Below are positions 1 to 64,000 of a stretch of DNA of 64,000 nt, piece after piece. The notes beneath the pieces are model-generated. The model was not told the DNA's origin. It did no database searches and saw only the letters and a program-made list of their open reading frames with translations. Source of the stretch: Cohnella sp. SGD-V74 (GTDB lineage Bacteria; Bacillota; Bacilli; Paenibacillales; Paenibacillaceae); contig NZ_PVYW01000026.1 of assembly GCF_003001675.1 (NCBI RefSeq), forward strand, positions 62,001-126,000. Direction: 5' to 3'. Position numbers and translations under genes: made by a program. The first letter of the stretch is position 1; the number at the start of each line of letters is the position of its first letter.

Positions 1-169
1 AAGGTGCAAGAGGTATGTACCTCCTTCCGATGCTATACGCTCCTGAAATCTGAATAGGTAAACTCGTTAATAGGTGATTTCAGGAGCGTATTAGGCATTC
101 TCCAGGAGATACATACCCCTTCTTTTATATATCGATCATCTCAAGCAACTTTGCCTGCAAGACAACCCC
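1..169 (+). repeat. MITE-like palindromic element, copy A (left end cut by window)
   Basis: Long imperfect palindrome. The outer helix pairs 12-24 with 105-117 and the inner helix pairs 34-50 with 76-91. The apical loop carries gaataggtaaactcg at 52-66. A degenerate right terminal repeat (151-169) resembles the ends of copies C and D. The element lies just beyond the 3' end of the binding-protein gene that stops at 191, so it would form the 3' structure of that transcript. By loop orientation this copy reads on the plus strand. The left end is outside the window. Confidence 0.7.
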
Positions 170-190
170 ATCGCCGCGCATAGCCGCGCT

Positions 191-1864
191 TTATTCGGAC
201 ATTTTGGCTTTGCGGGCGTCCAGCTCGGCTTGGCGGTAAGCCATGACCTGGTCGAAGCCGTAATTGTCGCGGCGGGTCAGATAGCTCTCGAAAATTTTAT
301 CGAAAGCGGCTTCGTCCTTGGCCGTGATCAGTTCGGGAAGCGTCTCTTCCCAGTTCTGGGAAATGCGCGACCAGGATACCGCGACCTCGGAATCGCCGAG
401 CGGATCGAGGTTCTTGTAGATACCGCTGTCGATGTCGGCCTGCGCGTTGGCGAAGTCCTCCATTTGCTTGATGACAGGCGCTTTCTCCGGTCTCCATTGG
501 TTGACGATGACCGGGTTGCGCATCATCCAGTACGTATCCATAATGCCGTATTCCTTTTCCAGCTTCTCGATATCGGTTTCAAGCAGTTGCGCCATGTCCG
601 GCTTCAGCTGCGGCTTGCCGTCCTTCGTCTCCCACGTTTCGCCTTCTTTGCCGAGGAACAAATCCCGCTGTCCTTCCTCGCTGGCGAGGTAAGTCAGGAA
701 ACGGATGGCGCGCTCCGGATGTTTGGTCGACTTGCTGATCATCGTCACCATCCAGCCGTCCATGTTGCCGGGGAACAGTTTGGCGCTGTCGCCATTGCTG
801 TTCTGCGGTCCGTCGACCGCGATGTAGTACGACTCCGGGTTGGCGCTCGCTGCCAGCATCGGGTTGACGGCGGTCATCCCCGTCCATTCGCGGATCATCA
901 TGAAATAGCGGGCGTTATTCGTTTTCTCCTCCACCTGCGTATCGGAATCGACCAGGAAGTCGACGTTGATCAGTCCGCGCTCGTAAGCGGTGCGGAACGT
1001 TTTCAGCCAGGCGACGTAGTCGGGATCGGTAAAGCGGTCGTACACTTTGCCGTCTTTCTCATACGGAACGGCGAGCAGGTTTTGCAAATACTCGGTCATC
1101 CCGTAAGGGACGTTGCCCTGCGCGAAGAACGGGCTCATCGGTTGCCCTTTGTACTGGGAATATTGATCCTTCAGCAGCTGCAGCGCGTTCAGGAAGCCTT
1201 CCCGCGTCGTCAGATCCGGGCGGCCCATCTCCTCGTACAAATCCTTGCGCACGAGGAACGTCTGGTTGGCGGCGGTCATGCCGGTTTCATGCATCAGATT
1301 GGGGCTGTAAGAGTCGTTGGGCACCCCGTACGTGTTGCCGTTTTCCTGGCGGTACCACTTCAGCGTGCCGTCGCCCGCCACCTTGAAGAAATACGGATCG
1401 TATTGCTCGGCCAGCTCGTTCAGCGCGTACACGTGGTCGCCTTCCCACAGCTTTTTGACAGCGGTTTCCCAAGAGCCCATGCTGATCAGGTCCGGCAGCT
1501 TGCCCGACGTCATCATCAGCGTCGCCTGCTCATTGGCGTCGCCGGACGGAACCTCGATTTTAACGTTGACGCCCGTTTTTTCCGTGATGTATTTGGAGTT
1601 CAGGCTGTCCCCCCAGGTGCGGCCGTACCAGGAAGCGCCTACGAACCAGGTCAGATCGACGGGACTCGTATCCAGCTGCCATGCGGCTGCGTCGGGATTC
1701 GGCGCCGTCTCCCCCGAAGCGGTCGCGGACGGAGATTGCGAGCTGGCCGAAGGTTGGGCGCTCGGCTTGCTCTCCTCGGATTTGGAGCATGCGGCCAGGA
1801 GGCCCAGCGCGAGAATCGCCGCCAAAATAAGAGACGTCCCCTGTTTCATCGATCTACGCATCAT
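191..1864 (-). CDS. Extracellular solute-binding lipoprotein of sugar ABC importer 1 (LplA-like)
   Basis: 557 residues with an N-terminal lipoprotein signal: a hydrophobic stretch ends in a LLAAC lipobox near residue 26, followed by a Ser/Pro/Ala-rich linker and then the large binding-protein fold (GASWYGRTW, then MTSGKLPDL typical of LplA/YtcQ proteins). It should sit on the outer face of the membrane and deliver an oligosaccharide to the two permeases encoded just upstream (1908-3733). The ATG at 1864 has AAAGGA about 10 nt upstream. It is the last gene of the three-gene operon, and palindromic element copy A lies just after its stop. The substrate is not readable from sequence; the divergent GH16 gene hints at a beta-glucan oligosaccharide. 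Confidence 0.9.
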   Translation of the reverse strand: MMRRSMKQGTSLILAAILALGLLAACSKSEESKPSAQPSASSQSPSATASGETAPNPDAAAWQLDTSPVDLTWFVGASWYGRTWGDSLNSKYITEKTGVNVKIEVPSGDANEQATLMMTSGKLPDLISMGSWETAVKKLWEGDHVYALNELAEQYDPYFFKVAGDGTLKWYRQENGNTYGVPNDSYSPNLMHETGMTAANQTFLVRKDLYEEMGRPDLTTREGFLNALQLLKDQYSQYKGQPMSPFFAQGNVPYGMTEYLQNLLAVPYEKDGKVYDRFTDPDYVAWLKTFRTAYERGLINVDFLVDSDTQVEEKTNNARYFMMIREWTGMTAVNPMLAASANPESYYIAVDGPQNSNGDSAKLFPGNMDGWMVTMISKSTKHPERAIRFLTYLASEEGQRDLFLGKEGETWETKDGKPQLKPDMAQLLETDIEKLEKEYGIMDTYWMMRNPVIVNQWRPEKAPVIKQMEDFANAQADIDSGIYKNLDPLGDSEVAVSWSRISQNWEETLPELITAKDEAAFDKIFESYLTRRDNYGFDQVMAYRQAELDARKAKMSE

Positions 1865-1907
1865 TGCATGATCATCCTTTCTCTGCTGTTAATGATATAT
1901 TTTTTAA

Positions 1908-2792
1908 TCACCCTTTAATAGCGCCGATCATGACCCCTTTGACCAGATAGCGCTGAATGAAGGGATAAAACGCCAGAATGGGCAGCGTGGCGACCATCAT
2001 CGAAGCGAACTTGATGGAATTGCCGGGCAGCCGGGCGCCGAATTGCGCCATCGCCTGCTGCTGCATGAAGGACATCGAATTTTCCGCGATAATCTTGTAC
2101 AGCATCGTCTGCAAGGGCAGCAGATCCTGGGTGCGGATGTAGATGACGCCCTGATAATAATCGTTCCAGTGATAGACGGCCGAGAAGAGCGAGATGGTGG
2201 CGATGACGGCCATGCTGTTGGGCAGCACGATCCGGAACAGAACGCCGTAGTCCGATGCTCCGTCCACCTTGGCGGATTCCTCCAGGCTTTCCGGAATCGT
2301 GCGAAAGAAGCTCATGAAGATGACCATATTGAAAAAGGTGTACATCCCCGGAATGACGAATACCCAGAAATTGTCGTACAGTCCCAGCTTCGTCATCAGC
2401 AGGAAGGTCGGAATCAGTCCGCCGGAGAACAGCATCGTAATCAGGGCGATCCGCATGTAAAACTTGCGCCCGATCAGGTTGGACCGGCTCATGCCATAGG
2501 CCACGATTGCAGTGAACAGCACGTGCGCCGCCGTTCCGATCACCGTCCGCAGCGTTGTGATGTAAAAGCCGTTCATCAGGTTTTTATCGTTAAACACCAC
2601 TCGATAGCTGTCCAGCGACCAAGCCTCGGGAAACCAGTTGATCGTGCCCAGCAGCGCCCGTTCCGGCGCGTTCAGCGAGTTGATGAAGACGAACCACATC
2701 GGATAGAGCGTAATAAAGCAGACGGCCAGCATCAGCAATGTATTGCCGACCTCGAATAAACCGACTCGCCGAAACCTTCCGCGCGATTCCAT
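1908..2792 (-). CDS. Carbohydrate ABC transporter permease (LplC/YtcP-like), importer 1
   Basis: 294-residue inner-membrane permease with about six hydrophobic helices and the EAA-type cytoplasmic loop ESAKVDGASDYGVLF (the site that docks the ATPase). The C-terminus ends in the KGVMIGAIKG tail usual for this family. The open frame extends upstream to 3098, but that part overlaps the partner permease in another frame. The ATG at 2792 has a GGGGGG-type ribosome site and the first recognisable family residues, so it is chosen. It lies 20 nt downstream of the partner permease and 43 nt before the binding protein. No ATPase gene is nearby. Confidence 0.92.
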   Translation of the reverse strand: MESRGRFRRVGLFEVGNTLLMLAVCFITLYPMWFVFINSLNAPERALLGTINWFPEAWSLDSYRVVFNDKNLMNGFYITTLRTVIGTAAHVLFTAIVAYGMSRSNLIGRKFYMRIALITMLFSGGLIPTFLLMTKLGLYDNFWVFVIPGMYTFFNMVIFMSFFRTIPESLEESAKVDGASDYGVLFRIVLPNSMAVIATISLFSAVYHWNDYYQGVIYIRTQDLLPLQTMLYKIIAENSMSFMQQQAMAQFGARLPGNSIKFASMMVATLPILAFYPFIQRYLVKGVMIGAIKG

Positions 2793-2812
2793 CGCTATCG
2801 TTTTCCCCCCGT

Positions 2813-3733
2813 TCAAAAGATGCTTTCGCCGCTTAGTTTTTTGGACGTGTAGTTGGCGAGCAGCAGCAGGCCCAGCGCCACGACGGAGCGGGCGAACAGC
2901 ACCGCGGTCGAGAAGGAATGTCGTCCGGATACCAGGCCCATGTTGTAGATATACAGATCCAGGCTTTCCGCCATCCTCATGTTCATGTTGTTTTTCAGCA
3001 TGAAAATCTGTTCGAAGTTGCTGCCCAGCATGCCGCTGACGGCGAGTATGAACAAGATGGCGATCGTCGGCCGGATGCACTGAATGGTGATGTGCCACAT
3101 GCGCTGCCAGCGGTTGGCTCCGTCCAGCTCCGCCGCCTCGTACAGCGCCGGATCGATGCCGGCTATGGCGGCAATGTAGATGATCGCGCTCCAGCCGGTT
3201 TCCTTAAGCACGTCGGAGAAATAGACGATCCACCAGAAATACTGCGGATCGCTGTTGTACAAAATTTCGCGATCCTGAATGCCCAGCGCCATCATCAATT
3301 GATTCATGACGCCGCCCTCGCCCAGCCAGTTGAGCAGAATGCCGCCGAAGATCGTCCAGGCGATAAAGTGCGGCAGATACGAAATCGTCTGAACCGCGCG
3401 CTTGAAGCGAAGGCTTCGGATCTCGTTGAGCAGCAGCGCGAATAGAATCGGAATCGGAAATCCGAGCGCCAGCTTGATCGCGCTCATGCCCAGCGTATTG
3501 CGGATCGAGCGCCAGAACCGGTCGTCCGCGGCGAAATCCTCGAAATGCTTCAGCCCGACAAGAGGCGATTGCAGCATCGGCTTGGCGATGCTGTAGTCCA
3601 TAAAGGCGATAATCAGCCAGAACATCGGGATGTAGCAGAAGACGAACATCCAGACAATGCCGGGAATGACCATGCTCTGAACCTGCCACTGTCTAAAAAA
3701 CGCTTTCATCTGTCCGGATCTGTGTTGGCTCAT
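2813..3733 (-). CDS. Sugar ABC transporter permease (LplB/YteP-like), importer 1
   Basis: 306 residues, about six membrane helices, with the conserved LLLNEI segment and the EAA loop EAAELDGANRWQRM. It forms the translocation pore with the 1908-2792 product. The start at 3733 is preferred over 3757 because GGAAGGAGG lies 7-8 nt upstream. It is the first gene of the importer 1 operon and faces the GH16 gene across a roughly 150-bp divergent region. The order permease B, permease C, binding protein is the LplBCA arrangement; no two-component system sits beside this importer in the window. Confidence 0.92.
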   Translation of the reverse strand: MSQHRSGQMKAFFRQWQVQSMVIPGIVWMFVFCYIPMFWLIIAFMDYSIAKPMLQSPLVGLKHFEDFAADDRFWRSIRNTLGMSAIKLALGFPIPILFALLLNEIRSLRFKRAVQTISYLPHFIAWTIFGGILLNWLGEGGVMNQLMMALGIQDREILYNSDPQYFWWIVYFSDVLKETGWSAIIYIAAIAGIDPALYEAAELDGANRWQRMWHITIQCIRPTIAILFILAVSGMLGSNFEQIFMLKNNMNMRMAESLDLYIYNMGLVSGRHSFSTAVLFARSVVALGLLLLANYTSKKLSGESIF

Positions 3734-3824
3734 CTTGACTGCCTCCTTCCCTTTCATCGTAAAAAACCGCGCATCTTAAAAAAAGACCACGGTTTTTGAA
3801 GCCATCCCATTTTTTTAGATTCGT

Positions 3825-3852
3825 TTGACTGCCCTGCGAAATTCAGTATTCT
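3825..3852 (+). promoter_or_regulatory. Candidate sigma-A promoter of the GH16 gene
   Basis: TTGACT (3825-3830), 16-bp spacer, TATTCT (3847-3852), about 30 nt before the GH16 start at 3882. The -35 matches 5 of 6 positions and the -10 matches 4 of 6. No mapped start supports it. Confidence 0.45.
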
Positions 3853-3881
3853 GGGAGTATCACGGAGAGGGGTGCGAAAGG

Positions 3882-4625
3882 ATGAGCAAGCTTTTGTGGG
3901 AACAGGATTTCCGAAACGGCGGCGCCGATCTGAGCTTATGGAATATTCGCCTTGGCAACGATCTGCTGGATGATGACGGCAATGCGATAGATCCGGGGTG
4001 GGGCAACGGGGAACGGCAGTTTTATACGGGGGATCCGGGCAATCTGTACATCGATGACTCGGGGCTGAACCTGTGCGCCCGCCGCGAAACGGTCGAAAAG
4101 GACGGGCGCAGCTTCTCCTATACGTCCGCGCGCATCGATACGAGGGACCGCTTCTCCTTCCGCTACGGCAAGCTGGTCGTCCGCGCCAAGCTGCCGGTGG
4201 GACAGGGGCTGTGGCCGGCCATCTGGCTGCTTCCGCAGGACAAAGCCTACGGCGAGTGGCCCGCTTCCGGCGAGATTGATATGATGGAGGCCAGAGGTCG
4301 CCTGCCGCGGCAAGTATCCGGAACGCTGCATTACGGGAAGGATTGGGATCATAAAGTGACCGACGAATCCTCCTATCAGCTGGAAAACGGAACGATCAAC
4401 GAGTTTCGCGATTACGGGCTCGAATGGGACGCCGGCTCCATCCGCTGGCTCGTGGACGGACACTGCTATGCCGAACGCCGCCTGGAGCCGGGCGTTATGC
4501 CGTTCGACCAGCCTTTCTATCTGGTGCTCAACCTGGCCGTCGGCGGCTGGTTCGACAATGTGGAGATAGACGAATCGGCGCTGCCAGGGGTCATGACCGT
4601 GTCCGGCATCCGGCTCTACGAGTAG
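3882..4625 (+). CDS. Intracellular glycoside hydrolase family 16 (beta-glucanase/laminarinase-like)
   Basis: 247 residues with the GH16 active-site motif GEIDMMEARG: Glu131 (nucleophile), Asp133 and Glu136 (acid/base) have the E-x-D-x-x-E spacing of the beta-1,3-glucanase branch. The flanking GLWPAIWLLP and SGTLHYG segments are also typical. There is no signal peptide, so it is predicted to act in the cytoplasm on imported short beta-glucans, unlike most secreted GH16 enzymes. The ATG at 3882 follows a GAAAGG sequence; the frame is open back to 3825 but without a better start. It is divergent from importer 1, suggesting co-regulation. Exact specificity cannot be told from sequence. Confidence 0.9.
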   Translation: MSKLLWEQDFRNGGADLSLWNIRLGNDLLDDDGNAIDPGWGNGERQFYTGDPGNLYIDDSGLNLCARRETVEKDGRSFSYTSARIDTRDRFSFRYGKLVVRAKLPVGQGLWPAIWLLPQDKAYGEWPASGEIDMMEARGRLPRQVSGTLHYGKDWDHKVTDESSYQLENGTINEFRDYGLEWDAGSIRWLVDGHCYAERRLEPGVMPFDQPFYLVLNLAVGGWFDNVEIDESALPGVMTVSGIRLYE

Positions 4626-4650
4626 GCTGTCGCGTTGTGCGAGAAACGAG

Positions 4651-4691
4651 AAAATCCGCTCTCCCCGAAGCTCTCGGGAAAGCGGATTTTT
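4651..4691. terminator. Bidirectional rho-independent terminator between GH16 and yunB
   Basis: Perfect 10-bp stem, aaaatccgct (4651-4660) with agcggatttt (4681-4690), A-rich on one side and T-rich on the other. It sits between two convergent genes, so it can serve both strands. Confidence 0.8.
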
Positions 4692-4696
4692 GGAGT

Positions 4697-5686
4697 TCAG
4701 TGCCCCGCCCCTGCTTGCGGCGATGGAGCGGGCGAAGGTGCGGGCGCGGCGTCAGCGCCGGGAAGAGGCAGAGCGATCGCCGGAGCTTGCGCGGCGCCGC
4801 TGCCGACAGGCTGGCCGCTGCCGTCGTAATAGTAGGACGGCACGTCGCCGACGACGAGAGCATAGGAGAGCGGGATTTTCGTCTCCACGATTTCCGGTTC
4901 CCGATCGAAGGGGATCACGACGGCGATTTCCGTACGGATGCGCACGAACACTTCGACCAGAAGCATATTGATGCCGGCTTCTCTCTGGTCCAGCCCGACT
5001 TCCGCTTTAATGACGCTGGCCGGGTGGAACTTCACGGCGACGCTCGGGCCGATGGACGAGATGAGCGGACTGTTCAGCGCGTGACCGATCGGAATGCGCT
5101 CCGGGACGTCCTCGTGCGCCTTGAGCGAACGTTCGACGACATCGATCGTCTTCGAGGTAATCGCCATCTGCTGCTTGTAATCCAACTCGAAGCCGGTAAT
5201 TTTCCCGTCTCCGTTCGTGCGCCAATGAATCATTTTGTCCGATTCGGCCGCGCGGGCGAACTCGGCTTTGATTGCCGCGTTAATCGCATCGGTTGCGAGT
5301 TGATTCACTTTGACCTTCGCCAGAAACATAAGCGGCTGCCTCAGCTCCCGGTCGAGGAAGATCATCCCCTGAATGACCGCCAGCGCGATCAGCAGCAGCG
5401 CGATGATCCATATGTGCTTGCGTTTCATTTTCGGACCTTGGCGCTTGGTCGTCCACCTCTTGACCGGCGTATAGGCCGGACCTGAGCCGGAACCGGAACC
5501 GACGTTCCCTCCCCCGAAACGCCTCCCCGTTCCCCACTTGCGCGGAGGAGGCTTGGACGGAGACGACCCGATCCGCGGAAAAACCGACTTCCTGCCCCAT
5601 CTGCGGGGAAGGGGCTTGATCGGCCTGAGCGGCGAACCGTTCCCGAACAAATTGATTTGAAACCCTCTGCCCCATTTTTTTCGCAT
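4697..5686 (-). CDS. yunB: Sporulation protein YunB with a basic repeated N-terminal extension
   Basis: 329 residues. About 90 basic, Pro/Gly-rich residues precede a single membrane helix (HIWIIALLLIALAVI). Then comes the YunB region, including INAAIKAEF, SPLISSIGPSVAVKFHP and VFVRIRTEIAVVIPF, and an Ala/Pro-rich tail. In Bacillus subtilis YunB is a sigma-E-dependent sporulation protein of about 250 residues. The long form is favoured because the ATG at 5686 has a strong AGGGAGG site 8-9 nt upstream, whereas the internal Met before the helix has none as good. The extension holds three copies of an Arg/Lys-Arg/Lys-Trp-Gly motif. It is not obviously linked to the neighbouring sugar genes. Confidence 0.85.
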   Translation of the reverse strand: MRKKWGRGFQINLFGNGSPLRPIKPLPRRWGRKSVFPRIGSSPSKPPPRKWGTGRRFGGGNVGSGSGSGPAYTPVKRWTTKRQGPKMKRKHIWIIALLLIALAVIQGMIFLDRELRQPLMFLAKVKVNQLATDAINAAIKAEFARAAESDKMIHWRTNGDGKITGFELDYKQQMAITSKTIDVVERSLKAHEDVPERIPIGHALNSPLISSIGPSVAVKFHPASVIKAEVGLDQREAGINMLLVEVFVRIRTEIAVVIPFDREPEIVETKIPLSYALVVGDVPSYYYDGSGQPVGSGAAQAPAIALPLPGADAAPAPSPAPSPQAGAGH

Positions 5687-5853
5687 CGCTTAAACCTCCC
5701 TACGTAGGCCCCTGTCGGGGTCGTCCCGGGATTCCATGGTTCAAGCTTATGCTTGCCCTCGCGCAAAAAGAAGCTGAACGAATTGAACCGATGAACGGGA
5801 AGTCCGTTCCATTGGGCTATCCCTTCGGCTCAGCTTCGGTTCAACCTCTCCTC

Positions 5854-6720
5854 TTACGCCTGGTTCCTGTATTTGAGCGGAGTCGTTCCGATCACCTTCT
5901 TGAACAGCTGGACGAAATACGAAGCGTCGGGCAGTCCGACCTCGGCCCCGATTCGCTCTACCGGCAGCGTCGTCGTCTGCAGCAGTCGGCAGGCGTGCTT
6001 GATTCTGCGCGCCGTCAAGTAGTCGGTCAGACTGCTGCCCGTCTCGGCCCGGAAGACGCGGGAGACGTAGAACTTGGACAGATGCGTCTCCTCCGCGATC
6101 CGTTCGAGGCTGATTTCTTCGGCGAAATGCTCCTCGATCCAGCGCATGATCTTTTCCGAATAGCGAAGCGGCCTGCGGACGATTCCCGCGGAGTCCACCT
6201 GGCGCAAGCTTTGGTCCACCTCCTGCACGACGCCGAGCAGCTGCAGCAGAATCAGCGCGTCGTCCTCTTCCGAAGACCGGCCTTCTCCGGCGCCGCCCCC
6301 CTCGTACCGCTGAAATATCTGCTCCATATAGTCGACGTGCTCCCGCAAATCCCAGGCGAACATCGCATCCCGCTCCTCCCAGAGCCGCCGGAGCACGCCG
6401 TATCGCTGCGGGAAGACTTGCAGCTTGTCGGCCATTTCCTCCGGAACGAAATGCAGCTTCGTTCGGATATAAGGCCGCTCCCGGCTCGGCTTGGGATACA
6501 CTTTGTGCAAATGAAAAGGCTGGAACACGAACAGCATCCCCCGCCTCATCTCGTAAGCGATCTGATTCACGATGACCGCCCCTTCCCCTTCGTGGACGAA
6601 AAGCATCTCGAAGCACGGATGCCAATGGTAATAGCCCGGGAACGGCGCGTCGCTGCTCATCCGATGATCCCAGACGATGCGCCTGCCTCCGAACGAAATC
6701 GGCGTGAACAATCGTTTCAT
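5854..6720 (-). CDS. AraC-family regulator, cupin sensor plus C-terminal double helix-turn-helix
   Basis: 288 residues. The N-terminal 100 or so residues look like a sugar-sensing cupin (HWHPCFEMLFVHEGEG). The C-terminal 100 residues are a typical AraC domain (ISLERIAEETHLSKFYVSRVFRAETGSSLTDYL, ending with VGLPDASYFVQLFKKVIGTTPLKYR). It is divergent from the GH88 gene, whose -10 box lacks a good -35, so it is the likely activator of that gene. The ATG at 6720 has GGGGGGAG just upstream. A 19-nt sequence in the divergent promoter region recurs at 59.5 kb (see the palindrome entries). Confidence 0.88.
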   Translation of the reverse strand: MKRLFTPISFGGRRIVWDHRMSSDAPFPGYYHWHPCFEMLFVHEGEGAVIVNQIAYEMRRGMLFVFQPFHLHKVYPKPSRERPYIRTKLHFVPEEMADKLQVFPQRYGVLRRLWEERDAMFAWDLREHVDYMEQIFQRYEGGGAGEGRSSEEDDALILLQLLGVVQEVDQSLRQVDSAGIVRRPLRYSEKIMRWIEEHFAEEISLERIAEETHLSKFYVSRVFRAETGSSLTDYLTARRIKHACRLLQTTTLPVERIGAEVGLPDASYFVQLFKKVIGTTPLKYRNQA

Positions 6721-6749
6721 TTTCTCCCCCCGCTTAGGCTATCCTCGGA

Positions 6750-6768
6750 GTATGCATACACGCCCTAG
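6750..6768. promoter_or_regulatory. 19-nt half-site shared with the 59.5-kb palindrome
   Basis: The sequence gtatgcatacacgccctag is identical to the right part of the 28-bp palindrome at 59480-59507. It lies in the divergent region between the AraC regulator and the GH88 gene and is centred on the self-complementary atgcat. It could be an operator or a remnant of a dispersed palindromic repeat; sequence alone does not decide. Confidence 0.4.
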
Positions 6769-6825
6769 GACAAAATCGCAACATTTTCACATATCGTACC
6801 ACAACTTCGGCGAGCCGGGTCAAGC

Positions 6826-6831
6826 TATAAT
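6826..6831 (+). promoter_or_regulatory. Candidate -10 box of the GH88 gene
   Basis: A perfect TATAAT lies 27 nt before the GH88 ATG. No good -35 is seen 16-18 bp upstream, as expected for an activator-dependent promoter next to a divergent AraC gene. Confidence 0.5.
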
Positions 6832-6857
6832 CCACTTAAAAAGGAGGAATCGACGAG

Positions 6858-7964
6858 ATGGACAAAGCTTATTTGGAACAAACATGGAGCAAGCTTGAGG
6901 GGAAAGTCGATCGCGTGATCGCCCAGCTTGGCGGCAAAACGCCCCATGTAGCCGGAGCTGACGGCAAGTACGACGATACGCCGATGGAATGGTGGACTTC
7001 GGGGTTCTGGGCGGGCATTCTGTGGGTTATGTACGACATGACCGGCAAGGAGCATTACAAGGAAGCCGCTTGGAACTGGGACGTTAAAATGGAGGAGCGG
7101 TTCGTACAGAAGGCGCAAAACTTCCACCACGACGTCGGCTTCCAGTTTCTGTCCACGGCCGTCATCAAGCACGCAATTACAGGGGACGCAGAAGGGCTTC
7201 GCAGGGGACTCGATGCGGCCAACTTCCTCGCCTCCCGCTTCAATCTGGCGGGGAATTTCCTTCGCGCCTGGAACGGCGACAAGGTCGGCTGGTCGATCAT
7301 CGACAGCATGATGAATGTTTCCCTGTTGTTCTGGGCGAGCGAGACGACCGGGGATCCCCGCTACAAGCAAATCGCCGTCCGCCATTCGGAGACGACGATG
7401 AAATACGGCGTTCGCGAAGACGGCTCCACGAACCACATTATATCCTTCGATCCGGATACCGGCGAATACATCGAATCGTTCGGCGGGCAAGGGCTCGCGC
7501 CGGATTCGACCTGGAGCCGCGGCAACTCCTGGGCGCTGCACGGCTTCGCGAACGTCTACCGCTACACGGGAGACGTCCGCTTCTTGAACGAAGCCAAGCG
7601 CGTCGCCCACTATTTCATCGCCGCGCTGCCCGACGATTACGTGCCTTACTGGGATTTCCGGCTCGAATCGCTCGAAGGGATGTCCCGGGACAGCTCGGCC
7701 GCGGCCATCGCCGCCTCCGGACTGCTGGAGATCGCCGACGCCGTTCCCGCGGGCGAGAAACGGTTGTACGCCGACGCAGCCGAACGGATCTTGCGGTCGC
7801 TTACCGAGAACTACGCGACATGGGACCGGCCGGACCATGAGGCGATTCTGCTGCACGCCACCGGCAGCGGCACCGTCAATATCGACACGTCGCTCATCTA
7901 CGGCGATTACTATTATATAGAAGCATTAGCCAAGCTCAGAGGATGGAAGCGGCGGATCTACTAG
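6858..7964 (+). CDS. Glycoside hydrolase family 88, unsaturated glucuronyl/galacturonyl hydrolase
   Basis: 368 residues, an alpha6/alpha6-barrel enzyme that cleaves unsaturated uronic acids from oligosaccharides made by polysaccharide lyases. The two family aspartates are visible as Asp92 (FHHDVGFQF) and Asp149 (SIIDSMMN). WSRGNSWALHGF and YWDF are also GH88 signatures. The length is close to the Bacillus UGL (about 377). There is no signal peptide, so it acts in the cytoplasm. A strong AAGGAGG site precedes the ATG. It is divergent from the AraC regulator at 5854-6720. No polysaccharide lyase gene is present in the window, so the source polymer is unknown. Confidence 0.92.
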   Translation: MDKAYLEQTWSKLEGKVDRVIAQLGGKTPHVAGADGKYDDTPMEWWTSGFWAGILWVMYDMTGKEHYKEAAWNWDVKMEERFVQKAQNFHHDVGFQFLSTAVIKHAITGDAEGLRRGLDAANFLASRFNLAGNFLRAWNGDKVGWSIIDSMMNVSLLFWASETTGDPRYKQIAVRHSETTMKYGVREDGSTNHIISFDPDTGEYIESFGGQGLAPDSTWSRGNSWALHGFANVYRYTGDVRFLNEAKRVAHYFIAALPDDYVPYWDFRLESLEGMSRDSSAAAIAASGLLEIADAVPAGEKRLYADAAERILRSLTENYATWDRPDHEAILLHATGSGTVNIDTSLIYGDYYYIEALAKLRGWKRRIY

Positions 7965-8060
7965 TAGAGCGTTCCAGAAGTAAAATGTGATTCCGATCGA
8001 AGCCGATGCAGTCTCCTTACGGTTAGGACATTCGCCGCGCGGCTGTTCTAACCGGATACT

Positions 8061-8910
8061 GCAGGGTTACAGCCTCGACGGGCCGCACTTTGCTGCTGTA
8101 ACCCGACTGAGCAGGGTTACAGCCTCGACGGGCCGCACCTTGCTGCTGTAACCCGACTGAGCAGGGTTACAGCCTCGTCGGAACGCACTTCGCTGCTGTA
8201 ACCCGATTGAGCAGGGTTGCGACCTCGCCCGGCCGCACTTTGCTGCTGTAACCCGACTGAGCAGGGTTGCAGCCTCGACGGGCCGCACTTTGCTGCTGTA
8301 ACCCGACTGAGCGGGGTTGCAGCCTCGACGGGCCGCGCTTCGCTGCTGTAACCCGACTGAGCCGAGTTACAACCTCGCCGGAACGTGATTTGCTGTTGTA
8401 ACCCGACTGAGCGGGGTTACAGCCTCGACGGGCCGCTGTTTGACGCTGTAACCCGACTGAGCAGGGTTGCAGCCTCGACGGGCCGCACTTTGCTGCTGTA
8501 GCCCGACTGAGCGGGGTTACAGCCTCGACGGGCCGCACTTTGCTGCTGTAACCCGACTGAGCAGGGTTGCAGCCTCGACGGGCCGCACTTTGCTGCTGTA
8601 ACCCGACTGAGCGGGGTTGCAGCCTCGTCGGGCCGCACTTTGCTGCTGTAACCCGACTGAGCAGGGTTGCAGCCTCGACGGGCCGCACTTTGCTGCTGTA
8701 ACCCGACTGAGCCGGGTTACAACCTCGTCGGGCCGCACCTTGCTGCTGTAACCCGACTGAGCAGGGTTACAGCCTCGTCGGAACGCACTTCGCTGCTGTA
8801 ACCCGATTGAGCAGGGTTGCGACCTCGCCCGGCCGCACTTTGCTGCTGTAACCCGACTGAGCAGGGTTGCAGCCTCGTCGGAACGCACTTTGCTGCTGTA
8901 ACCCGACACA
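8061..8910. repeat. 17-copy tandem array of a 50-bp hairpin repeat
   Basis: Seventeen units of exactly 50 bp start at 8061, 8111, 8161 and so on to 8861, with no insertions or deletions. Each unit contains inverted arms (gggttacagc and gctgtaaccc) around a loop of about 21 nt. Units 8161-8260 and 8761-8860 share the same variant pair, so part of the array was duplicated at a 600-bp distance. The last unit ends in a small hairpin at about 8899-8917. The surrounding interval 7965-8983 contains no credible gene. A diverged hairpin (8021-8053, ggttaggaca with tgttctaacc) precedes the array. Confidence 0.95.
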
Positions 8911-8983
8911 ATCGGGTTAGACTTTTCGACCTCTTGGTTGCGCTGCTTCGGAATCGATCTGCGCTAGTCGCGTCAGCAGACGC

Positions 8984-9931
8984 CTAATCGTGCGACAGCA
9001 ACTGTCCGAGAAGCTCATAGGAACGAAGCCTTGCCCGGTAATCCGCGATCATCGTGACGACGATGAACTCGTCGATGCCGTACGAAAGGGCGAGCGATTC
9101 TAACTGGCCGCGAAGACTGCCCGGGGAACCCGCGAGCAGTCTTCTTGCGATCAGAGGCGTCTCTTCTCCTTGCTCGGCGAAAACTCCCCTTCGGAACAAT
9201 TCGGACGAGGCGAGACGCGCCGCCTCCTCGTCGGTGTCCGCGCATACGACGCCGACCGCGACGAGGGCGCACGGTTCCGGACACAGCGGAGAAGGAACGA
9301 AGCCGTCGCGATACGCCAGAAGCGCCTCCTCCCCGGAAGAGTCGCTCATGAATTGGCCGAACGCATAGCCGGTTCCGAACCGCGCGGCGTAAGCCGCGCT
9401 CTTCTTGTTCGTGCCAAGCAGCCAGGGCCGAGGCGGCTCGGGCGGAATCGGACGCGCCGCCACCGGACGTCCGTCGTACTCGTATTTCCCTTGAAGCAGC
9501 CGCATCAGATCGTCCAGCAGCTCGGGCATTTTGCCGACGTTCTCGATGAAGTTGCCGCTGAGCGCCAGACTCGCTTCGCCCGAGCCTCCAGGCGCCCTTC
9601 CGAGCCCGATATCGATTCGCCCCGGATACAGGCTGGCGAGCATATGGAACGACTCCGCCACCTTGAGAGGCTTGTAATGAGGCAGCAGCAAGGCGCCGGA
9701 GCCGAGCCGTATGCGCTCCGTTCTCACGCCCACGTGAGCCAGCAGCACTTCCGGGGAAGTGCAGGCCAGCCCGGGCATATCATGATGCTCGGCCACCCAA
9801 TACCGTCTGTAGCCGAGCCGTTCCGCCATTCGGGCCAGCTCGACCGCCTGTCCGAGCGCGTAAGGCGCATCGGCTCCGTCCAGCACGGGAACCAGATCCA
9901 GCACGCTCAGTTGGAGCTTTCTCGTCTTCAT
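8984..9931 (-). CDS. LLM-class flavin-dependent oxidoreductase (luciferase-like, MsnO8 type)
   Basis: 315 residues with a single luciferase-like TIM barrel. Signature stretches are YRRYWVAEHHDMPGLACTSPEV (near residues 41-62), RIRLGSGALLLPHY and PGRIDIGLGRAPG. Such proteins use reduced flavin and oxygen on an unknown small substrate. The ATG at 9931 has an AAGG/AGGG-type site upstream. It is followed at 31 nt by the YxjI-like gene on the same strand and its 3' end faces the 50-bp repeat array. No flavin reductase lies beside it. Substrate and pathway are not deducible. Confidence 0.88.
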   Translation of the reverse strand: MKTRKLQLSVLDLVPVLDGADAPYALGQAVELARMAERLGYRRYWVAEHHDMPGLACTSPEVLLAHVGVRTERIRLGSGALLLPHYKPLKVAESFHMLASLYPGRIDIGLGRAPGGSGEASLALSGNFIENVGKMPELLDDLMRLLQGKYEYDGRPVAARPIPPEPPRPWLLGTNKKSAAYAARFGTGYAFGQFMSDSSGEEALLAYRDGFVPSPLCPEPCALVAVGVVCADTDEEAARLASSELFRRGVFAEQGEETPLIARRLLAGSPGSLRGQLESLALSYGIDEFIVVTMIADYRARLRSYELLGQLLSHD

Positions 9932-9962
9932 CCCTGCGAACCTTGCCCCCTTCCCGCCGCCT

Positions 9963-10454
9963 CTACCCTGCCGCGTGATTGTGCCGTTTCCGGATTTCGT
10001 GCATCCCCATAATGACCGCGACCCACTCGTAGCCGTCGATCCAACCGGTATGTACCGCCAGGCGAAAAGCCGACGATTCGAACCAACCGCTCACTTTCTG
10101 GAAAGAGACGACGAGCCCGCCTTTGGCGTCCCTGATCTCGTAGTCCCGCGAAAAAGCCGGGGAAGTGATCTCGAACGTGCCGACGCCGTAACGGTCGTAC
10201 TCGAATCTCTTGGACATGAACGACATGCGGTGCCTCAGCAGTCCGCATTCCTTGCCGCTCGCGTCCATCACCGTCCACTTGTTGGACAGCAGCCGGAACT
10301 TGCCGGCGAACAGCGGCCTGCCGTCTCCGCCGAAGACGTCCAGCGCCGATCCGAACGCGCTGCGCAAATCGACGAGCCCGACCGACTCTCTGTATTCATT
10401 GACGATTTCCGTTCTGCCGGCGTTAAAGAAGTTGTCCCGAAAATATAGAATCAT
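9963..10454 (-). CDS. LURP-one-related/tubby-like beta-barrel protein (YxjI-like)
   Basis: 163 residues, the usual length for the family. The fold is recognised from MILYFRDNFFNAGRTEI at the start and alternating short beta-strands such as GRPLFAGKFRLLSNKW and YGVGTFEI. The start at 10454 is chosen over 10472 because GGAGGG lies about 10 nt upstream only for the inner ATG. Members resemble phospholipid scramblases and tubby C-terminal domains, but bacterial function is unknown. It precedes the LLM oxidoreductase on the same strand and may be co-transcribed with it. Confidence 0.78.
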   Translation of the reverse strand: MILYFRDNFFNAGRTEIVNEYRESVGLVDLRSAFGSALDVFGGDGRPLFAGKFRLLSNKWTVMDASGKECGLLRHRMSFMSKRFEYDRYGVGTFEITSPAFSRDYEIRDAKGGLVVSFQKVSGWFESSAFRLAVHTGWIDGYEWVAVIMGMHEIRKRHNHAAG

Positions 10455-10551
10455 TGCGAACACTCCCTCCATAAGCAGAATTGTAAGGGTTAAGCACCCA
10501 GGTTACAAGAAACGTTGAAATGTTCGAGTTCCCTCCGCGGCGCGTTGTATA

Positions 10552-10659
10552 AAAAAGAGCCGCTTCGCAAGGCTCATTGCAGCCTGCGAAACAGCTCCGT
10601 TACTACAAAGAGCCGCTTCGCAAGGCCCATTGCAGCCTGCGAAACAGCTCCGTTACTAC
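10552..10659 (-). terminator. Tandemly duplicated rho-independent terminator
   Basis: Two 53-bp units (10554-10606 and 10607-10659) differ at one position. Each folds on the minus strand into a long hairpin: GAGC, TTCGC and AGGCT arms with complementary partners around cattgc. The distal copy runs into TTTTTT and the proximal copy into TTT. The proximal unit includes the stop codon of the metallo-hydrolase gene (10656-10658), so both copies end the galactosidase operon. Confidence 0.8.
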
Positions 10660-11483
10660 AGTTCGACCGTTAAGCCGTCATACGCCACTTCGATGCCGTG
10701 AGGCTCGAAAATCCCGCACAGGTCGGAGTGCGTCAGGCCGCCGTTGTGCGAAAAGTGGGTGACGACGACACGCGCGTCCGCGTTCAGCATGCCGTATTGC
10801 TCCATTCTGGCTTTCGCCTCCAGCACGGCGTCGACGTTCATGTGCGACTTCCAGTAGTCGACTTTGCCCACCGTGCATTCGAAAATGGCAAGATCCAGCT
10901 GCTTGTCCTTCAGCCACTCCCACGTTTCCTCGGGAAACTTGCCGGAGTCGTGGCCGTAAAAGATGTTCTTGCCGTTCTTCTCGATGTAATAAAGCAGGCA
11001 CGTTTCGTTCGGATCGTGAGCGGCCAGCAGAGGGACGGCCGTTGCCGTCTGCATCTCCACCTTCGCGTACGGGCGCAGCCGGTGAAGCTCGTAGAAGCCG
11101 CGGGCTCCCCCGTTAGTTTCGAACATCTGCCGGATCTTGGCCAGCGTAATATCGTTCCCGTACACGTGAATCGGGCGCTCCTGCGCCTGTGCGTATCCCG
11201 GAAATCTCGCGACGAGATCCTCCGCGTACAGATGGTCGGAGTGGGAGTGCGTGAACAGCAAATCTTTGACCTGATCGAGATCGATCCCGTCGCGGTGCAT
11301 GTGCAGCAGCGTATCCGGCGGAAAATCGACCTTCAGGTCGTCATCGATCATGACGGATGTGCGCGTGCGAATCTCTTTGCCCCCGAGCTTCTTCGCCTTC
11401 GCGCACAGCTCGCACCCGCAGAACAAAGACGGAATGCCTTCGAAAGCGGCGGTTCCCAGAAAACGGACATTCATGCTCTTCAT
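10656..11483 (-). CDS. Metallo-beta-lactamase-fold hydrolase (PhnP-like)
   Basis: 275 residues. The zinc motif FTHSHSDH (His79, His81, Asp83, His84) and a Cys cluster FCGCELC (Cys22, 24, 27) resemble phosphoribosyl cyclic phosphodiesterase PhnP-type enzymes. Further metal ligands are probable in YGHDSGKF and VVTHFSHNGG. The ATG at 11483 overlaps the stop of the upstream GH36 gene as ATGA, so translation is coupled. The frame is open back to 11606 but inside the GH36 gene. It is the last gene of the importer 2 operon. No phosphonate genes are nearby, so a phosphodiesterase or other hydrolase role in sugar metabolism is only a guess. Confidence 0.82.
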   Translation of the reverse strand: MKSMNVRFLGTAAFEGIPSLFCGCELCAKAKKLGGKEIRTRTSVMIDDDLKVDFPPDTLLHMHRDGIDLDQVKDLLFTHSHSDHLYAEDLVARFPGYAQAQERPIHVYGNDITLAKIRQMFETNGGARGFYELHRLRPYAKVEMQTATAVPLLAAHDPNETCLLYYIEKNGKNIFYGHDSGKFPEETWEWLKDKQLDLAIFECTVGKVDYWKSHMNVDAVLEAKARMEQYGMLNADARVVVTHFSHNGGLTHSDLCGIFEPHGIEVAYDGLTVEL

Positions 11484-13285
11484 CGCTCCCCATCGATAGA
11501 AGTGTCGGACCGCCGCAAGCGGAGCAGTCCCGACGGCGGCACCTTCAGCCGGTGCACGCCTTCGTCCAAGCGGACGTTGACTCCAGAGATTTCCGAGCCT
11601 CCGCAATCGAGAACGGTCATCGTCCCCTCCAGCCTCTCCCCGAGCTGCACGATGATCGCGTCGCCGGCCGTTCCGTTAACGAACAGATACTCGTCCGCCC
11701 GCTCGCCCGCCTTCGCCAAGACGCCCTGCCCGTACACGGCCGCCAAGCTGCGGCTTCCGTCGAACGCGCAGACGACCGGATACAGAAAATCGGGCGCGGA
11801 CGGATGCAGCGGCGCGTCGAGCAGCAGTTCCCGGTGCTCGCGCCAGAACGCCAGCCAGAACCCGACGACGCCCCGATGCGCCTCCGGAATCCGGTCCAGC
11901 AGCACGGACAGCTGCGGGACAGAGAACAGCGCATGTATAAACTGCAAAGCGACGTTCTCCGGCTTGTCGTCCGGATGCCACATCATCATGTCGGAATGCA
12001 CGGCGGTATTGCCGCTCAGCAGCCGGATATCGATCGATCCGATCCGGTTCTGACTGTAGTTGTTCGGGCAATCGGCGACGCGGAACATGTTGCCGTATTT
12101 GCGCATGAGCGGGCCGACGTACTTCTGGCGGAACTCGATCATGACGTCCGGCTTGATCGCTCTCAGCCGGGCCATGACGTCGGACAGCAGACGGTCGACC
12201 GCCTCGGGCACGGAGTCGTAATCCCTTCCTTCGCCAAGAGTATACCTCATCTCCTCCGACAAGTTAAAGGAATCGACGAAATCGAGCTTAAAGCCGTCGA
12301 TATCCCACTCCCTCAGCGCTTTCTCGTAAATGCCGATCAAATATTCGCGGACGTCGGGAAACCGCGGATCGAAGACGGCCGTGTCCGACCCGTCGTACGT
12401 ATTGATGAACTTGCCCGCGAAGCGGCTCCAAGCCTGGGAATGCCGCCCGACGAAAGGGACGGAATACCACAAAATAAACTTCATGCCCAGAGCGTGCACC
12501 CTTTCGACGAACCCCTTCATATCGGGAATTCGGTCCGGGGATACCTCCCAATCGCCGCAGTAGGCGTAGCCGCGCTCGCTGTTCAGCGTCTGCCAGCCGT
12601 CGTCGACGATGACCGCTTCGCAGCCCAGTTCCTTGGCGAGCAGGCACATCTTCTCGATCTCCGCGGGAACCAATTGCTGATGAAAGCTGTACCAGGTGGA
12701 GTACATCGGCAGCCGCGCCGCCGCCGGAACGGCCGAAGGGGCATAGCCGGGCAAGCCCGCCCACCATTCTCCCACCTCGCGCAAGCTTTCGGCGTAGAAA
12801 ATATCCCGCGTATCGATGCGGCTGATTGCCTCGTACCGGTCGATCGGCGGGCAAGCTTCCGTGAACAGCTCCAGCCACAGCTCGAATTCGGCCGTCTCCT
12901 CGCGCAGCCCGGCCCGCATGCGGATCGGTCTCATCGCGTCGGACAGCGCGACGGTCAGCCGGTTTTGCCCGGCCGCATTGTAGAGCGAGCAAACCGGGGC
13001 AAGCGACGTCGCTTTGGCATGGAACGGCTCGTTGAAGTCGATCCGAATACCGCGCTCGCGATTCGCCCCCGGGTCCCAATACCCCGCGATATCGACGGCC
13101 GGATGCGTCCACGACAGCCGGACCGCCTGCGGAATGCGGGGTTCGTCCCCTTCCATCGCGAACCGGTAGTACGCGATGCCCTCCCCCTCGCCATGCGCCG
13201 TTGGTTCGACCGAGAATCGGAAGCCGTCTTCCTCGCTCCCGCCCCGGACCGCGATATCTATCCGTTCTGTCCGTACCATTTTCAT
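11480..13285 (-). CDS. Alpha-galactosidase-like glycoside hydrolase (GH36, clan GH-D)
   Basis: 601 residues: an N-terminal beta-sandwich, a TIM barrel (about 190-480) and a C-terminal beta domain. The nucleophile is Asp335 in DGFKLDFVD and the acid/base is probably Asp405 in FRVADCPNNY. VIVDDGWQ (about 226-232) is another clan GH-D marker. There is no signal peptide, so the enzyme is cytoplasmic. It lies 13 nt after the MalG-type permease of importer 2 and overlaps the next gene by ATGA, so it is in the same operon. An alpha-galactoside such as a raffinose-type or galactomannan oligosaccharide is the likely imported substrate. Other GH36 specificities are possible. Confidence 0.9.
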   Translation of the reverse strand: MKMVRTERIDIAVRGGSEEDGFRFSVEPTAHGEGEGIAYYRFAMEGDEPRIPQAVRLSWTHPAVDIAGYWDPGANRERGIRIDFNEPFHAKATSLAPVCSLYNAAGQNRLTVALSDAMRPIRMRAGLREETAEFELWLELFTEACPPIDRYEAISRIDTRDIFYAESLREVGEWWAGLPGYAPSAVPAAARLPMYSTWYSFHQQLVPAEIEKMCLLAKELGCEAVIVDDGWQTLNSERGYAYCGDWEVSPDRIPDMKGFVERVHALGMKFILWYSVPFVGRHSQAWSRFAGKFINTYDGSDTAVFDPRFPDVREYLIGIYEKALREWDIDGFKLDFVDSFNLSEEMRYTLGEGRDYDSVPEAVDRLLSDVMARLRAIKPDVMIEFRQKYVGPLMRKYGNMFRVADCPNNYSQNRIGSIDIRLLSGNTAVHSDMMMWHPDDKPENVALQFIHALFSVPQLSVLLDRIPEAHRGVVGFWLAFWREHRELLLDAPLHPSAPDFLYPVVCAFDGSRSLAAVYGQGVLAKAGERADEYLFVNGTAGDAIIVQLGERLEGTMTVLDCGGSEISGVNVRLDEGVHRLKVPPSGLLRLRRSDTSIDGER

Positions 13286-13298
13286 CCCATCCCCCTTA

Positions 13299-14132
13299 TT
13301 ACCCTTTAACGGCCGAGCTGACGGTCAGCGCCTTCTCGATCTGCTCGGAGAACAACAGGTAGACGACGATCGTCGGAATGGTCGAGATGACCATGACCGC
13401 CCCCATCGCGCCCCAATCCGAACCGAACTGCGTCTGGAAATAGAGCAGGCCGAGCGGCAGCGTCTTCAGCGCATTGTCGCTGATCATGATGAGCGCGACG
13501 AGGAACTCGTTCCAGGCGAACAGGAAGACGAAGATGCTGACCGACGCGATCGCCGGCTTCACGAGCGGAACCATGATACGGAAGAACGTCGTATATACGC
13601 TAGCGCCGTCAATGGCAGCGGATTCTTCGATTTCATAAGGCAACGACCGGAAGAACGCGTAGAAAATGATCGTCGCGAACGAGAGCTGGAACGCCACGTA
13701 AGGAACGATAACGGCGAAATAACTGTTCTGAAGATGCATGTCGCGAACGAGAATAAGCAGCGGAATAAGAATGATCTGCATCGGAATGAACATGCCCGAA
13801 GTCATGTAGATGCGGCTTATGTTGGCGAATCTCCACCGCATTCGCGCCGCGGCGTAGGAGAACATAAGCGCCAGAAACCCGGTAAAAACGACGGTTCCGA
13901 TCGAGACGATCAGACTGTTCTTGAAATAGGCGACGATGTCGAACACGCCGAAGGCGTTGCTGTAATTTTCCCAGCGCCACTCGCCGGGAATGCCGAACAC
14001 GTTGGTCGAGAAAATTTCCTCGTTGTCCTTGAACGAATAGAACAGCAGCCAGATCAGCGGATACAGGCTGACGAGCAGAAAAAACGAGAGCGGACCGTAA
14101 GTCAACGCCCGGACAGCCAACCGTTTGAACAT
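13299..14132 (-). CDS. Carbohydrate ABC permease (MalG-like), importer 2
   Basis: 277 residues, six predicted helices. The EAA loop is EESAAIDGASVYTTFFRIMVP, and the family C-terminal segment is SSAVKG. It pairs with the 14146-15027 permease. A GGAGGG site precedes the ATG at 14132, and 13 nt separate it from the upstream permease. This importer belongs to the MalFG/CUT1 group rather than the LplBC group of importers 1, 3, 5 and 6. Confidence 0.92.
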   Translation of the reverse strand: MFKRLAVRALTYGPLSFFLLVSLYPLIWLLFYSFKDNEEIFSTNVFGIPGEWRWENYSNAFGVFDIVAYFKNSLIVSIGTVVFTGFLALMFSYAAARMRWRFANISRIYMTSGMFIPMQIILIPLLILVRDMHLQNSYFAVIVPYVAFQLSFATIIFYAFFRSLPYEIEESAAIDGASVYTTFFRIMVPLVKPAIASVSIFVFLFAWNEFLVALIMISDNALKTLPLGLLYFQTQFGSDWGAMGAVMVISTIPTIVVYLLFSEQIEKALTVSSAVKG

Positions 14133-14145
14133 AGGAACGCCCTCC

Positions 14146-15027
14146 TTAATAGCTGATTTTTTCCCGTGCGATATATTTGTTGATCAGGATCGTGAACAGC
14201 AGGCATTCCAGCACCAGAACCGCGGCGGCGGCGGAGCCGTAGCCGTATTCGCCCGAACGGAACGCGGCTTTGTACATCATGAACGTCAGCGTGTAAGAGA
14301 TGTTGCCCGGTCCTCCGTTCGTCATGACGAACATGTTCTGGAACGCGTTGAGTCCGCCCGTAATGGCGATGACGAGACAGAATTTGTACGTCTCGCTCAG
14401 CAGCGGAATCGTAATTTTCCAGTGCATCTTCCAGAACGGCGCGCCGTCGATCGTCGCGGCCTCGTACAGCTGCTCGGGAATCGACTTGATCGCCGTATAG
14501 ATAAGCACGAGCTGAATGCCCAGGTGGTGCCAGGCGCCGGAGAAGGCGATCGCCCAGATCGACGTATGCTCTCCGCTGAGCCAAGCTTGCTCGTACTGGA
14601 TGCCGAATAGGCGGAACAGGCTGTTGATCAGGCCGCCGTCCGCGTTATAGATCGCGATCCACAGCTGCGAGACGACGACGCCGGACAGGACGACCGGGAC
14701 GAAATAGCTCGTCCGGAAAAACTTGCGTCCTCTGAGCGTCTTCGTGCTGAGCGCGATGGCGAGCAGCGTGCCGAGCCCGATCTGATACACGACGAGCACG
14801 AGGGCGAAGATCAGGCCGTTCTTGAGCGATACCCAGAAGTCGCTGTCATCCAGCAGTCGAACGTAGTTGTCGAAGCCGATGAACGTCGGCGGGGTTAAAC
14901 CGTCCCAATCGAAGAAGCTCTTCTGGAACGTCTGAAGGATCGGGTACACGACGATGACGGTGAAGAAGAGCAGCGTCGGCAAGGTGAACACAAGCAGAGC
15001 GATGTTGTAACTGCGTTTGGAAGTCAT
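14146..15027 (-). CDS. Sugar ABC permease (MalF-like), importer 2
   Basis: 293 residues, six helices. The EAA loop is YEAATIDGAPFWKMHWKITIP. The start at 15027 is supported by AAAGGAGG; the longer frame to 15063 has no ribosome site. A strong hairpin (15045-15081) separates it from the binding-protein gene, which would favour higher expression of the binding protein than of the permeases. Confidence 0.92.
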   Translation of the reverse strand: MTSKRSYNIALLVFTLPTLLFFTVIVVYPILQTFQKSFFDWDGLTPPTFIGFDNYVRLLDDSDFWVSLKNGLIFALVLVVYQIGLGTLLAIALSTKTLRGRKFFRTSYFVPVVLSGVVVSQLWIAIYNADGGLINSLFRLFGIQYEQAWLSGEHTSIWAIAFSGAWHHLGIQLVLIYTAIKSIPEQLYEAATIDGAPFWKMHWKITIPLLSETYKFCLVIAITGGLNAFQNMFVMTNGGPGNISYTLTFMMYKAAFRSGEYGYGSAAAAVLVLECLLFTILINKYIAREKISY

Positions 15028-15044
15028 GGATCCTCCTTTCCGAA

Positions 15045-15081
15045 AAACAGGTCGTCCCAACATGCCGGGGACAACCTGTTT
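15045..15081 (-). other. Intercistronic hairpin between binding protein and permease, importer 2
   Basis: Stem aaacaggt (15045-15052) with acctgttt (15074-15081), extended inward by gtccc with gggac. There is no T-tract, so it may stabilise the upstream binding-protein mRNA or attenuate read-through rather than terminate. Confidence 0.65.
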
Positions 15082-15096
15082 CCGTTCCGATCGATG

Positions 15097-16473
15097 TTAT
15101 TTGCGGGCGTTCTCGAGCGCCTTGGTCATATCTTTGATGTAATCTTCCGGCTTCTGTCCGGCGAACAGCTTCTGCGTGTTGTCTTCGATCGACGTTTTGT
15201 ATTTGGCATTCTCGTAGCCCCATGCGAACGTCGTCATCGACTTGAAGTTCGCGGAATCGTCGGCGTACTTCTGCTGCACCGGGTTGAGGCCATTCGTCGG
15301 AACGACTTTCTCGACGAGGATCGAGTTCGGGTCGGCCAACTGGATGACGCGCTGCTTGGCGAATTCGATCGAGAACAGCGCCGCGTATTTGGCCGCAACT
15401 TCGCCGTTCTTGGAGTTTTTGGACACCGCGAACCCTTGGTTAAAGCCGCCGCCGCTCATGTTCCACTGCACCTGATCCGCCTTGTCGGCGTCGATGAGCG
15501 GGTTGTACAAAATGTCGAGCTTGTCGCCGAGGTTCTCGTATTGGAACGCCATCGACCATGCGCCGTTGAGCAGCATCGCCGCTTTGCCGGACTTGAATTG
15601 CGCCGCGGCGTCGTCGGCCGTCGTGTTGAACGCGTTTTTGTTCAGCAGGCCGGCCTTGACGAGCTCGGAAATTTTCTGCGCGCCCTTCAGGTACACTTCT
15701 TCGGAGAAGTCGCCTTCGCCGTTGTCCAGACGCTTCAGTCCGCCCTGTTCAGCGGAGCCGACGACGGCCATGTCGAGCATGAGCACGCCCGGCCATTTCT
15801 CCTTCGCGAACAGCGCGAGCGGCGTAATGTCCTTGGCGCTGAACGCCTTGACCGCTTCGAGCAGCTCGTCGTAGTTCGTCGGAACTTTCACGTTGTGCTC
15901 CGCGAACAGGTCTTTGTTATAGTAGAACACGCCCGCCCATTGTCCGACGTTCGGGACGGAGTAGGAATGGCCGTCCTTGTTCCACAGCATCGGCTTGGAG
16001 CTCTCGTTCAGCAGCGACTCGATGTTCAGCTCCTTCACGACGTCGTCCATCACGTACAGGTTGTCGGCTTTCTTCAGCGTCTCGATCAGGCCGCTGGAAG
16101 CGAAGAAGATGTCGGGCAGGCTTCCCGCCGCCGCGTACGTCTTGATCTTCTGCTCGTCGTCCTGCGCCGCCACCTCGAACTCGACGTCGACTTCCGGCAT
16201 AATTTGCTTCATCGCTTCTTTGGCCGCGTCGTAGACCGGAATCTCGACGCCGCTGTATTGCGCGTAGAACTTCAGCTTGACCGAGCCCGCTTCCGGAGCT
16301 TTCGTCTCTTCGGGCGAAGCCGAGCCGCTTGCGGATGCTTCGGCGGACGCCGGTGCGGATGCGCTCGGCTGCGCGTTATTGCCCTTGTCGCCGGACCCGC
16401 AAGCCGATAGCGTAAGCGCAACCATCGACAGCAGCGCGAGCATCGTCGCGGGCTTCTTCATTTTGTCGTTCAT
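15097..16473 (-). CDS. Extracellular sugar-binding lipoprotein, importer 2
   Basis: 458 residues. A signal peptide ends in LTLSACGSG (lipobox), followed by an Ala/Ser/Glu-rich linker and a CUT1 binding-protein fold (SLPDIFFASSG, YSVPNVGQWAGVFYYNKDLF). The start at 16473 has a GGGGG site; the frame is open upstream to 16563 without one. It is the first gene of the operon binding protein, permease, permease, GH36, MBL hydrolase. The two-component genes just upstream on the same strand are the likely regulators. The importer probably carries alpha-galactosides given the GH36 partner. Confidence 0.92.
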   Translation of the reverse strand: MNDKMKKPATMLALLSMVALTLSACGSGDKGNNAQPSASAPASAEASASGSASPEETKAPEAGSVKLKFYAQYSGVEIPVYDAAKEAMKQIMPEVDVEFEVAAQDDEQKIKTYAAAGSLPDIFFASSGLIETLKKADNLYVMDDVVKELNIESLLNESSKPMLWNKDGHSYSVPNVGQWAGVFYYNKDLFAEHNVKVPTNYDELLEAVKAFSAKDITPLALFAKEKWPGVLMLDMAVVGSAEQGGLKRLDNGEGDFSEEVYLKGAQKISELVKAGLLNKNAFNTTADDAAAQFKSGKAAMLLNGAWSMAFQYENLGDKLDILYNPLIDADKADQVQWNMSGGGFNQGFAVSKNSKNGEVAAKYAALFSIEFAKQRVIQLADPNSILVEKVVPTNGLNPVQQKYADDSANFKSMTTFAWGYENAKYKTSIEDNTQKLFAGQKPEDYIKDMTKALENARK

Positions 16474-16564
16474 CGTTTTTTTCCCCCTTGTCGTGTGATC
16501 AGTCCCATTGTAAACGGTATTTTCGTTAGGCCGTGAGGGAAGAATCGGAACACATTTGTACATT

Positions 16565-18163
16565 TCAGCCTTTTTGGCGGGTCGCCTCGTATTCGCTCGG
16601 GGACAGCCCGGTATGGCGCTTGAAGCTTTTGCTGAAATGCGCGGGATCGCCGTAGCCGACCATCTCCGCGACGTTCGTCAGACGCAGGTTGCGGCCGGAC
16701 GTCAGCAGCTCCTTCGCCTTCTGCATCCTCGTCTCGAACAAATAATCGCTGACGCTCATGCCGAGCCCTTCCTTGAATATTTTCAGCAGATAGCGCGGTT
16801 GAATGTAGAAATGCTTGGCCACGTCTTCCACCTTCAACTGGCTGTCCATATAGTGCGCATCGATGTATTCCCTGGCGGATGTCAGCAGGTTGCCCGATCT
16901 GGAGCGCTTCATGTTCCTGGAATGGCCCGCCACGCTCAAGTACAGGTCGGCGATCCATTCGAACGCCTCGTCCAGCGAAGACTTGTTCGTAATCGCCTCG
17001 AACGGGGAGAAGCTCGGCGGCAGGAAGTCGTCCACCTGCTTGCCGATCTCGTAAATGTACGTCAGGCACAGCGATACAAGCCCGGCCATAATCATGTGAA
17101 TGTACTCGCCGGACAGCTGCCGGTCGCGAATGTACTGCCGAATCTCCCCGAGCGCTTCCTTGATTTTCTCTTCCTCGTGCAGGCGCAGATGAATGAGCAA
17201 ATTCTCGTTCATCTCGCTCGGATAGAAGCCGATGTTCGCCGCCTGGGACGTCATGTCCCGGTAGACGAGCACGTCGGAGCGGTTCATCGAGATTTTGTTG
17301 CGCAGCGCGATGACCGACTCCTTGTAGGAGCGGCGGATCGACGGAATCCCTTGGCCCGCCGTGCCCAAGCCTACCGTTACGCGGAAGCCGAAGTGCTTGG
17401 AGATGAGCGCGCACAGCCTTGCGTATCCGTCGGGGGCGAAGCGTTCCGCCGCCTGCTCGTCCGAATATTGAAGCAGCGACACGACGCGGTTTTCCGGTCC
17501 GGTAAAATGATGGCTCGCCCCGCCGATCTGGATCAGATCGCTCAGCAGGTTGGCGATAATGTATTTGCGCAGGCGGATTTCCCCGGGGTCGGGCCACTGC
17601 TCGTGCAGGTTGTCCATCTCGACCGAGGCGACCTGGAAGACGCGGTCCGCTCCGCTCATCTGGAACGCTTCGAGCTGCTCGCGGATCGTCTCGTTGTCGT
17701 CGGCGTACTCGTTGCTGATCAAGAGGTTCAGGAAGCTCTCCTTCCACACTTGGCGCTCCTTCAGCGTCTTGTCGCGCTCGATGCGGTGCTTCTCCATCTC
17801 GCCCTTGATTTTGGCCAGCGCCACGATCAGCTCCTCCTCGTCGAACGGCTTGAGGATGTAATCGTCGACGCCGATTTTGAGCGCCTGCCTCGCGTACTCG
17901 AATTCGCTGTGTCCGGTGACGAGCAGCACGAATACGGACGGATGCTTCTCCTTGATCTTCGCCGCCAGGTCCATTCCGTTCATATAGGGCATGTTGATGT
18001 CGATGAAGGCGATGTCGGGGGTATCCCGTTCGATCAGTTCCAGCGCCTCCAGCCCGTTCTTCGCTTCTCCGATCAGCTCGAACCCGTGCGCCCGCCAGTC
18101 GATTACGTTTTTGAAGTACGTCCGGAATACCGCCTCGTCGTCCGCGAATATCACTTTATGCAT
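16565..18163 (-). CDS. YesN-type response regulator with AraC output domain
   Basis: 532 residues: a receiver domain (about 1-120, phospho-acceptor Asp55 in IAFIDINMP, Thr in LVTGHSEF, Lys in ILKPF), a long central region, and a C-terminal AraC double helix-turn-helix (VEDVAKHFYIQPRYLLKIFKE through YGDPAHFSKSFKRHTGLSPSEY). The ATG at 18163 overlaps the kinase stop by 8 nt (ATGCATAA) and has GGAG 9 nt upstream, so it is preferred over 18178. It is paired with the sensor kinase and sits just before importer 2, which it probably activates. Confidence 0.93.
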   Translation of the reverse strand: MHKVIFADDEAVFRTYFKNVIDWRAHGFELIGEAKNGLEALELIERDTPDIAFIDINMPYMNGMDLAAKIKEKHPSVFVLLVTGHSEFEYARQALKIGVDDYILKPFDEEELIVALAKIKGEMEKHRIERDKTLKERQVWKESFLNLLISNEYADDNETIREQLEAFQMSGADRVFQVASVEMDNLHEQWPDPGEIRLRKYIIANLLSDLIQIGGASHHFTGPENRVVSLLQYSDEQAAERFAPDGYARLCALISKHFGFRVTVGLGTAGQGIPSIRRSYKESVIALRNKISMNRSDVLVYRDMTSQAANIGFYPSEMNENLLIHLRLHEEEKIKEALGEIRQYIRDRQLSGEYIHMIMAGLVSLCLTYIYEIGKQVDDFLPPSFSPFEAITNKSSLDEAFEWIADLYLSVAGHSRNMKRSRSGNLLTSAREYIDAHYMDSQLKVEDVAKHFYIQPRYLLKIFKEGLGMSVSDYLFETRMQKAKELLTSGRNLRLTNVAEMVGYGDPAHFSKSFKRHTGLSPSEYEATRQKG

Positions 18164-19964
18164 GGGCTTGATCTCCATTCGTCATTGGAATTTCCACGGT
18201 GACCTCCGAGCCTTCCCCGGATGCGCTCCGAATGCGCAGGCCGTACCGTTCGCCGAAATACAGCTTGATCCGCTCGTCCACGCTCTTCAGCCCGAACGAG
18301 TTGCCGTCCGGCTTGCTCATCTTCCATCTGTCGAGCTCCTCCTCGGGAAACCCGACGCCGTCGTCGGATACGCTCAGCCCGATCCGGTCTCCGCTGCGAT
18401 ATGCCGTCACTTTAATATGGCCGAAGCTTCCCTTCTCCTTCAGCCCGTGATAGATGGCGTTCTCCACGAGCGGCTGCAGCGTCAGCTTCGGAATCGCGCA
18501 GTTGAGCAGCTCGGGCGGGATGTCGATGCGGAAGTCGAACAGATCCGAGTAGCGGGCGCTCTGGATGTACAGGTAGCTCTCCAGATTGCGCGCCTCTTCC
18601 CGCACCGTGATGATCTCCTTGCCGTTGCTGAGCGCGATCCGGTAGAAGTCGGCCAGCGCCTTCGTCGCCTTGCCCGCTTCAATGCTCTCCCCGGATTTGC
18701 ACAGCACGTAGATCAAATCGAGCGTATTGTAGAAAAAGTGCGGCTTGATCTGGTTCTGCACGAGCGCGAATTCGTATTCCCGCTTAAGCTGCTGCTCCTC
18801 CTTCACCTTGACCAGCAGATCGTTCACGCGGCCGAGCATGATGTTGAGGCCGGAGCCGAGAATGCCGATCTCGTCGCGGCTCTTCACCTCTACCGGGCGG
18901 TCTATGTTCTCGTCGCGGATGCGTCCGACGTGTTTGGCCAGCGAGATGATCGGCGTGGCGATCGCGCGGGACAGCACGATCGCTCCGACGAGGGCGAACA
19001 GCAGGCATATGCCTCCTACGATCAGAATGATCCGGGACACTTGGCGCGACTCGCGGGTCAAGTCGTGCAGGGCGACCTCGTTGACCAGCTTCCAGTTCAT
19101 CTGGCCGAACGGCGTCGCCGTCAGCAAAATTTTGTCGCCGGAGGGATCTTGCGTCTCCTTGATGACGACGTTCTCGGAATCGATCTCCGCTCTCTTCCGC
19201 GGCTCCAGCGGTTGAAGAAGCCGGCTCTCGTCGGCGGAGGAGATGACGACTCCCCGGTCGTCGGCAATATAATAGCCGGTCGTCGGGGACGGACCGACCG
19301 GATGGTAGACGGAGGACAGCGTTTTCTCGCTAACGTTCACGAACAAATAACCGAGCGTATCCATCGTCTCGGTGTCGAGTATTTTTTTGCCGACCGTCAG
19401 CACGGCCTTCTCTCTGTCCATGACCCAGTAGTCCCGGCGTTCCATCGGAAACCACTTCATGACGCCGTTGCTCGCCTGCACCTCGCGGAACATCGCGCTC
19501 GCCAACCCTTGGGCGTTCCCCTGCGTCAGTTCGACGTCCGTCGTGTACACGTTGCCGTAACGGTCGACGAAGACGGCCGACTCGACTTCCCGGAAGATCA
19601 TCTGGGCGAAGTCGAGCTTGTTCTCGATCTGGCTGCGCAGCACGTGGTCATCGCTGAGCGGCGTCGTGCCGACGGAAGCGTCGGGCGTATCCGGCGTCTT
19701 CAGCCTGACCTCCTTGTTGAGGTCCAGCATCGCGTTGTTGGCGAAGCTCTCGGCGTTGGCGACGATCGTATCGATTCTCGTCGTGATGAGCCGGGACTCG
19801 TCCTGCATGTTTTTCTTCGTCTTGGAGATGATCGCGTCCGTGTTGATCTGGTAGGACAGAAACCCCAGCAGCAGCAGGGGAATAAACACCAGGGGAAAAT
19901 AAATGAAGATGATCTTGTTCTGAATGCGTTGATTCCTGAACCAATTGCCGGCTCCGTCCCTCAT
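18156..19964 (-). CDS. YesM-type sensor histidine kinase
   Basis: 602 residues: helix 1 (about 18-38), a large extracellular sensor region, helix 2 (about 308-330), HAMP, then the His_kinase segment with His409 in QIKPHFFYN and an ATPase domain (VENAIYHGL, VSDDGVGFP, FGLKSVDERI). It senses an extracellular sugar, directly or through a binding protein, and phosphorylates the YesN partner. AAGGAG lies 10 nt before the ATG. An extended -10 promoter lies about 40 nt upstream, and palindromic element copy B lies beyond that. Confidence 0.93.
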   Translation of the reverse strand: MRDGAGNWFRNQRIQNKIIFIYFPLVFIPLLLLGFLSYQINTDAIISKTKKNMQDESRLITTRIDTIVANAESFANNAMLDLNKEVRLKTPDTPDASVGTTPLSDDHVLRSQIENKLDFAQMIFREVESAVFVDRYGNVYTTDVELTQGNAQGLASAMFREVQASNGVMKWFPMERRDYWVMDREKAVLTVGKKILDTETMDTLGYLFVNVSEKTLSSVYHPVGPSPTTGYYIADDRGVVISSADESRLLQPLEPRKRAEIDSENVVIKETQDPSGDKILLTATPFGQMNWKLVNEVALHDLTRESRQVSRIILIVGGICLLFALVGAIVLSRAIATPIISLAKHVGRIRDENIDRPVEVKSRDEIGILGSGLNIMLGRVNDLLVKVKEEQQLKREYEFALVQNQIKPHFFYNTLDLIYVLCKSGESIEAGKATKALADFYRIALSNGKEIITVREEARNLESYLYIQSARYSDLFDFRIDIPPELLNCAIPKLTLQPLVENAIYHGLKEKGSFGHIKVTAYRSGDRIGLSVSDDGVGFPEEELDRWKMSKPDGNSFGLKSVDERIKLYFGERYGLRIRSASGEGSEVTVEIPMTNGDQAHA

Positions 19965-20002
19965 CGTTATCGTCTCCTTGTCGCGGGCGTCGGATGAATA
20001 AC

Positions 20003-20011
20003 ATCATAGCA
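20003..20011 (-). promoter_or_regulatory. Extended -10 promoter of the YesM/YesN operon
   Basis: On the minus strand TGCTATGAT (TGn plus TATGAT) lies about 40 nt before the kinase ATG. A poor -35 is usual for extended -10 promoters. Confidence 0.55.
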
Positions 20012-20112
20012 CAGACGACTGGCGGGACGTAAAGACGGGTTGCCGGAGAAAGGAAGCGGGATTGTAGGGGAAGGGTTGCGCGAATGGGACGTTTCATAGG
20101 CCGGCGGCTAAC

Positions 20113-20299
20113 GGGGCTGCCCTCTTAAGTCAGGCAACAGAATCATCGAAAAAGGGGAGGGGTATGTATCTTCTGTAGAGCGAAGCGCCTGCCTCTTACG
20201 GTCATGAAATTACCTTGTCACGGGTTTAACCATTCCGGATTTCATGACCGTAACAGCAGCGGAAGAAGATATATACACCGGACTGATTCATCGATGATT
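20113..20299 (-). repeat. MITE-like palindromic element, copy B
   Basis: The inner helix pairs ttacggtcatgaaat (left) with atttcatgaccgtaa (right). Outer arms include agaatcatcga at 20139-20149 and tcgatgattct at 20291-20301. The loop (20221-20236) matches the other copies on the minus strand. A degenerate left terminal repeat (gggctgccctcttaag) is present, while the right end abuts or overlaps the stop of the AraC gene. It fills the 335-bp gap between the kinase and the AraC gene, which otherwise holds only the kinase promoter. Confidence 0.75.
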
Positions 20300-21244
20300 C
20301 TACGCGTTGCCGAGCCAACCCTTAATTTTCTCCAGAATGAAGTCGCTGTACAGATCGTTATGCTGCTCATGGACCGACGCGGGCGCCGACGACCTTCCCC
20401 CGGCCGCTTCTTCGTTGCCGAGGATCATCTTTTTGTACCGGTACGGACTCATCCTGTACTTGAGCTTGAACGAGCGATTAAACGATTTGACGTTCGGGTA
20501 GCCGACGCTCAGCGCCAATTCGGTAATCGTCCTGGACGATTCGGACAGCAGCAGCTCCACAGCCTTCTGCAGCCTGACCTGATTCAGACACTCCGAGAAC
20601 GTCAAGCCGACCTTCTCCTTGAAGAAATGCGACAAGTAATACGCACTCAGAAACTCCTCTTTCGCCACGTCTCTCAGACTGATCGGCAGTTGGTAGTTCT
20701 CGTTGATGTAGGCGATCACCCGGTTCAGCCGGTTGAAGTCGACGTCGGACATCGCGTTCGGAGCCTGGTCGAGCATCCGGTGGGGCACTTTGCGAAGCAA
20801 ATCGCTGATGAAACGGTACAGCAGCGACATGATTTGAATCTGGTAGCCCCTCTTCTTCTGGCACATTTCAAGCACGATGCCGGCCAACGCGCGCTTGATT
20901 TCCGCTACGGTGTCGGGATGAACCCACTGCTCGCGCTGCACGGACAACTGGGAGAAATCGTACCCGTGCTGCTTCAGAAACTGCAGATCCAACTGGACGA
21001 TCAATACGGCGTCGGCGTGTCCCGGGCAATGCGAGGCATGGATTTCGTTGCAATTCATGATCAGAATTTCGCCTTCCTGCAGCGTATACTGCGCTTTCGT
21101 CGTGCGAATGACGACAGAGCCTTGCAGCACGAAGAAGATTTCCAATTCCTTATGCCAATGGTAGCTGTAGCTCTTACGGCGATGCATGACGAGCCGGATG
21201 GGAAGACTTTCTTCGAGTTCGATCATCTTGTACGCGTATTCCAT
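20300..21244 (-). CDS. AraC-family regulator with N-terminal cupin
   Basis: 314 residues. The cupin-like N-terminus (YSYHWHKELEIFFVLQGSVV, LQEGEILIMNCNEIHAS) binds a ligand in this family. The C-terminal AraC domain spans about residues 180-280 (ISLRDVAKEEFLSAYYLSHFFKEKVG, VGYPNVKSFNRSFKLKYRMSPYRY). It is the last gene of the nine-gene operon beginning with binding protein 27020-28621 and is probably its own regulator. The ribosome site is weak. Its stop codon touches palindromic element copy B, so the C-terminal tail may have been shaped by that insertion. Confidence 0.87.
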   Translation of the reverse strand: MEYAYKMIELEESLPIRLVMHRRKSYSYHWHKELEIFFVLQGSVVIRTTKAQYTLQEGEILIMNCNEIHASHCPGHADAVLIVQLDLQFLKQHGYDFSQLSVQREQWVHPDTVAEIKRALAGIVLEMCQKKRGYQIQIMSLLYRFISDLLRKVPHRMLDQAPNAMSDVDFNRLNRVIAYINENYQLPISLRDVAKEEFLSAYYLSHFFKEKVGLTFSECLNQVRLQKAVELLLSESSRTITELALSVGYPNVKSFNRSFKLKYRMSPYRYKKMILGNEEAAGGRSSAPASVHEQHNDLYSDFILEKIKGWLGNA

Positions 21245-21287
21245 CGTCTGCCAACCTCATCTCTCGCTTAGCCTCGAAGAAGCGACC

Positions 21288-22004
21288 TCACCAAGGCCAT
21301 TCTTTCCCCGACCAATCCCTCATGACCAATCGGCCGTTCGCTTCTCCCGGCTCGACGAAATAACGCGCCGCGGCTTCCGCCACCTCGTCGGCTTCCAGCT
21401 CGCCTTCCTCGCTCTTGACGCCGGACATATACGTCTTCATCCACCCCGGATGAAAGAGCCGGAAGGTGTAGCCTTCGGGACGCAGCTGTTCGTACAGACG
21501 CATCGTCCCCATATTAAGCGCGGCTTTGGACATGCAGTAGCCGTACCATGCGCGGCGTTCGCAGCGTTCGACGCTGCCCGCCTCCGACGAGACGACGCAC
21601 TGCCGCTTCATGGAGCCGGCGTCCGTCAACCCCAGGAACGCTTCGGTCACGCGCAGCATGCCCAAGGCATTGATATTGTAAATTCTTTTCATATCCCCGT
21701 AATCCAGCCCGCCTCTGAGGTCCAGATCCTTCAACGGCGTGGATACGGCCGCATTGTGGATCACGAGATCGACGGAATTCGTCTGCGCCGAAGCCAGCTT
21801 CGCCGCTATGTGTACCGACTCATCCGAGCCAATGTCCAGGGGAACGATGACCAATCGCTCCCCGTACCTCTCGGCCAACGCCGGCAATTCGGGCCAATCC
21901 TCCAAGTAGCGGCCGGCAATGACGCGCCAACCGTCGGACAGCAGCCGCGCCGTCAGCGCAAATCCCAAGCCCCGATCCGCGCCGGTAACAAGTGCCGTGT
22001 GCAT
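21288..22004 (-). CDS. Short-chain dehydrogenase/reductase with intact active site
   Basis: 238 residues. The NAD(P) motif is TGADRGLG near the N-terminus; NAAVS, a Ser in CVVSSEAGSV and YCMSK (Tyr and Lys catalytic) are all present. It would oxidise or reduce a hydroxyl/keto group of the imported compound. It lies 57 nt downstream of a second SDR-like gene with which it shares the EGYTFR segment, suggesting the two arose by duplication. The substrate is unknown. Confidence 0.88.
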   Translation of the reverse strand: MHTALVTGADRGLGFALTARLLSDGWRVIAGRYLEDWPELPALAERYGERLVIVPLDIGSDESVHIAAKLASAQTNSVDLVIHNAAVSTPLKDLDLRGGLDYGDMKRIYNINALGMLRVTEAFLGLTDAGSMKRQCVVSSEAGSVERCERRAWYGYCMSKAALNMGTMRLYEQLRPEGYTFRLFHPGWMKTYMSGVKSEEGELEADEVAEAAARYFVEPGEANGRLVMRDWSGKEWPW

Positions 22005-22061
22005 CCCCTTACTCCCCTTTCGCTTCCGCGCAATATCGTCCCATCGGATGCTTCTGCGCCG

Positions 22062-22712
22062 CTACTCCATTCGGAAAACCCGGAGAACCTCCTGGTCGGC
22101 CAAGTCGGACAAGACGCGGCATGCCCCGGCGGCCAGCTCCTCCCGCGGCTCCTCCCGCTCCCTCTCCAAGTCCAGCACCGCCGCCCGGAACGTATAGCCT
22201 TCGCCGCCCAGCGCGTTGGCCATGATTTGGACCGACATCCGCCTTGCCGCAAGCGACATATCGTACCCAAGATGGCGAGCTCCCATCGGCTCCGTCAGGC
22301 TGTCCCGCACGTCGGACAGCAAGCCGATTCGCTTGCTCCCTTCGCCCATGCAAGGCAGCAGCGCCTCGATCGCGCGCAGCGGCCCGAGCGCGTTGTAGTC
22401 GTACAGTTCCATCGCCTCGCCGCTGTCGAAACCTTCGCGCAGCGCGAACTCCTTGCGATTGTCGAGGCAGATTATCGCCAGATCGATCCGCCCCATCGTT
22501 TCGCCCGCCTTCGCGGCCATCGCCCGGACGGAAGCCTCCTCTAGAGGATTAAACCAAACCCGCTCCAATTCGTCGGTCCCCGCAGCCGCTTCGTTTCCCG
22601 CGCCGCCTGCCCTGGCGGCCAGCACCGCGTTGCCCTCATCCCGCCAAACCCGGCACATCCGATCCGCGAAAGGATGTTCGGCGCCTATCACGACTATGTG
22701 TTTCCCCGCCAC
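22062..22712 (-). CDS. Degenerate SDR-fold protein lacking the catalytic lysine
   Basis: 216 residues with a Rossmann-like start (MAGKHIVVIGAEHPFADRM), but the glycine-rich TGxxxGxG motif is not preserved. Where an active SDR has YxxxK this protein reads GYDMSLAARRM, with Leu in place of Lys. It is probably catalytically inactive or has changed function, perhaps as a structural partner of the intact SDR next door. The start codon is GTG (22710-22712) with AAGGGGG upstream. It belongs to the importer 3 operon, between the ThuA gene (27 nt) and the active SDR. Confidence 0.8.
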   Translation of the reverse strand: MAGKHIVVIGAEHPFADRMCRVWRDEGNAVLAARAGGAGNEAAAGTDELERVWFNPLEEASVRAMAAKAGETMGRIDLAIICLDNRKEFALREGFDSGEAMELYDYNALGPLRAIEALLPCMGEGSKRIGLLSDVRDSLTEPMGARHLGYDMSLAARRMSVQIMANALGGEGYTFRAAVLDLEREREEPREELAAGACRVLSDLADQEVLRVFRME

Positions 22713-22739
22713 TTCACCCGCCCCCTTCCATACATCGTC

Positions 22740-23471
22740 TTATTCCGTTATTTCGCCGCCTGCGGAGTCGATTCCTCCGGCTTTTCCGGCGCACCACCTC
22801 ACGCCGCCGGCGATCAGCTCCCGATAGGCGGGTTCCCTCCACACCTCGAGGTAATGTCCGGGCGTAAGCGTGCAGACTTTCCCTTGTCCATAAGCTCTGC
22901 TCCACCCCGCCGCCTGCATGCCGTGCTCCGACGCGGCCGTCAGGAAGACGTCAAGCGACTCGTCGGCCATGTCCATCATGTAGTGCTCGTCGTGAACGAC
23001 GACATCGCCCTCGCTCCTTGCGGGAAAAGGAGCCCTGTCGGCGCTAACCGTCAACGTAACCGGACACGGCTCCGGGTGATAAGCGAACACGCCGCCGATA
23101 AACCGGCAAAATACCGGATCGTCCTTGAAGCCGGCAGTCCCCGCGTGAATGACGGCAAGTCCTCCTCCGCCCTCCACGTAGGCCATGATCGCGCCTTTGA
23201 TCTCCGCCGTCAGCCATGGCGCGGAATCGTCCTCGGATACATGATTCAACTTGGCGAGCACCACGACGTCCTTATCCGCCAGCCAGGAATCGATCGACCG
23301 CTCCCCTTGCAGCGGCAGCGGCTCCAGCGTCCAAGGTTCATCCTCTCGTGCCGATTGTCCGCCCGTTTCCCGAAGAGCTCCCTCTCCGTTCTCTCCCAGC
23401 GCCTCCCGCAATCCGGTCAGGACGACCTCCGCAGGATGCCAACGGTCTCCGCACAATACGCCCACCTTCAT
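22740..23471 (-). CDS. ThuA-like domain protein
   Basis: 243 residues of the ThuA/class I glutamine amidotransferase-like fold: MKVGVLCGDRWHPAEVV, DVVVLAKLNHV, GGGLAVIHAGTAGF and a His-rich stretch VHDEHYMMD. ThuA proteins are associated with trehalose and other sugar metabolism, but the reaction is not firmly established. The ATG (AGGAGG upstream) is overlapped by ATGA with the stop of a neighbour: the ThuA start at 23471 overlaps the esterase stop at 23468. It therefore follows the esterase in the same transcript. Confidence 0.85.
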   Translation of the reverse strand: MKVGVLCGDRWHPAEVVLTGLREALGENGEGALRETGGQSAREDEPWTLEPLPLQGERSIDSWLADKDVVVLAKLNHVSEDDSAPWLTAEIKGAIMAYVEGGGGLAVIHAGTAGFKDDPVFCRFIGGVFAYHPEPCPVTLTVSADRAPFPARSEGDVVVHDEHYMMDMADESLDVFLTAASEHGMQAAGWSRAYGQGKVCTLTPGHYLEVWREPAYRELIAGGVRWCAGKAGGIDSAGGEITE

Positions 23472-24253
23472 CGCTCTGCGCCTCCTTCGTCAATCGGCAG
23501 CCACTCCAGCACGCGGCGAATCTGCTCGTCCCAATACGTCCACTCGTGCCCTCTGCCCTCGTCAACCGAGTAAGTCAAATCCACTCTGCCCTCGAATTGC
23601 CGGTAAAAGCTCTCGTTAATCGAGAAATTATGATCCAACGTTCCGCAAGCTTGATAAAACTTCGGCAGCTCCGCGCCCGACCGCAAATGGTTCTCCAGCA
23701 CATAGGCCAGATCGTTGTCGCTGCCCTCGTACTCCCGCTCGGAGCCGAACGTGAGATGCGCCATTCGCAGCATCATCTGGTTGTTGATGCCCGGCGACGG
23801 GCCGAGCCGGTCGCGCTGATCGAGGCTGCCGGACAGGCTGGCCACGGCGGCGAACTTGTCCGGACGCGTTATGCCGAGCTTGAAGGCGCCGTAGCCGCCC
23901 ATGGACAAGCCCGCCGCGAACGTGTCCTCCCTGCGGTCCGACGCATGGAACAACCCTTTCACGACCGCCGGCAGCTCTTCGGCCAAATAGGCGAAATACG
24001 GAAAGCCGTATTTCTGATCGCTGTAGAAGCTGTACTGCACCGACGGCATCACGACGATGAGGTTCTTGCCTTCCACATGCCTCTCGATGGAGCTGAAGCG
24101 ATGCCAGCTCGTATGGTTGTCGGAGCCGCCGTGAAGCAAATACAGCACCGCGCAGCCGTCCGCCCCTCCCGCCCGCCGCTCCGGCGCGATGACGTTAATC
24201 GTGCTGGCCAGCGCCAAAGTCTCGGAATAGAACTCCACTTGCAGAAAAGCCAT
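23468..24253 (-). CDS. Alpha/beta-hydrolase esterase (esterase D / FrmB-like)
   Basis: 261 residues. The nucleophile elbow is GLSMGGYGA (Ser117), the oxyanion region is LLHGGSDNHTSW, and the triad is probably completed by Asp208 (TLDHNF) and His236 (GRGHEW). There is no signal peptide. In sugar operons such enzymes usually remove acetyl, feruloyl or other acyl groups from oligosaccharides; S-formylglutathione hydrolase is an alternative but has no supporting neighbour. It sits between the TauE/SafE permease gene (22 nt) and ThuA, so it probably processes the compound brought in by importer 3. Confidence 0.87.
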   Translation of the reverse strand: MAFLQVEFYSETLALASTINVIAPERRAGGADGCAVLYLLHGGSDNHTSWHRFSSIERHVEGKNLIVVMPSVQYSFYSDQKYGFPYFAYLAEELPAVVKGLFHASDRREDTFAAGLSMGGYGAFKLGITRPDKFAAVASLSGSLDQRDRLGPSPGINNQMMLRMAHLTFGSEREYEGSDNDLAYVLENHLRSGAELPKFYQACGTLDHNFSINESFYRQFEGRVDLTYSVDEGRGHEWTYWDEQIRRVLEWLPIDEGGAER

Positions 24254-24275
24254 GTTCTTCCTCCCCTTTCTTCGA

Positions 24276-25064
24276 TCAGAACAGCAGCAGCGTCGCGCCC
24301 AGCATCGGCGTAAGCACCATGGCCGATTTCAACACGGCTTCGGGCAGACGCTTCGTGAATTTGGCGCCGATATACGAACCCGCCGTAATGGCTGCCAGCA
24401 CAACGGCGAGCAGCTTCAAGTCCAAATTGCCCGTGCCGTAAAATCCGGCTCCTCCCGCGACGGCGATCGGCGCGATGACCAGCATCGTCGTGCCCGCCGC
24501 CTGCGACACCTTCATTCCGAGAATCACCATCAGCGAAATTTGGATAAACGGCGTCGCCCCGACGCCGAACAGTCCCGACAACGCGCCGCAGGCCAAGCCG
24601 ATCACTCCCGACTTCGGCCAGGATACGGGACGAGCATCCTCTTCGCCCTCCTCCCGCGACTCCGCCGCCTTGCGCCGGCGGCTGACCATGTACATGCGCA
24701 GCCACAGCATGCCGGAGGACAGGTACAGGACGGCCGCGGTCATATATTTAAGCGCTCCTCCGTCGATGCCCACCGACACCTGCGAGCAGATCCACGCGCC
24801 GCAAGCGCCGAACACCCCGACGACGAGCCCTGTTTTCAACGCGACGTTGCCTTCCCGGTAATGGCTGATCGTCCCCGATACGGAAGAGAAAATCATCGCC
24901 GACAGCGCCGTTCCGAGCGCCGTATGGATCGGCAGGCCGAACGCCGTCGTCAGGATGGAAATAATAAAGCCCGAACCTCCCGCGCCCACGAACCCAAGAA
25001 GAAGCCCCGCGCCGAAAATCGCCAGGAAAATGCTTGCAGCCAGTATGTCGTCCATCTCCTTCAA
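24276..25064 (-). CDS. TauE/SafE-family membrane permease (sulfite/organosulfonate export type)
   Basis: 262 residues, about eight hydrophobic helices with the internal duplication of this family: LLLGFVGAGGSGFIISILTT in the first half and LACGALSGLFGVGATPFIQ in the second. Family members export sulfite, sulfoacetate or similar anions. The start is probably TTG at 25064 (GGGAG 9 nt upstream), because the ATG at 25055 has AAGGAG directly abutting it. It lies inside the importer 3 operon, which is unusual for a sugar operon and hints at a sulfur-containing or otherwise anionic product. Confidence 0.85.
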   Translation of the reverse strand: MKEMDDILAASIFLAIFGAGLLLGFVGAGGSGFIISILTTAFGLPIHTALGTALSAMIFSSVSGTISHYREGNVALKTGLVVGVFGACGAWICSQVSVGIDGGALKYMTAAVLYLSSGMLWLRMYMVSRRRKAAESREEGEEDARPVSWPKSGVIGLACGALSGLFGVGATPFIQISLMVILGMKVSQAAGTTMLVIAPIAVAGGAGFYGTGNLDLKLLAVVLAAITAGSYIGAKFTKRLPEAVLKSAMVLTPMLGATLLLF

Positions 25065-25120
25065 CCCGCACGGCTCCCTATCGGATGCCCGCCAAGTTCT
25101 CTTTCTCTATAGCTCCCTCG

Positions 25121-25993
25121 CTATCCTTTAATCGAACCGATCATTGCGCCTTTTACGAAATGCTTCTGCAGAAACGGATACACGAGCAGAATCGGCAGCG
25201 TAGCCAGCAAAATGGACGCCGAGCGCACGGTGAAGGCCGACACCTGGATCTGGTCGCCGTTCGGCCCGTTGCCCGAGCTTTGCACCGCGTGGTCGATCAA
25301 GTTGCGCAGCACCGCCTGCAATTGCCATTTGCCCTTGTCCGTAATGTACAGAATCGTGGAGAAAAAATCGTTCCAGTACATGACCGCCATGAACAAGCCG
25401 ATCGTCGCCAGCACCGCCTTCGACAGCGGCAGCACGACGCGGAAAAACACGGTCAAATCGTTGGCGCCGTCTATCTTCGCCGCTTCCTCCACCTCTTCGG
25501 GCAGGCCGACGAAAAAGCTGCGCATCACGAACACGTTAAACGCGGATATCGTGCCGGGAACGATGAGCGCCCACAGCGTATCCAGCATATGGAGCTCCTT
25601 CAGCAGCAAGTAATTGGGCACGAGCCCGCCGTTGAACAGCATCGTGAACAAAATAAAAAACGAAACCGCCATTCTCCCCTGCAGACGTTTCTTGGAAATC
25701 GCATAGGCGGTCGTAGCCGTCAGGAAGGTGCCGATTACCGTGCCCGCGATCGTAACGATGACGGATACCCGGAACCCCGACCAGAACGAAGCGTCACCGA
25801 GCACCGCGATATACGCGTCCCACGAAAATCCTTTCGGCCACAAATACAGTCCTCCGAGCGCCGTCAGCTTCGGATCGCTTAACGACGCCATAACGAGATA
25901 CCAAAACGGATAAATCATGGCGACCGTCAGCAGCAGCATGACCGAACGGTTGATGACGCCGAATATGCGCTCTCCGCGCGAAATGCCTAGCAT
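25121..25993 (-). CDS. Carbohydrate ABC permease (LplC-like), importer 3
   Basis: 290 residues, six helices. The EAA loop EEAAKIDGANDLTVFFRVVLP and C-terminal KGAMIGSIKG are nearly the same as in the 35102-35977 permease of importer 5, so the two importers are paralogous. A GGGAGGG site precedes the ATG, 12 nt after the partner permease. It is the third gene of the 28.6-20.3 kb operon. Confidence 0.93.
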   Translation of the reverse strand: MLGISRGERIFGVINRSVMLLLTVAMIYPFWYLVMASLSDPKLTALGGLYLWPKGFSWDAYIAVLGDASFWSGFRVSVIVTIAGTVIGTFLTATTAYAISKKRLQGRMAVSFFILFTMLFNGGLVPNYLLLKELHMLDTLWALIVPGTISAFNVFVMRSFFVGLPEEVEEAAKIDGANDLTVFFRVVLPLSKAVLATIGLFMAVMYWNDFFSTILYITDKGKWQLQAVLRNLIDHAVQSSGNGPNGDQIQVSAFTVRSASILLATLPILLVYPFLQKHFVKGAMIGSIKG

Positions 25994-26005
25994 TGCCGTC
26001 CCTCC

Positions 26006-26944
26006 CTACCACAGCCCGTTGTTGCCGGACTTCCGCACGATTTTGTTAGCCGTGTAAATCAACACGAGCGCAATGACGGATTTGAATACGCCCGCCGCGG
26101 TCGCCAGGCTGTAGTTCGCGCTCTGGATGCCGACTCTGTATACGTAAGTATCGATAATGTCGCCGACATCGTACACGAGCGGATTGTACAGCAGAAATAC
26201 TTGCATGAATCCCGCCTCCAGAATGTTGCCGAGATCGAGAATCATCAGAATCAGAATGACCGAACGGATCGAAGGAAGCGTCACGTGCCACATCTGCTTG
26301 AACTTGTTCGCTCCGTCCACCCTTGCCGCCTCGTACAGATCCGGATTGACGCCGGACATCGCAGCCAAATAAATGATCGTGCCCCAGCCCATTTCCTTGT
26401 AAATATGAGTGCTGACCAGCAGCGTGCGGAAATAGTCCGGGATGATCATAAAATTAATCGGTTTCATGCCCGCCGACGTCAGAACGTAGTTGACGAGCCC
26501 GTCCACCGGATTGAGAAACGCGACGATAATGCCCGTAAAAATGACCCACGACAGGAAATGCGGCAAGTAGAGCACCGACTGCGTGAACCGTTTGAAAAAG
26601 CCGTTTTTCAGCTCGTTCAGCAGCAGCGCGAGAATGATCGGAGCCGGAAATCCGAAAATGAGCTTGTACAGGCTGATCACAAAGGTGTTGCGGAAAATTT
26701 TCATGAAATCCGGCGTCCGGAACAGGCGCTCGAACTGCTGGAAGCCTACCCACGGGCTGTCGAACACGCCGAGGAGAATGTTGTACTCCTTAAACGCGAT
26801 GACGATGCCGTACATCGGCACGTACTTGAACAAAAAAATGATAAACAGTCCCGGAAAAAGAAGCAGGTACAGGTACTTGTCTCTTTTGATCCGTTTCCAG
26901 CGGTCCGCGCGGATCGGCAGCGCGGACCCGGCGCTTCTGAACAT
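26006..26944 (-). CDS. Sugar ABC permease (LplB-like), importer 3
   Basis: 312 residues. The N-terminal region contains YLYLLLFPGLFIIFLFKYVP, then LLLNELKNGFFKRF and the EAA loop YEAARVDGANKFKQMWHVTLP. The ATG at 26944 is preferred over the GTG at 26953 because GAGGGG is spaced 9 nt from it. It is closely similar to the importer 5 permease at 35991-36950. A GC-rich hairpin (26979-27003) separates it from the binding-protein gene. Confidence 0.93.
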   Translation of the reverse strand: MFRSAGSALPIRADRWKRIKRDKYLYLLLFPGLFIIFLFKYVPMYGIVIAFKEYNILLGVFDSPWVGFQQFERLFRTPDFMKIFRNTFVISLYKLIFGFPAPIILALLLNELKNGFFKRFTQSVLYLPHFLSWVIFTGIIVAFLNPVDGLVNYVLTSAGMKPINFMIIPDYFRTLLVSTHIYKEMGWGTIIYLAAMSGVNPDLYEAARVDGANKFKQMWHVTLPSIRSVILILMILDLGNILEAGFMQVFLLYNPLVYDVGDIIDTYVYRVGIQSANYSLATAAGVFKSVIALVLIYTANKIVRKSGNNGLW

Positions 26945-26978
26945 GGCGTCCACCCCCTCATCTGCCCGCCAGACGGAA

Positions 26979-27003
26979 GGAGAAGCGGCCTCAAGCCGCC
27001 TCC
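26979..27003 (-). other. Intercistronic hairpin between binding protein and permease, importer 3
   Basis: Arms ggag and gcggc (26979-26989) pair with gccgc and ctcc (26995-27003) around ctcaa. There is no T-tract. The position matches the hairpins of importers 2 and 4. Confidence 0.6.
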
Positions 27004-27019
27004 CCTTCCCGCGGACCGC

Positions 27020-28621
27020 TTATTTGTAAGGCGCGATGTTGGTCTTGTACCATTCTCCGAACTTCTCGCGCTCTTCCCGCTGCGAAGCATACAGCAGGTT
27101 GGCTTCCTCCTCGACCTGCTTGCCTCCCTGCTTGTAGAACCGCTCTACGAAGTCGTCGAAGGCGCCGATGTCGAGATTGCCGGCAATGATGCCGTAGAAC
27201 GTCTCGTCCCTCAGCTTGATCAGACCCGCCGAATACTCGCTCCATTCCTTGCGGTTCGACGATTTGAAGAAGACGATTTTGTCCCTCATCGGCTGCGACG
27301 TCTCGATTCTGCGCTCGAACAGCTGGATCACTTCCGGCGTATTTTTGATATTCGCCTCGTCCTTGCGCGTAATGATCCAGGTGTAGTTGTCGAGGCCGAG
27401 CTGCTTGCCTTCGTCCTCGTTGATCAAGTTGACGAACGTGCCGTTGTCCAGCTTGTAATGCTCGCCTTCCTTGCCGAACTTGATCAGCGTATTCGTCTCC
27501 TTGGAAGCGATCCGGTTAAGCACCTGCACGACCGCGTCCGGCTCTTCCGCCGCGCCCGTCACCGACACGAAGCTCCAGCCTTTGCCGTCCGAAGGCACGT
27601 CCGCGCTGAAGCCGTCCGGTCCGAGCATCGGTTCCAGCGCCGTATATTGCCCCGCCGGATTGATTTCCTTAAACGACATTTGCTTCGGATGTCCGGCGTT
27701 GAGGAAAGACACCCAATAATACAGCGAGCCAACCTTCCCTTCGGCGAACAGATCGCCGGCGCTTACGTTCGGCGTCACCATTCTCGGATCGATTACGCCT
27801 TCCGCGTACAGGTCTTGGAGCAGCTTAAGCGCTTGCTTGACCTGCGGCATCGTCGCTCCGTACTTGACCGTTCCGTCCTCTTGCACGAGGAACTGATCGA
27901 CGTCGACGCCGTGCGAATAGAAGAAGGGAGCGAACGCCCGCCAGTCGTGGTCGCCGACGAAGCCGAACGTGTCCTTCTTGCCGTTGCGGTCCGGATCGTC
28001 ATTCGTAAACGCTCTCAAAACTTCGACGTATTGATCCAGCGTAGTCGGCGTCTGAAACCCCAGGTTGTCGAGCCAGTCCTGCCGCAGCATCGTCGTCATC
28101 GAGCCGAGCTCGGCCACGTCGCCGGGCAGTCTGAACATTTTCCCGTCATCCCAGCTGTAGAAAAGCGTGTCCTCGGTGTAGTAGTCGAGAATGTTCCGTC
28201 CGTGCTTCTGCAGATGCGGCACGAGATCGACGAGCACGCCCGCCTGAATCCAACTGCTGTATTCCTTCTCCATGTCGGAATGCCACAGGATGTCCGGCAT
28301 GCTCTTGCGGTCGCCCATCATCAGGTTCAGCTTCGTTTTGTAGTCGCTCCAGCCCGGCAGGAAGAGGTTCTCCAGATCTACCTTACGACTCAAATGCGCC
28401 GACAGGTCCTCCTCCAGCGCCGTCTCCACCCAAGCGTCGGGCGTCTTGGGCCCTCCCATCAGCGTAATGCTGACCTGCAGCGGCTTCGAAGCCGCCGCGC
28501 CGCCCCCGTCGTTCGTTCCGGAAGACTCGCTTCCGCTCCCATTCCCGCCGGAGTTCGAGCAGCCCGCCAGCATGGCCGATATTGCGGTCAGCAGCAGCAG
28601 CTTCTTCTTTCTGTTTGTCAT
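27020..28621 (-). CDS. Extracellular solute-binding lipoprotein, importer 3 (LplA-like)
   Basis: 533 residues. The signal peptide ends in AMLAGCSNS (lipobox), a Gly/Ser linker follows, then the LplA-like fold (LMGGPKTPDAW, PDILWHSDMEKEY, LQKHGRNILDYYTEDTLFYSWDDG). It is closely similar to the importer 5 protein at 36982-38610. The ATG at 28621 has GGGAGGAAG upstream; the longer frame to 28669 is not supported. It is the first gene of a nine-gene operon, with a TATAAT about 50 nt upstream. The ligand is unknown; the downstream esterase, SDR and TauE/SafE genes suggest a decorated sugar. Confidence 0.92.
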   Translation of the reverse strand: MTNRKKKLLLLTAISAMLAGCSNSGGNGSGSESSGTNDGGGAAASKPLQVSITLMGGPKTPDAWVETALEEDLSAHLSRKVDLENLFLPGWSDYKTKLNLMMGDRKSMPDILWHSDMEKEYSSWIQAGVLVDLVPHLQKHGRNILDYYTEDTLFYSWDDGKMFRLPGDVAELGSMTTMLRQDWLDNLGFQTPTTLDQYVEVLRAFTNDDPDRNGKKDTFGFVGDHDWRAFAPFFYSHGVDVDQFLVQEDGTVKYGATMPQVKQALKLLQDLYAEGVIDPRMVTPNVSAGDLFAEGKVGSLYYWVSFLNAGHPKQMSFKEINPAGQYTALEPMLGPDGFSADVPSDGKGWSFVSVTGAAEEPDAVVQVLNRIASKETNTLIKFGKEGEHYKLDNGTFVNLINEDEGKQLGLDNYTWIITRKDEANIKNTPEVIQLFERRIETSQPMRDKIVFFKSSNRKEWSEYSAGLIKLRDETFYGIIAGNLDIGAFDDFVERFYKQGGKQVEEEANLLYASQREEREKFGEWYKTNIAPYK

Positions 28622-28668
28622 TGCGCTTCCTCCCTCTTCATGGCCTGTTTTCTGATCTTGCAGCTCCA

Positions 28669-28674
28669 ATTATA
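28669..28674 (-). promoter_or_regulatory. Candidate -10 box of the importer 3 operon
   Basis: A perfect TATAAT on the minus strand, 48 nt before the binding-protein ATG. No convincing -35 lies at 16-18 bp, suggesting dependence on an activator such as the AraC protein encoded at the operon end. Confidence 0.5.
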
Positions 28675-28787
28675 AGAGAGGGCCGTTCGGCAATACTTCC
28701 ACGATATTGAGGTGATTTAGGGCAATTATTGCTGTGTTCTTCCCGCTCCGGACAGCCGTTCATATCGCCTTTCGCGAAGAACAAAGA

Positions 28788-29000
28788 AGCTGTCTTATAA
28801 GTAAGGGCGGTACAAGATTATCGATGAAAAAAGAAGGGCATCTATCTCCTGGAGACTGCCTAATACGGTCCTGAAATAACCCTGCGACGGGTCTACTTAT
28901 TCAAAATTTCAGGATCGTATAGCATCGGAAGGAGATAGATGCGCCTGGCGCCATTCATCGATAATCGTTCGGTACGGCTCTGTTTACTTATAAGACAGCT
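28788..29000 (-). repeat. MITE-like palindromic element, copy C (complete)
   Basis: The best-preserved copy, 213 bp with 17-bp perfect terminal inverted repeats (agctgtcttataagtaa at 28788-28804 and its complement at 28984-29000). Nested arms are atcgatgaa with ttcatcgat, ggcatctatctcc with ggagatagatgc, and tacggtcctgaaat with atttcaggatcgta. The loop at 28888-28902 reads on the minus strand. No target-site duplication is obvious. It starts 17 nt beyond the stop of the mannanase gene and makes up most of the 395-bp gap 28622-29016. Confidence 0.85.
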
Positions 29001-29016
29001 CCAATTTCCGCGAGGA

Positions 29017-30294
29017 TCAGAACGGCTCCGAACGATACAGAGCGGAGTACGAACCGGCAATGCCTGCCGCGTTATGGGCTTTGATGCGATAATAGGCCGG
29101 CTTCGTATGAATGCGGGTCGGGTCGATCCAATATTCGGCGTGGTCCGCGGGACGTCTGTCGTACACGACCGTCCACGGCCCCTCCTGGCTCTCCGTCGTC
29201 CGCTCCACCGTATAATAGGCGCCGCCGACCGCGCGGCGGAAGGCGATTCCGCCCTCGGCGCGAATCACGACCGGCGCCGCCGGGACGGAATGCTCCGGCA
29301 CGTCGAGCCCTCTCATGCGGAACAGATGGGCTCTGAGCTGGCCGATGCGCGCGGCAAGATCGTCATTAACCCCCGTTCCCGGATAATGAACGGAAAATCC
29401 GTCGTAATGCTGCACGTATCCGCCGCCGTCGGCATGCGGGAACAGCGACCAGAACAAAGTGCCGGACACCGCGGGCTCCGCTTCGGCCGCGGCCGTGAAC
29501 GCCTCCAGATCGGCGTCGGGCCAGCCGTATTCGCCCTGGATATACACCTTCCCGGCCGCCTCTACCTCCCGCGCATCGGAGACCGTCTCTTCGGCGTCGG
29601 CCGGATAATAATGAACGTCCAAAATATCGAGGCTGTCGATGCCCAGCTTGTCGCGATCCAGTCCGAACTGCTTGCCGTGAGCGACCAGATGGTTCGAATC
29701 CAGGCTCTTCACATAATCGGCCATCTCCTTCACCCAAGCGGCCGGCGCATCGTTCAGCTCGTTGCCGAGCTCCCAAGCCATAATCGTCGGATCGTCCTTG
29801 TAGGCGATGCCGCTGTACGTATTGACGCGTCCGACGATCGCGCCGATGTACCGCTTGAACAAGGCGACGCACTCCGCGTTCGCGTAGAACGTCAGCGGAT
29901 CTTCCGAGCCCTGCCATCTGGCGAAGGTGAATCTCCCGCCATGGTAATAATCCCAGTTGCACGCGAACGGAATAATCAGCTTCAGCCCGCGCTTGCCCGC
30001 CTCATGAACGGCGAAGTCGACTTTGCGGAGCGCTTCCTCGTTAAATACGCCCGGCTGCGGCATAATCGACTTGGGACTGCCTTGCGAGGCCCCCAGCGTA
30101 TGCGAACGCACGGCGTTCGCTCCCATCTCCACCGCCGTATCGAGCGCGTCGATGACCCGAAACGGCGTCGGCCAGTCCACGCCGTTCACATTTTCGTCCA
30201 GGCCAAGCCAGTAAATATTCGGTCCGGCGAACCGGAACGGCTTGCCGTCCAGCAGCAGTCTCGATTTCTCTCTCGTCACAAACGATGTTGTCAT
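29017..30294 (-). CDS. GH5-type endo-beta-1,4-mannanase-like hydrolase with C-terminal beta domain
   Basis: 425 residues. The TIM barrel contains the acid/base Glu179 in MAWELGNELND and the nucleophile Glu255 in YIQGEYGWPD; RSHTLG and WLGLDEN are further markers of the mannanase branch. The last 90 or so residues look like a fibronectin III-type beta-sandwich. There is no signal peptide, so it acts inside the cell on imported manno-oligosaccharides. The start at 30294 is chosen because AAGGA lies 8 nt upstream. It is the last gene of the importer 4 operon. Palindromic element copy C follows directly and may act as its 3' end structure. Confidence 0.85.
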   Translation of the reverse strand: MTTSFVTREKSRLLLDGKPFRFAGPNIYWLGLDENVNGVDWPTPFRVIDALDTAVEMGANAVRSHTLGASQGSPKSIMPQPGVFNEEALRKVDFAVHEAGKRGLKLIIPFACNWDYYHGGRFTFARWQGSEDPLTFYANAECVALFKRYIGAIVGRVNTYSGIAYKDDPTIMAWELGNELNDAPAAWVKEMADYVKSLDSNHLVAHGKQFGLDRDKLGIDSLDILDVHYYPADAEETVSDAREVEAAGKVYIQGEYGWPDADLEAFTAAAEAEPAVSGTLFWSLFPHADGGGYVQHYDGFSVHYPGTGVNDDLAARIGQLRAHLFRMRGLDVPEHSVPAAPVVIRAEGGIAFRRAVGGAYYTVERTTESQEGPWTVVYDRRPADHAEYWIDPTRIHTKPAYYRIKAHNAAGIAGSYSALYRSEPF

Positions 30295-30342
30295 GCTACC
30301 CATCCTTGCTTTGTTGGTTTAATAGTCATGCTGCCGCCGTCG

Positions 30343-31188
30343 TTACCCTTTCACCGCTCCGTTCATGACTCCCGAGAAAATGTATTTCTGCAGGAACAGA
30401 TACAGCAGCGTCGTCGGAATCATGATGATCAGAATCGCCGCGCAGATGTTCCCCCACTGCGCCTGATTGTTGCCCGCAAAACGCATGATCGACGTCGACA
30501 CGACGACCAGCTCCTGCTTCGGCATATACAGAAACGGAATGTACAGCTCGTTGTAGATGTTGATCGTCTTCAGGATGACGAGCGTCGCGGTCGCCGGACC
30601 GAGCAGCGGGAACAGGATGCTCCTGTAGATGCGGAACAGGCTCGCCCCGTCGATCATGCCGCTCTCGTCCAGCTCGTACGGGATGTTGCGAATGAACTGA
30701 AGGTAAATGTAGATCTGGATCACGTCCGCTCCGATAAACAGCAGAATCGGCGCGAGCAGCGAATTGTACATTCCCATCGACTGAATGAGCGAGAACACGA
30801 CGACCTGCGTCGTAATCGTCGGAATAATCGTTGCCAGCAAGAAGGCGCCGAGCACGACGCTCTCCCCCCTGAATTCGATCCTTCCGAGCACGTACGCGAC
30901 CATCGTTCCCAAAATGACATTGCCGATCAGCGACGCCGCGACGATCAGGAAGGTGTTCGAAAAAGCTTGCACGATGTTGGCGCGGTCCATGACGTTGGCG
31001 AAATTGTCGAAGTTCAGGAAGCTCCGCGGCAGCGCGAACGGGCTGTCTCCGCCTTCGTTCTCCGCCTTGAACGCGTTGACGAATACGACGTAGGGCGGGA
31101 ACAGCACCGCGAAAGTCGCGATCGCCAGAAATACGTATTTTAATCCGTTCACAGGGTCCCAATGTCCGGTCTGCTTCTTGGTCTGCAT
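30343..31188 (-). CDS. Carbohydrate ABC permease (MalG-like), importer 4
   Basis: 281 residues, six helices. The EAA-type loop ELDESGMIDGASLFRIYRSILFP is slightly divergent, with ES in place of EA. The C-terminal tail is FSGVMNGAVKG. It lies 6 nt after the MalF-type permease with a GGGGGA ribosome site, and 48 nt before the mannanase gene. Confidence 0.92.
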   Translation of the reverse strand: MQTKKQTGHWDPVNGLKYVFLAIATFAVLFPPYVVFVNAFKAENEGGDSPFALPRSFLNFDNFANVMDRANIVQAFSNTFLIVAASLIGNVILGTMVAYVLGRIEFRGESVVLGAFLLATIIPTITTQVVVFSLIQSMGMYNSLLAPILLFIGADVIQIYIYLQFIRNIPYELDESGMIDGASLFRIYRSILFPLLGPATATLVILKTINIYNELYIPFLYMPKQELVVVSTSIMRFAGNNQAQWGNICAAILIIMIPTTLLYLFLQKYIFSGVMNGAVKG

Positions 31189-31194
31189 CTCTCG

Positions 31195-32079
31195 TCAGTC
31201 CCCCTTCCGGTTCAGAACGGCGTTCTGGACCGCCAAAATAATGACAGTAAAGGCTAGAAGCACGACGCTCATCGCCGACGCCAGACCGAAGTTGTTGAAC
31301 TGGAACGCCGTTTCGATCGTCTTCATCAGGAACGTCTCGCTCGCTCCGGCCGGGCCGCCCTTCGTCAGCACGAACGGCAGGTCGAATACGGACAGCGCTC
31401 CGCTCAGCGTCAGGAACATGTTGAGCTGAATGATTTTGGTCAAATTCGGCAGCGTCAAATACCACAACGTCTGGAACCGGTTCGAGCCGTCGATTTTCGC
31501 CGCTTCGTACATGTCGTTCGGGATCGATTGCAGCGCGCCGAGATAAATGACCATGTTATAGCCCATGAACCGCCAGAAGCCGATCGACGCCAGCGAGTAG
31601 TTGACGATCGACGTATTGCCGAGCCAACTCTGCTGCAGCGACTCCAGGCCGAGAAAACCGAGCAGCGCGTTCAGCGAACCGTTCGTCGTGTCGAACACAT
31701 ATTGGAACATAAAGGCGACGGCGACCGCATTCATGATGAACGGAAGAAACAGCATAACCCTGAACGCGTTCCGGCCTCTTATTTTCGAATTTAAGATTAC
31801 TGCAAACAGAATGGCGACGATATTCTGGATAACGCCGATGACGACATAAGGAATCTGGTGAAGGAAAACGCCGAATAAAGCCGGGTTCGTAAACACTTCC
31901 TTGTAATTGTCCAGCCCCAGCCATTCGCTGGAGGCGCTGATGCCGTCCCAATCGGTGAAGCTCTGAACCAGCAGCCTGACGGCCGGGTAGTAGGTAAACA
32001 TGCATAGCAGCGCAAGCGGCACCGCCAGAAACGCTACCATAATCAGCTTGCGCTGCGCGCTGTAAGACCAATTGTTCAT
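31195..32079 (-). CDS. Sugar ABC permease (MalF-like), importer 4
   Basis: 294 residues with six predicted helices. The EAA loop is YEAAKIDGSNRFQTLWYLTLP and the segment LTKGGPAGASE is typical of CUT1 MalF proteins. It is separated from the binding-protein gene by 110 nt carrying a strong hairpin (32132-32170). With the mannanase it suggests uptake of beta-mannan oligosaccharides. Confidence 0.92.
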   Translation of the reverse strand: MNNWSYSAQRKLIMVAFLAVPLALLCMFTYYPAVRLLVQSFTDWDGISASSEWLGLDNYKEVFTNPALFGVFLHQIPYVVIGVIQNIVAILFAVILNSKIRGRNAFRVMLFLPFIMNAVAVAFMFQYVFDTTNGSLNALLGFLGLESLQQSWLGNTSIVNYSLASIGFWRFMGYNMVIYLGALQSIPNDMYEAAKIDGSNRFQTLWYLTLPNLTKIIQLNMFLTLSGALSVFDLPFVLTKGGPAGASETFLMKTIETAFQFNNFGLASAMSVVLLAFTVIILAVQNAVLNRKGD

Positions 32080-32131
32080 ACGTTCACTCCATTCCGTTCT
32101 ATGCCGCTACAGTAATCCTCTTGGTGAACGA

Positions 32132-32170
32132 AAGTGGATTACCCGGCACGTTCTCCCCGATAATCCACTT
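32132..32170 (-). other. Intercistronic hairpin between binding protein and permease, importer 4
   Basis: Perfect 10-bp stem aagtggatta (32132-32141) with taatccactt (32161-32170), loop of 19 nt. It lacks a clear T-tract, so partial attenuation or 3'-end protection of the upstream mRNA is more likely than full termination. Confidence 0.7.
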
Positions 32171-32189
32171 CTCCTCGTCCTAGGCCATC

Positions 32190-33506
32190 TTATTTGCCGA
32201 CCGCGCTTTTCGCTTTGGCCCACGCTGCATTGTATTTATCGAATACGGATTGCGGATCCTTCGACAAGACGAATTCCTGCACGACCGCTTCCTTCGTGAT
32301 TTGCGCCTTGTTGACGATTTCGGTGGCCACCTCGTCGTCCGGCACCGCTTCGATGTATGTTGGTCCGAAGCTGTTGAATTCGGCCAGCTGCGGCACGTTA
32401 GGCTCTATGTCCTTCAGCACCGGGATGAAGCCGGCGAAGGCGTCAAAGCCGGAATCCTCGAGCATCCACTTCACGAACGCTTTCGCGGTCTCGGGATGCT
32501 TGCTGTCCTTGTTGACGCCGTAGCCCCAGTCCGGAGCAAGCGCCACGTTCACCTTGCCGGAATTGTCGTAAGGGAACGGGAAGAAACCGACGTTATCGCT
32601 TGTCGTGCCGCTGTCCGCGACTTGCGGGATGACCCAGTTGCCGAGCATGTACATCGCGAACTTGCCGCTGGCTACGTCTTTCTTGGACTGCTCCCAGTTC
32701 GTGGAGTTGACGTCCGGCTCCAGATAGCCTTTCTCGTGCATCGTGCGAATAATCGTCATCGCTTGGCCGTAAGGGTTGTCCATCTGGTACGGCGCGTCGG
32801 AGTTGACGCGTTCGTTGTTCAGATTCGCGTTGCCCGCGATCGAGCTCGGCACTTCGGACGCCCACGGATACAGCGGCCATTGATCCTTGAAGTTGGAGGC
32901 GAGCGGCACGACGCCGCTGGCTTTCAGCTTCTCCGCCGCCGCATAGAACTCGTCGAGCGTAGTCGGGATTTCGGTGATGCCCGCATCTGCAAACGCTTTC
33001 TTATTGTACACGATGCCGGTCGTCGTCGCGCCTGCCGAGATGCCGTATACTTTGCCGTCGTAGGCTTTGTAATCTTTGAAGTAAATACGGTCGTTCAGCC
33101 CGAGATCGTCAAGCGGTGCGAAGTACTTCGGCAGGTCGGAGTTCGGAATCGTCGGGATCAGCACGACGTCCGGGAATTCGCCGGAGGCGATGCGGATTTT
33201 CGTCGTTTTGTCCAAATCCGTGACCGCTTCGAACCTCACTTCCGCGTTCGGGTATTTCTCTTTGAAGCGTTTCGCGTAATCGACGTATTCCTTGTCGATC
33301 ATGTCGGTGCGGTTCGTCAGGAACGTAATCGTGCCGCTGATTTCCGCGGCGCCGGAATCGCCGGTCGCTTCGCCGCTCGACGTTGCGCTGGCCGAAGGCG
33401 AAGGCTGGGCGCTGCTTCCTCCGCTGTTTTTGTCGTTTCCGCCGCACGCTGCCAGCGACGAGGCCAGCAGAACGGTGCTGACCAGAGCCAACATGGACTT
33501 TCTCAT
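32190..33506 (-). CDS. Extracellular sugar-binding lipoprotein, importer 4
   Basis: 438 residues. The signal peptide ends with SSLAACGGN (lipobox), then a Ser/Ala/Gly linker and a CUT1-type binding fold (ASGEFPDVVLIPTIPNSDL, GVVPLASNFKDQWPLYPWAS). GAGGGGG lies upstream of the ATG. It has its own strong promoter (33551-33579) whose -35 overlaps a candidate LacI box. It is the first gene of binding protein, MalF, MalG, mannanase. Confidence 0.92.
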   Translation of the reverse strand: MRKSMLALVSTVLLASSLAACGGNDKNSGGSSAQPSPSASATSSGEATGDSGAAEISGTITFLTNRTDMIDKEYVDYAKRFKEKYPNAEVRFEAVTDLDKTTKIRIASGEFPDVVLIPTIPNSDLPKYFAPLDDLGLNDRIYFKDYKAYDGKVYGISAGATTTGIVYNKKAFADAGITEIPTTLDEFYAAAEKLKASGVVPLASNFKDQWPLYPWASEVPSSIAGNANLNNERVNSDAPYQMDNPYGQAMTIIRTMHEKGYLEPDVNSTNWEQSKKDVASGKFAMYMLGNWVIPQVADSGTTSDNVGFFPFPYDNSGKVNVALAPDWGYGVNKDSKHPETAKAFVKWMLEDSGFDAFAGFIPVLKDIEPNVPQLAEFNSFGPTYIEAVPDDEVATEIVNKAQITKEAVVQEFVLSKDPQSVFDKYNAAWAKAKSAVGK

Positions 33507-33550
33507 CGTAAATCCCCCTCATATCGAATGATGAATTGGCTTTCAACGAC

Positions 33551-33579
33551 ATATTAACATAAAGAAACTTTTCTTTCAA
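33551..33579 (-). promoter_or_regulatory. Sigma-A promoter of the importer 4 operon
   Basis: On the minus strand TTGAAA (33574-33579), 17-bp spacer, TAATAT (33551-33556), about 45 nt before the binding-protein ATG in an AT-rich stretch. The candidate operator 33571-33587 overlaps the -35. Confidence 0.75.
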
Positions 33580-33587
33580 CTATTTTT
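33571..33587. promoter_or_regulatory. Candidate LacI-family operator, site 1
   Basis: ttctttcaactattttt resembles the boxes at 34924-34941 and 38663-38680 (ttcttcaactgttt core with one extra T). It covers the -35 of the importer 4 promoter. Confidence 0.4.
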
Positions 33588-33650
33588 AATTTTAATTCAA
33601 CATTTTTCTTTAAACAATTAACTAAACAAATTCAACTTTATTCTGAAAAG

Positions 33651-33688
33651 AAAAGCCGAGCGCTAACGGGGGATGCCCCACGACTCGA
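33651..33688 (-). terminator. Rho-independent terminator downstream of the LacI gene
   Basis: On the minus strand CGAG and GGGG arms pair with CCCC and CTCG with an internal mismatch loop, followed by GCTTTTCTTTT. It lies about 50 nt after the LacI stop and would insulate it from the importer 4 promoter. Confidence 0.55.
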
Positions 33689-33734
33689 CTTGTCGATTTT
33701 GCTTGTAGATCGGATACGCCGCACGGCAGGCTCA

Positions 33735-34799
33735 TCAGGCTTGGGCGCTGTTCGCGGGAACGAGCTGGCGGACGGATTCCCGCTCTACCAGTTCGGTGGA
33801 GAGCATCACGAGTCCCGGAGCGATCTGAGGATGGCGAATCCGCCTCAGAATAAGCTCCGCCGCGCGGGCGCCTATCGCCGCTTTCGGCACTTTGACGGTC
33901 GTCAGATTCGGGCGCAGCAGCTTGGCCAGCGTCGTGTCGTCGAAGCCGACGATCGAGACGTCGTTCGGGCAGTTCAGGCCGATCTCGCCCAGCCGCTTAA
34001 TCGTCTCCAACGCGGTCAGATCGTTGGCGCAGAACATGCCGGTAACCGGATCGGCTTGCGTGACGCTGTCCTGTATGCCCTTGTCCAGCTCCGGATGCGT
34101 GTACATGCCCGTCCCCGACACCCCGATGCCTCCGATCTGCTTCGCCCAGACCGGATGTCCGCATTCCTTGGCGTAATCCGTCACCGCCTCGCGGAAGCCG
34201 CGGTAGCGCTCCTTAAAGCTCCAGGATGTGTCCGGATCGCCTACGAACGCGAGATGCCGGTGTCCCTGCTTCATCAAATACAAGGTCGCCTCGTAAGCGC
34301 CCAGATAATTGTTGGCGAGCACGTGGTCCAGCTCGGGATCATGCAGATTCGCGTCCAGCATAATAAAAGGGAAATGCTTGTCCTTCAGCGCCTCGATGTA
34401 ATTTTTCGGAAGATGTCCCATGACGATGGCCCCGTTCACCCGCTGATCCTCGACGGTCGGCAGCAAGCCTTCCTTCGGCGGCAGCGAGATGTCGATGCTC
34501 GATAGCAGCATGCTGAAATTATGCTCCAACAGCTCCTTCTCGATCCCTTGAATGACATTGCCCCAGTATTCCATATCGTCCAGATAAGCCCGCGGCATAA
34601 TGACCGCCATCATGCCGTTCGTCACTTCCATGCCGAATTTTCTCGGCTTCTTGAACCGATACCCCATCTCCTCCGCCGTTTTCCAGATCGTCTCCTTCGT
34701 TCCTTCGTTAACGGCGCTGTCTCCAGACAACGCTTTGGATACGAGCGCCTTCGATACATTCAGGCGATCCGCTATCATCTGAAGCGTGACTTTGTTCAT
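33735..34799 (-). CDS. LacI-family transcriptional regulator
   Basis: 354 residues. The N-terminal helix-turn-helix is VTLQMIADRLNVSKALVSKAL, followed by the hinge and a periplasmic-binding-like sensor domain (GAIVMGHLPKNY, VSIVGFDDTTLAKLLRPNLTTV). GGAGG lies 8 nt before the ATG at 34799; the frame is open to 34886 without a better start. It is placed between importers 4 and 5 and probably represses both: a shared 18-nt box occurs upstream of this gene and of importer 5, and a variant overlaps the importer 4 promoter. Confidence 0.92.
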   Translation of the reverse strand: MNKVTLQMIADRLNVSKALVSKALSGDSAVNEGTKETIWKTAEEMGYRFKKPRKFGMEVTNGMMAVIMPRAYLDDMEYWGNVIQGIEKELLEHNFSMLLSSIDISLPPKEGLLPTVEDQRVNGAIVMGHLPKNYIEALKDKHFPFIMLDANLHDPELDHVLANNYLGAYEATLYLMKQGHRHLAFVGDPDTSWSFKERYRGFREAVTDYAKECGHPVWAKQIGGIGVSGTGMYTHPELDKGIQDSVTQADPVTGMFCANDLTALETIKRLGEIGLNCPNDVSIVGFDDTTLAKLLRPNLTTVKVPKAAIGARAAELILRRIRHPQIAPGLVMLSTELVERESVRQLVPANSAQA

Positions 34800-34923
34800 C
34801 CCTACATCCTCCGTCTCTTCCTCGCCGGCAAACGCGCGGGCGCGGTTGTTGCAGCATGCGCGATTCCATCCCTGTTGCCGCTTCACTTTGTTTGTTATTT
34901 ATACAATATAAAAAAATTCAACA

Positions 34924-34941
34924 TTCTTCAACTGTTTCCGC
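34924..34941. promoter_or_regulatory. Candidate LacI-family operator, site 2 (autoregulation)
   Basis: The sequence ttcttcaactgtttccgc differs at one base from the box at 38663-38680. It lies about 125 nt upstream of the LacI ATG in an AT-rich promoter region. Confidence 0.45.
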
Positions 34942-34997
34942 AAATAAAAATAAAATTCCAGCCAAACCACCCCTGCCGGCACCGCGTTAAAACCGAT

Positions 34998-35034
34998 TGA
35001 AAAAGGAGCTGCCGCGCTTTCGTACGGCACCTCC
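34998..35034 (-). terminator. Rho-independent terminator of the importer 5 operon
   Basis: On the minus strand GGAGGTGCCG pairs with CGGCAGCTCC (one mismatch) and is followed by TTTTT. It is located 68 nt after the permease stop at 35102. The 302-bp gap 34800-35101 otherwise holds the LacI upstream region. Confidence 0.8.
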
Positions 35035-35101
35035 GTTCTTCAACGCGCTATTCCGATAACCGGCCGACGCCCCGCTTTATGCGCCGTTGCCCTGCACTCG
35101 C

Positions 35102-35977
35102 TTACCCTTTTACCGACCCGATCATAGCGCCTTTCACGAAATGTTTCTGCAAAAACGGATACACGAGCAAAATGGGAACGCTGGACACGATAATCGAAGC
35201 CATCTTGATCGTGAATTCGTTCACTTCGCTCTGATAGCTGATCGATATGCCCGCCTGGGCGATCGCGTTGGAGGTGTTGCTGATAAGATCCTTCAACACC
35301 ATCTGCAGCTGCCACATCTCCTTGTCCGTCGAGTACAGCACCGACGAGAAAAAGTCGTTCCAGTACCATACCGCGATAAACAGCCCTATCGTCGCGAGCA
35401 CCGCTTTCGATAACGGCAGCACGATGCGGAAGAAGACGGTCAGGTCGTTCGCGCCGTCCATCTTGGCCGCTTCTTCGAGCTCTTCGGGAATTCCCCTGAA
35501 GAAGCTTTGCATGACGAATATGTTCCAGGCCCCGATCGCCGCGGGCAAAATGAGCGCCCAGTACGTATTGATCATATTCAGCTCTTTGATCAGCAGGTAG
35601 GAAGGAACCAGCCCGCCGTTGAACAGCATCGTGAACAGGACGAGGAACGCGAAGAACATGCGGCCCCGCAGCCTTCTCTTCGATATCGCGTACGCCGTCG
35701 TCGCCGTCAGGAACGTCCCGATTGCCGTCCCGCCCACGGTGGATATGAAGGTCACCTGGAAGCCGGTCAGAATGGATACGTTCTTCAGCACCGCCTCGTA
35801 CGCCGAGAGCGAGAAGCCCGCCGGCTTCAGGAAGAAGCCTCCGTCCGCGACGTAAATCGGGTCGCTCAGCGAGCCCATGATCATGTACCAGAACGGATAA
35901 ATCATGACGATCATCAATACGGTGAAAAACAAATAGTTCAATACGGAGAACGCCTTCTCGCCCCTTGTCAGTCCCAT
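35102..35977 (-). CDS. Carbohydrate ABC permease (LplC-like), importer 5
   Basis: 291 residues. The EAA loop EEAAKMDGANDLTVFFRIVLP and the tail VKGAMIGSVKG closely match the importer 3 counterpart at 25121-25993. GGGAGG precedes the ATG, 13 nt after the partner permease. It is the last gene of the three-gene operon, followed by a terminator. Confidence 0.93.
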   Translation of the reverse strand: MGLTRGEKAFSVLNYLFFTVLMIVMIYPFWYMIMGSLSDPIYVADGGFFLKPAGFSLSAYEAVLKNVSILTGFQVTFISTVGGTAIGTFLTATTAYAISKRRLRGRMFFAFLVLFTMLFNGGLVPSYLLIKELNMINTYWALILPAAIGAWNIFVMQSFFRGIPEELEEAAKMDGANDLTVFFRIVLPLSKAVLATIGLFIAVWYWNDFFSSVLYSTDKEMWQLQMVLKDLISNTSNAIAQAGISISYQSEVNEFTIKMASIIVSSVPILLVYPFLQKHFVKGAMIGSVKG

Positions 35978-35990
35978 GCTCCCGCCTCCC

Positions 35991-36950
35991 TTACCATAGT
36001 CCGTCCTGGCCGCTCATTTTCACCAGCTTGTTGACGCTTACGATGAGCACCATCGCCACGAACGACTTGAACAAGCCGGCCGCCGTCGCGTAGCTGTAAT
36101 TCGCTTCCTGGATGCCTACCCGGTACACGTACGTGTCGATAATGTCCCCGACATCGTAGACGAGCGGGCTGTAGAGCAGGAACACCTGCTGGAATCCCGC
36201 CTCCAGAATGTTCGCCAGGCTCAGAATGACCAGAATGATAATGACGGGACGGATGGCCGGCAGCGTCACGTGCCACATCTGCCTTCCCTTGTTCGCGCCG
36301 TCGATGCGCGCGGCCTCGTACAGATCGGCGTTGACGCCGGAGATGGCCGCCAGGTAGATGATCGTGCCCCAGCCGACTTCCTTGTAAATATCGCTTAGCA
36401 CCAGAATGGAGCGGAAATAGGCCGAGCTGCCCAAATAGTCGGTCTTGGCGCCGCCGAACTGCGACGCGATCATGTTGAACAGGCCGTCGACCGGATTCAG
36501 GAACGAGATGATAATGCCCGAGAAAATGACCCACGACACGAAATGGGGCAAATAAATGATCGATTGGGTCACCCGCTTGAACAGGACGTGCTTCAGTTCG
36601 TTCAGCAGCAGCGACAAAATAATCGGAATCGAAAACGACGCCGCCAGCTTGTACAAACTGATCAGAACCGTATTCCGCAATATTTCGTAAAAGTCCGGGG
36701 AATTGAACAAGCGGGAGAATTGGTCGAAGCCGACCCACTCGCTGCCTTTAACCCCCTTGAAGATGTTGAAATCCTGAAACGCGATAACGATCCCGTACAT
36801 CGGCGCGTAACGAAACAGAAGGATGAGAAAGAGACCCGGCAAGAGAAGCAAATATAAATAGCGATCCCTGGCCAGGTCTTTCCACAACGTCCTTCCGGAG
36901 GCAACGCTCGATGAATGTACGGCAGCCGTCGTTTCCCTGGATGCCTCCAT
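35991..36950 (-). CDS. Sugar ABC permease (LplB-like), importer 5
   Basis: 319 residues, six helices. Its EAA loop YEAARIDGANKGRQMWHVTLP and the preceding sequence (GWGTIIYLAAISGVNADL) are near copies of importer 3. It has a slightly longer polar N-terminus rich in Thr and Ser. GGGAGGG lies 9 nt before the ATG. Confidence 0.93.
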   Translation of the reverse strand: MEASRETTAAVHSSSVASGRTLWKDLARDRYLYLLLLPGLFLILLFRYAPMYGIVIAFQDFNIFKGVKGSEWVGFDQFSRLFNSPDFYEILRNTVLISLYKLAASFSIPIILSLLLNELKHVLFKRVTQSIIYLPHFVSWVIFSGIIISFLNPVDGLFNMIASQFGGAKTDYLGSSAYFRSILVLSDIYKEVGWGTIIYLAAISGVNADLYEAARIDGANKGRQMWHVTLPAIRPVIIILVILSLANILEAGFQQVFLLYSPLVYDVGDIIDTYVYRVGIQEANYSYATAAGLFKSFVAMVLIVSVNKLVKMSGQDGLW

Positions 36951-36981
36951 TCTTTCTCACCCTCCCGGTTTTCCTGTGCGC

Positions 36982-38610
36982 TTATTTGAACGGCTCGATA
37001 TTTTCGCTGTACCACGCCTCGTATTGCTTGTGCTCCTCATCCTGCTTGTCGAGCAAACCGGCTGCTTCCTCGTCGATCTGCTTGCCGCCCATCTTCTCGT
37101 ATTTCGCCACGAATTCGTCGAACGCGCTCGCCGGCTTCTTGCCCGTAATGATCGACCAGAACGTCTCGTCGCGCTCCTTCTTGATGTCCGCGGAATATTT
37201 GTCCCACTCCGGTCTGTCCAGCGCCTTGAATACGACGATCTTCTCGCGCATCGGCTGCGACGTCGCCTTCTTGCTCTCGAACATCTCCGTCACTTCGGTC
37301 GTGTTCTTGATATTCGCGGCGTCCTTGCGCTGAATGTACCAGCCGAAATTGCCGAGTCCGAGCTTGCTGCCTTCGTCCGGCGTAATCGTCGGCGTGAAGA
37401 TGCCGTCCTTCATCTCGTAGTGCTCGCCTTCCTTGCCGAACGTGAACAGCTTAAACGTCTCCGGCGTTGCCATCGTATTGAGCACCTGAACGGCATCGTC
37501 GACATTCGTCGTGTCCGTGATGACCAGGTAACACCAGCCGATGCCCGGGTCGGGCTGATCGGAGCCGAAGCCGCCAGGGCCGACGATCGGGTCGATCGAG
37601 ATATATTCGCCGTCCGGGTTCAGCTTCTTGAACGATACGGCCGCGGAGTTGCCGGGATTGAAGTAATCGACGAAACGGTAGAAGGAGCCCGCTTTGCCGG
37701 ACGCGTAGATGTCGTTGACGATCTGGTCGCTGCTGTTCGCCGCCGTCGACATGCGCGGATCGATTACGCCTTCCTTGTACAGCGTCTGCAGCAGTTCCAG
37801 CACCGTCTTCACTTCGGGCATGACCGAACCGAATTTGATGGAGCCGTCGTCCTGCCGGATGAAGTTCTCCACGTCGACCCCGTAAGCATAGAAGAACGGA
37901 ATGAGCGAGCGGTAATAATTATCTCCGGACAAGCCGTACGTATCGTTTTTGTTGTTGCCGTCCGGATCGTTCTTCGTGAACGCTCTCAGTACTTCCACGT
38001 ATTCGTCGAGCGTCTTGGGCACTTGCAGTCCGAGCTTATCCAGCCAGTCTTTGCGGATAATCGTCGTCATATAGCTCGCTTCGGGCACGTCCGCCGGAAT
38101 GCGGAACATTTTGCCGCTCGGATCCCAATGGTAGAACAACGTGTCCTTCGTATAGTAATTGATGATTTCCTTGCCATGCTTCTGCAGCGACGGAGTGACG
38201 TCCTGAACGATGCCGGCGTCCACCCACTTCAAATATTCCTTCGTATCGCCCGTCCACAAAATATTCGGCCGCGTATCCTTGCCGCTCATGAGCAGGTTGA
38301 TCTTCGTGTTGAGTTCGGACCAGTCCGGCAGAAACACCGGCTCGACGTTCACGCTGCGTCCCAGCTTCGCCGCAAGCTCCTCTTCGAGCGCCTTCTCCGC
38401 CCACGAATTCGGCGTCTTCGGTCCGGCCATCAGCGCCATGCTGATGTTCAGCGGCTCGGCCGGTTTCGTCGTCGCGGCATCTCCGCCGGCCTGCGGCGAG
38501 TTCGCGGGCGAAGCTTCGCTTCCCTTGCCGCCGTTGCCGGAATTGCCCGAGCACGCCGTTACGGCGAGCGCTAATGCGAGCATGGCTGTCATGGACACTT
38601 TCCTCTTCAT
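36982..38610 (-). CDS. Extracellular solute-binding lipoprotein, importer 5 (LplA-like)
   Basis: 542 residues. The signal peptide ends in LAVTACSGN (lipobox), then a Gly/Ser/Ala linker and a fold very like importer 3 (LMAGPKTPNSWAEKALEEEL, LQKHGKEIINYYTKDTLFYHWD). The start at 38610 has a G-rich ribosome site, and the upstream extension to 38670 runs through the promoter leader. Strong promoter 38697-38725, a candidate CcpA site and a candidate LacI box sit between promoter and gene. No hydrolase or regulator belongs to this operon, so the ligand is unknown; co-regulation with the mannan importer is inferred. Confidence 0.92.
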   Translation of the reverse strand: MKRKVSMTAMLALALAVTACSGNSGNGGKGSEASPANSPQAGGDAATTKPAEPLNISMALMAGPKTPNSWAEKALEEELAAKLGRSVNVEPVFLPDWSELNTKINLLMSGKDTRPNILWTGDTKEYLKWVDAGIVQDVTPSLQKHGKEIINYYTKDTLFYHWDPSGKMFRIPADVPEASYMTTIIRKDWLDKLGLQVPKTLDEYVEVLRAFTKNDPDGNNKNDTYGLSGDNYYRSLIPFFYAYGVDVENFIRQDDGSIKFGSVMPEVKTVLELLQTLYKEGVIDPRMSTAANSSDQIVNDIYASGKAGSFYRFVDYFNPGNSAAVSFKKLNPDGEYISIDPIVGPGGFGSDQPDPGIGWCYLVITDTTNVDDAVQVLNTMATPETFKLFTFGKEGEHYEMKDGIFTPTITPDEGSKLGLGNFGWYIQRKDAANIKNTTEVTEMFESKKATSQPMREKIVVFKALDRPEWDKYSADIKKERDETFWSIITGKKPASAFDEFVAKYEKMGGKQIDEEAAGLLDKQDEEHKQYEAWYSENIEPFK

Positions 38611-38662
38611 GATCCCAGTCCCCCAAATGATTGATAAATGCAATCGCGGCCCCTGTAAAAGT

Positions 38663-38680
38663 TTCTTCAACTGTTTGCGC
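38663..38680. promoter_or_regulatory. Candidate LacI-family operator, site 3
   Basis: The sequence ttcttcaactgtttgcgc differs at one base from the box upstream of the LacI gene. It lies downstream of the importer 5 promoter, a roadblock position. It overlaps a cre-like sequence, TGTTTGCGCTTACA (38672-38685), with two mismatches to the CcpA consensus. Confidence 0.45.
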
Positions 38681-38696
38681 TTACATTTTCAACTTT

Positions 38697-38725
38697 ATTA
38701 TAAATATATAATTTTGTTTTGTAAA
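38697..38725 (-). promoter_or_regulatory. Sigma-A promoter of the importer 5 operon
   Basis: On the minus strand TTTACA (38720-38725), 17-bp spacer, TATAAT (38697-38702), in an AT-rich tract about 90 nt before the binding-protein ATG. Confidence 0.78.
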
Positions 38726-38749
38726 CATATTCGTAATGTTGAAATTTGT

Positions 38750-38806
38750 TGAGCCTCGGTTGAGCACCATTGAGGAGGAATTACTCGACTTTTAGAACAA
38801 CTCGCT
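38750..38806. repeat. Single diverged copy of the 52-bp repeat
   Basis: Contains gaggaattactcgact and tagaacaactcg, matching the core of the tandem repeats at 39559-39766. It is an isolated unit in the intergenic region before importer 5. Confidence 0.6.
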
Positions 38807-38864
38807 TTGCGAGGAACTTCAATGTTACGAGTCCTTGTACGCGAATTGGTCAGGCGCAGAAAAA

Positions 38865-38907
38865 AAATGGCGGTGCAGCAGGGATAGCCCCTGCAACACC
38901 GCCATTT
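38865..38907 (-). terminator. Rho-independent terminator of the Gre-factor gene
   Basis: 11-bp stem aaatggcggtg (38865-38875) with caccgccattt (38897-38907), with an inner cagcaggg/cccctg extension. On the minus strand it runs into a T-tract (the complement of 38861-38867). It lies 56 nt after the stop at 38963. Confidence 0.85.
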
Positions 38908-38962
38908 ACTTCATTTTCGCCGTTTTCGCCGACTCATTCCTGAATCTAGCTGTCTCATTTTA

Positions 38963-39385
38963 TCATCCATATACCGTCTCGAATAGAAGGACGCCATAGC
39001 TGCCGGCCGGGGAATCCACCTCGATCCGGTCTCCCCTGCGAGCGAGGAGCAAACGGCTGCCCAGCGGCGACAAGAAAGAAATGTAGCCGAGATCAGCGTC
39101 GATCTCGTGCGGCAGCACGATTTTGTAACGCTCCTCCGAACCATCAGTTTCGTCGACGATCGTAACGACCGAGCCGATCCATACGCAGACGTCCGTCTCG
39201 CCGATAATATCTCCGTCCAAATAAGCTTGAATATGATCGCAGTAACCGGTTATCAGCTCGTGAATCGCATCCCTCTTGGCCAGATCGGGATACGCTTTTC
39301 TCAGCAACTCGGACGTTTCCTTATCGAAATAAGCCAACTGCTCCAGCAAATGTTCGCGGAACGCCGCCTCTGAACTATGGCTCAT
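38963..39385 (-). CDS. GreA/GreB-family transcription elongation factor-like protein
   Basis: 140 residues: an N-terminal helical, probably coiled-coil part (1-65) and a C-terminal FKBP-like Gre domain (GSVVTIVDETDGSEERYKIV, SFLSPLGSRLLLARRGDRIEV). It is shorter than canonical GreA (about 158), so it may be a paralogue that binds RNA polymerase without full cleavage activity. Its ATG overlaps a 24-codon reading frame that has the better ribosome site, implying translational coupling. A terminator follows at 38865-38907. Confidence 0.82.
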   Translation of the reverse strand: MSHSSEAAFREHLLEQLAYFDKETSELLRKAYPDLAKRDAIHELITGYCDHIQAYLDGDIIGETDVCVWIGSVVTIVDETDGSEERYKIVLPHEIDADLGYISFLSPLGSRLLLARRGDRIEVDSPAGSYGVLLFETVYG

Positions 39386-39449
39386 ACAGAGTTTCCCCCT
39401 CCTTGCCCGCAGATACGTACTCCGTCAGCAGCCTAAACAACGATTTCAT
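39375..39449 (-). CDS. Candidate 24-residue leader peptide upstream of the Gre-factor gene
   Basis: ATG at 39449, stop TAG at 39375-39377. TAGGAGG ends 9 nt before the ATG, an excellent ribosome site. The predicted peptide is short and polar (starts MKSLFRLLTEYV). Its last codons overlap the first codons of the Gre-like gene by 11 nt, and it contains the AAGGAGG that serves that gene. It is probably translated to couple or regulate expression. No known family was recognised; its size makes chance occurrence possible, though the strong ribosome site argues against this. Confidence 0.55.
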   Translation of the reverse strand: MKSLFRLLTEYVSAGKEGETLYEP

Positions 39450-39476
39450 AGACCGATTCCTCCTAATAAGAAAATA

Positions 39477-39511
39477 GACCCTCCGAAAAGGGCCTTAACC
39501 GTATCATAGCA
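39477..39511 (-). promoter_or_regulatory. Extended -10 promoter and leader hairpin of the Gre-factor operon
   Basis: On the minus strand TGCTATGAT (39503-39511) is an extended -10. Within a few nucleotides of the expected transcript start lies a hairpin GGCCCT-loop-AGGGTC (39477-39494) followed by TATTTTCTTATT and then the leader peptide ribosome site. The hairpin resembles a short terminator or attenuator. Confidence 0.5.
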
Positions 39512-39558
39512 GATAATGCGCCGTCCTGCCTCGGGAAAAAACTGCGGCTGGTTCTTTT

Positions 39559-39800
39559 GAACAACGCCCTCCGTTTGAGCGCCGTTTGGGAGGAATTACT
39601 CGATTTCTTAGAACAACGCCCTCCGTTCGAGCGCCGTTTGGGGGGAATTACTCGATTTCTTAGAACAACGCCCTCCGTTTGAGTGCCATTTGCGAGGAAT
39701 TACTCGATTTCTTAGAACAACGCCCTCCGTTTGAGCGCCGTTTGAGGGGAATTACTCGATTTCTTAGAACAACTCGATTTGCAAAATTCCCTCATAGTGA
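39559..39800. repeat. Tandem array of a 52-bp repeat (four units plus a partial fifth)
   Basis: Units start at 39559, 39611, 39663 and 39715, each exactly 52 bp, with the core gaggaattactcgatttc, and a partial unit from 39767. Each unit contains a direct repeat of ccgtttg. The array lies in the 616-bp region between the Gre-like gene and the divergent radical SAM gene, beyond the Gre promoter. No gene is seen in it. Confidence 0.92.
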
Positions 39801-40001
39801 GTACGCTCATGAACACCATTTAGTCAGTCGTAGAAAAACGCGGCTTCGAACAATCCCCCCGTTTGCAACGCTTACCGTAACGAAATGTTGCTTTTTCATC
39901 AAAAAAGCGTACATACGCTCGCATTCGGAGGTATACTGAGTGATAGAAAAGGCGGTCGGAGAGACGGTCATCCAGAAGAATTCCGGAAAGGAGAGGTCGC
40001 G

Positions 40002-40820
40002 ATGAAACCGGACGTGCAATACAAGCTCCCCAAGACGCTGCTTAACAAAGGAACCGGCTTCTTGGGCGGATATACGCATTCCTTGAACCCGTATACGGGC
40101 TGCGTTTTCGGCTGCTCCTACTGCTACGTGCGGCAAATGCCTGTGAACTTGTTTAGGGACGGAGAGTGGGGCGAATGGGTGGACGTGAAAAGGGAGGCGG
40201 GCGCCCTTCTGCGCAAGGAGCTGCGCAGGGCGAAAGCGAAAGGTCCGGTGACGATCTTCATGTCGTCCAGCACGGACCCTTATCAGCCTGTCGAGCATAA
40301 GGAACGGGTGACGAGATCCTTGCTGGAGGCCATGATCGAGGAACCGCCCGACTTCCTGCTCGTACAGACGCGCAGCCCCCTTGTGACCCGGGACGTCGAC
40401 TTGCTCAGGCTCATGAGCGACCGCGTGCGCGTCAGCATGACGATCGAGACCGACCGGGAGGATATTCGCAAAGCTTTCGCCCCTTACGCCCCGCCGATTC
40501 CGGCCCGAATGAAGGCGCTGCGCGAACTCTCCGAAGCCGGAATTCCGACCCAGGCGGCGGTCGCTCCCGTCCTGCCCAGCACCGAACGATTCCCGGAACT
40601 GCTCGCCCAAGTAACGGATCGTGTCTGCGTGGACGACTACTTCATGGGCGACGGAAGCGGCGGCAAGCGTACACGCACTCTGGGCATCCACGCGCTGTAC
40701 GACGAGCTGAACCTGGCGGAATGGAATCGCCCGGCAGCCCACCTCATCGTCCTGGAAAGACTGAGCCTGGCGTTCCCCGCCGACCGGATCTTCGTCAGCC
40801 GGGAAGGCTTCGAGCCTTAA
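40002..40820 (+). CDS. SPL-family radical SAM protein
   Basis: 272 residues. The [4Fe-4S] motif is CVFGCSYC (Cys-x3-Cys-x2-Cys), preceded by GGYTHSLNPYTG. MSSSTDPYQP and LVQTRSPLVTRD are typical of the spore photoproduct lyase-like family. It is shorter than true spore photoproduct lyase (about 340), so another radical SAM reaction is likely, and the natural substrate is unknown. The ATG at 40002 follows GGAAAGGAG; the frame extends to 39885 without support. Its stop overlaps the stop of the convergent beta-propeller gene within TTAA. Confidence 0.88.
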   Translation: MKPDVQYKLPKTLLNKGTGFLGGYTHSLNPYTGCVFGCSYCYVRQMPVNLFRDGEWGEWVDVKREAGALLRKELRRAKAKGPVTIFMSSSTDPYQPVEHKERVTRSLLEAMIEEPPDFLLVQTRSPLVTRDVDLLRLMSDRVRVSMTIETDREDIRKAFAPYAPPIPARMKALRELSEAGIPTQAAVAPVLPSTERFPELLAQVTDRVCVDDYFMGDGSGGKRTRTLGIHALYDELNLAEWNRPAAHLIVLERLSLAFPADRIFVSREGFEP

Positions 40821-42151
40821 GCCTTCAGCCCGAGCGCGAACAACTTCGTTCCCGCTACGTACACCGTCCCATCCAAGCCTACGACCGGCGGCGTATCCAA
40901 AACGTGCGATATCGGGATCGTCCAGTTTGTTCGCCCGGTACGCAGATCTATAGACGTGACGGCGCTGTCTTTTCCACTCATCGTCTTGAAGTTCCGACAG
41001 GTCATCAACAGATTTTGCCGGCCGTCCATGACCGGATCTTCATAAGAGATCCATCTCAAGGACTTGTTGACGTAGGGATTGAAGTTCCACCGCTGTTTCC
41101 CCGTCGAATTAAAAACAGCGTGATCGTAGACGATTTGACCGTTCGGGCCGATAACGGGCTTCCCGTCGGGAAATGCGCCTGCGCTTGGGCGATAGGTTTC
41201 CCGCAGCGTCAAGTTCTCGTCGAACGCGTTTAACAGTTGCCCCGCAACGTAAATCCGCCCATTCGCGTATACCGGATCTCCGTTTCGATATCCCATAAAA
41301 GAAACCCGTCCTACTCTTTGTCCCTTCTTGGAAAACTTCGTTAAGTCGCGTTTGTCGAACCTTCCGATCTGCATATATTTGCTCACCTGTTCCCTATAGC
41401 CGACCGAAGACGCGAGATAGATGCTTCCGTTAACGAACAGCGGGGACGAGAAGTGGATTGGCTTGTCCGATTTGGCCGATTTCTCGATAATCGTTTCGAA
41501 TGCGGCTTCTCCGTCCATGGTCACGCCAAACAGCTTAACCTCGGTTCTCGTCGTAATCAAATCGCTAACTTTTTCGTAATCCTCGTTAATGGCGAGATAT
41601 TCTCCGGTGAACGCGATCAACCCGTCTTGGTCAATCGAGATGTCGCCGTGCAAAGACATGATCGTGTCCTCGAAAGTCCTTCCCCATTCCAACGTCCCGT
41701 CAGTCGAGTACCGATACAGAACCGTATCCGCGTAGTCCGCCACTACCTTGTTCGGATCGTCGTCGGAAATCCCGATTGAAGAGCCCGTGCCCCGGTCTCC
41801 CGCAACGATTAAATAACGGTCCTGATATAGACTCAAGCCCCGTCCGGCATTCATTTCCAGAGGCCGCGACCACAGAAGCTTCCCTTTCGGACTAACGGCG
41901 TTCAGTATGCTCTTGTAATTTTCCTCGCACAGCAAGTACAAATTCCCTTTCGAATCGATAACCATACTCTTGACTCTGGCTTTCAGATTGATGCTCCACT
42001 TTATCTCCGGCTTGGCCGAAGCGGCGGCCGAGTGAAACAGCGCGTTCCGATTGTTCGTCGGATGAACAGCCGGATTGTCGGCGCGAGCCATCCCTTCCGC
42101 CCCGGCAAAAAGCAGAAGCAGCAGCGATAAGGCGAATCTGGACCACGTCAT
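40817..42151 (-). CDS. Secreted PQQ-like beta-propeller protein
   Basis: 444 residues with a cleavable signal peptide (MTWSRFALSLLLLLFAGAEG, probable cut near residue 24). The rest shows repeated blades of the type DSKGNLYLL, SPKGKLLWSRPL, STDGTLEWGRTF and GLDGTVYVAGTKLFAL, as in outer-wall PQQ-like propellers. There is no sign of PQQ-binding catalytic residues, so a scaffold or binding role is more likely than dehydrogenase activity. GAGGGGAG precedes the ATG. It is monocistronic, convergent with the radical SAM gene and divergent from the germination operon. Confidence 0.85.
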   Translation of the reverse strand: MTWSRFALSLLLLLFAGAEGMARADNPAVHPTNNRNALFHSAAASAKPEIKWSINLKARVKSMVIDSKGNLYLLCEENYKSILNAVSPKGKLLWSRPLEMNAGRGLSLYQDRYLIVAGDRGTGSSIGISDDDPNKVVADYADTVLYRYSTDGTLEWGRTFEDTIMSLHGDISIDQDGLIAFTGEYLAINEDYEKVSDLITTRTEVKLFGVTMDGEAAFETIIEKSAKSDKPIHFSSPLFVNGSIYLASSVGYREQVSKYMQIGRFDKRDLTKFSKKGQRVGRVSFMGYRNGDPVYANGRIYVAGQLLNAFDENLTLRETYRPSAGAFPDGKPVIGPNGQIVYDHAVFNSTGKQRWNFNPYVNKSLRWISYEDPVMDGRQNLLMTCRNFKTMSGKDSAVTSIDLRTGRTNWTIPISHVLDTPPVVGLDGTVYVAGTKLFALGLKA

Positions 42152-42417
42152 TGAGTTTCTCTCCCCTCAGCCGAATAGAACAAGCGATTTCCTGGCATTA
42201 GAAATTTTTCCCTCCCCACTATTCTACCATCTATCGGTATGTTTGTCGGACCCGCATGACAAAAAACGACCCGCCCGATCCCCGGATTTTCGATTCCCTC
42301 TTCGAGCGATCCCCTATCGCGCATTGTTTACGCGCAACGAATTAGACCCCCCAAAAATGGAGATACAGAGAGTAGGCGTCAGCCCTTCTGACCATCCCAT
42401 TGTAAAGGCGAGACAAG

Positions 42418-43860
42418 ATGACGAAACGACACCCATACGCCTTGTCCGAACGGAGACGGGAAATCGAGCTCCGCTTGGGGGAAAGCTCGGATCTCGTTGC
42501 GCGGGAATGCCGCATCGGCCAAGAGGCGGTTCCGGCTTTGCTGATGTGGATCGACAACCTGGTGGACAAGCGGACGCTGCAGCTGACAACGCTCTCGCCC
42601 CTGCTTTCCATGCAAACCTTGCCGCTGCCCTCTGACGAACCGTCCGAATGCCTGGAAGAACTGTGCCGTTCCGTTATCTCCGCTCCCGAAGCGGCGGTCG
42701 TGAGCACGGCGGACGAAGCGATCGCTTCGCTCATGTGCGGCTGGACGCTGCTGTTTCTGAACGGAGCGGCGGGCATCGCCGTCATTCAGACCCAAGGCCT
42801 CGACAGCCGCGGCATCGAGGAGGCCCCGTCCTCCACCGTCGTGCGCGGACCTCGCGACGGCTTCGTGGAATCGCTTGACGTGAACGTCTCGCTGGTGCGC
42901 CGCAGAATACGCAGCGAAAGCGTCCGCGTCGACAAGCTCGTGGTCGGCTCGGTTTCCCATACCCATGTCGCCGTTCTGTATATCCACGACAGGGCAAAGC
43001 CCGAGATGGTCGAGGAAGTCATGAAACGGATCGGCAAAGTGAATATCGACGGCGTACTGGAATCCCAGTATATCGAGGAACTGATCAAAGACAGCCCGAG
43101 ATCCTTCTTCCCTACCGTATACAGCACGGAGAGGCCGGACGACGTTGCCGGCATTCTCATGGAAGGCCGCATCGCCATCCTCGTGGACGGTTCGCCGTTC
43201 GCGCTTGCGCTGCCCTGTACGCTCGCTCATCTGCTCAAAACGACCGAGGATTTGTATTTGGCTTATCCCGTGGCGACGTTTATCCGCTGGCTGCGATACG
43301 TAGGCTTCTTGATGAATCTGCTGCTGCCATCCGTTTACGTCGGAACGCTGACCTTCCATCCCGAGATGGTTCCGCCGCAGCTGCTCAGCAGCATTCTGAC
43401 CGCGCGCGAAGGCGTGCCGTTCCCCGTGCTGATGGAGACGCTGCTGATGGAATTAACTTTTGAGGTGCTCCGGGAAGCGAGCGTTCGAATGCCGCGCTCG
43501 ATCGGCTCGGCGATCAGCATCGTCGGCGCGCTGGTCATCGGGGAATCGGCCGTGCAGGCCGGCATCATTTCCTCCCCTGCCATTATTGTCGTCGCGGCCA
43601 CGGCGATCGCATCGTTCACGATCCCATCCATCTCATTGTCCGGCACGGTGCGCATTCTGCGGTTCGGAATGGTGCTGCTCGCCTCGATGTTCGGATTGTA
43701 CGGCATCATGATCGGCTTGTTCCTGCTCGGCATCCATCTGTCTTCAATCAAGTCGCTGGGGACGCCGTATTTGGCTCCGTTCGCCCCGTTCCGGAAAAAA
43801 GAGTTTTTAAAAATGGTGTTTCGCATCCCTTGGTTCGCCTTGAACAAAAACCGAAAATAA
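42418..43860 (+). CDS. Spore germinant receptor subunit A (GerA/GerKA family)
   Basis: 480 residues: a soluble N-terminal half (about 1-240), then a membrane region with several helices (LRYVGFLMNLLLPSVYVG, SIGSAISIVGALVIGESAV). Family hallmarks include LLFLNGAAGIAVIQTQGLDSR-type and GPRDGFVESLDVNVSLVRRRI segments. It forms part of the nutrient receptor in the inner spore membrane with the products of the next two genes. It is followed at 28 nt by the C subunit gene in an A-C-B order. The ribosome site (AAGGCGAG) is modest. Expression in the forespore is expected from the family; a promoter could not be assigned with confidence. Confidence 0.93.
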   Translation: MTKRHPYALSERRREIELRLGESSDLVARECRIGQEAVPALLMWIDNLVDKRTLQLTTLSPLLSMQTLPLPSDEPSECLEELCRSVISAPEAAVVSTADEAIASLMCGWTLLFLNGAAGIAVIQTQGLDSRGIEEAPSSTVVRGPRDGFVESLDVNVSLVRRRIRSESVRVDKLVVGSVSHTHVAVLYIHDRAKPEMVEEVMKRIGKVNIDGVLESQYIEELIKDSPRSFFPTVYSTERPDDVAGILMEGRIAILVDGSPFALALPCTLAHLLKTTEDLYLAYPVATFIRWLRYVGFLMNLLLPSVYVGTLTFHPEMVPPQLLSSILTAREGVPFPVLMETLLMELTFEVLREASVRMPRSIGSAISIVGALVIGESAVQAGIISSPAIIVVAATAIASFTIPSISLSGTVRILRFGMVLLASMFGLYGIMIGLFLLGIHLSSIKSLGTPYLAPFAPFRKKEFLKMVFRIPWFALNKNRK

Positions 43861-43888
43861 CAGAACCCAGCCGAAGGAGATGCAGCCA

Positions 43889-45013
43889 ATGAAGGCGGTC
43901 AAAGCCGGTATTTGCCTTTTGGCGGTTACGCTGATCAGCGGCTGTTGGGGGCAGATCAACTTCGACCAACTGACCATCGTATCCGCGATCGGGCTCGACC
44001 CCGCGAAGAACAATATGATTCGGGTGACGCTCCAGCTGTCCAACCCGACCTTGCCGGTTGCGGCCGGAGGAGGAAGCCAGCAGCGCAGGCCGTTCGTCAA
44101 CTACGACGCCGTCGGCGTTACGATTCAGGAAGCGGTAGAGCGCATTCAGCACCAGGCGAAGAAAAGCCTCTTTTTCCCCCAGACCAAAGTCGTACTGATC
44201 AGCGAACAGTTCGCCCGCCGCGGTCTGGACGATACGCTTGATTATTTTTGGAGGGAAACGAACCAAAACCTGAACAGCTGGGTGCTCGTCTCGAGGATGC
44301 CGGCCCGGCACGTGCTGGATAAGGCGATGGAACTGGAACCGGTTCCGGCCGATGAATGGAGGAAGTACTTGGAGGGCGATTGGAAGAGGCCGCTCCAAGT
44401 GGACGTCCAAATGTATCAGTTCCTCCCCCGTCTGAACCAGACCGGCTATCAGGCCGTAAGCCCAGGCATCGGTCCCTTCAATAAGAGCGGCAAGAGCGAC
44501 ATTATGGAGATCGGGGATACGGCCGTATTCAAGAACGACCGCATGGTCGGCTGGCTGAGCGGCGAGGAAAGCCAGATCGTCAACTGGCTGACCGGCGCCA
44601 GCCGCCGCGGAAGCTTCCACACCGACCTCGCGCAGGAAGAGAGCGTGAGCTTCAGCCTGCACTCCGTCCGCGCCAAGCTGATACCCGTGCTAAGCGGAGG
44701 ACGGCTTTCCATGAAATTGCTCCTCAAAGGCGAAGCGGAGGTGCTGACCGCTACCGTGCCGCTGCACTTCGGTTCGGAGCATGCGATGCTCCGGGACGTG
44801 CTCAATCGGCAATTGACAACCGCGATCGAGAAAACGATAGACAAAGTGTTTCGTCAATTCGGCAGCGACGTGATCGGATTCGGGGAGACGCTTCACCGAC
44901 GCATGCCGGCGGAATGGAAAAAACGCAAGCCCGACTGGGACGAGGAGATTCGCGGCCTGGATGCGGACATCTCCGTCTCCTTCGAGGTCAAACGATCGGG
45001 ACTGCTCCATTAA
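43889..45013 (+). CDS. Spore germinant receptor subunit C, Ger(x)C lipoprotein
   Basis: 374 residues. The lipobox is TLISGCWGQ near residue 18, then the Ger(x)C pattern (IVSAIGLDPAKNN, a conserved RRRPF-like segment, FGETLHRRMPAEWKK near the C-terminus). The ATG at 43889 is preferred over 43880 because GGAG abuts the earlier ATG but is 9 nt from this one. It anchors to the outer leaflet of the inner spore membrane and assembles with the A and B subunits. Confidence 0.93.
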   Translation: MKAVKAGICLLAVTLISGCWGQINFDQLTIVSAIGLDPAKNNMIRVTLQLSNPTLPVAAGGGSQQRRPFVNYDAVGVTIQEAVERIQHQAKKSLFFPQTKVVLISEQFARRGLDDTLDYFWRETNQNLNSWVLVSRMPARHVLDKAMELEPVPADEWRKYLEGDWKRPLQVDVQMYQFLPRLNQTGYQAVSPGIGPFNKSGKSDIMEIGDTAVFKNDRMVGWLSGEESQIVNWLTGASRRGSFHTDLAQEESVSFSLHSVRAKLIPVLSGGRLSMKLLLKGEAEVLTATVPLHFGSEHAMLRDVLNRQLTTAIEKTIDKVFRQFGSDVIGFGETLHRRMPAEWKKRKPDWDEEIRGLDADISVSFEVKRSGLLH

Positions 45014-45040
45014 GGAGTCGTTCCGGCTCCCGCAAAAGGA

Positions 45041-46132
45041 ATGAGCGCATTGCACAGACAGCAAATTTCGGAACGCCAGTTTTTCTTTATCATTTTCGTG
45101 TCCATCGCCTCCCTTACGTTCTTTTCCGTGCCTTCCCAATTGATTCCCAAGGTCAAGCAGGATCTGTGGCTGTCCATGGCGCTCGGGGCGGCAACCGACG
45201 TCTACGTCGCCTGTCTGCTGTATCGTCTCGGGTTGAAATATCCCGGCAAGTCGATCGTCGAATATTCCCGGAGCATTCTCGGACCGGTCGGCAATCTGTT
45301 CAGCTTCGTCGTGCTGCTGTTTTTCTGCGGCGTCTGCGTGACGGCCATCTGGATCTACAGCGATCTTCTGTCCAGCTCCCTGCTGCCCGACACGCCCCTG
45401 ATCGCCTTCTCGGGGACGCTCACCCTGTGCTCGGGCTGGGCCGCGTCCAAAGGCATCGAAACGATCGGCAGGCTAAGCCTCATTCTCGGAACGATCATCC
45501 TGATCTCGACGGTCATTCTGTTCTCCACTTCCATTCCGATCGTCGAGCTTCGCCACCTGCTGCCGCAGTTCGAGGACGGCTTCGGCCCCGCGCTGGGAGG
45601 AGCCATCTATCCCGCCAGCTGGTTCGGAATTTGCATTCTGATGGGCATGCTGATGCCCCACCTGGCGCACCCTCGCAAGACGCTGAAGGTCAAAGTCAGC
45701 GCGGTGCTGCTGGGCGCGCTCATTATGACCGGCTACTTGCTGTACAGCATAGCGGTCATGGGCGTCCATATGGCCAGCCAGATGGAAAATCCGCTTTACG
45801 TCTTCACCCGGATTACCAAGCTGATCATTTTCGAACGGATTGAGGTGCTGACGCTGCTTGTGTTCGTCTCCGGTTCGTTCATTACGTACGCCACGCTGTA
45901 CTATTCCATCGCGCTAGGCTGCTCCCAACTGTTCCGAACGAAAAGCTATAAGCCGTGGGTGTATGCGCTAAGCCCCTTCTTCGTCGTCCTTCCCGTTCTG
46001 AGCGTTACGGAGAAATTCGGACAGTGGCCGCCTTATCTGGATTTCTGGTTCCCGGTCATCGCCTTGTCCATCGAGGGGGGAGTCGCCACGCTGCTCTACG
46101 TCGGCTCCCTCTTCCGCGGCAAAAAGCGCTGA
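45041..46132 (+). CDS. Spore germinant receptor subunit B (GerAB/APC-like transporter)
   Basis: 363 residues, about ten membrane helices of the amino-acid/polyamine/organocation superfamily branch used in germination (QISERQFFFIIFVSI, GRLSLILGTIILISTVILF). It is the ligand-binding membrane subunit in characterised receptors. AAAAGGA directly abuts the ATG at 45041, so initiation may instead be at the TTG at 45050 (spacing 9), which removes three residues. A bidirectional terminator overlaps its last codons. Confidence 0.92.
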   Translation: MSALHRQQISERQFFFIIFVSIASLTFFSVPSQLIPKVKQDLWLSMALGAATDVYVACLLYRLGLKYPGKSIVEYSRSILGPVGNLFSFVVLLFFCGVCVTAIWIYSDLLSSSLLPDTPLIAFSGTLTLCSGWAASKGIETIGRLSLILGTIILISTVILFSTSIPIVELRHLLPQFEDGFGPALGGAIYPASWFGICILMGMLMPHLAHPRKTLKVKVSAVLLGALIMTGYLLYSIAVMGVHMASQMENPLYVFTRITKLIIFERIEVLTLLVFVSGSFITYATLYYSIALGCSQLFRTKSYKPWVYALSPFFVVLPVLSVTEKFGQWPPYLDFWFPVIALSIEGGVATLLYVGSLFRGKKR

Positions 46133-46161
46133 TCGGAGATAGACCTCCGACCGGCGCTTTT
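46122..46161. terminator. Bidirectional terminator between germination operon and importer 6 operon
   Basis: About 16-bp stem between 46122-46138 and 46145-46161 with one mismatch, AAAA on one side and TTTT on the other. It contains the TGA stop of the GerB gene and serves both convergent operons. Confidence 0.88.
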
Positions 46162-46177
46162 GCAAACCAGCTTCTAT

Positions 46178-47644
46178 TTACTTGTTGGCCAGAAACTCGT
46201 CCAGTTGACGCTGGATCTCGGCGACGTACTCGTCGATTCCGGCGTCCTTCAGCTGCTTGACGGCCTTCGGATACTCGACATCGAAGTCCACGAAGCCGGA
46301 GCGGATCGCGGCGAACTGCTTGCCGGCGACTTCCCGCAAAGCCGTCTCGATGTTTTTCACCTTCTCGTTGTTGAACCGGAAGCCGATCGATTCGGACAGA
46401 ACCGCCTTGTCGTCCCAGCTCTTGTACTGGTCGATCGCTTCCTGCGACACGTCCGGAGCGAACAGCTGATAATTCTGGTTGCGGAACATCCATTCGTAGA
46501 AAAACTCGTCGGACGTCAGCTTCTTGATTCTTCCGTCCGCGATCTCGTAGTCCTGGCCTTCGACTCCGTACAGGGCGAACAAATAGTTTTCCTGCGACGA
46601 GTAGAGCCAGTTGATGAACTTCATCGCGCCTTCCGGATTCGGAGCGGTAACCGGGATGCCCAGCACCTCGCCGCCGGTAGCGGTAATGTAGCGAGGTTTG
46701 TCTTCCGCCAGCAAGTACGATTTCAATTCGGCTTCCGGCGCGTTTGCCTTGACCGAGTTGATGATTTCCATTTCCTTGCCGAGCGAGCCTTCCACCCACA
46801 GATAGAGACCGGTCTGCATGCGGGAATCCCGCTCGTTGTATTTGATCGTCAAATCCTCCGAATACAGTCCCTCTTGATACATGGAACGGTTGAATTTCGC
46901 CACTTCCTGGAACGCCTTCGTCTCGAAGTAGCTGTAAGCTTTCTTGGTGTCTTCCCCGAATACGACCAGATCCTCCACCGCGACCCAGTTATACTGCTCG
47001 TCGGTGAAATACCGCGTCAGAGGCTTGAAAATAATGTCCGCAGGCCCTTTCAGCTGCGGGAACTTCTCCTTGGCTTTGGTCGCGAAAGCCTTCAGATCGT
47101 CCGGCGTATTCACGTCCGTCATGCCGACGGCATCCAGAACGTCCTGGCGCAGCGCCACGAGTTGGTACATCGCGGACGACGGTGCGTAGGCGGAAGGAAT
47201 GCCATAGATTTGCCCGCCGATCTTCGCGCCTTGCAGCTGCTCCATCGGCAGCACCTTCAGCATGTCCTGGCCGTGCTTCTCGATCAGTTCGTCAAGCGGC
47301 TGAGCCTGCTTCTTGTTGACGATCGTCGACAGGTCCGGCAAGCCGTCCCAGTACAGGTCGATCGGCTCGTTGGCAGCCAGCATAATGTCCTTCTGCTCCC
47401 AGTACTGCGACCAGGGGACGAACACGACTTCCAGCTGGATGCCGATGTCTTTGGCCAGCTTCTCGGCCAGCTCGTTGTCGATGAACTTCCCGAAGCGGTC
47501 CGTCTCTTCTCCCGGATACAGGAAGGTGACCTTCTCGAGCTTCCCTCCGCCCGACGACTCCTCCTTCTTGCCGCTGCACGCCGACGCCATGGATGCGATC
47601 AGCACCAAAATTACCGATAAGACAAGCATTTTTTTCAAATTCAT
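46178..47644 (-). CDS. Extracellular solute-binding lipoprotein with DUF3502-type C-terminus, importer 6
   Basis: 488 residues. The signal peptide ends in SMASACSGK (lipobox). The fold is of the YtcQ/LipO type (LEVVFVPWSQYWEQKDIML, YWDGLPDLSTIV), and the C-terminus (YPKAVKQLKDAGIDEYVAEI) matches the DUF3502 pattern. The ATG at 47644 is preferred over 47650 from ribosome-site spacing. It is the last gene of the seven-gene 54.6-46.2 kb operon. It is homologous to the membrane-anchored protein at 59504-61048, implying that both see the same class of ligand. Confidence 0.92.
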   Translation of the reverse strand: MNLKKMLVLSVILVLIASMASACSGKKEESSGGGKLEKVTFLYPGEETDRFGKFIDNELAEKLAKDIGIQLEVVFVPWSQYWEQKDIMLAANEPIDLYWDGLPDLSTIVNKKQAQPLDELIEKHGQDMLKVLPMEQLQGAKIGGQIYGIPSAYAPSSAMYQLVALRQDVLDAVGMTDVNTPDDLKAFATKAKEKFPQLKGPADIIFKPLTRYFTDEQYNWVAVEDLVVFGEDTKKAYSYFETKAFQEVAKFNRSMYQEGLYSEDLTIKYNERDSRMQTGLYLWVEGSLGKEMEIINSVKANAPEAELKSYLLAEDKPRYITATGGEVLGIPVTAPNPEGAMKFINWLYSSQENYLFALYGVEGQDYEIADGRIKKLTSDEFFYEWMFRNQNYQLFAPDVSQEAIDQYKSWDDKAVLSESIGFRFNNEKVKNIETALREVAGKQFAAIRSGFVDFDVEYPKAVKQLKDAGIDEYVAEIQRQLDEFLANK

Positions 47645-47705
47645 GTCCATAACCCTCCTCGGTCTTTGTCCGTGCATCTATATAAAAGCCGTTACGGCTG
47701 GCACG

Positions 47706-48599
47706 CTATTCCTTGACCGCGCCGGTCATGATCCCTTTCACGAAATACTTCTGCACGAACGGGTACAGAAACAGGATCGGGCCGATCGTAATGATCGTGA
47801 CCGCCATCTTGACCGTTTCGGCCGGGAGCGTGATGCTGCCGGAAGCGCCCGACGGAATTCGTCCGGAGCTGATCGCGTTGACGTTCGACAGAATGTTGTA
47901 CAGGAAGTACTGCAGCGGGAACAAATCCCTGTCGTTGATGAAAATGAGCGCGTGCCACCAATCGTTCCAATACTGGAGCGCGTACATGAGCCCGACCGTC
48001 AGCAGCGCGGTTTTGCTCAGCGGAAGCGCGATTCTCCAGTAGATCGTAAAATGGTTGGCCCCGTCAACCTCCGCCGCTTCGTAGAGCGAAGGCGAGATAT
48101 GCGCGAAATAGGTGCGCAGCAGGAACATGTTCCAGACGTTGAAGATCGAAGGCACGATCAGCGCCAGCATGCTGTTCTTCAAGCCGTAATAGTTGACGCT
48201 GACGATGTACCACGGAATGAGACCCGCGGAGAAAATGATCGTGAAATTGCAGATAAACGCGATCACATTGCGATACCTGAGCTTCTTGATCGATATCGCG
48301 TAAGCGACCATGCTCGTAAGCAGCAGGGCGCCCAGCGTGCCCGCGATCGTCACGATGATAGTAACGACGTAGGATCTGGCGATCCGGTCTCCGCTGTTGA
48401 CGAAAATGTAACGGTAAGTGTCCAGGCTGAAATCCTGCGGAAAAATCGAGTACCCGCTGCGGGCAATCGCCTGCTCCGACGAGAAGGAGACGCTTAACGT
48501 CAGCAGAAGAGGGTACAGACACATCAGCGCGAACAGCGTAATGAACGCGTAGGCGAAGCTCGATACGAGCCGGTCGTGAAGCCGTCCGTTCGTCTGCAT
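47706..48599 (-). CDS. Carbohydrate ABC permease (LplC-like), importer 6
   Basis: 297 residues, six helices, EAA loop YEAAEVDGANHFTIYWRIALP, tail KGIMTGAVKE. Its ATG overlaps the stop of the upstream permease by one base (TGATG), so translation is coupled. The frame is open far upstream, but that part is the shadow of the partner permease. Confidence 0.92.
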   Translation of the reverse strand: MQTNGRLHDRLVSSFAYAFITLFALMCLYPLLLTLSVSFSSEQAIARSGYSIFPQDFSLDTYRYIFVNSGDRIARSYVVTIIVTIAGTLGALLLTSMVAYAISIKKLRYRNVIAFICNFTIIFSAGLIPWYIVSVNYYGLKNSMLALIVPSIFNVWNMFLLRTYFAHISPSLYEAAEVDGANHFTIYWRIALPLSKTALLTVGLMYALQYWNDWWHALIFINDRDLFPLQYFLYNILSNVNAISSGRIPSGASGSITLPAETVKMAVTIITIGPILFLYPFVQKYFVKGIMTGAVKE

Positions 48600-49549
48600 C
48601 AGAACAGCCCCTCCCCGTCGTTGACCTTCTTGGCCACCCCGTTGGCCAGCGTGATCAGAATGAGGCCCATGACGGACTGGAACAGGCCGATCGCCGTCGA
48701 ATACGAGAAGCCGAGCGTCCGCATCGATTGATAGACGTACGTGTCGATGACGGTCACCTCGTCGATCAGCACCGGATTGTTGCCGACGATACCATAGATC
48801 ATGCCGAAATCCCCGTAGAAAATGCGGCCTACGCTCAGCAGCGTCAGCACGATGACGGTCGGCTTCAGCATCGGAATCGTCAAGCGCATAATTTGCTGCA
48901 GCCGGTTGGCCCCGTCCACCTTGGCGGCCTCGTACAGACTGCCGTCGAAGCTGGACATCGCCGCCAGATAGATGATCGAGTTGTAGCCGCTCCACTTCCA
49001 CACGTTCGCCAGAATGATGATTTCCTTCCAATACTTCGGCTCCGAATACCAGCGGATCGGGTCGATCCCGAACCAGGCGAGAACGCCGTTGGCGACGCCT
49101 ACGTCCGTAGAGAAGATGCCGTAGATGATCGCGCCCACGACGACCCAGGAGATGAAGTACGGGAAAAACATCATGCTCTGCGTCAGCTTCTTGAACGCTT
49201 TGCCGCGAATCTCGTTCAGCAGGACGGCGATCGTGATCGGGAAGATAATGCCGAGAACGATGCCGAAGAAGTTGATGACCAGCGTATTGTAGGTCACCTT
49301 CCAGCCCATGCTGCTGGAGAAGAAGTATTTGAAATTGTCCAGCCCGACGAACTTGCTGCCGAATATTCCGTCCACGACGTTGAAATCGGTGAAAGCCATC
49401 CATATTCCCGCGAACGGTACGTAGCAGAACATAATCAGAATGATCAGGCCCGGAATGCACATCAGGTACAGGATCTTGTGTCTCTTCAGCTCGTGGAGAG
49501 CGCCCTGACGGCTTTTTTTCGTTTCGGGCATTTCTCTTGCCGCAATCAT
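48599..49549 (-). CDS. Sugar ABC permease (LplB-like), importer 6
   Basis: 316 residues with six helices. LLNEIRGKAFKKLTQSMMFF and the EAA loop YEAAKVDGANRLQQIMRLTIP are typical. GGGGGAG precedes the ATG at 49549. It follows the Gfo/Idh/MocA oxidoreductase gene by 33 nt in the same operon. Confidence 0.92.
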   Translation of the reverse strand: MIAAREMPETKKSRQGALHELKRHKILYLMCIPGLIILIMFCYVPFAGIWMAFTDFNVVDGIFGSKFVGLDNFKYFFSSSMGWKVTYNTLVINFFGIVLGIIFPITIAVLLNEIRGKAFKKLTQSMMFFPYFISWVVVGAIIYGIFSTDVGVANGVLAWFGIDPIRWYSEPKYWKEIIILANVWKWSGYNSIIYLAAMSSFDGSLYEAAKVDGANRLQQIMRLTIPMLKPTVIVLTLLSVGRIFYGDFGMIYGIVGNNPVLIDEVTVIDTYVYQSMRTLGFSYSTAIGLFQSVMGLILITLANGVAKKVNDGEGLF

Positions 49550-49582
49550 TGTCCGTCTCCCCCTTCCTCGTCCGGCCTGCCG

Positions 49583-50848
49583 TTACGACAGCACGGCTTC
49601 GCGCAGCTCCAGCTTGAACAGGTCCATGTCCACGACGGTTCCGGTTAATCTGGCCTTCTCCGCCGCATAAGCCATCACATGGCTCTCGACCGATTTATCG
49701 ATGGACGATCTGCTGTCGCTGCCTCCGCGCTCCAGCTCGTTCAGGAAATCGTGGATCAGCCCCTCGTCCCCGCCATTATGCCCTCCGGAGACGGATGCCG
49801 GACGAATGACCCTCTGCTCCACCGCTTCCGCCATGTTGGACGAGAACTTCGTCACCTCGATCAGGTTCTGCGCGTCGTCTCCGCGAATTTCCCCGTGCTC
49901 GCACATGATCTTGATCGTGCGGTGCATTTTGTTCGTGAACGCGCTCAGATGGAACGTCACCTTCACGCCGTTCTTGAATTCGATGATCGACACCTGATGA
50001 TCGCAGACGTCATTGTCGTTGCGGAAGACGCATTGCCCGTACGGCCCGGTCTCCAGCGCCTTGAGCAGCCCTTCCTCCGATTGATCCTCGGACAGGACAG
50101 TAGCCGGCCAGCCGCCCGCGATCGGCAAATACATTTTCCTGGCGTCGAATCGGCAATTGTCGGCCGCCGGGCAAGTCAGGCAGCGGTCTGTGCTTCCTTC
50201 CGGAGCGTTCTCCTCCTTGAAGAAGGTCAGCTCTCCGTAGGAAGAGATCCGCTTGGCTTCGCTATTCGCGAGCCAGGCCAGAATGTCCATATCGTGACAC
50301 GATTTCTGCATGATCAGCGGGCTGGACAGATCGCTTCTCCTCCAGTTGCCCCGTACGAACGAATGGGCCATATGGAAGTTGCCGATATTTTCGTTGTGCT
50401 GGATCGTCACGACTTTGCCCAGCTCGCCGCCGTCGATAATCCGCTTGAGTTCCGCGAAAAAATTCGTATAGCGAAGGACATGGCACACGGTCACCTTGCG
50501 TCCCTTCTCATTTGCCTTCTGCTGGATTTGCACACATTCCCGCGGGCTGGGAGAGATCGGCTTCTCCAGCAAAATGTCGTAGCCCAGCTCGAGCGCCCGC
50601 ATCGTCTGCTCGTAGTGATCCCTGTCCATGGAAGAGACGATAACCGCATCCGCGATTTTGCCTTGCCGGAACAGCTCCTCGGCGGAAGCGTACTGCCGCT
50701 CCGCGGCAATGCCGAATTGCTCCGCGGCCGCCCGTCTCCTTCCTTCGTGCGGTTCCGCGACGGCGACGATCTCCGCGCGCCGGGAAGCGGACGACGAGTA
50801 GATCATGCCCCGCTGTCCCGCTCCGATTAAAACCAGTTTCAATGCCAT
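49583..50848 (-). CDS. Gfo/Idh/MocA-family oxidoreductase
   Basis: 421 residues. The N-terminal Rossmann domain starts LVLIGAGQRGMIY; the catalytic-region motif EKPISPSPRECVQIQ (the family EKP) is present. An insert with CLTCPAADNCRF may bind a metal. Such enzymes oxidise or epimerise sugars with NAD(P). The ATG at 50848 is only 2 nt from AGGAGG, so the TTG two codons later (50842) may be the real start. It is expected to process the sugar delivered by importer 6, whose genes follow directly. Confidence 0.88.
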   Translation of the reverse strand: MALKLVLIGAGQRGMIYSSSASRRAEIVAVAEPHEGRRRAAAEQFGIAAERQYASAEELFRQGKIADAVIVSSMDRDHYEQTMRALELGYDILLEKPISPSPRECVQIQQKANEKGRKVTVCHVLRYTNFFAELKRIIDGGELGKVVTIQHNENIGNFHMAHSFVRGNWRRSDLSSPLIMQKSCHDMDILAWLANSEAKRISSYGELTFFKEENAPEGSTDRCLTCPAADNCRFDARKMYLPIAGGWPATVLSEDQSEEGLLKALETGPYGQCVFRNDNDVCDHQVSIIEFKNGVKVTFHLSAFTNKMHRTIKIMCEHGEIRGDDAQNLIEVTKFSSNMAEAVEQRVIRPASVSGGHNGGDEGLIHDFLNELERGGSDSRSSIDKSVESHVMAYAAEKARLTGTVVDMDLFKLELREAVLS

Positions 50849-50883
50849 CCCCTCCTGATGTCGCTGCCAAGCCGTCGGATCGA

Positions 50884-51978
50884 TCATTGTTCCGTTTGCG
50901 GAGCCTGAGGATCTTCGAGCGGATAATAGCCTTCCGGATAATACGTATCCCATGCGTTGGCCAGCGGATCTCCGTCGACCCGCTCGACGCTTACTTCTCC
51001 CGCGTCGTAGTAGCCGTCCGCATGATCCCCGCGAACGTTGAGCCGGATCGGCCGTCCCTCCTTGTCGAACAACCCGATGCCTACGACGTAGGCGCCCTCC
51101 GGCATGCCAGGCAGCTCCGCGATCTCGTTATGAACGATGTCTCCGACCGTCCATTCGCTCGTTCGCGCCTGCAACGGAATTTCATAGCTTTCGCCTCCGT
51201 CCCGGCGAACGAGCCGCAGCTTCAATTCCAAATCCTCATATACGGGAGACGTTCCGGTATTGACCAGCCACAGCCGGACGGGCAAGCTTCCTCCGCTTGC
51301 AACCGCACTCGGGTAAATGAATCTCCGCAGGCCGGCGTTCCAGCCGAGCCCGGCGTCCACGTTCGAGAGCGCCGCGTGCCAGCGCCTCGCTTCCCTGCGG
51401 ACGTTCGGCCCGCACTCCGGATCGACAACGTGCAGCAGCACCGGCTTGCGCTTCCATACCTCGCTTAGCCGCTGCCTTGCGATCGCTTCGCAGCAGTTCA
51501 GCCAATTGTCCTCTCCGCAGACGATGCGCAGGCCGAATTCCCGGCCTTGCTCCCGAAGGTAGCGGATCAACCGTTCCTGCCGCAAATCCGCGAACAGGGT
51601 CGTTTTTCCGAAGGCTTCCACGTATGCGTTCCATTGTTCCTCGCCATCCGTCAGCATCGTCATCAGAACTCCGTATAGACGTCCGTCCGAATCCGCGAGG
51701 CTTCCGATTTTCCGAACAAACTCGGAGTAGCTGTCCGCCGCTTCGTCTCCCGCCCAATCCGGCGCTTCCGCCGAGAGCGCAAGCACCGGCTTCTCCGCCG
51801 AACGGATCGCTTCGAGCAGCGGTTCGAGGCGATATACTCCGCGCTCGGGCTCAAGCTCCTTCCAGGAGCCGTCGACGTAAGTGATCAGGCCTCCATGGAC
51901 ATAAGCTTCTTCCGGCGGTTCCGGCCGGATTTTGACCGTCTTGTACCGTTCGTAGTTTTCCAGCGAATATTTACCCAT
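50884..51978 (-). CDS. DUF4832-related protein, short form
   Basis: 364 residues. The N-terminal part looks like a trimmed TIM barrel (ELEPERGVYRLEPLLEAI, KPVLALSAEAPDW). The C-terminal beta domain (VRLWLVNTGTSPVYEDLELKLRL, then IRLNVRGDHADGYYDAGEVSVER) is clearly homologous to the end of the 53284-54627 protein. It lacks the WGE motif seen in the larger relatives. There is no signal peptide. The ATG overlaps the upstream stop by 8 nt (ATGGGTAA). The function is unknown; a carbohydrate-handling role is inferred from the operon. Confidence 0.7.
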   Translation of the reverse strand: MGKYSLENYERYKTVKIRPEPPEEAYVHGGLITYVDGSWKELEPERGVYRLEPLLEAIRSAEKPVLALSAEAPDWAGDEAADSYSEFVRKIGSLADSDGRLYGVLMTMLTDGEEQWNAYVEAFGKTTLFADLRQERLIRYLREQGREFGLRIVCGEDNWLNCCEAIARQRLSEVWKRKPVLLHVVDPECGPNVRREARRWHAALSNVDAGLGWNAGLRRFIYPSAVASGGSLPVRLWLVNTGTSPVYEDLELKLRLVRRDGGESYEIPLQARTSEWTVGDIVHNEIAELPGMPEGAYVVGIGLFDKEGRPIRLNVRGDHADGYYDAGEVSVERVDGDPLANAWDTYYPEGYYPLEDPQAPQTEQ

Positions 51979-53287
51979 TAGCGTCCCTCCCCCGCAGATG
52001 GCTGTCGACGGCTTGGCGGAACTGTTCCAAATCTTCCAAGGTCGTATACGGCATGCCGCCGATCGCGGGAATGTCCTCCTTCAAGACGATCATCCCGAGC
52101 GTATTGAATCTCGCCCCCGTCGCCATGTAGCCGGCGGCCGCTTGCTGCAGCGACGTCCGCAGCGGCACGTCGCCGCCGAGCGGATCGGCCGAGCGATCCC
52201 CGAACAGCTCGTAGCGAAGCATGCCGTCCCCGTCGTCGATCGGATAGTTGTACAGCTGCCGCTGCACCTGGACGATGCGGCTTTCCTCGGCGTCCAGCAC
52301 GAGCGACAGCCGCGAATCGTACAGCCAGCTCTCGCTCCAGAAGCCCTTGATCGGCATCTCCGGAAAATACTTGCCGTAAAATTCGATCGCCATCGCCATC
52401 GAATCTTTCAGCCGCTCCGGCGTATAGCCGGGACCGGAAGGAATATGCAGCGCCAGCAGCAGGTCGCCCTTCAGCAGCGCAGACTCCCATTCCCGTTTGA
52501 CGATGCGGATCGGCTCCCTCTCCACGAAGCCGAGCGGATTGATCCGGTTGGCCGTAATGCCGGTTTCATCCTCGTCCCATACGGAGACGAAACGCCCTTC
52601 CGCATCAAATACGCCGTTAATGCCGTCCAGCTGTCCGTCGGACCGAAACGTCTCTCCGGCGTGCCGAAGCGCCGCGACCTTGTTCGTCTCCCTGTGCCTG
52701 AACATGGAGAATGCGCTTTCAAAGCGGTAAGGGATGAAGAGGAACCGATCGAGTCGGAAGATCGAGCACGTATAGAAGTTCATCACCCACGGAAAGTCAT
52801 GCACGGCGGGATTGCCGGATGCCGCGATTTTCTCCAGCTGCGTCTTCAGCGGCTGATGCGGAATGTTCTCGTAATCGGCGAGCGGCACGCCCCGGCTCTC
52901 CAGGCGCTTCACGGAAGGCTCGACGCAGGCCAGCAGCAGCAGGAAGGAGTACCATTCCCCATGCCGCTTCATGCAGCCCGGCGTCATGACGTTGTAGGGA
53001 GCCGGATCGCAGTCGTTGCGCGCGGCGCACAGCGTCTTCACGAGAAACTTCGTGAAAGGAAGCAGAACGCCGTCCCCCTCGATCTCCTCAAGCGCTTCCT
53101 CCATGCGCGCCCTCGCTTCGGCGGGAAGCTCGTACCGTTCCAGCAGCCGATTCAGAAATTCTCGCGGGATCAGTTCAGCCTCCCGGTCCGTCTCCGCCTC
53201 ATAGGAGACGTACTTCTCTTCCAGGCCCTCGGGCACATAGTCGAATTCGCAATAGGCAACGCATTCCCGAAAGGTCGGCTTCGTCAT
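51971..53287 (-). CDS. Acyltransferase-domain protein with GNAT-like C-terminus
   Basis: 438 residues. The C-terminal half has the pattern of GNAT-like acyltransferase-domain proteins found in Paenibacillus sugar clusters: LLLALHIPSGPGYTPERLKD, then FYGKYFPEMPIKGFWSESWL and ESRIVQVQRQLYNYP. The N-terminal half is alpha-helical and Glu-rich. No reaction is established for this group. It overlaps both neighbours (ATGA with the DUF4832 gene upstream, 8 nt with the next gene), so the three are tightly coupled and probably form one functional unit. Confidence 0.72.
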   Translation of the reverse strand: MTKPTFRECVAYCEFDYVPEGLEEKYVSYEAETDREAELIPREFLNRLLERYELPAEARARMEEALEEIEGDGVLLPFTKFLVKTLCAARNDCDPAPYNVMTPGCMKRHGEWYSFLLLLACVEPSVKRLESRGVPLADYENIPHQPLKTQLEKIAASGNPAVHDFPWVMNFYTCSIFRLDRFLFIPYRFESAFSMFRHRETNKVAALRHAGETFRSDGQLDGINGVFDAEGRFVSVWDEDETGITANRINPLGFVEREPIRIVKREWESALLKGDLLLALHIPSGPGYTPERLKDSMAMAIEFYGKYFPEMPIKGFWSESWLYDSRLSLVLDAEESRIVQVQRQLYNYPIDDGDGMLRYELFGDRSADPLGGDVPLRTSLQQAAAGYMATGARFNTLGMIVLKEDIPAIGGMPYTTLEDLEQFRQAVDSHLRGRDANG

Positions 53288-54627
53288 GCGCCCGTCCCCC
53301 TCTCCACGGTCAGCGCGCCCATCGGATAATAGCCGTTCCGGCAGCCTTCGATCGCGAGCCTGACGTTCCCGATCTCCTCTACACCGGTCTCGATGCCGAG
53401 CTCCAGCTCATATTCCCCTGCGGGAAGATCGTCGGGAAGCTCAAGCTTCTCCTCCCACCAGATATCCCGATCCGGCAGCCACTGGCGAATGTCTTCCCGG
53501 CTGCGCAGCGTCACCGTCCGCCCTTGACCGACGAGCCGCACGACGAGCGGGTAACGGTTGTAGATCGGCGCCACGCCGACGTTCGCCCACAGCCCTTCGA
53601 TCTGAAGCTGCCCGCCCGCCTGCGCTTCGGAGTCGTAGGTCAGCTTGCGCAGCTCGTACCGGTAGCCCATCTGGTTCACCCACTGCTCCACCTTGATCTT
53701 CCAAGGTTCGGGAACGACCGTGCCTTTATTATTGAAGGAAGAAATATGCCACTTCAGCGATTCCTCGATAATGTAGTCGATGTCCCACCCTTGATGGTAC
53801 CAATCGTTCATATGCCAACAGGCCTCGAACAGCACCGGCCCTTTTTCCCAGGCGTCTCTCATATCGAAGTTGACGATGTTTTGCGGGTAAAAGTCGGTCA
53901 TGTGCGACCACTCCTGGCCATGGAAGCCGCCCATGTCGCCGAGGCAATCGACGCGGAACCCGACGCCGGCTTTGCTCGCCTTGATGATCTTGACGGACTG
54001 CGGATCGTGCAGCAGCGCCTGAAGCGGAGTCGTCCTGAATCCTTCCGCGTAGGCGTCGACGATGCGCCGAATGCCTTCCGGATCCATGAACTCCGTGCCC
54101 CCGCCCTCGCCCCAAGCCCCGACGATGGCCAGGTCCACCGAGCTGATGACGGGATGGCCGTCGAAGCGCGCGGCGAACGCTCGGATGAAGGCCGACCAGT
54201 AGTCGGCATACGGCGTGCGGTCCGGATCGACTTTCCAGAAAGGAAACTCCGGCTCCTCGGGAGCTTCCGCCCGAAACCATCCCGGAATATCCTCTTCCTC
54301 CCGCAAGGCGTACGGAGAGCAGCGCACGATCGCCGTGCATCCGAGCGACTTGGCCGTCTCCAGCTTCTCCTCCAGCAGCTCCCATCTGTAGACGCCTTTT
54401 TCGACCTCTATGTCCTTCCATCTCGCGCCGATATACATCACTTTGCTGTCCGGATGGTTCCACGTGCGGCTGTCCTCCGTAAACTTGAACTTCCCGACCC
54501 GCGTTCCCCGATTGTCGAAAACCTCGTCAAGCTCGCCCATTAACCCGGGAGCCGCCGTAAACCCGATTCCGGGATTGGCGATCATTCCGTCCAGCTTATT
54601 CGGATACACGGTTACGGCCTTTCTCAT
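53284..54627 (-). CDS. DUF4832-type putative carbohydrate-active protein
   Basis: 447 residues. It opens with the family motif NPGIGFTAAP, continues with a TIM-barrel-like part (YIGARWKDIEVEKGVYRW, VDLAIVGAWGEGGGTEF, a conserved glutamate in WGE), and ends in a beta domain (LWANVGVAPIYNRYPLVVRL). No signal peptide is seen, so it is probably cytoplasmic. The start at 54627 has GGGAGGGG upstream. It heads the seven-gene operon and is divergent from a LacI regulator gene. The fold suggests a glycoside hydrolase-like enzyme, but no activity is known to me for this family. Confidence 0.75.
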   Translation of the reverse strand: MRKAVTVYPNKLDGMIANPGIGFTAAPGLMGELDEVFDNRGTRVGKFKFTEDSRTWNHPDSKVMYIGARWKDIEVEKGVYRWELLEEKLETAKSLGCTAIVRCSPYALREEEDIPGWFRAEAPEEPEFPFWKVDPDRTPYADYWSAFIRAFAARFDGHPVISSVDLAIVGAWGEGGGTEFMDPEGIRRIVDAYAEGFRTTPLQALLHDPQSVKIIKASKAGVGFRVDCLGDMGGFHGQEWSHMTDFYPQNIVNFDMRDAWEKGPVLFEACWHMNDWYHQGWDIDYIIEESLKWHISSFNNKGTVVPEPWKIKVEQWVNQMGYRYELRKLTYDSEAQAGGQLQIEGLWANVGVAPIYNRYPLVVRLVGQGRTVTLRSREDIRQWLPDRDIWWEEKLELPDDLPAGEYELELGIETGVEEIGNVRLAIEGCRNGYYPMGALTVERGTGA

Positions 54628-54664
54628 ACGCGACCCCTCCCGACTCGAATTTCTGCGAACATTC

Positions 54665-54902
54665 AACGTAACTATACCCTTTTGTTACTTTATGTGGTAC
54701 ACTTGTTTAGTAATCTTTATGATGCAATTATATCACCGAATATCGATCTTGCAAGCCGTATTTTCAAGTTTTCGCTTACGAAATTTAGGTCTCATTTTTA
54801 GGTACATGTTCATAAAAACGCCTGAATACGCCATTTCAACGGCTTTCTCTCCGCATTCTCGACAACATTTTCGCCGCACCAACGTAACAAACGTAACAAA
54901 AG
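54665..54902. promoter_or_regulatory. Repeated AACGTAAC and GTAACAAAAG sites in the divergent region
   Basis: AACGTAAC occurs at 54665-54672, 54881-54888 and 54890-54897. GTAACAAAAG at 54893-54902 has an inverted partner at 54679-54688. They lie in the 385-bp AT-rich gap between the DUF4832 operon and the LacI gene (55013), the expected place for operators. A weak -10 (TAAAAT, 54971-54976) for the LacI gene is also seen. No other gene is evident in the gap. Confidence 0.4.
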
Positions 54903-55012
54903 CAAAGAAACGAATTTGGCATTTACGTAGATCCGTGACTAAAAGGGTCGTGATTTGCATAAATGCATGCTAAAATGGAAACATACGTCACTTGACAAAG
55001 GAGATCGCCGTC

Positions 55013-56017
55013 ATGAGTACCATTAGAGAGGTCGCCAAACTAGCGAACGTATCGACCGCAACCGTCTCGCGGGTATTAAATAACGATACGACATATAAAA
55101 TCACGGAGGAAACGCGTTCGCGGGTGCTGCAGGCGGTGAGCCAGCTGAACTACAAGATTTCGTCGAGCGCGAAGCGCGCCTCTCGGGAGTTGTCTAATAC
55201 GAAGATCGGCTGCGTGCTGAGCGTCACGAAAAACAAATACAACGACCCGTACTTCATGTCGATCTTGTCCGGTGTGGAAGAGAGACTGCTCGCCGAAGGG
55301 CTCGACGTCGCCTTCATTCGCACCGGAGCGGAGTTGGAGGAGAAACACATTTTGCTGAACACCTTCGGCGAGCCGATTACCGGACTGATTCTTATGGAAT
55401 CCATGAACCACGATACGTACGAATATTTGCGCAAAAAAGTGCCTTACATCGTCGGGATCGATACGGAGAGATGGGAAATCGACAACGTGGGGTACGATCA
55501 TCACCATGTGGCGTCCATGGCCGTTCGCCATCTGATCGACAAAGGGCATACGAACATCGGCTACATCGGAGGAAGCGGACATAAGGGGAACATTCGGGAG
55601 AGCCAGCGCTATCGGGGGTACTACTCCACCCTGCACACCGCCGGACTGTCGGTGAACGAAGATTGGGTGATCGATTGCCAATGGGACGAAGTGACCTGCA
55701 TCGACAAGGTCAACGCGCTGTGCAAGAGCGGCAACCTGCCGACCGCCTTCTTCGCGGCCAGCGATCTGATGGCGATGGCAGCCTTGAACAGCCTGTACGG
55801 CAACGGAATTTCCGTGCCCGACCGCGTCGCGGTCATCGGCCTGTCCAACATCGAGATGTCCAAATACTCCAACCCTCCGCTAACGACGATTCACGTCCCG
55901 ACCAAGGAGATCGGCATCGTCGGCGTCGAGCTTCTGCTGGAGCGAATCAAAGGAAGCACGATGCTTCCCAAGCGAGTGAGCCTGCCCGCGAGTCTGGTGG
56001 AGCGGAGTTCGACTTAG
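55013..56017 (+). CDS. LacI-family transcriptional regulator
   Basis: 334 residues. The N-terminal helix-turn-helix is IREVAKLANVSTATVSRVLNN, followed by a sensor domain (IGYIGGSGHKGN, VAVIGLSNIEMSKYSNPPLTTI). AAAGGAG lies 9 nt before the ATG at 55013; the frame is open to a TTG at 54992. It is divergent from the DUF4832/importer 6 operon and is its likely repressor. Repeated sites in the shared upstream region are candidate operators. Confidence 0.92.
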   Translation: MSTIREVAKLANVSTATVSRVLNNDTTYKITEETRSRVLQAVSQLNYKISSSAKRASRELSNTKIGCVLSVTKNKYNDPYFMSILSGVEERLLAEGLDVAFIRTGAELEEKHILLNTFGEPITGLILMESMNHDTYEYLRKKVPYIVGIDTERWEIDNVGYDHHHVASMAVRHLIDKGHTNIGYIGGSGHKGNIRESQRYRGYYSTLHTAGLSVNEDWVIDCQWDEVTCIDKVNALCKSGNLPTAFFAASDLMAMAALNSLYGNGISVPDRVAVIGLSNIEMSKYSNPPLTTIHVPTKEIGIVGVELLLERIKGSTMLPKRVSLPASLVERSST

Positions 56018-56056
56018 CCGCCCATCACGACCGATTTGCCCAAGCGCGCATAACGA

Positions 56057-56105
56057 AAAGACCGGAGCTGCGCTCAAGCGGCCGCTTGGCGATTGCCGGT
56101 CTCTT
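56057..56105. terminator. Terminator between convergent LacI and response-regulator genes
   Basis: agaccgg (56059-56065) pairs with ccggtct (56096-56102), with an inner self-complementary caagcggccgcttg. The flanks are AAAA on the left and TCTTCTCTCTT on the right. Confidence 0.65.
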
Positions 56106-56110
56106 CTCTC

Positions 56111-57724
56111 TTACAGCGTATTGTTCTTGAACTCCTGCGGAGTCATTCCGTACTGGGTTTTGAACAGCTTGATAAAATACTGAGGCTTCTGGTAGCCGAC
56201 TTCGTGCGCGATTTGGCTGATCTTCAAATCTTTGATCTTCAGCAGTTGAACCGCCTTCTCCATTCGCAGGCGAAGCACGTAATTCGAGAAGTTCTCTCCC
56301 GACTCCTGCTTGAACAGGTTGGATACGTATACCGGATGCAGGTAGACGTGATCCGCTACCGCTTGAAGGGTAATCTCTTGAAGATGGCCTTGAATGAACG
56401 ACCGGATTCTTTGCATCAGATCGGATCGCATATTGTCCGAGAAGCTGCTGCTGTGAGCTTTGATCTGGACGTAGCTGCCGAAGGCCCATTCCTTTAACGG
56501 TTCCACGCTCCAGCTCGCGTCGAGCTTCAGCATCTTCTCGATATCCCTTCCGAATACGTCGAAAATCCGTTTGCCTTTCTTATGCAAGTAATAAGAGTAG
56601 GCCTGCAATAAAGTAACGTAGATTTCAAGCCCGTATTCGCGCGCGCCGGCGCCTGCCTCTTCAAGCTCGTCGAAGATCCGGGTCAGCTTGTTCTCGAAAG
56701 CCGTCCACTGCTCGAGATCGATCAGCTCCATTAACGTCTGGGGACGATACAGCTCCGCCAGCGGCTGAATTTCCAATGCTTCCTGTTTCTGCTTCGCATG
56801 AAAAAAGCTTTCCGTCTGATAGCCGATATAGTCGGTATAGATCGATAAAGCGGAGTGGTACATCGACGGAACTTCTTGCGGAAATCCGCCCCGGTTGCTC
56901 AGCACGATGGATACTTTCGATTTTAAGTACAATTTGATTTGATGCTGGGAAAGCCTCGCCAAGTCTTCTATCAGATCGGAGCCGTCATTGGCCTGATTAT
57001 CCGCCGGTTTGGGTTGGACCAGGAAAATCAAATAATCGTACGAATCTTTGCAGTAGAGCACATGAAACTGGTTCGAAAAAACTTCCTCCACGATGTTGAA
57101 CATGGCATATTCGATCAACGACAGGCTGTATAGATCCGCGTTCGAATCCTCCTCCACTCTCATGCACAAGAGAATGGCTTCCCTATCGACATGGAAGGGC
57201 AGCTCGTACAGCTGAAGCTTGTCCTTCAGGACGGATGCGGGATAATTTTTGCCGGACAGCAGATCGAACAAGAACAATTCTCTTAACTTGGGCAAGCTTT
57301 CCCGGAATCGGTAAGAGAAGCGCTGCTGATTCAGCAACTCCTTGCCCTCTTCCGTAATCTTGCCGATAATATGGCGAAGAGTTCTTTCCAAATCCTCGTT
57401 CGAGACCGGCTTCAGCAAATAATCGCAAACCTGCTGCTGGATCGCTTCCTTCGCGTATTGGAACTCGTCGTATCCGGTGATGATGACGGCCTTCGTATTT
57501 TTCCACTTCTCGTTCATCCGGGCGATCAGTTCGAGTCCGCTCATTCCGTTCATCTGAATATCCGTAACCACGATATCGACGGAACGGTAATTCAGCAGCT
57601 CCAGCGCCTCTTCTCCGGAATAGGCCTTATAGACGCTGGAGATGCCCATCTGCTCCCACGGAAGCCCGATAGCCAGACTGTCGACCAAGTGCGTGTGATC
57701 GTCCACGATCAAAATTTCGTACAT
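56111..57724 (-). CDS. YesN-type response regulator with AraC output domain
   Basis: 537 residues: a receiver domain (Asp55 in VVTDIQMNG, Thr in IITGYDEF, Lys in LLKPV), a long middle region, and an AraC C-terminus (LQAVADHVYLHPVYVSNLFKQ, VGYQKPQYFIKLFKTQYGMTPQEF). GAGGGGG precedes the ATG at 57724. It is the third gene after the binding-protein homologue and the kinase. Plausible targets are the importer 6/DUF4832 operon or the SLH protein, but this is inference. Confidence 0.92.
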   Translation of the reverse strand: MYEILIVDDHTHLVDSLAIGLPWEQMGISSVYKAYSGEEALELLNYRSVDIVVTDIQMNGMSGLELIARMNEKWKNTKAVIITGYDEFQYAKEAIQQQVCDYLLKPVSNEDLERTLRHIIGKITEEGKELLNQQRFSYRFRESLPKLRELFLFDLLSGKNYPASVLKDKLQLYELPFHVDREAILLCMRVEEDSNADLYSLSLIEYAMFNIVEEVFSNQFHVLYCKDSYDYLIFLVQPKPADNQANDGSDLIEDLARLSQHQIKLYLKSKVSIVLSNRGGFPQEVPSMYHSALSIYTDYIGYQTESFFHAKQKQEALEIQPLAELYRPQTLMELIDLEQWTAFENKLTRIFDELEEAGAGAREYGLEIYVTLLQAYSYYLHKKGKRIFDVFGRDIEKMLKLDASWSVEPLKEWAFGSYVQIKAHSSSFSDNMRSDLMQRIRSFIQGHLQEITLQAVADHVYLHPVYVSNLFKQESGENFSNYVLRLRMEKAVQLLKIKDLKISQIAHEVGYQKPQYFIKLFKTQYGMTPQEFKNNTL

Positions 57725-57739
57725 GTTCGTCCCCCTCGG

Positions 57740-59452
57740 TCAAGACGCGTCTTCCCTGTCGCTCCAGCACAATTCGGCGCACAGCCCGCCCAATTTCGAC
57801 TTGCTGAGCCGCAAGCCCGAGCCGCCGCCGTACGTTAACCGCAGACGTTGATGAACGTTGGTCAGCCCGGATTCCTCTTCTTCGTTGATCGTATGACTCT
57901 TCCTTCTGATGGACTCGATCGCCGAATCCTCTATTCCCGTGCCCGTATCCTCGACCGCGACATGGTTCATGCCGTCTTCCCTCCAGCACCGGATTCGAAT
58001 CATGCCGTAGCCTGAATGATGGTTAAATGCGTGAATGATGACGTTCTCGACCAACGGCTGCACGATCAGCCTCGGAACCTCCAACTCTTCCATCCGCGGG
58101 TCGATCTCGATTTCGAATTCGAAATCGTCTCTTAGCATGCAGTGGATTTCCAGGTAGAAGTGGACGAGCTCCAGCTCCTCTTTCAGCCGTACCGTTTTGC
58201 TCCCCGTTTTCGTCGTGTACCGGTAATATTTGCTCAGATTCATAGTCATCGAAATTGCCGCTTTGTTTTCGTTCAGCTCGATCATGCTCTTGATGTAGGC
58301 CAGTGTGTTATACAGGAAATGCGGGTTGATCTGCGATTGCAGCTGCTTCAGCGTCGCTTCCTTCGACCGGAGCTGCTCCTTGTACACGTCCTCGATCAGC
58401 TCCTCGATTTTGGAAGCCATGGAGTTGAACCGGTCATAGAGAAAGCGATACTCCCCCTTGGCCGTGTCCGCCATTCGAATCGAATAAATACCTTTCTCGA
58501 TCAAATTCATGTTCTGGATCAGCTTGCGGAACGGAATCTGAATATTACGATACATGACGAACGCCAGATATGCACCCATAAACAGCAGCATGCCGCTGAT
58601 AACATAAAACATGAGCTGGTTCCGGCTGATCGGCGCCATAATCTGGCTGATGGGAACGTAATCGACCAAATACCAGCCCAACGAATCCAGCTTCTGATAA
58701 TGAACCTGAAAATTCGTGTCATCGGACTTCAGCAGCATATAGCCGCTGTCCGTCGAAGGATCGATCCCCCCGAGCCCGGGTAGGAACTCGTCAATTTGCC
58801 CGTAGTTGACGGAATAATTGTAGATCGGGCTGTATTCGGGGTGATATAGAAACGGGTCTCCCGAACCGTTCGCCTTGAATTTGGTCAGAGCGCTTCGCAG
58901 CGCGGCCGCGCCGAACTTAAGCACGACTCTCATATGCGCCTCGTCCGTCTCCGCCAGGTTGTCGGGATAGGACAACACTTCCATGAAATAATCGCCGCCC
59001 GGATCGGTGTAGTACCGCCAGAACGTGTCCTGCTTGGGAAGCTCCTGCGGAAGCGCATTCAAGCTGGAGCTGCTCTTGATGACGATTCCGGTACGGGGAT
59101 AGACGACCGCGATGACCGCTTTCCAGTCGCCGTAGCCGGCAAGCCGGTTAATTTCCTCGGAGACGGTTCGGTTGATTCTATATTTGCCCAGAACGTCGTC
59201 AAGCAGGTCCGGATAAGCCAGGTTGCGCACATCCGTGCTTTCGTACAGCATTTTCTGATACGTATCGAGTTGGAAAAACAGCTGATCCAGTTGGCTGGCG
59301 AACGTCTCGATCTGATACCGCTTGACCTTGATGATTTCGTCGGTCAAGACGCGCGTGCTCGTCCGGTTCGACACGACAAACAGGAGCAGGATCGGGATAA
59401 GCAATACGAGCAAAGTCGCGATCAGCTTGGTGAAGATGCTGAATCTGTTCAT
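57740..59452 (-). CDS. YesM-type sensor histidine kinase
   Basis: 570 residues: helix 1 (about 9-27), an extracellular domain to about 275, helix 2 (about 276-298), HAMP, His378 in QINPHFLYN and an ATPase domain (VENVIIHAF, VEDTGTGI, LTNVHQRLRLTYG). It lies 15 nt upstream of the YesN gene. Directly upstream, the gene for a membrane-anchored binding-protein homologue ends in a 28-bp palindrome, suggesting a three-component sensory unit. Confidence 0.92.
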   Translation of the reverse strand: MNRFSIFTKLIATLLVLLIPILLLFVVSNRTSTRVLTDEIIKVKRYQIETFASQLDQLFFQLDTYQKMLYESTDVRNLAYPDLLDDVLGKYRINRTVSEEINRLAGYGDWKAVIAVVYPRTGIVIKSSSSLNALPQELPKQDTFWRYYTDPGGDYFMEVLSYPDNLAETDEAHMRVVLKFGAAALRSALTKFKANGSGDPFLYHPEYSPIYNYSVNYGQIDEFLPGLGGIDPSTDSGYMLLKSDDTNFQVHYQKLDSLGWYLVDYVPISQIMAPISRNQLMFYVISGMLLFMGAYLAFVMYRNIQIPFRKLIQNMNLIEKGIYSIRMADTAKGEYRFLYDRFNSMASKIEELIEDVYKEQLRSKEATLKQLQSQINPHFLYNTLAYIKSMIELNENKAAISMTMNLSKYYRYTTKTGSKTVRLKEELELVHFYLEIHCMLRDDFEFEIEIDPRMEELEVPRLIVQPLVENVIIHAFNHHSGYGMIRIRCWREDGMNHVAVEDTGTGIEDSAIESIRRKSHTINEEEESGLTNVHQRLRLTYGGGSGLRLSKSKLGGLCAELCWSDREDAS

Positions 59453-59479
59453 GTCGATCGTCCTCTCGGGGCTTAACCT

Positions 59480-59507
59480 CTAGGGCGTGTATGCATACAC
59501 GCCCTAG
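59480..59507. repeat. 28-bp perfect palindrome between binding-protein homologue and kinase
   Basis: Every base of 59480-59507 pairs symmetrically around atgcat, with no loop beyond the centre. It includes the TAG stop of the upstream gene (59504-59506). The right part is identical to 6750-6768. It could be an mRNA hairpin or an operator. Confidence 0.85.
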
Positions 59508-61048
59508 CGTTGCAGTCGGAATTCCGCGAACTGCCTTTGCAATTCGGCGAACACCAGGTCGAAGCCCGCCTTCTTGAGCGCCGTGAGCGCATCCTCGTAA
59601 TGCTCCTCATAACCGGCGAGGCCGAAATTGATCGGCTCGAATTTTTCCTTGTAGACCGCCATCACCTGCGCCATCTCGTTTTTGACGGACGCCTCGTTGA
59701 AATGGAACCCGAACAGCTTGGAGACGCGGGAATTCTCGTCGTTCGCGAGCATGTCGTGAATCATGTCGTCCTCTACGCCGGCAGGCGCCACGAAAAAATC
59801 CTTGTTGCGCCACATCCATTCATACATCAGTTGGTCGTTGGTAAGCAGCTTGATTTTGCCTTTTTCCAGCTCATAGTCCTTTCCTTCCACCCCGTAGACG
59901 ATAAAACGATAGTTCTCCTCGCTCTGCAAAATCCAATTCATGAACATCATCGCGCGTTCTGGATTTTCCGATGCGGCCGTGATCATAAAAGCTTCATTGC
60001 TCGGGGTTACGATGAACTTGGGCTTCTCCTTGGCCAGATAATACTCGCGAAGCCTGGCATTCGGATCGGCGTTGCGAGCCGTCTGCAGATTTTCCATTGC
60101 CCGAGACACCGCGCCTACGCGAAAAAGGAGCTTGCCCGCATTTTCCTGATCGATCTTGGCCGACGGGTTGCCCACCAAGTTTTTGTCGATGATCCCCTTC
60201 TCCACCCACGACTCGCGCAATTGAACGACCTTTTTGTACAGATCGGACTCCACGTAGCTTAGAATCTCTCCGGAATCTTCATCGACGATAAACAGCATTC
60301 GCTCGTCCAGCGAAGAGTAGTTGCGATCCGTCAGTTCGCGCCACAGCATTTCATGCCCGCGATCCGTTTCCAAATAGCCGTAATAGCTCGGATCTATCGC
60401 GTGCATGCTTTCGTAAAATCGCTCCAGATCGGCGATTGTCCGAATGTCCGTCATGCCGGCCTTCTCCAGCAAGTCCTGGCGAACCATGACGGAGGAGAAC
60501 TTCCCCGCGGACGTGAACGCCTGGGACGGTATCGCCCACAGCTTCCCGTCGATCCGGTTCATCTTGAAGTTCTCGTCGGGAATATGCTTGACGAGATCCC
60601 GTCCATACCGGTCGAGCAGCTCGTCCAAGGGCTGGATGTAACCTTTCGTGTAATACACGGAGACGAACGGCGCCCCGTACCAGAACAAGTCGTATTTCGC
60701 TCCGGTCGATAAGGCCAGCTCCACCTTTTGCTGGTAATTGGACCACGGGATATACGTCAGTTCCAGCTTCATATTTAAATCTCGGACCAGCCGATCGTTT
60801 AATTCGTTTTCCACGAAATCGCCCATGCGCGCCGACAGATCCCCGGGCATGATCACCTTCAAGGTGACGAACGATTCCGGTACGCCTTCCGCTTGCTGAT
60901 CCGCCAATTCGGCATTGCGCGCACCCGGAGAATCGGATGGGTCGGGACCGATAAATTGACTGTACAGGATGTAGGCCAGAGACGCGAACAGGATCGCGAC
61001 TCCGCCGATAACGGCCGCTTTCATCGCCAAGCGCCACTCCTTCGTCAT
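59504..61048 (-). CDS. Membrane-anchored solute-binding-protein homologue (DUF3502-type C-terminus) linked to a two-component system
   Basis: 514 residues. Instead of a lipobox the N-terminus has an uncleaved-looking helix (AAVIGGVAILFASLAYILYS, no Cys), so it is predicted to be tethered with its binding domain outside. The rest parallels the importer 6 binding protein (LELTYIPWSNYQQKVELAL, IQPLDELLDRYGRDLVKHIP, final AGFDLVFAELQRQFAEF). No permease genes accompany it; kinase and regulator genes follow. It probably presents a ligand to the kinase. Start uncertain: ATG 61048 has only AAGG nearby, and the TTG at 61030 has AAGGAG 6 nt upstream. Confidence 0.85.
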   Translation of the reverse strand: MTKEWRLAMKAAVIGGVAILFASLAYILYSQFIGPDPSDSPGARNAELADQQAEGVPESFVTLKVIMPGDLSARMGDFVENELNDRLVRDLNMKLELTYIPWSNYQQKVELALSTGAKYDLFWYGAPFVSVYYTKGYIQPLDELLDRYGRDLVKHIPDENFKMNRIDGKLWAIPSQAFTSAGKFSSVMVRQDLLEKAGMTDIRTIADLERFYESMHAIDPSYYGYLETDRGHEMLWRELTDRNYSSLDERMLFIVDEDSGEILSYVESDLYKKVVQLRESWVEKGIIDKNLVGNPSAKIDQENAGKLLFRVGAVSRAMENLQTARNADPNARLREYYLAKEKPKFIVTPSNEAFMITAASENPERAMMFMNWILQSEENYRFIVYGVEGKDYELEKGKIKLLTNDQLMYEWMWRNKDFFVAPAGVEDDMIHDMLANDENSRVSKLFGFHFNEASVKNEMAQVMAVYKEKFEPINFGLAGYEEHYEDALTALKKAGFDLVFAELQRQFAEFRLQR

Positions 61049-61098
61049 AGAGCCTTAATGCAAGTCTACACCAAATCTGTCGCGGGTAGATAGAACGG

Positions 61099-61311
61099 GG
61101 CTGTATCATAAGTAAAAAAGGGTCGTACCAAACAATTATCGATGAATGGATGTCACAGGCATCTATCTCCCTCCGTTGCTATACGATCCTGAAACCTGAA
61201 TGGGTAAACCCGAGATAAGGTGGTTTCAGGACCGTATGAGGCAGTCTCCGGGAGATAGATGCCATCCTTTTTTCATCGATAATCTTGTACGACCTTACTT
61301 ATAAGACAGTC
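61099..61311 (+). repeat. MITE-like palindromic element, copy D
   Basis: Terminal repeats are ctgtatcataagtaa (61101-61115) and ttacttataagacag (61295-61309), 13 of 15 paired. Inner arms are ggcatctatctcc with ggagatagatgcc and tacgatcctgaaac with gtttcaggaccgta. The loop at 61198-61212 reads on the plus strand. It fills the 279-bp gap between the SLH gene 3' end and the binding-protein homologue. Confidence 0.85.
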
Positions 61312-61327
61312 CTCGTTTAATCTACTA

Positions 61328-64000
61328 TTAGTTAATAAAGTGTACGGACTGTAGAAATCGCTTGATGCCGACAACGGCTTCGGCACGGCTTGCGTAGGCG
61401 GCGGGATCGGCCGCGGTGTCCGAATTGCCGGCCGATCCTTCTCCGTCAAGGCGGCCGCTTACATAGTCCAGAGCTCTGGACAGGATAACGTCCATTTGGC
61501 CGCGGGTGATCCGTTCATTCGGTTTGAACGAGCCGTCCCGGTAGCCGTTGACGAGTCCCGCATCGGCCGCCGTTGCAATCGCGTCCGCGAACCACTCTCC
61601 GTCGCCTACGTCGCTATAGGAGGCGGCTGCAGCCGGAGAAGTCAGACCAAGGGAGCGAACGAGCATGGCTGCAAACTCCGCGCGGGTAATCGGTTTGTCG
61701 GGTGAAAAGCGATTGGACGAGACTCCGTTGATAATCCGCTTGGAGGCCAGCAGTTCGATGTCCGACTGGGCCCGATGACCGCGAACGTCGGCGAAAGATT
61801 TGCTTCCCGAAGCTATGGCATACAGGCTGTTTCCGTTCCTCTTGATGACGACTTCCGTATTGCCGCCGCTGCTGAGAAGCAGGGACGGAACGAACCGAAA
61901 TGCCCGCGCATCCGGGTCGAATACGAAAGCGGTCGTCGTTGACGGGTCCCATGCTCCCGGGACAATCACCGTTCTTTCGAGATAAGCGCCGCCGAAGTCG
62001 GTCACCTCGATCGACCGTCCGTTCGCTTGGGCCTCAATCCGGTAATCGAGGGCAGGACCAAGCAGTTCCAAACCTTCCCGGTCCGCCTGCTCGGACAGCA
62101 GCTTCGCCGCATGGCCCGCGACTCGGTTAATAAAGATGCTCAAGGTCATCTCTTCAAAGCTCGCGCCAAGCTTCTCCGCCAAAGCCGCCACGCCTAATGC
62201 CTTGACCGGCACGCTGTAGTTTCCGAAATCCGTTCGCACCGTTATCAACGCGCCCGGCAGCTCGGCCATCGCCTCCGCCAACGCGGAGACCGGAATATCG
62301 ACCTTTACGCTTCCGCCGTCATTGTTCAATTCGATAATGACCGCATTTACGTTGTCCGGAAGAACGCGGAAAGCCTCTCGAAGCTTCTTCGCATCCACAG
62401 TCGCCGTCGTCACAGTTACGCCGTCCTCATTTTTCGACTGAACGGTTGTGATCGCATCCTTGCCCAGCTTGACTCCGTCGTCCGTCAGCTCCGACTGCGG
62501 CTCGGGAGCCGGCGTTGCAGGCGTCGTCGACGAGCCGCCGGAGGACGAACCCGAACCGGCGCCAGCCGCCACCGTCACATCGAATCGCTTTTCCAGATTC
62601 CCGTCCGAGGATTTGGCCGTAATCACGGTCTGTCCAGCACCTGCCGCCTTGACCAGACCCGTTGCAGATACATAGGCCACTTTAGAGTCTGCCGAGGACC
62701 ATACGACCCGCTTATTCCCGGCCTCCGCAGGTTCAACGGCTACATTGATTTGAGCGCTTGAACCCGGGGACAATTGCAGCCGGCTAGACGTATTCGACGT
62801 TAAACCGGTTACTCTTGCCGGAGCTTGAGCAGCGCTGTTCGCGACCTCTACGCTCCCCAGACTCAGCCATCCGTCATCGTTCTGCCCGGCATTGGCGAAG
62901 CGGAACTTGTTGGCGTCCGCGTTGATTTGCTCCAGCGGGTTGACGTAGCGCATCCAGATTTCATAGCTGCCGTTGCTTAGTGCCGGATTGTCCGTCGATT
63001 CGAACAGCTTGTTGTGGTCGAAGCCGTTCGTATTCGGGAGAATGCCCTTCAGATCCCAACCCGGCTCCCATATGCTGACGATGCCGTCTCCCGACTTGGC
63101 CGCAAGCTCGACCTTCCAGTCGTAGTAGAACGGCGCCACGCCTCTGTTTTCAAGCTCCACGCCTACCTTCAGAGCGCCATCCGACGCATCCAGATAAGCG
63201 GCAGGCGCATAGTATTCGTACCCCATTCTGCGGGAGCCTTCAGCGGCTCTCGCCAATGGCACAGGGTCCAGCGGCGTTTGGAAGATTCCCTGCGCAATCA
63301 GCCAGGAAGCATGCGTCAAGTTCAGACTTGTGTAGTAGTCCTCGCCCTGCGCCCCCTCAATCGGCGTCGACGGTTCATTGTATATTGGCGGATCGTTGTT
63401 CCACATTTTCACCTGAATTTCCGGTCTCATTTCTCCGCCCATGCTGTTTTTCTTCCAAAACTCGGTGACCCCCGCGTCGTTCACTCTGCCCCAGAAATGC
63501 CAGCCCTGTCCGCCCAAGCTCGGCGGGAGCGTCTGGAACGCAAACGAATCGTCATGGTAGCCGACATCGAAATTTTTCGTTTTCAACACGCTGCTGTCCA
63601 TCGGATACCTTAAGACGAGCTGCGTACGGTCGAACGAATCGTCCATAACGGCAAGAACCCGCTTCAGATTGGCGTCCGACGGCATCAGGTTCGGCGATTG
63701 GATGTTCCCGTCATAAGGGTACGTATGCCATTCGCCCCAGAAACCGATCAATCCGATCATAATAAACCCGACGCGAGGATCGCCGTCGTAACGCGCCCCC
63801 AGAGCCTGAATGAAATTTTCCAACGCTCCCATCAGTTTCTCGTCGTTGTAGTCGGGCGCCAGGCTTGTGGCATCCTTGCCGTTGTTGTATTCCGGGTATT
63901 CGTACGTTTGCAGACCCTCGTCCAGAAGAAATTGCGGGATTCCCGAAGGCTTGTTCGGATAGTCCATATACACTCTGAATACGGCGTGGTTGCCTCTGGA
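61328..64000 (-). CDS. DUF4832-Big2-SLH cell-surface protein (5' end outside the window)
   Basis: The frame is open to the window edge, so the gene is 5'-truncated here; the GTG at 63971-63973 is not its start, and the codons before it read HAVFRVYMDYP in phase. Order: DUF4874/DUF4832-like barrel (GFWGEWHTYP carries the WGE motif), beta domain (ENRGVAPFYYDWKVEL), a Big2 bacterial Ig-like domain (LQLSPGSSAQINVAVEPAEA), a Ser/Gly/Thr linker, a long region of unknown fold, and two SLH domains (ITRAEFAAMLVRSLG; ITRGQMDVILSRAL) plus a C-terminal SLH remnant. It should bind the cell-wall polymer and act at the surface, in contrast to the two cytoplasmic DUF4832 relatives at 50.9-54.6 kb. Confidence 0.88.
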   Translation of the reverse strand, partial: SRGNHAVFRVYMDYPNKPSGIPQFLLDEGLQTYEYPEYNNGKDATSLAPDYNDEKLMGALENFIQALGARYDGDPRVGFIMIGLIGFWGEWHTYPYDGNIQSPNLMPSDANLKRVLAVMDDSFDRTQLVLRYPMDSSVLKTKNFDVGYHDDSFAFQTLPPSLGGQGWHFWGRVNDAGVTEFWKKNSMGGEMRPEIQVKMWNNDPPIYNEPSTPIEGAQGEDYYTSLNLTHASWLIAQGIFQTPLDPVPLARAAEGSRRMGYEYYAPAAYLDASDGALKVGVELENRGVAPFYYDWKVELAAKSGDGIVSIWEPGWDLKGILPNTNGFDHNKLFESTDNPALSNGSYEIWMRYVNPLEQINADANKFRFANAGQNDDGWLSLGSVEVANSAAQAPARVTGLTSNTSSRLQLSPGSSAQINVAVEPAEAGNKRVVWSSADSKVAYVSATGLVKAAGAGQTVITAKSSDGNLEKRFDVTVAAGAGSGSSSGGSSTTPATPAPEPQSELTDDGVKLGKDAITTVQSKNEDGVTVTTATVDAKKLREAFRVLPDNVNAVIIELNNDGGSVKVDIPVSALAEAMAELPGALITVRTDFGNYSVPVKALGVAALAEKLGASFEEMTLSIFINRVAGHAAKLLSEQADREGLELLGPALDYRIEAQANGRSIEVTDFGGAYLERTVIVPGAWDPSTTTAFVFDPDARAFRFVPSLLLSSGGNTEVVIKRNGNSLYAIASGSKSFADVRGHRAQSDIELLASKRIINGVSSNRFSPDKPITRAEFAAMLVRSLGLTSPAAAASYSDVGDGEWFADAIATAADAGLVNGYRDGSFKPNERITRGQMDVILSRALDYVSGRLDGEGSAGNSDTAADPAAYASRAEAVVGIKRFLQSVHFIN

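Follow-up and report, generated by a model that had tools for sequence, protein, structure and literature searches.

What are the ~215-bp palindromic repeats that occur four times in the window (the whole 64,000-nucleotide stretch of a Cohnella sp. SGD-V74 contig that was analysed), how did they reach their places, and is their hairpin itself under selection? The window comes from an 8.24-Mb draft genome in 59 contigs, of the same genus as C. phaseoli and C. cholangitidis. An earlier note had described four copies that fold into one nested hairpin, and a profile built from 35 copies recovered all four at nearly the places given, with copies A and D reversed relative to B and C. Copy C folded at -109.2 kcal/mol, whereas its shuffled versions averaged -54.7 (z -11.4) and none of 200 did as well, and the nested hairpin was thereby borne out too. 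The copies, the parts of copy C and its neighbouring gene are:

1..169, minus strand: copy A, cut by the left edge of the window; profile match at 6-169; the copy is complete in locus L111
20114..20300, plus strand: copy B, profile match of 95.1 bits; subfamily with an additional small side hairpin at the junction
28788..29002, plus strand: copy C, whole element of ~215 bp, profile match of 222.6 bits
28788..28804, plus strand: copy C, P1 left arm, an IS1182-like terminal inverted repeat (sequence and fold)
28810..28826, plus strand: copy C, P2 left arm (sequence and fold)
28836..28850, plus strand: copy C, P3 left arm, the outer helix of the earlier note (covariation)
28851..28862, plus strand: copy C, conserved junction, left side (alignments)
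28863..28877, plus strand: copy C, P4 left arm, the inner helix of the earlier note (covariation)
28906..28920, plus strand: copy C, P4 right arm (covariation)
28921..28929, plus strand: copy C, conserved junction, right side (alignments)
28930..28944, plus strand: copy C, P3 right arm (covariation)
28956..28975, plus strand: copy C, P2 right arm (sequence and fold)
28984..29000, plus strand: copy C, P1 right arm (sequence and fold)
29017..30303, minus strand: gene whose stop codon adjoins copy C; open frame, gene finder; Pfam Cellulase (GH5) at 29.0 bits, cut-off 23.5
61097..61312, minus strand: copy D, whole element, profile match of 224.2 bits

The element is short (~215 bp), carries no transposase gene and is bounded by the terminal inverted repeats of P1, which is the make-up of a MITE. 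In its outermost helix, P1, GGGGCTGTCCCATAAGTA is paired with its complement; inside it, P2 pairs GTACAAGATTATCGATG with a near complement, followed by P3 (for example GGGCATCTATCTCC). Between P3 and P4 lies a junction whose two sides carry conserved unpaired letters, GGAGACTGCCTC and AGCATCGGA, and P4 (for example ATACGGTCCTGAAAT) carries an apical loop that contains ACGGGTTTACCCATTC. Some copies have an extra arm at the junction: in B-type copies a small side hairpin stands on its left, and in 12 copies of the window's genome an arm of ~70 nt stands on its right.

Shortened forms in loci L125-L130 keep P1 alone, or P1 and P2, or are without P4, as if inner arms had been lost pairwise. The exact pattern of a P1-only hairpin with a short loop matched none of 80 genomes, the window's included, and a family of this kind in relatives was rejected; a looser P1-only form of the element is present in L126. 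A second repeat, of ~163 bp and with the ends AGGGCGTGT...ACACGCCCT, occurs in the window's genome and in C. phaseoli (L106 at 1202-1364, L236:15879-16041, L091:492-654, L197:5610-5772 and others), and in L106 it sits within a copy of the ~215-bp hairpin family.

The family occupies at least 91 places in the window's genome. A search that tolerated up to 3 mismatches found the conserved 28-nt core at 75 places, compared to 0 for the reversed control, and the other 16 places, diverged or B-type, were told apart by eye against the list of cores. The earlier note had staked its reading on further copies in related genomes, and these exist: an exact 19-nt pattern gave 60 stretches among 84,980 species genomes, from a search that may have skipped records of the window's genome; C. 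phaseoli accounts for 58 of them, a lower bound for that species, and C. cholangitidis for 2, and a full-length DNA search of 80 genomes added one place in another species. The full-length query matched four of the 80 genomes, the window's and G017, G016 and G013, all of one genus. There was no blastn match to the element in plasmid or phage collections, and carriage by either was rejected on this ground. No Rfam family matched in the window at gathering scores or to copy C at E-values up to 1, in agreement with the earlier note, which did not recognise a described family in the repeat.

The terminator position of the copies, behind genes, was absent from the earlier note. Out of 81 copies of the window's genome, six short or variant forms included, 74 followed a stop codon at a distance of no more than 30 bp (median 13), and of 65 copies in the other two named species, 47 did so and 58 lay within 60 bp; the genes were called by a gene finder that uses hexamers and was trained on the sequences analysed, and were not taken from curated annotation. 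By class, the window's genome had 29 convergent, 45 co-directional, 1 divergent and 6 unclassed copies, and the other two species had 22, 34, 1 and 8, respectively. Divergent gaps make up 24% of the intergenic length in a 305-kb sample (the window and 13 blocks picked for holding or adjoining elements), and divergent placement was rarer than this length predicts in the window's genome (1/75, p = 4e-8) and in the other species (1/57, p = 6e-6). Among copies with 20 nt on each side and known gene strands, the T content of the 10 nt past the exit end was 46% compared to 32% past the entry end (74 co-directional copies, p = 6e-7), and 50 convergent copies had 45% T over both ends. The orientation of the element to the co-directional gene was near random, 23:17 in the window's genome and 17:17 in the others. 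From this placement and the T-rich exit side, we infer that the P1 stem and the T-rich tract would act as an intrinsic terminator.

We looked for target duplication in 97 copies whose ends a motif could locate, and direct repeats of 3-8 bp at offsets 0-8 did not exceed shuffled pairings by more than 2.75 copies. The flanks of these 97 copies vary from copy to copy yet stay complementary across ~7 nt beyond CTGTC/GACAG (z up to 6.7) and then stop; such copy-specific flanks could be either the kept foot of a replaced stem or the result of drift of paired ends.

The branched hairpin of the element also occurs in insertion sequences of the IS1182 type. The element profile matched 19 of 68 fetched IS1182-type loci, which amount to 13 separate places spread over 12 Cohnella genomes (the match is weak at two of these places, E 0.0013 and 0.0023), and the hairpin lies in the IS1182 5' region, past the left end and ahead of the transposase gene. 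In loci L247 and L245, the left end and the branched hairpin are followed by an open frame of 533 codons, and the right end bears the matching repeat; the L247 frame scored 455.9 bits compared to the IS1182 cut-off of 270, and the L245 frame has one undetermined base. The window's genome has a decayed IS1182 (L132) of the same order, with the left end GGGGCTGTCTCATAAGT, the same branched hairpin, a transposase in pieces of 243 and 162 aa (NF033551, 195.6 and 114.1 bits, under the cut-off of 270) and a right end with GGGACAGCTCC. Even the ~70-nt extra arm recurs in IS1182 loci (87.5% identical over 56 nt in L254; 24 nt in L221). The element shares with full-length IS1182 both its ends, compared by eye, and its internal part, in structure and partial sequence identity. 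A protein search of 37 genomes of the genus, the window's among them, gave matches in 25, and no intact close transposase scoring over the cut-off was found in the window's genome or C. phaseoli, both drafts. Since the same branched hairpin stands in IS1182 5' regions, the repeats are best read as IS1182-derived MITEs and not as a free-standing host element.

Six IS1182 loci of the genus (L243, L244, L248, L249, L266 and L267) gave no match to the element profile; in place of the branched hairpin, their left end has one that resembles a terminator and perhaps shields the transposase gene from read-through. L247 has a second hairpin just 5' of its transposase gene (L247:1432-1503), similar to Rfam RF02847, the Enterococcus sRNA Ref64, at 30.4 bits, below the cut-off of 44.3, and the sRNA may be derived from an IS1182 leader.

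We further analysed the pairing of the inner helices. The arms quoted in the earlier note read as it gave them; those of the outer helix of copy A, quoted correctly, contain an A-C mismatch on the plus strand of the window (gtaCctcc with ggagAtac), which is G-U on the element's own strand. RNAalifold recovered only a 10-bp helix from a 123-copy full-length alignment (elements of 205-250 bp, identical ones removed, 62 from the window's genome) because the outer parts of distant subfamilies aligned poorly, and pairs were therefore counted on fixed columns and on the inner core. In P3 and P4 of 37 diverse copies, among which two came from IS1182 loci, 97.5% of the cells were paired compared to a shuffled mean of 87.5, and 18 of 30 pairs had changed on both sides compared to a shuffled mean of 8.6. 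The covariation score was 0.318 compared to 0.126 in shuffles that ignore the kinship of the copies, 0 of 500 being as high, and only 35-51% paired when partners were slid by 1-3 columns. Nine IS-borne copies had 10 of 40 P2/P3/P4 pairs doubly changed and a score of 0.211 compared to 0.088 (0 of 500 shuffles), with an unexceptional count of pair types (107 of 500 shuffles as high). Both alignments were without copies bearing the 70-nt arm. The paired substitutions reported earlier are therefore upheld by a larger set of copies.

Selection on the hairpin, which the earlier note drew from these substitutions, does not follow from them alone, because template switching can make the two arms of a DNA palindrome alike. 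Such palindromes can undergo repair templated by the hairpin, and this might have made the paired changes of the inner hairpin in place of selection on RNA or single-stranded DNA. P1, with 135 G-U and 138 A-C cells, is without strand bias, as templated repair would have it. In P3 and P4, however, 25 reciprocal nearest-neighbour copy pairs, drawn from 115 cores without extra arms, had 18 changes between a standard pair and G-U compared to 3 for A-C, along with 16 for other mismatches and 6 from one standard pair to another. After removal of one G-U-rich pair the excess was still 15 to 3 (p = 0.0075), albeit from few independent events. Over all cells, the ratio of G-U to A-C was 79:26 in P2, 51:36 in P3 and 82:11 in P4. 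A DNA cruciform folds on both strands and no bias is expected of it, so the G-U excess, few as the independent events are, hints at selection acting on one single strand. The unpaired junction, which ranks among the most conserved parts of the element in the alignments, also speaks against repair. These two observations favour selection on the hairpin, as the earlier note had it, and templated repair is a possible but rather doubtful source of the paired changes.

We compared orthologous sites of the window's genome and C. phaseoli, with flanks ~75-91% identical, where C. phaseoli element loci were at hand, and the ratio of sites occupied in both to empty sites is accordingly no frequency. Five sites with both flanks homologous were occupied in a single species, L117/L227 in the window's genome and L181/L241, L203/L271, L208/L291 and L208/L292 in C. 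phaseoli. Each of the five empty alleles has a hairpin where the element would be, and this hairpin is absent beside the element in the occupied allele. Hairpins are frequent at 3' ends, 56% of 142 controls attaining -20 kcal/mol, and 9 to 30% of these controls were as stable as the five empty-site hairpins (best local energies of -36.8, -36.7, -34.7, -39.1 and -27.7), a comparison that slightly favours the empty sites, for which the more stable strand of each hand-placed 90-nt stretch was taken, compared to a single strand for each control.

The likeness of the empty-site hairpin to the element end was at background level at four of the two-flank sites. The hairpin of L208/L292 (site D) bears GAAGCTGTCCC, which agrees with the element end in 9 of 11 letters, and that of L156/L311 (site E), a site compared over one flank, agrees in 10 of 11 and has an energy of -24.9; at least 9 of the 11 letters were attained by 9 of 300 random 90-mers. 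Judged by these letters, both might be remnants of the hairpin family. L226/L225 has an element remnant with a hairpin of -21.1, and neither this hairpin nor that of L156/L311 is stronger than many controls. The place orthologous to the second element of L156 has a deletion in the window's genome, and L104/L209 is rearranged. Because the species differ by ~15-25% in the flanks, an element could have been lost and a hairpin formed later, and the empty allele may not necessarily be the ancestral one.

Six sites with two flanks were occupied in both species, and five of them differ in subfamily. Three of the five (L034/L187, L045/L152 and L011/L159, the L159 copy being itself interrupted) are also opposite in orientation, and the orientation is unchanged in L015/L183 and L109/L191. 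L270/L203 is B-type in both species and therefore probably inherited. An element is also present in both species at L092/L170, compared over one flank.

IS1272, assigned to the IS1182 family (PMC5678879, PMC4923244), is described as replacing inverted repeats without duplication (PMC5678879). TnSha1, which IS1272 mobilises, removes part of the stem-loops that it targets, and RNA-seq confirmed five of seven of these as terminators; the plasmid repA terminator was a target several times and in both orientations (PMC4923244). The Cohnella copies show the same two marks, no target-site duplication in 97 copies and a stem-loop present at the empty and absent from the occupied site in five of five cases; the empty-site hairpins and the swaps of subfamily and orientation fit the stem-loop-replacing transposition of IS1272.

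Most probably, the repeats are IS1182-derived MITEs, mobilised in trans by an IS1182 transposase, that replace stem-loops, usually terminators. They would have been made from the left (5') end of a Cohnella IS1182, with P1 ends around P2, P3, the junction and P4. This transposase would recognise the ends in trans and direct the element into a stem-loop of the DNA, in most cases an intrinsic terminator 3' of a gene, and the target stem-loop would be lost at the moment of insertion without target duplication, as in print for IS1272. The P1 stem followed by the T-rich tract would then restore a terminator, an exchange of like for like that would cost the host little. Being a stem-loop itself, an inserted copy could be replaced by another copy, which would explain orthologous sites with other subfamilies in either orientation.

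Alternatively, the MITEs could have integrated ordinarily beside or into terminators without replacing them, gene conversion then swapping subfamilies and recombination between terminal repeats flipping copies. The ends common to the copies are long enough for recombination, inverted-repeat recombination is known to flip the DNA between the repeats, and the copy-specific inverted complementarity ~7 nt outward looks as if the foot of a stem had been kept; as to a retained target stem as the source of these flanks, the empty sites fit either way. Ordinary integration is nevertheless unlikely, given that direct repeats are not in excess, that at none of the five two-flank sites does the occupied allele show, next to its element, the hairpin that the empty allele has, and that conversion of whole elements requires shared flanks, which the copies are without. 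A family of structured terminators or small RNAs that belongs to the host, has multiplied by duplication and resembles the IS1182 leader through capture by an insertion sequence would suit the place behind genes, the T-rich exit side and the branched structure with side arms, but is highly improbable in view of terminal repeats that match IS1182 ends, a random orientation to the gene, sites exchanged between species and the full-length DNA match in only four of 80 genomes compared to hairpin-bearing IS1182 in 12.

Returning to IS1182-derived MITEs that replace stem-loops, we put forward a more tentative proposal, which we regard as possible though short of probable. The branched hairpin might be a working single-stranded module (RNA or single-stranded DNA, in either case of the strand opposite the transposase) of a Cohnella IS1182 lineage, and transposition or the control of it would require this module in cis. 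Its miniature copies might have spread as self-terminating cassettes, many host terminators being exchanged and re-exchanged as the species diverged.

The closest systems in print are IS1272 and TnSha1 of staphylococci, alike in their IS1182 family, in stem-loop targets that include terminators, in stem-loop deletion without duplication and in both orientations at one terminator (PMC4923244, PMC5678879); these are full transposons, whereas the Cohnella copies are ~215 bp, geneless, at ~90 places and with a covarying branched hairpin. IS1182-derived MITEs are themselves already in print: the ISMac2 MITEs of Methanosarcina acetivorans (14 copies of 160 bp and 7 of 169 bp) are miniature IS1182 derivatives too, and their description as consulted in PMC3852290 makes no mention of terminators, stem-loop replacement or a covarying hairpin. 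A review of prokaryotic MITEs does not mention IS1182, and within the open-licence literature as far as it was accessible, stem-loop-replacing transposition was found only for IS1272 and TnSha1, and the combination of an IS1182 MITE with terminator or stem-loop replacement was not found.

The earlier note had likened the repeats to bcr1-type or REP-like elements, rightly pointing towards a mobile element; the kinship itself was not sustained, in view of the same hairpin in IS1182 5' regions, the size, the ends and the lack of direct repeats. Bacillus cereus repeats, as described, are likewise interspersed, of 100-400 bp, up to 130 copies per strain for bcr1, and with mobile features, but bcr mobility is tied to TTTAT repeats (PMC6542083); the bcr1 type was ruled out on the lack of any excess of direct repeats of 3-8 bp. 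REP/RAYT palindromes share the frequent place 3' of genes and G-T pairs in stems, but REPs are described as 20-40 bp long, one of their ends being tagged by GTAG or CGTC (PMC3733652), compared to ~215 bp and IS1182 ends in Cohnella, and this type was ruled out as well.

Beyond the repeats, the analysis uncovered a covarying 5' structure in IS1182 elements that has no Rfam entry. Terminators are usually seen as local and slowly changing; here, ~90 gene ends of one genome bear a mobile hairpin, and orthologous gene ends in two species are held by differing copies, some of them flipped, providing many before-and-after pairs for testing stem-loop replacement. The findings suggest that the element attains its high copy number because it returns what it removes.
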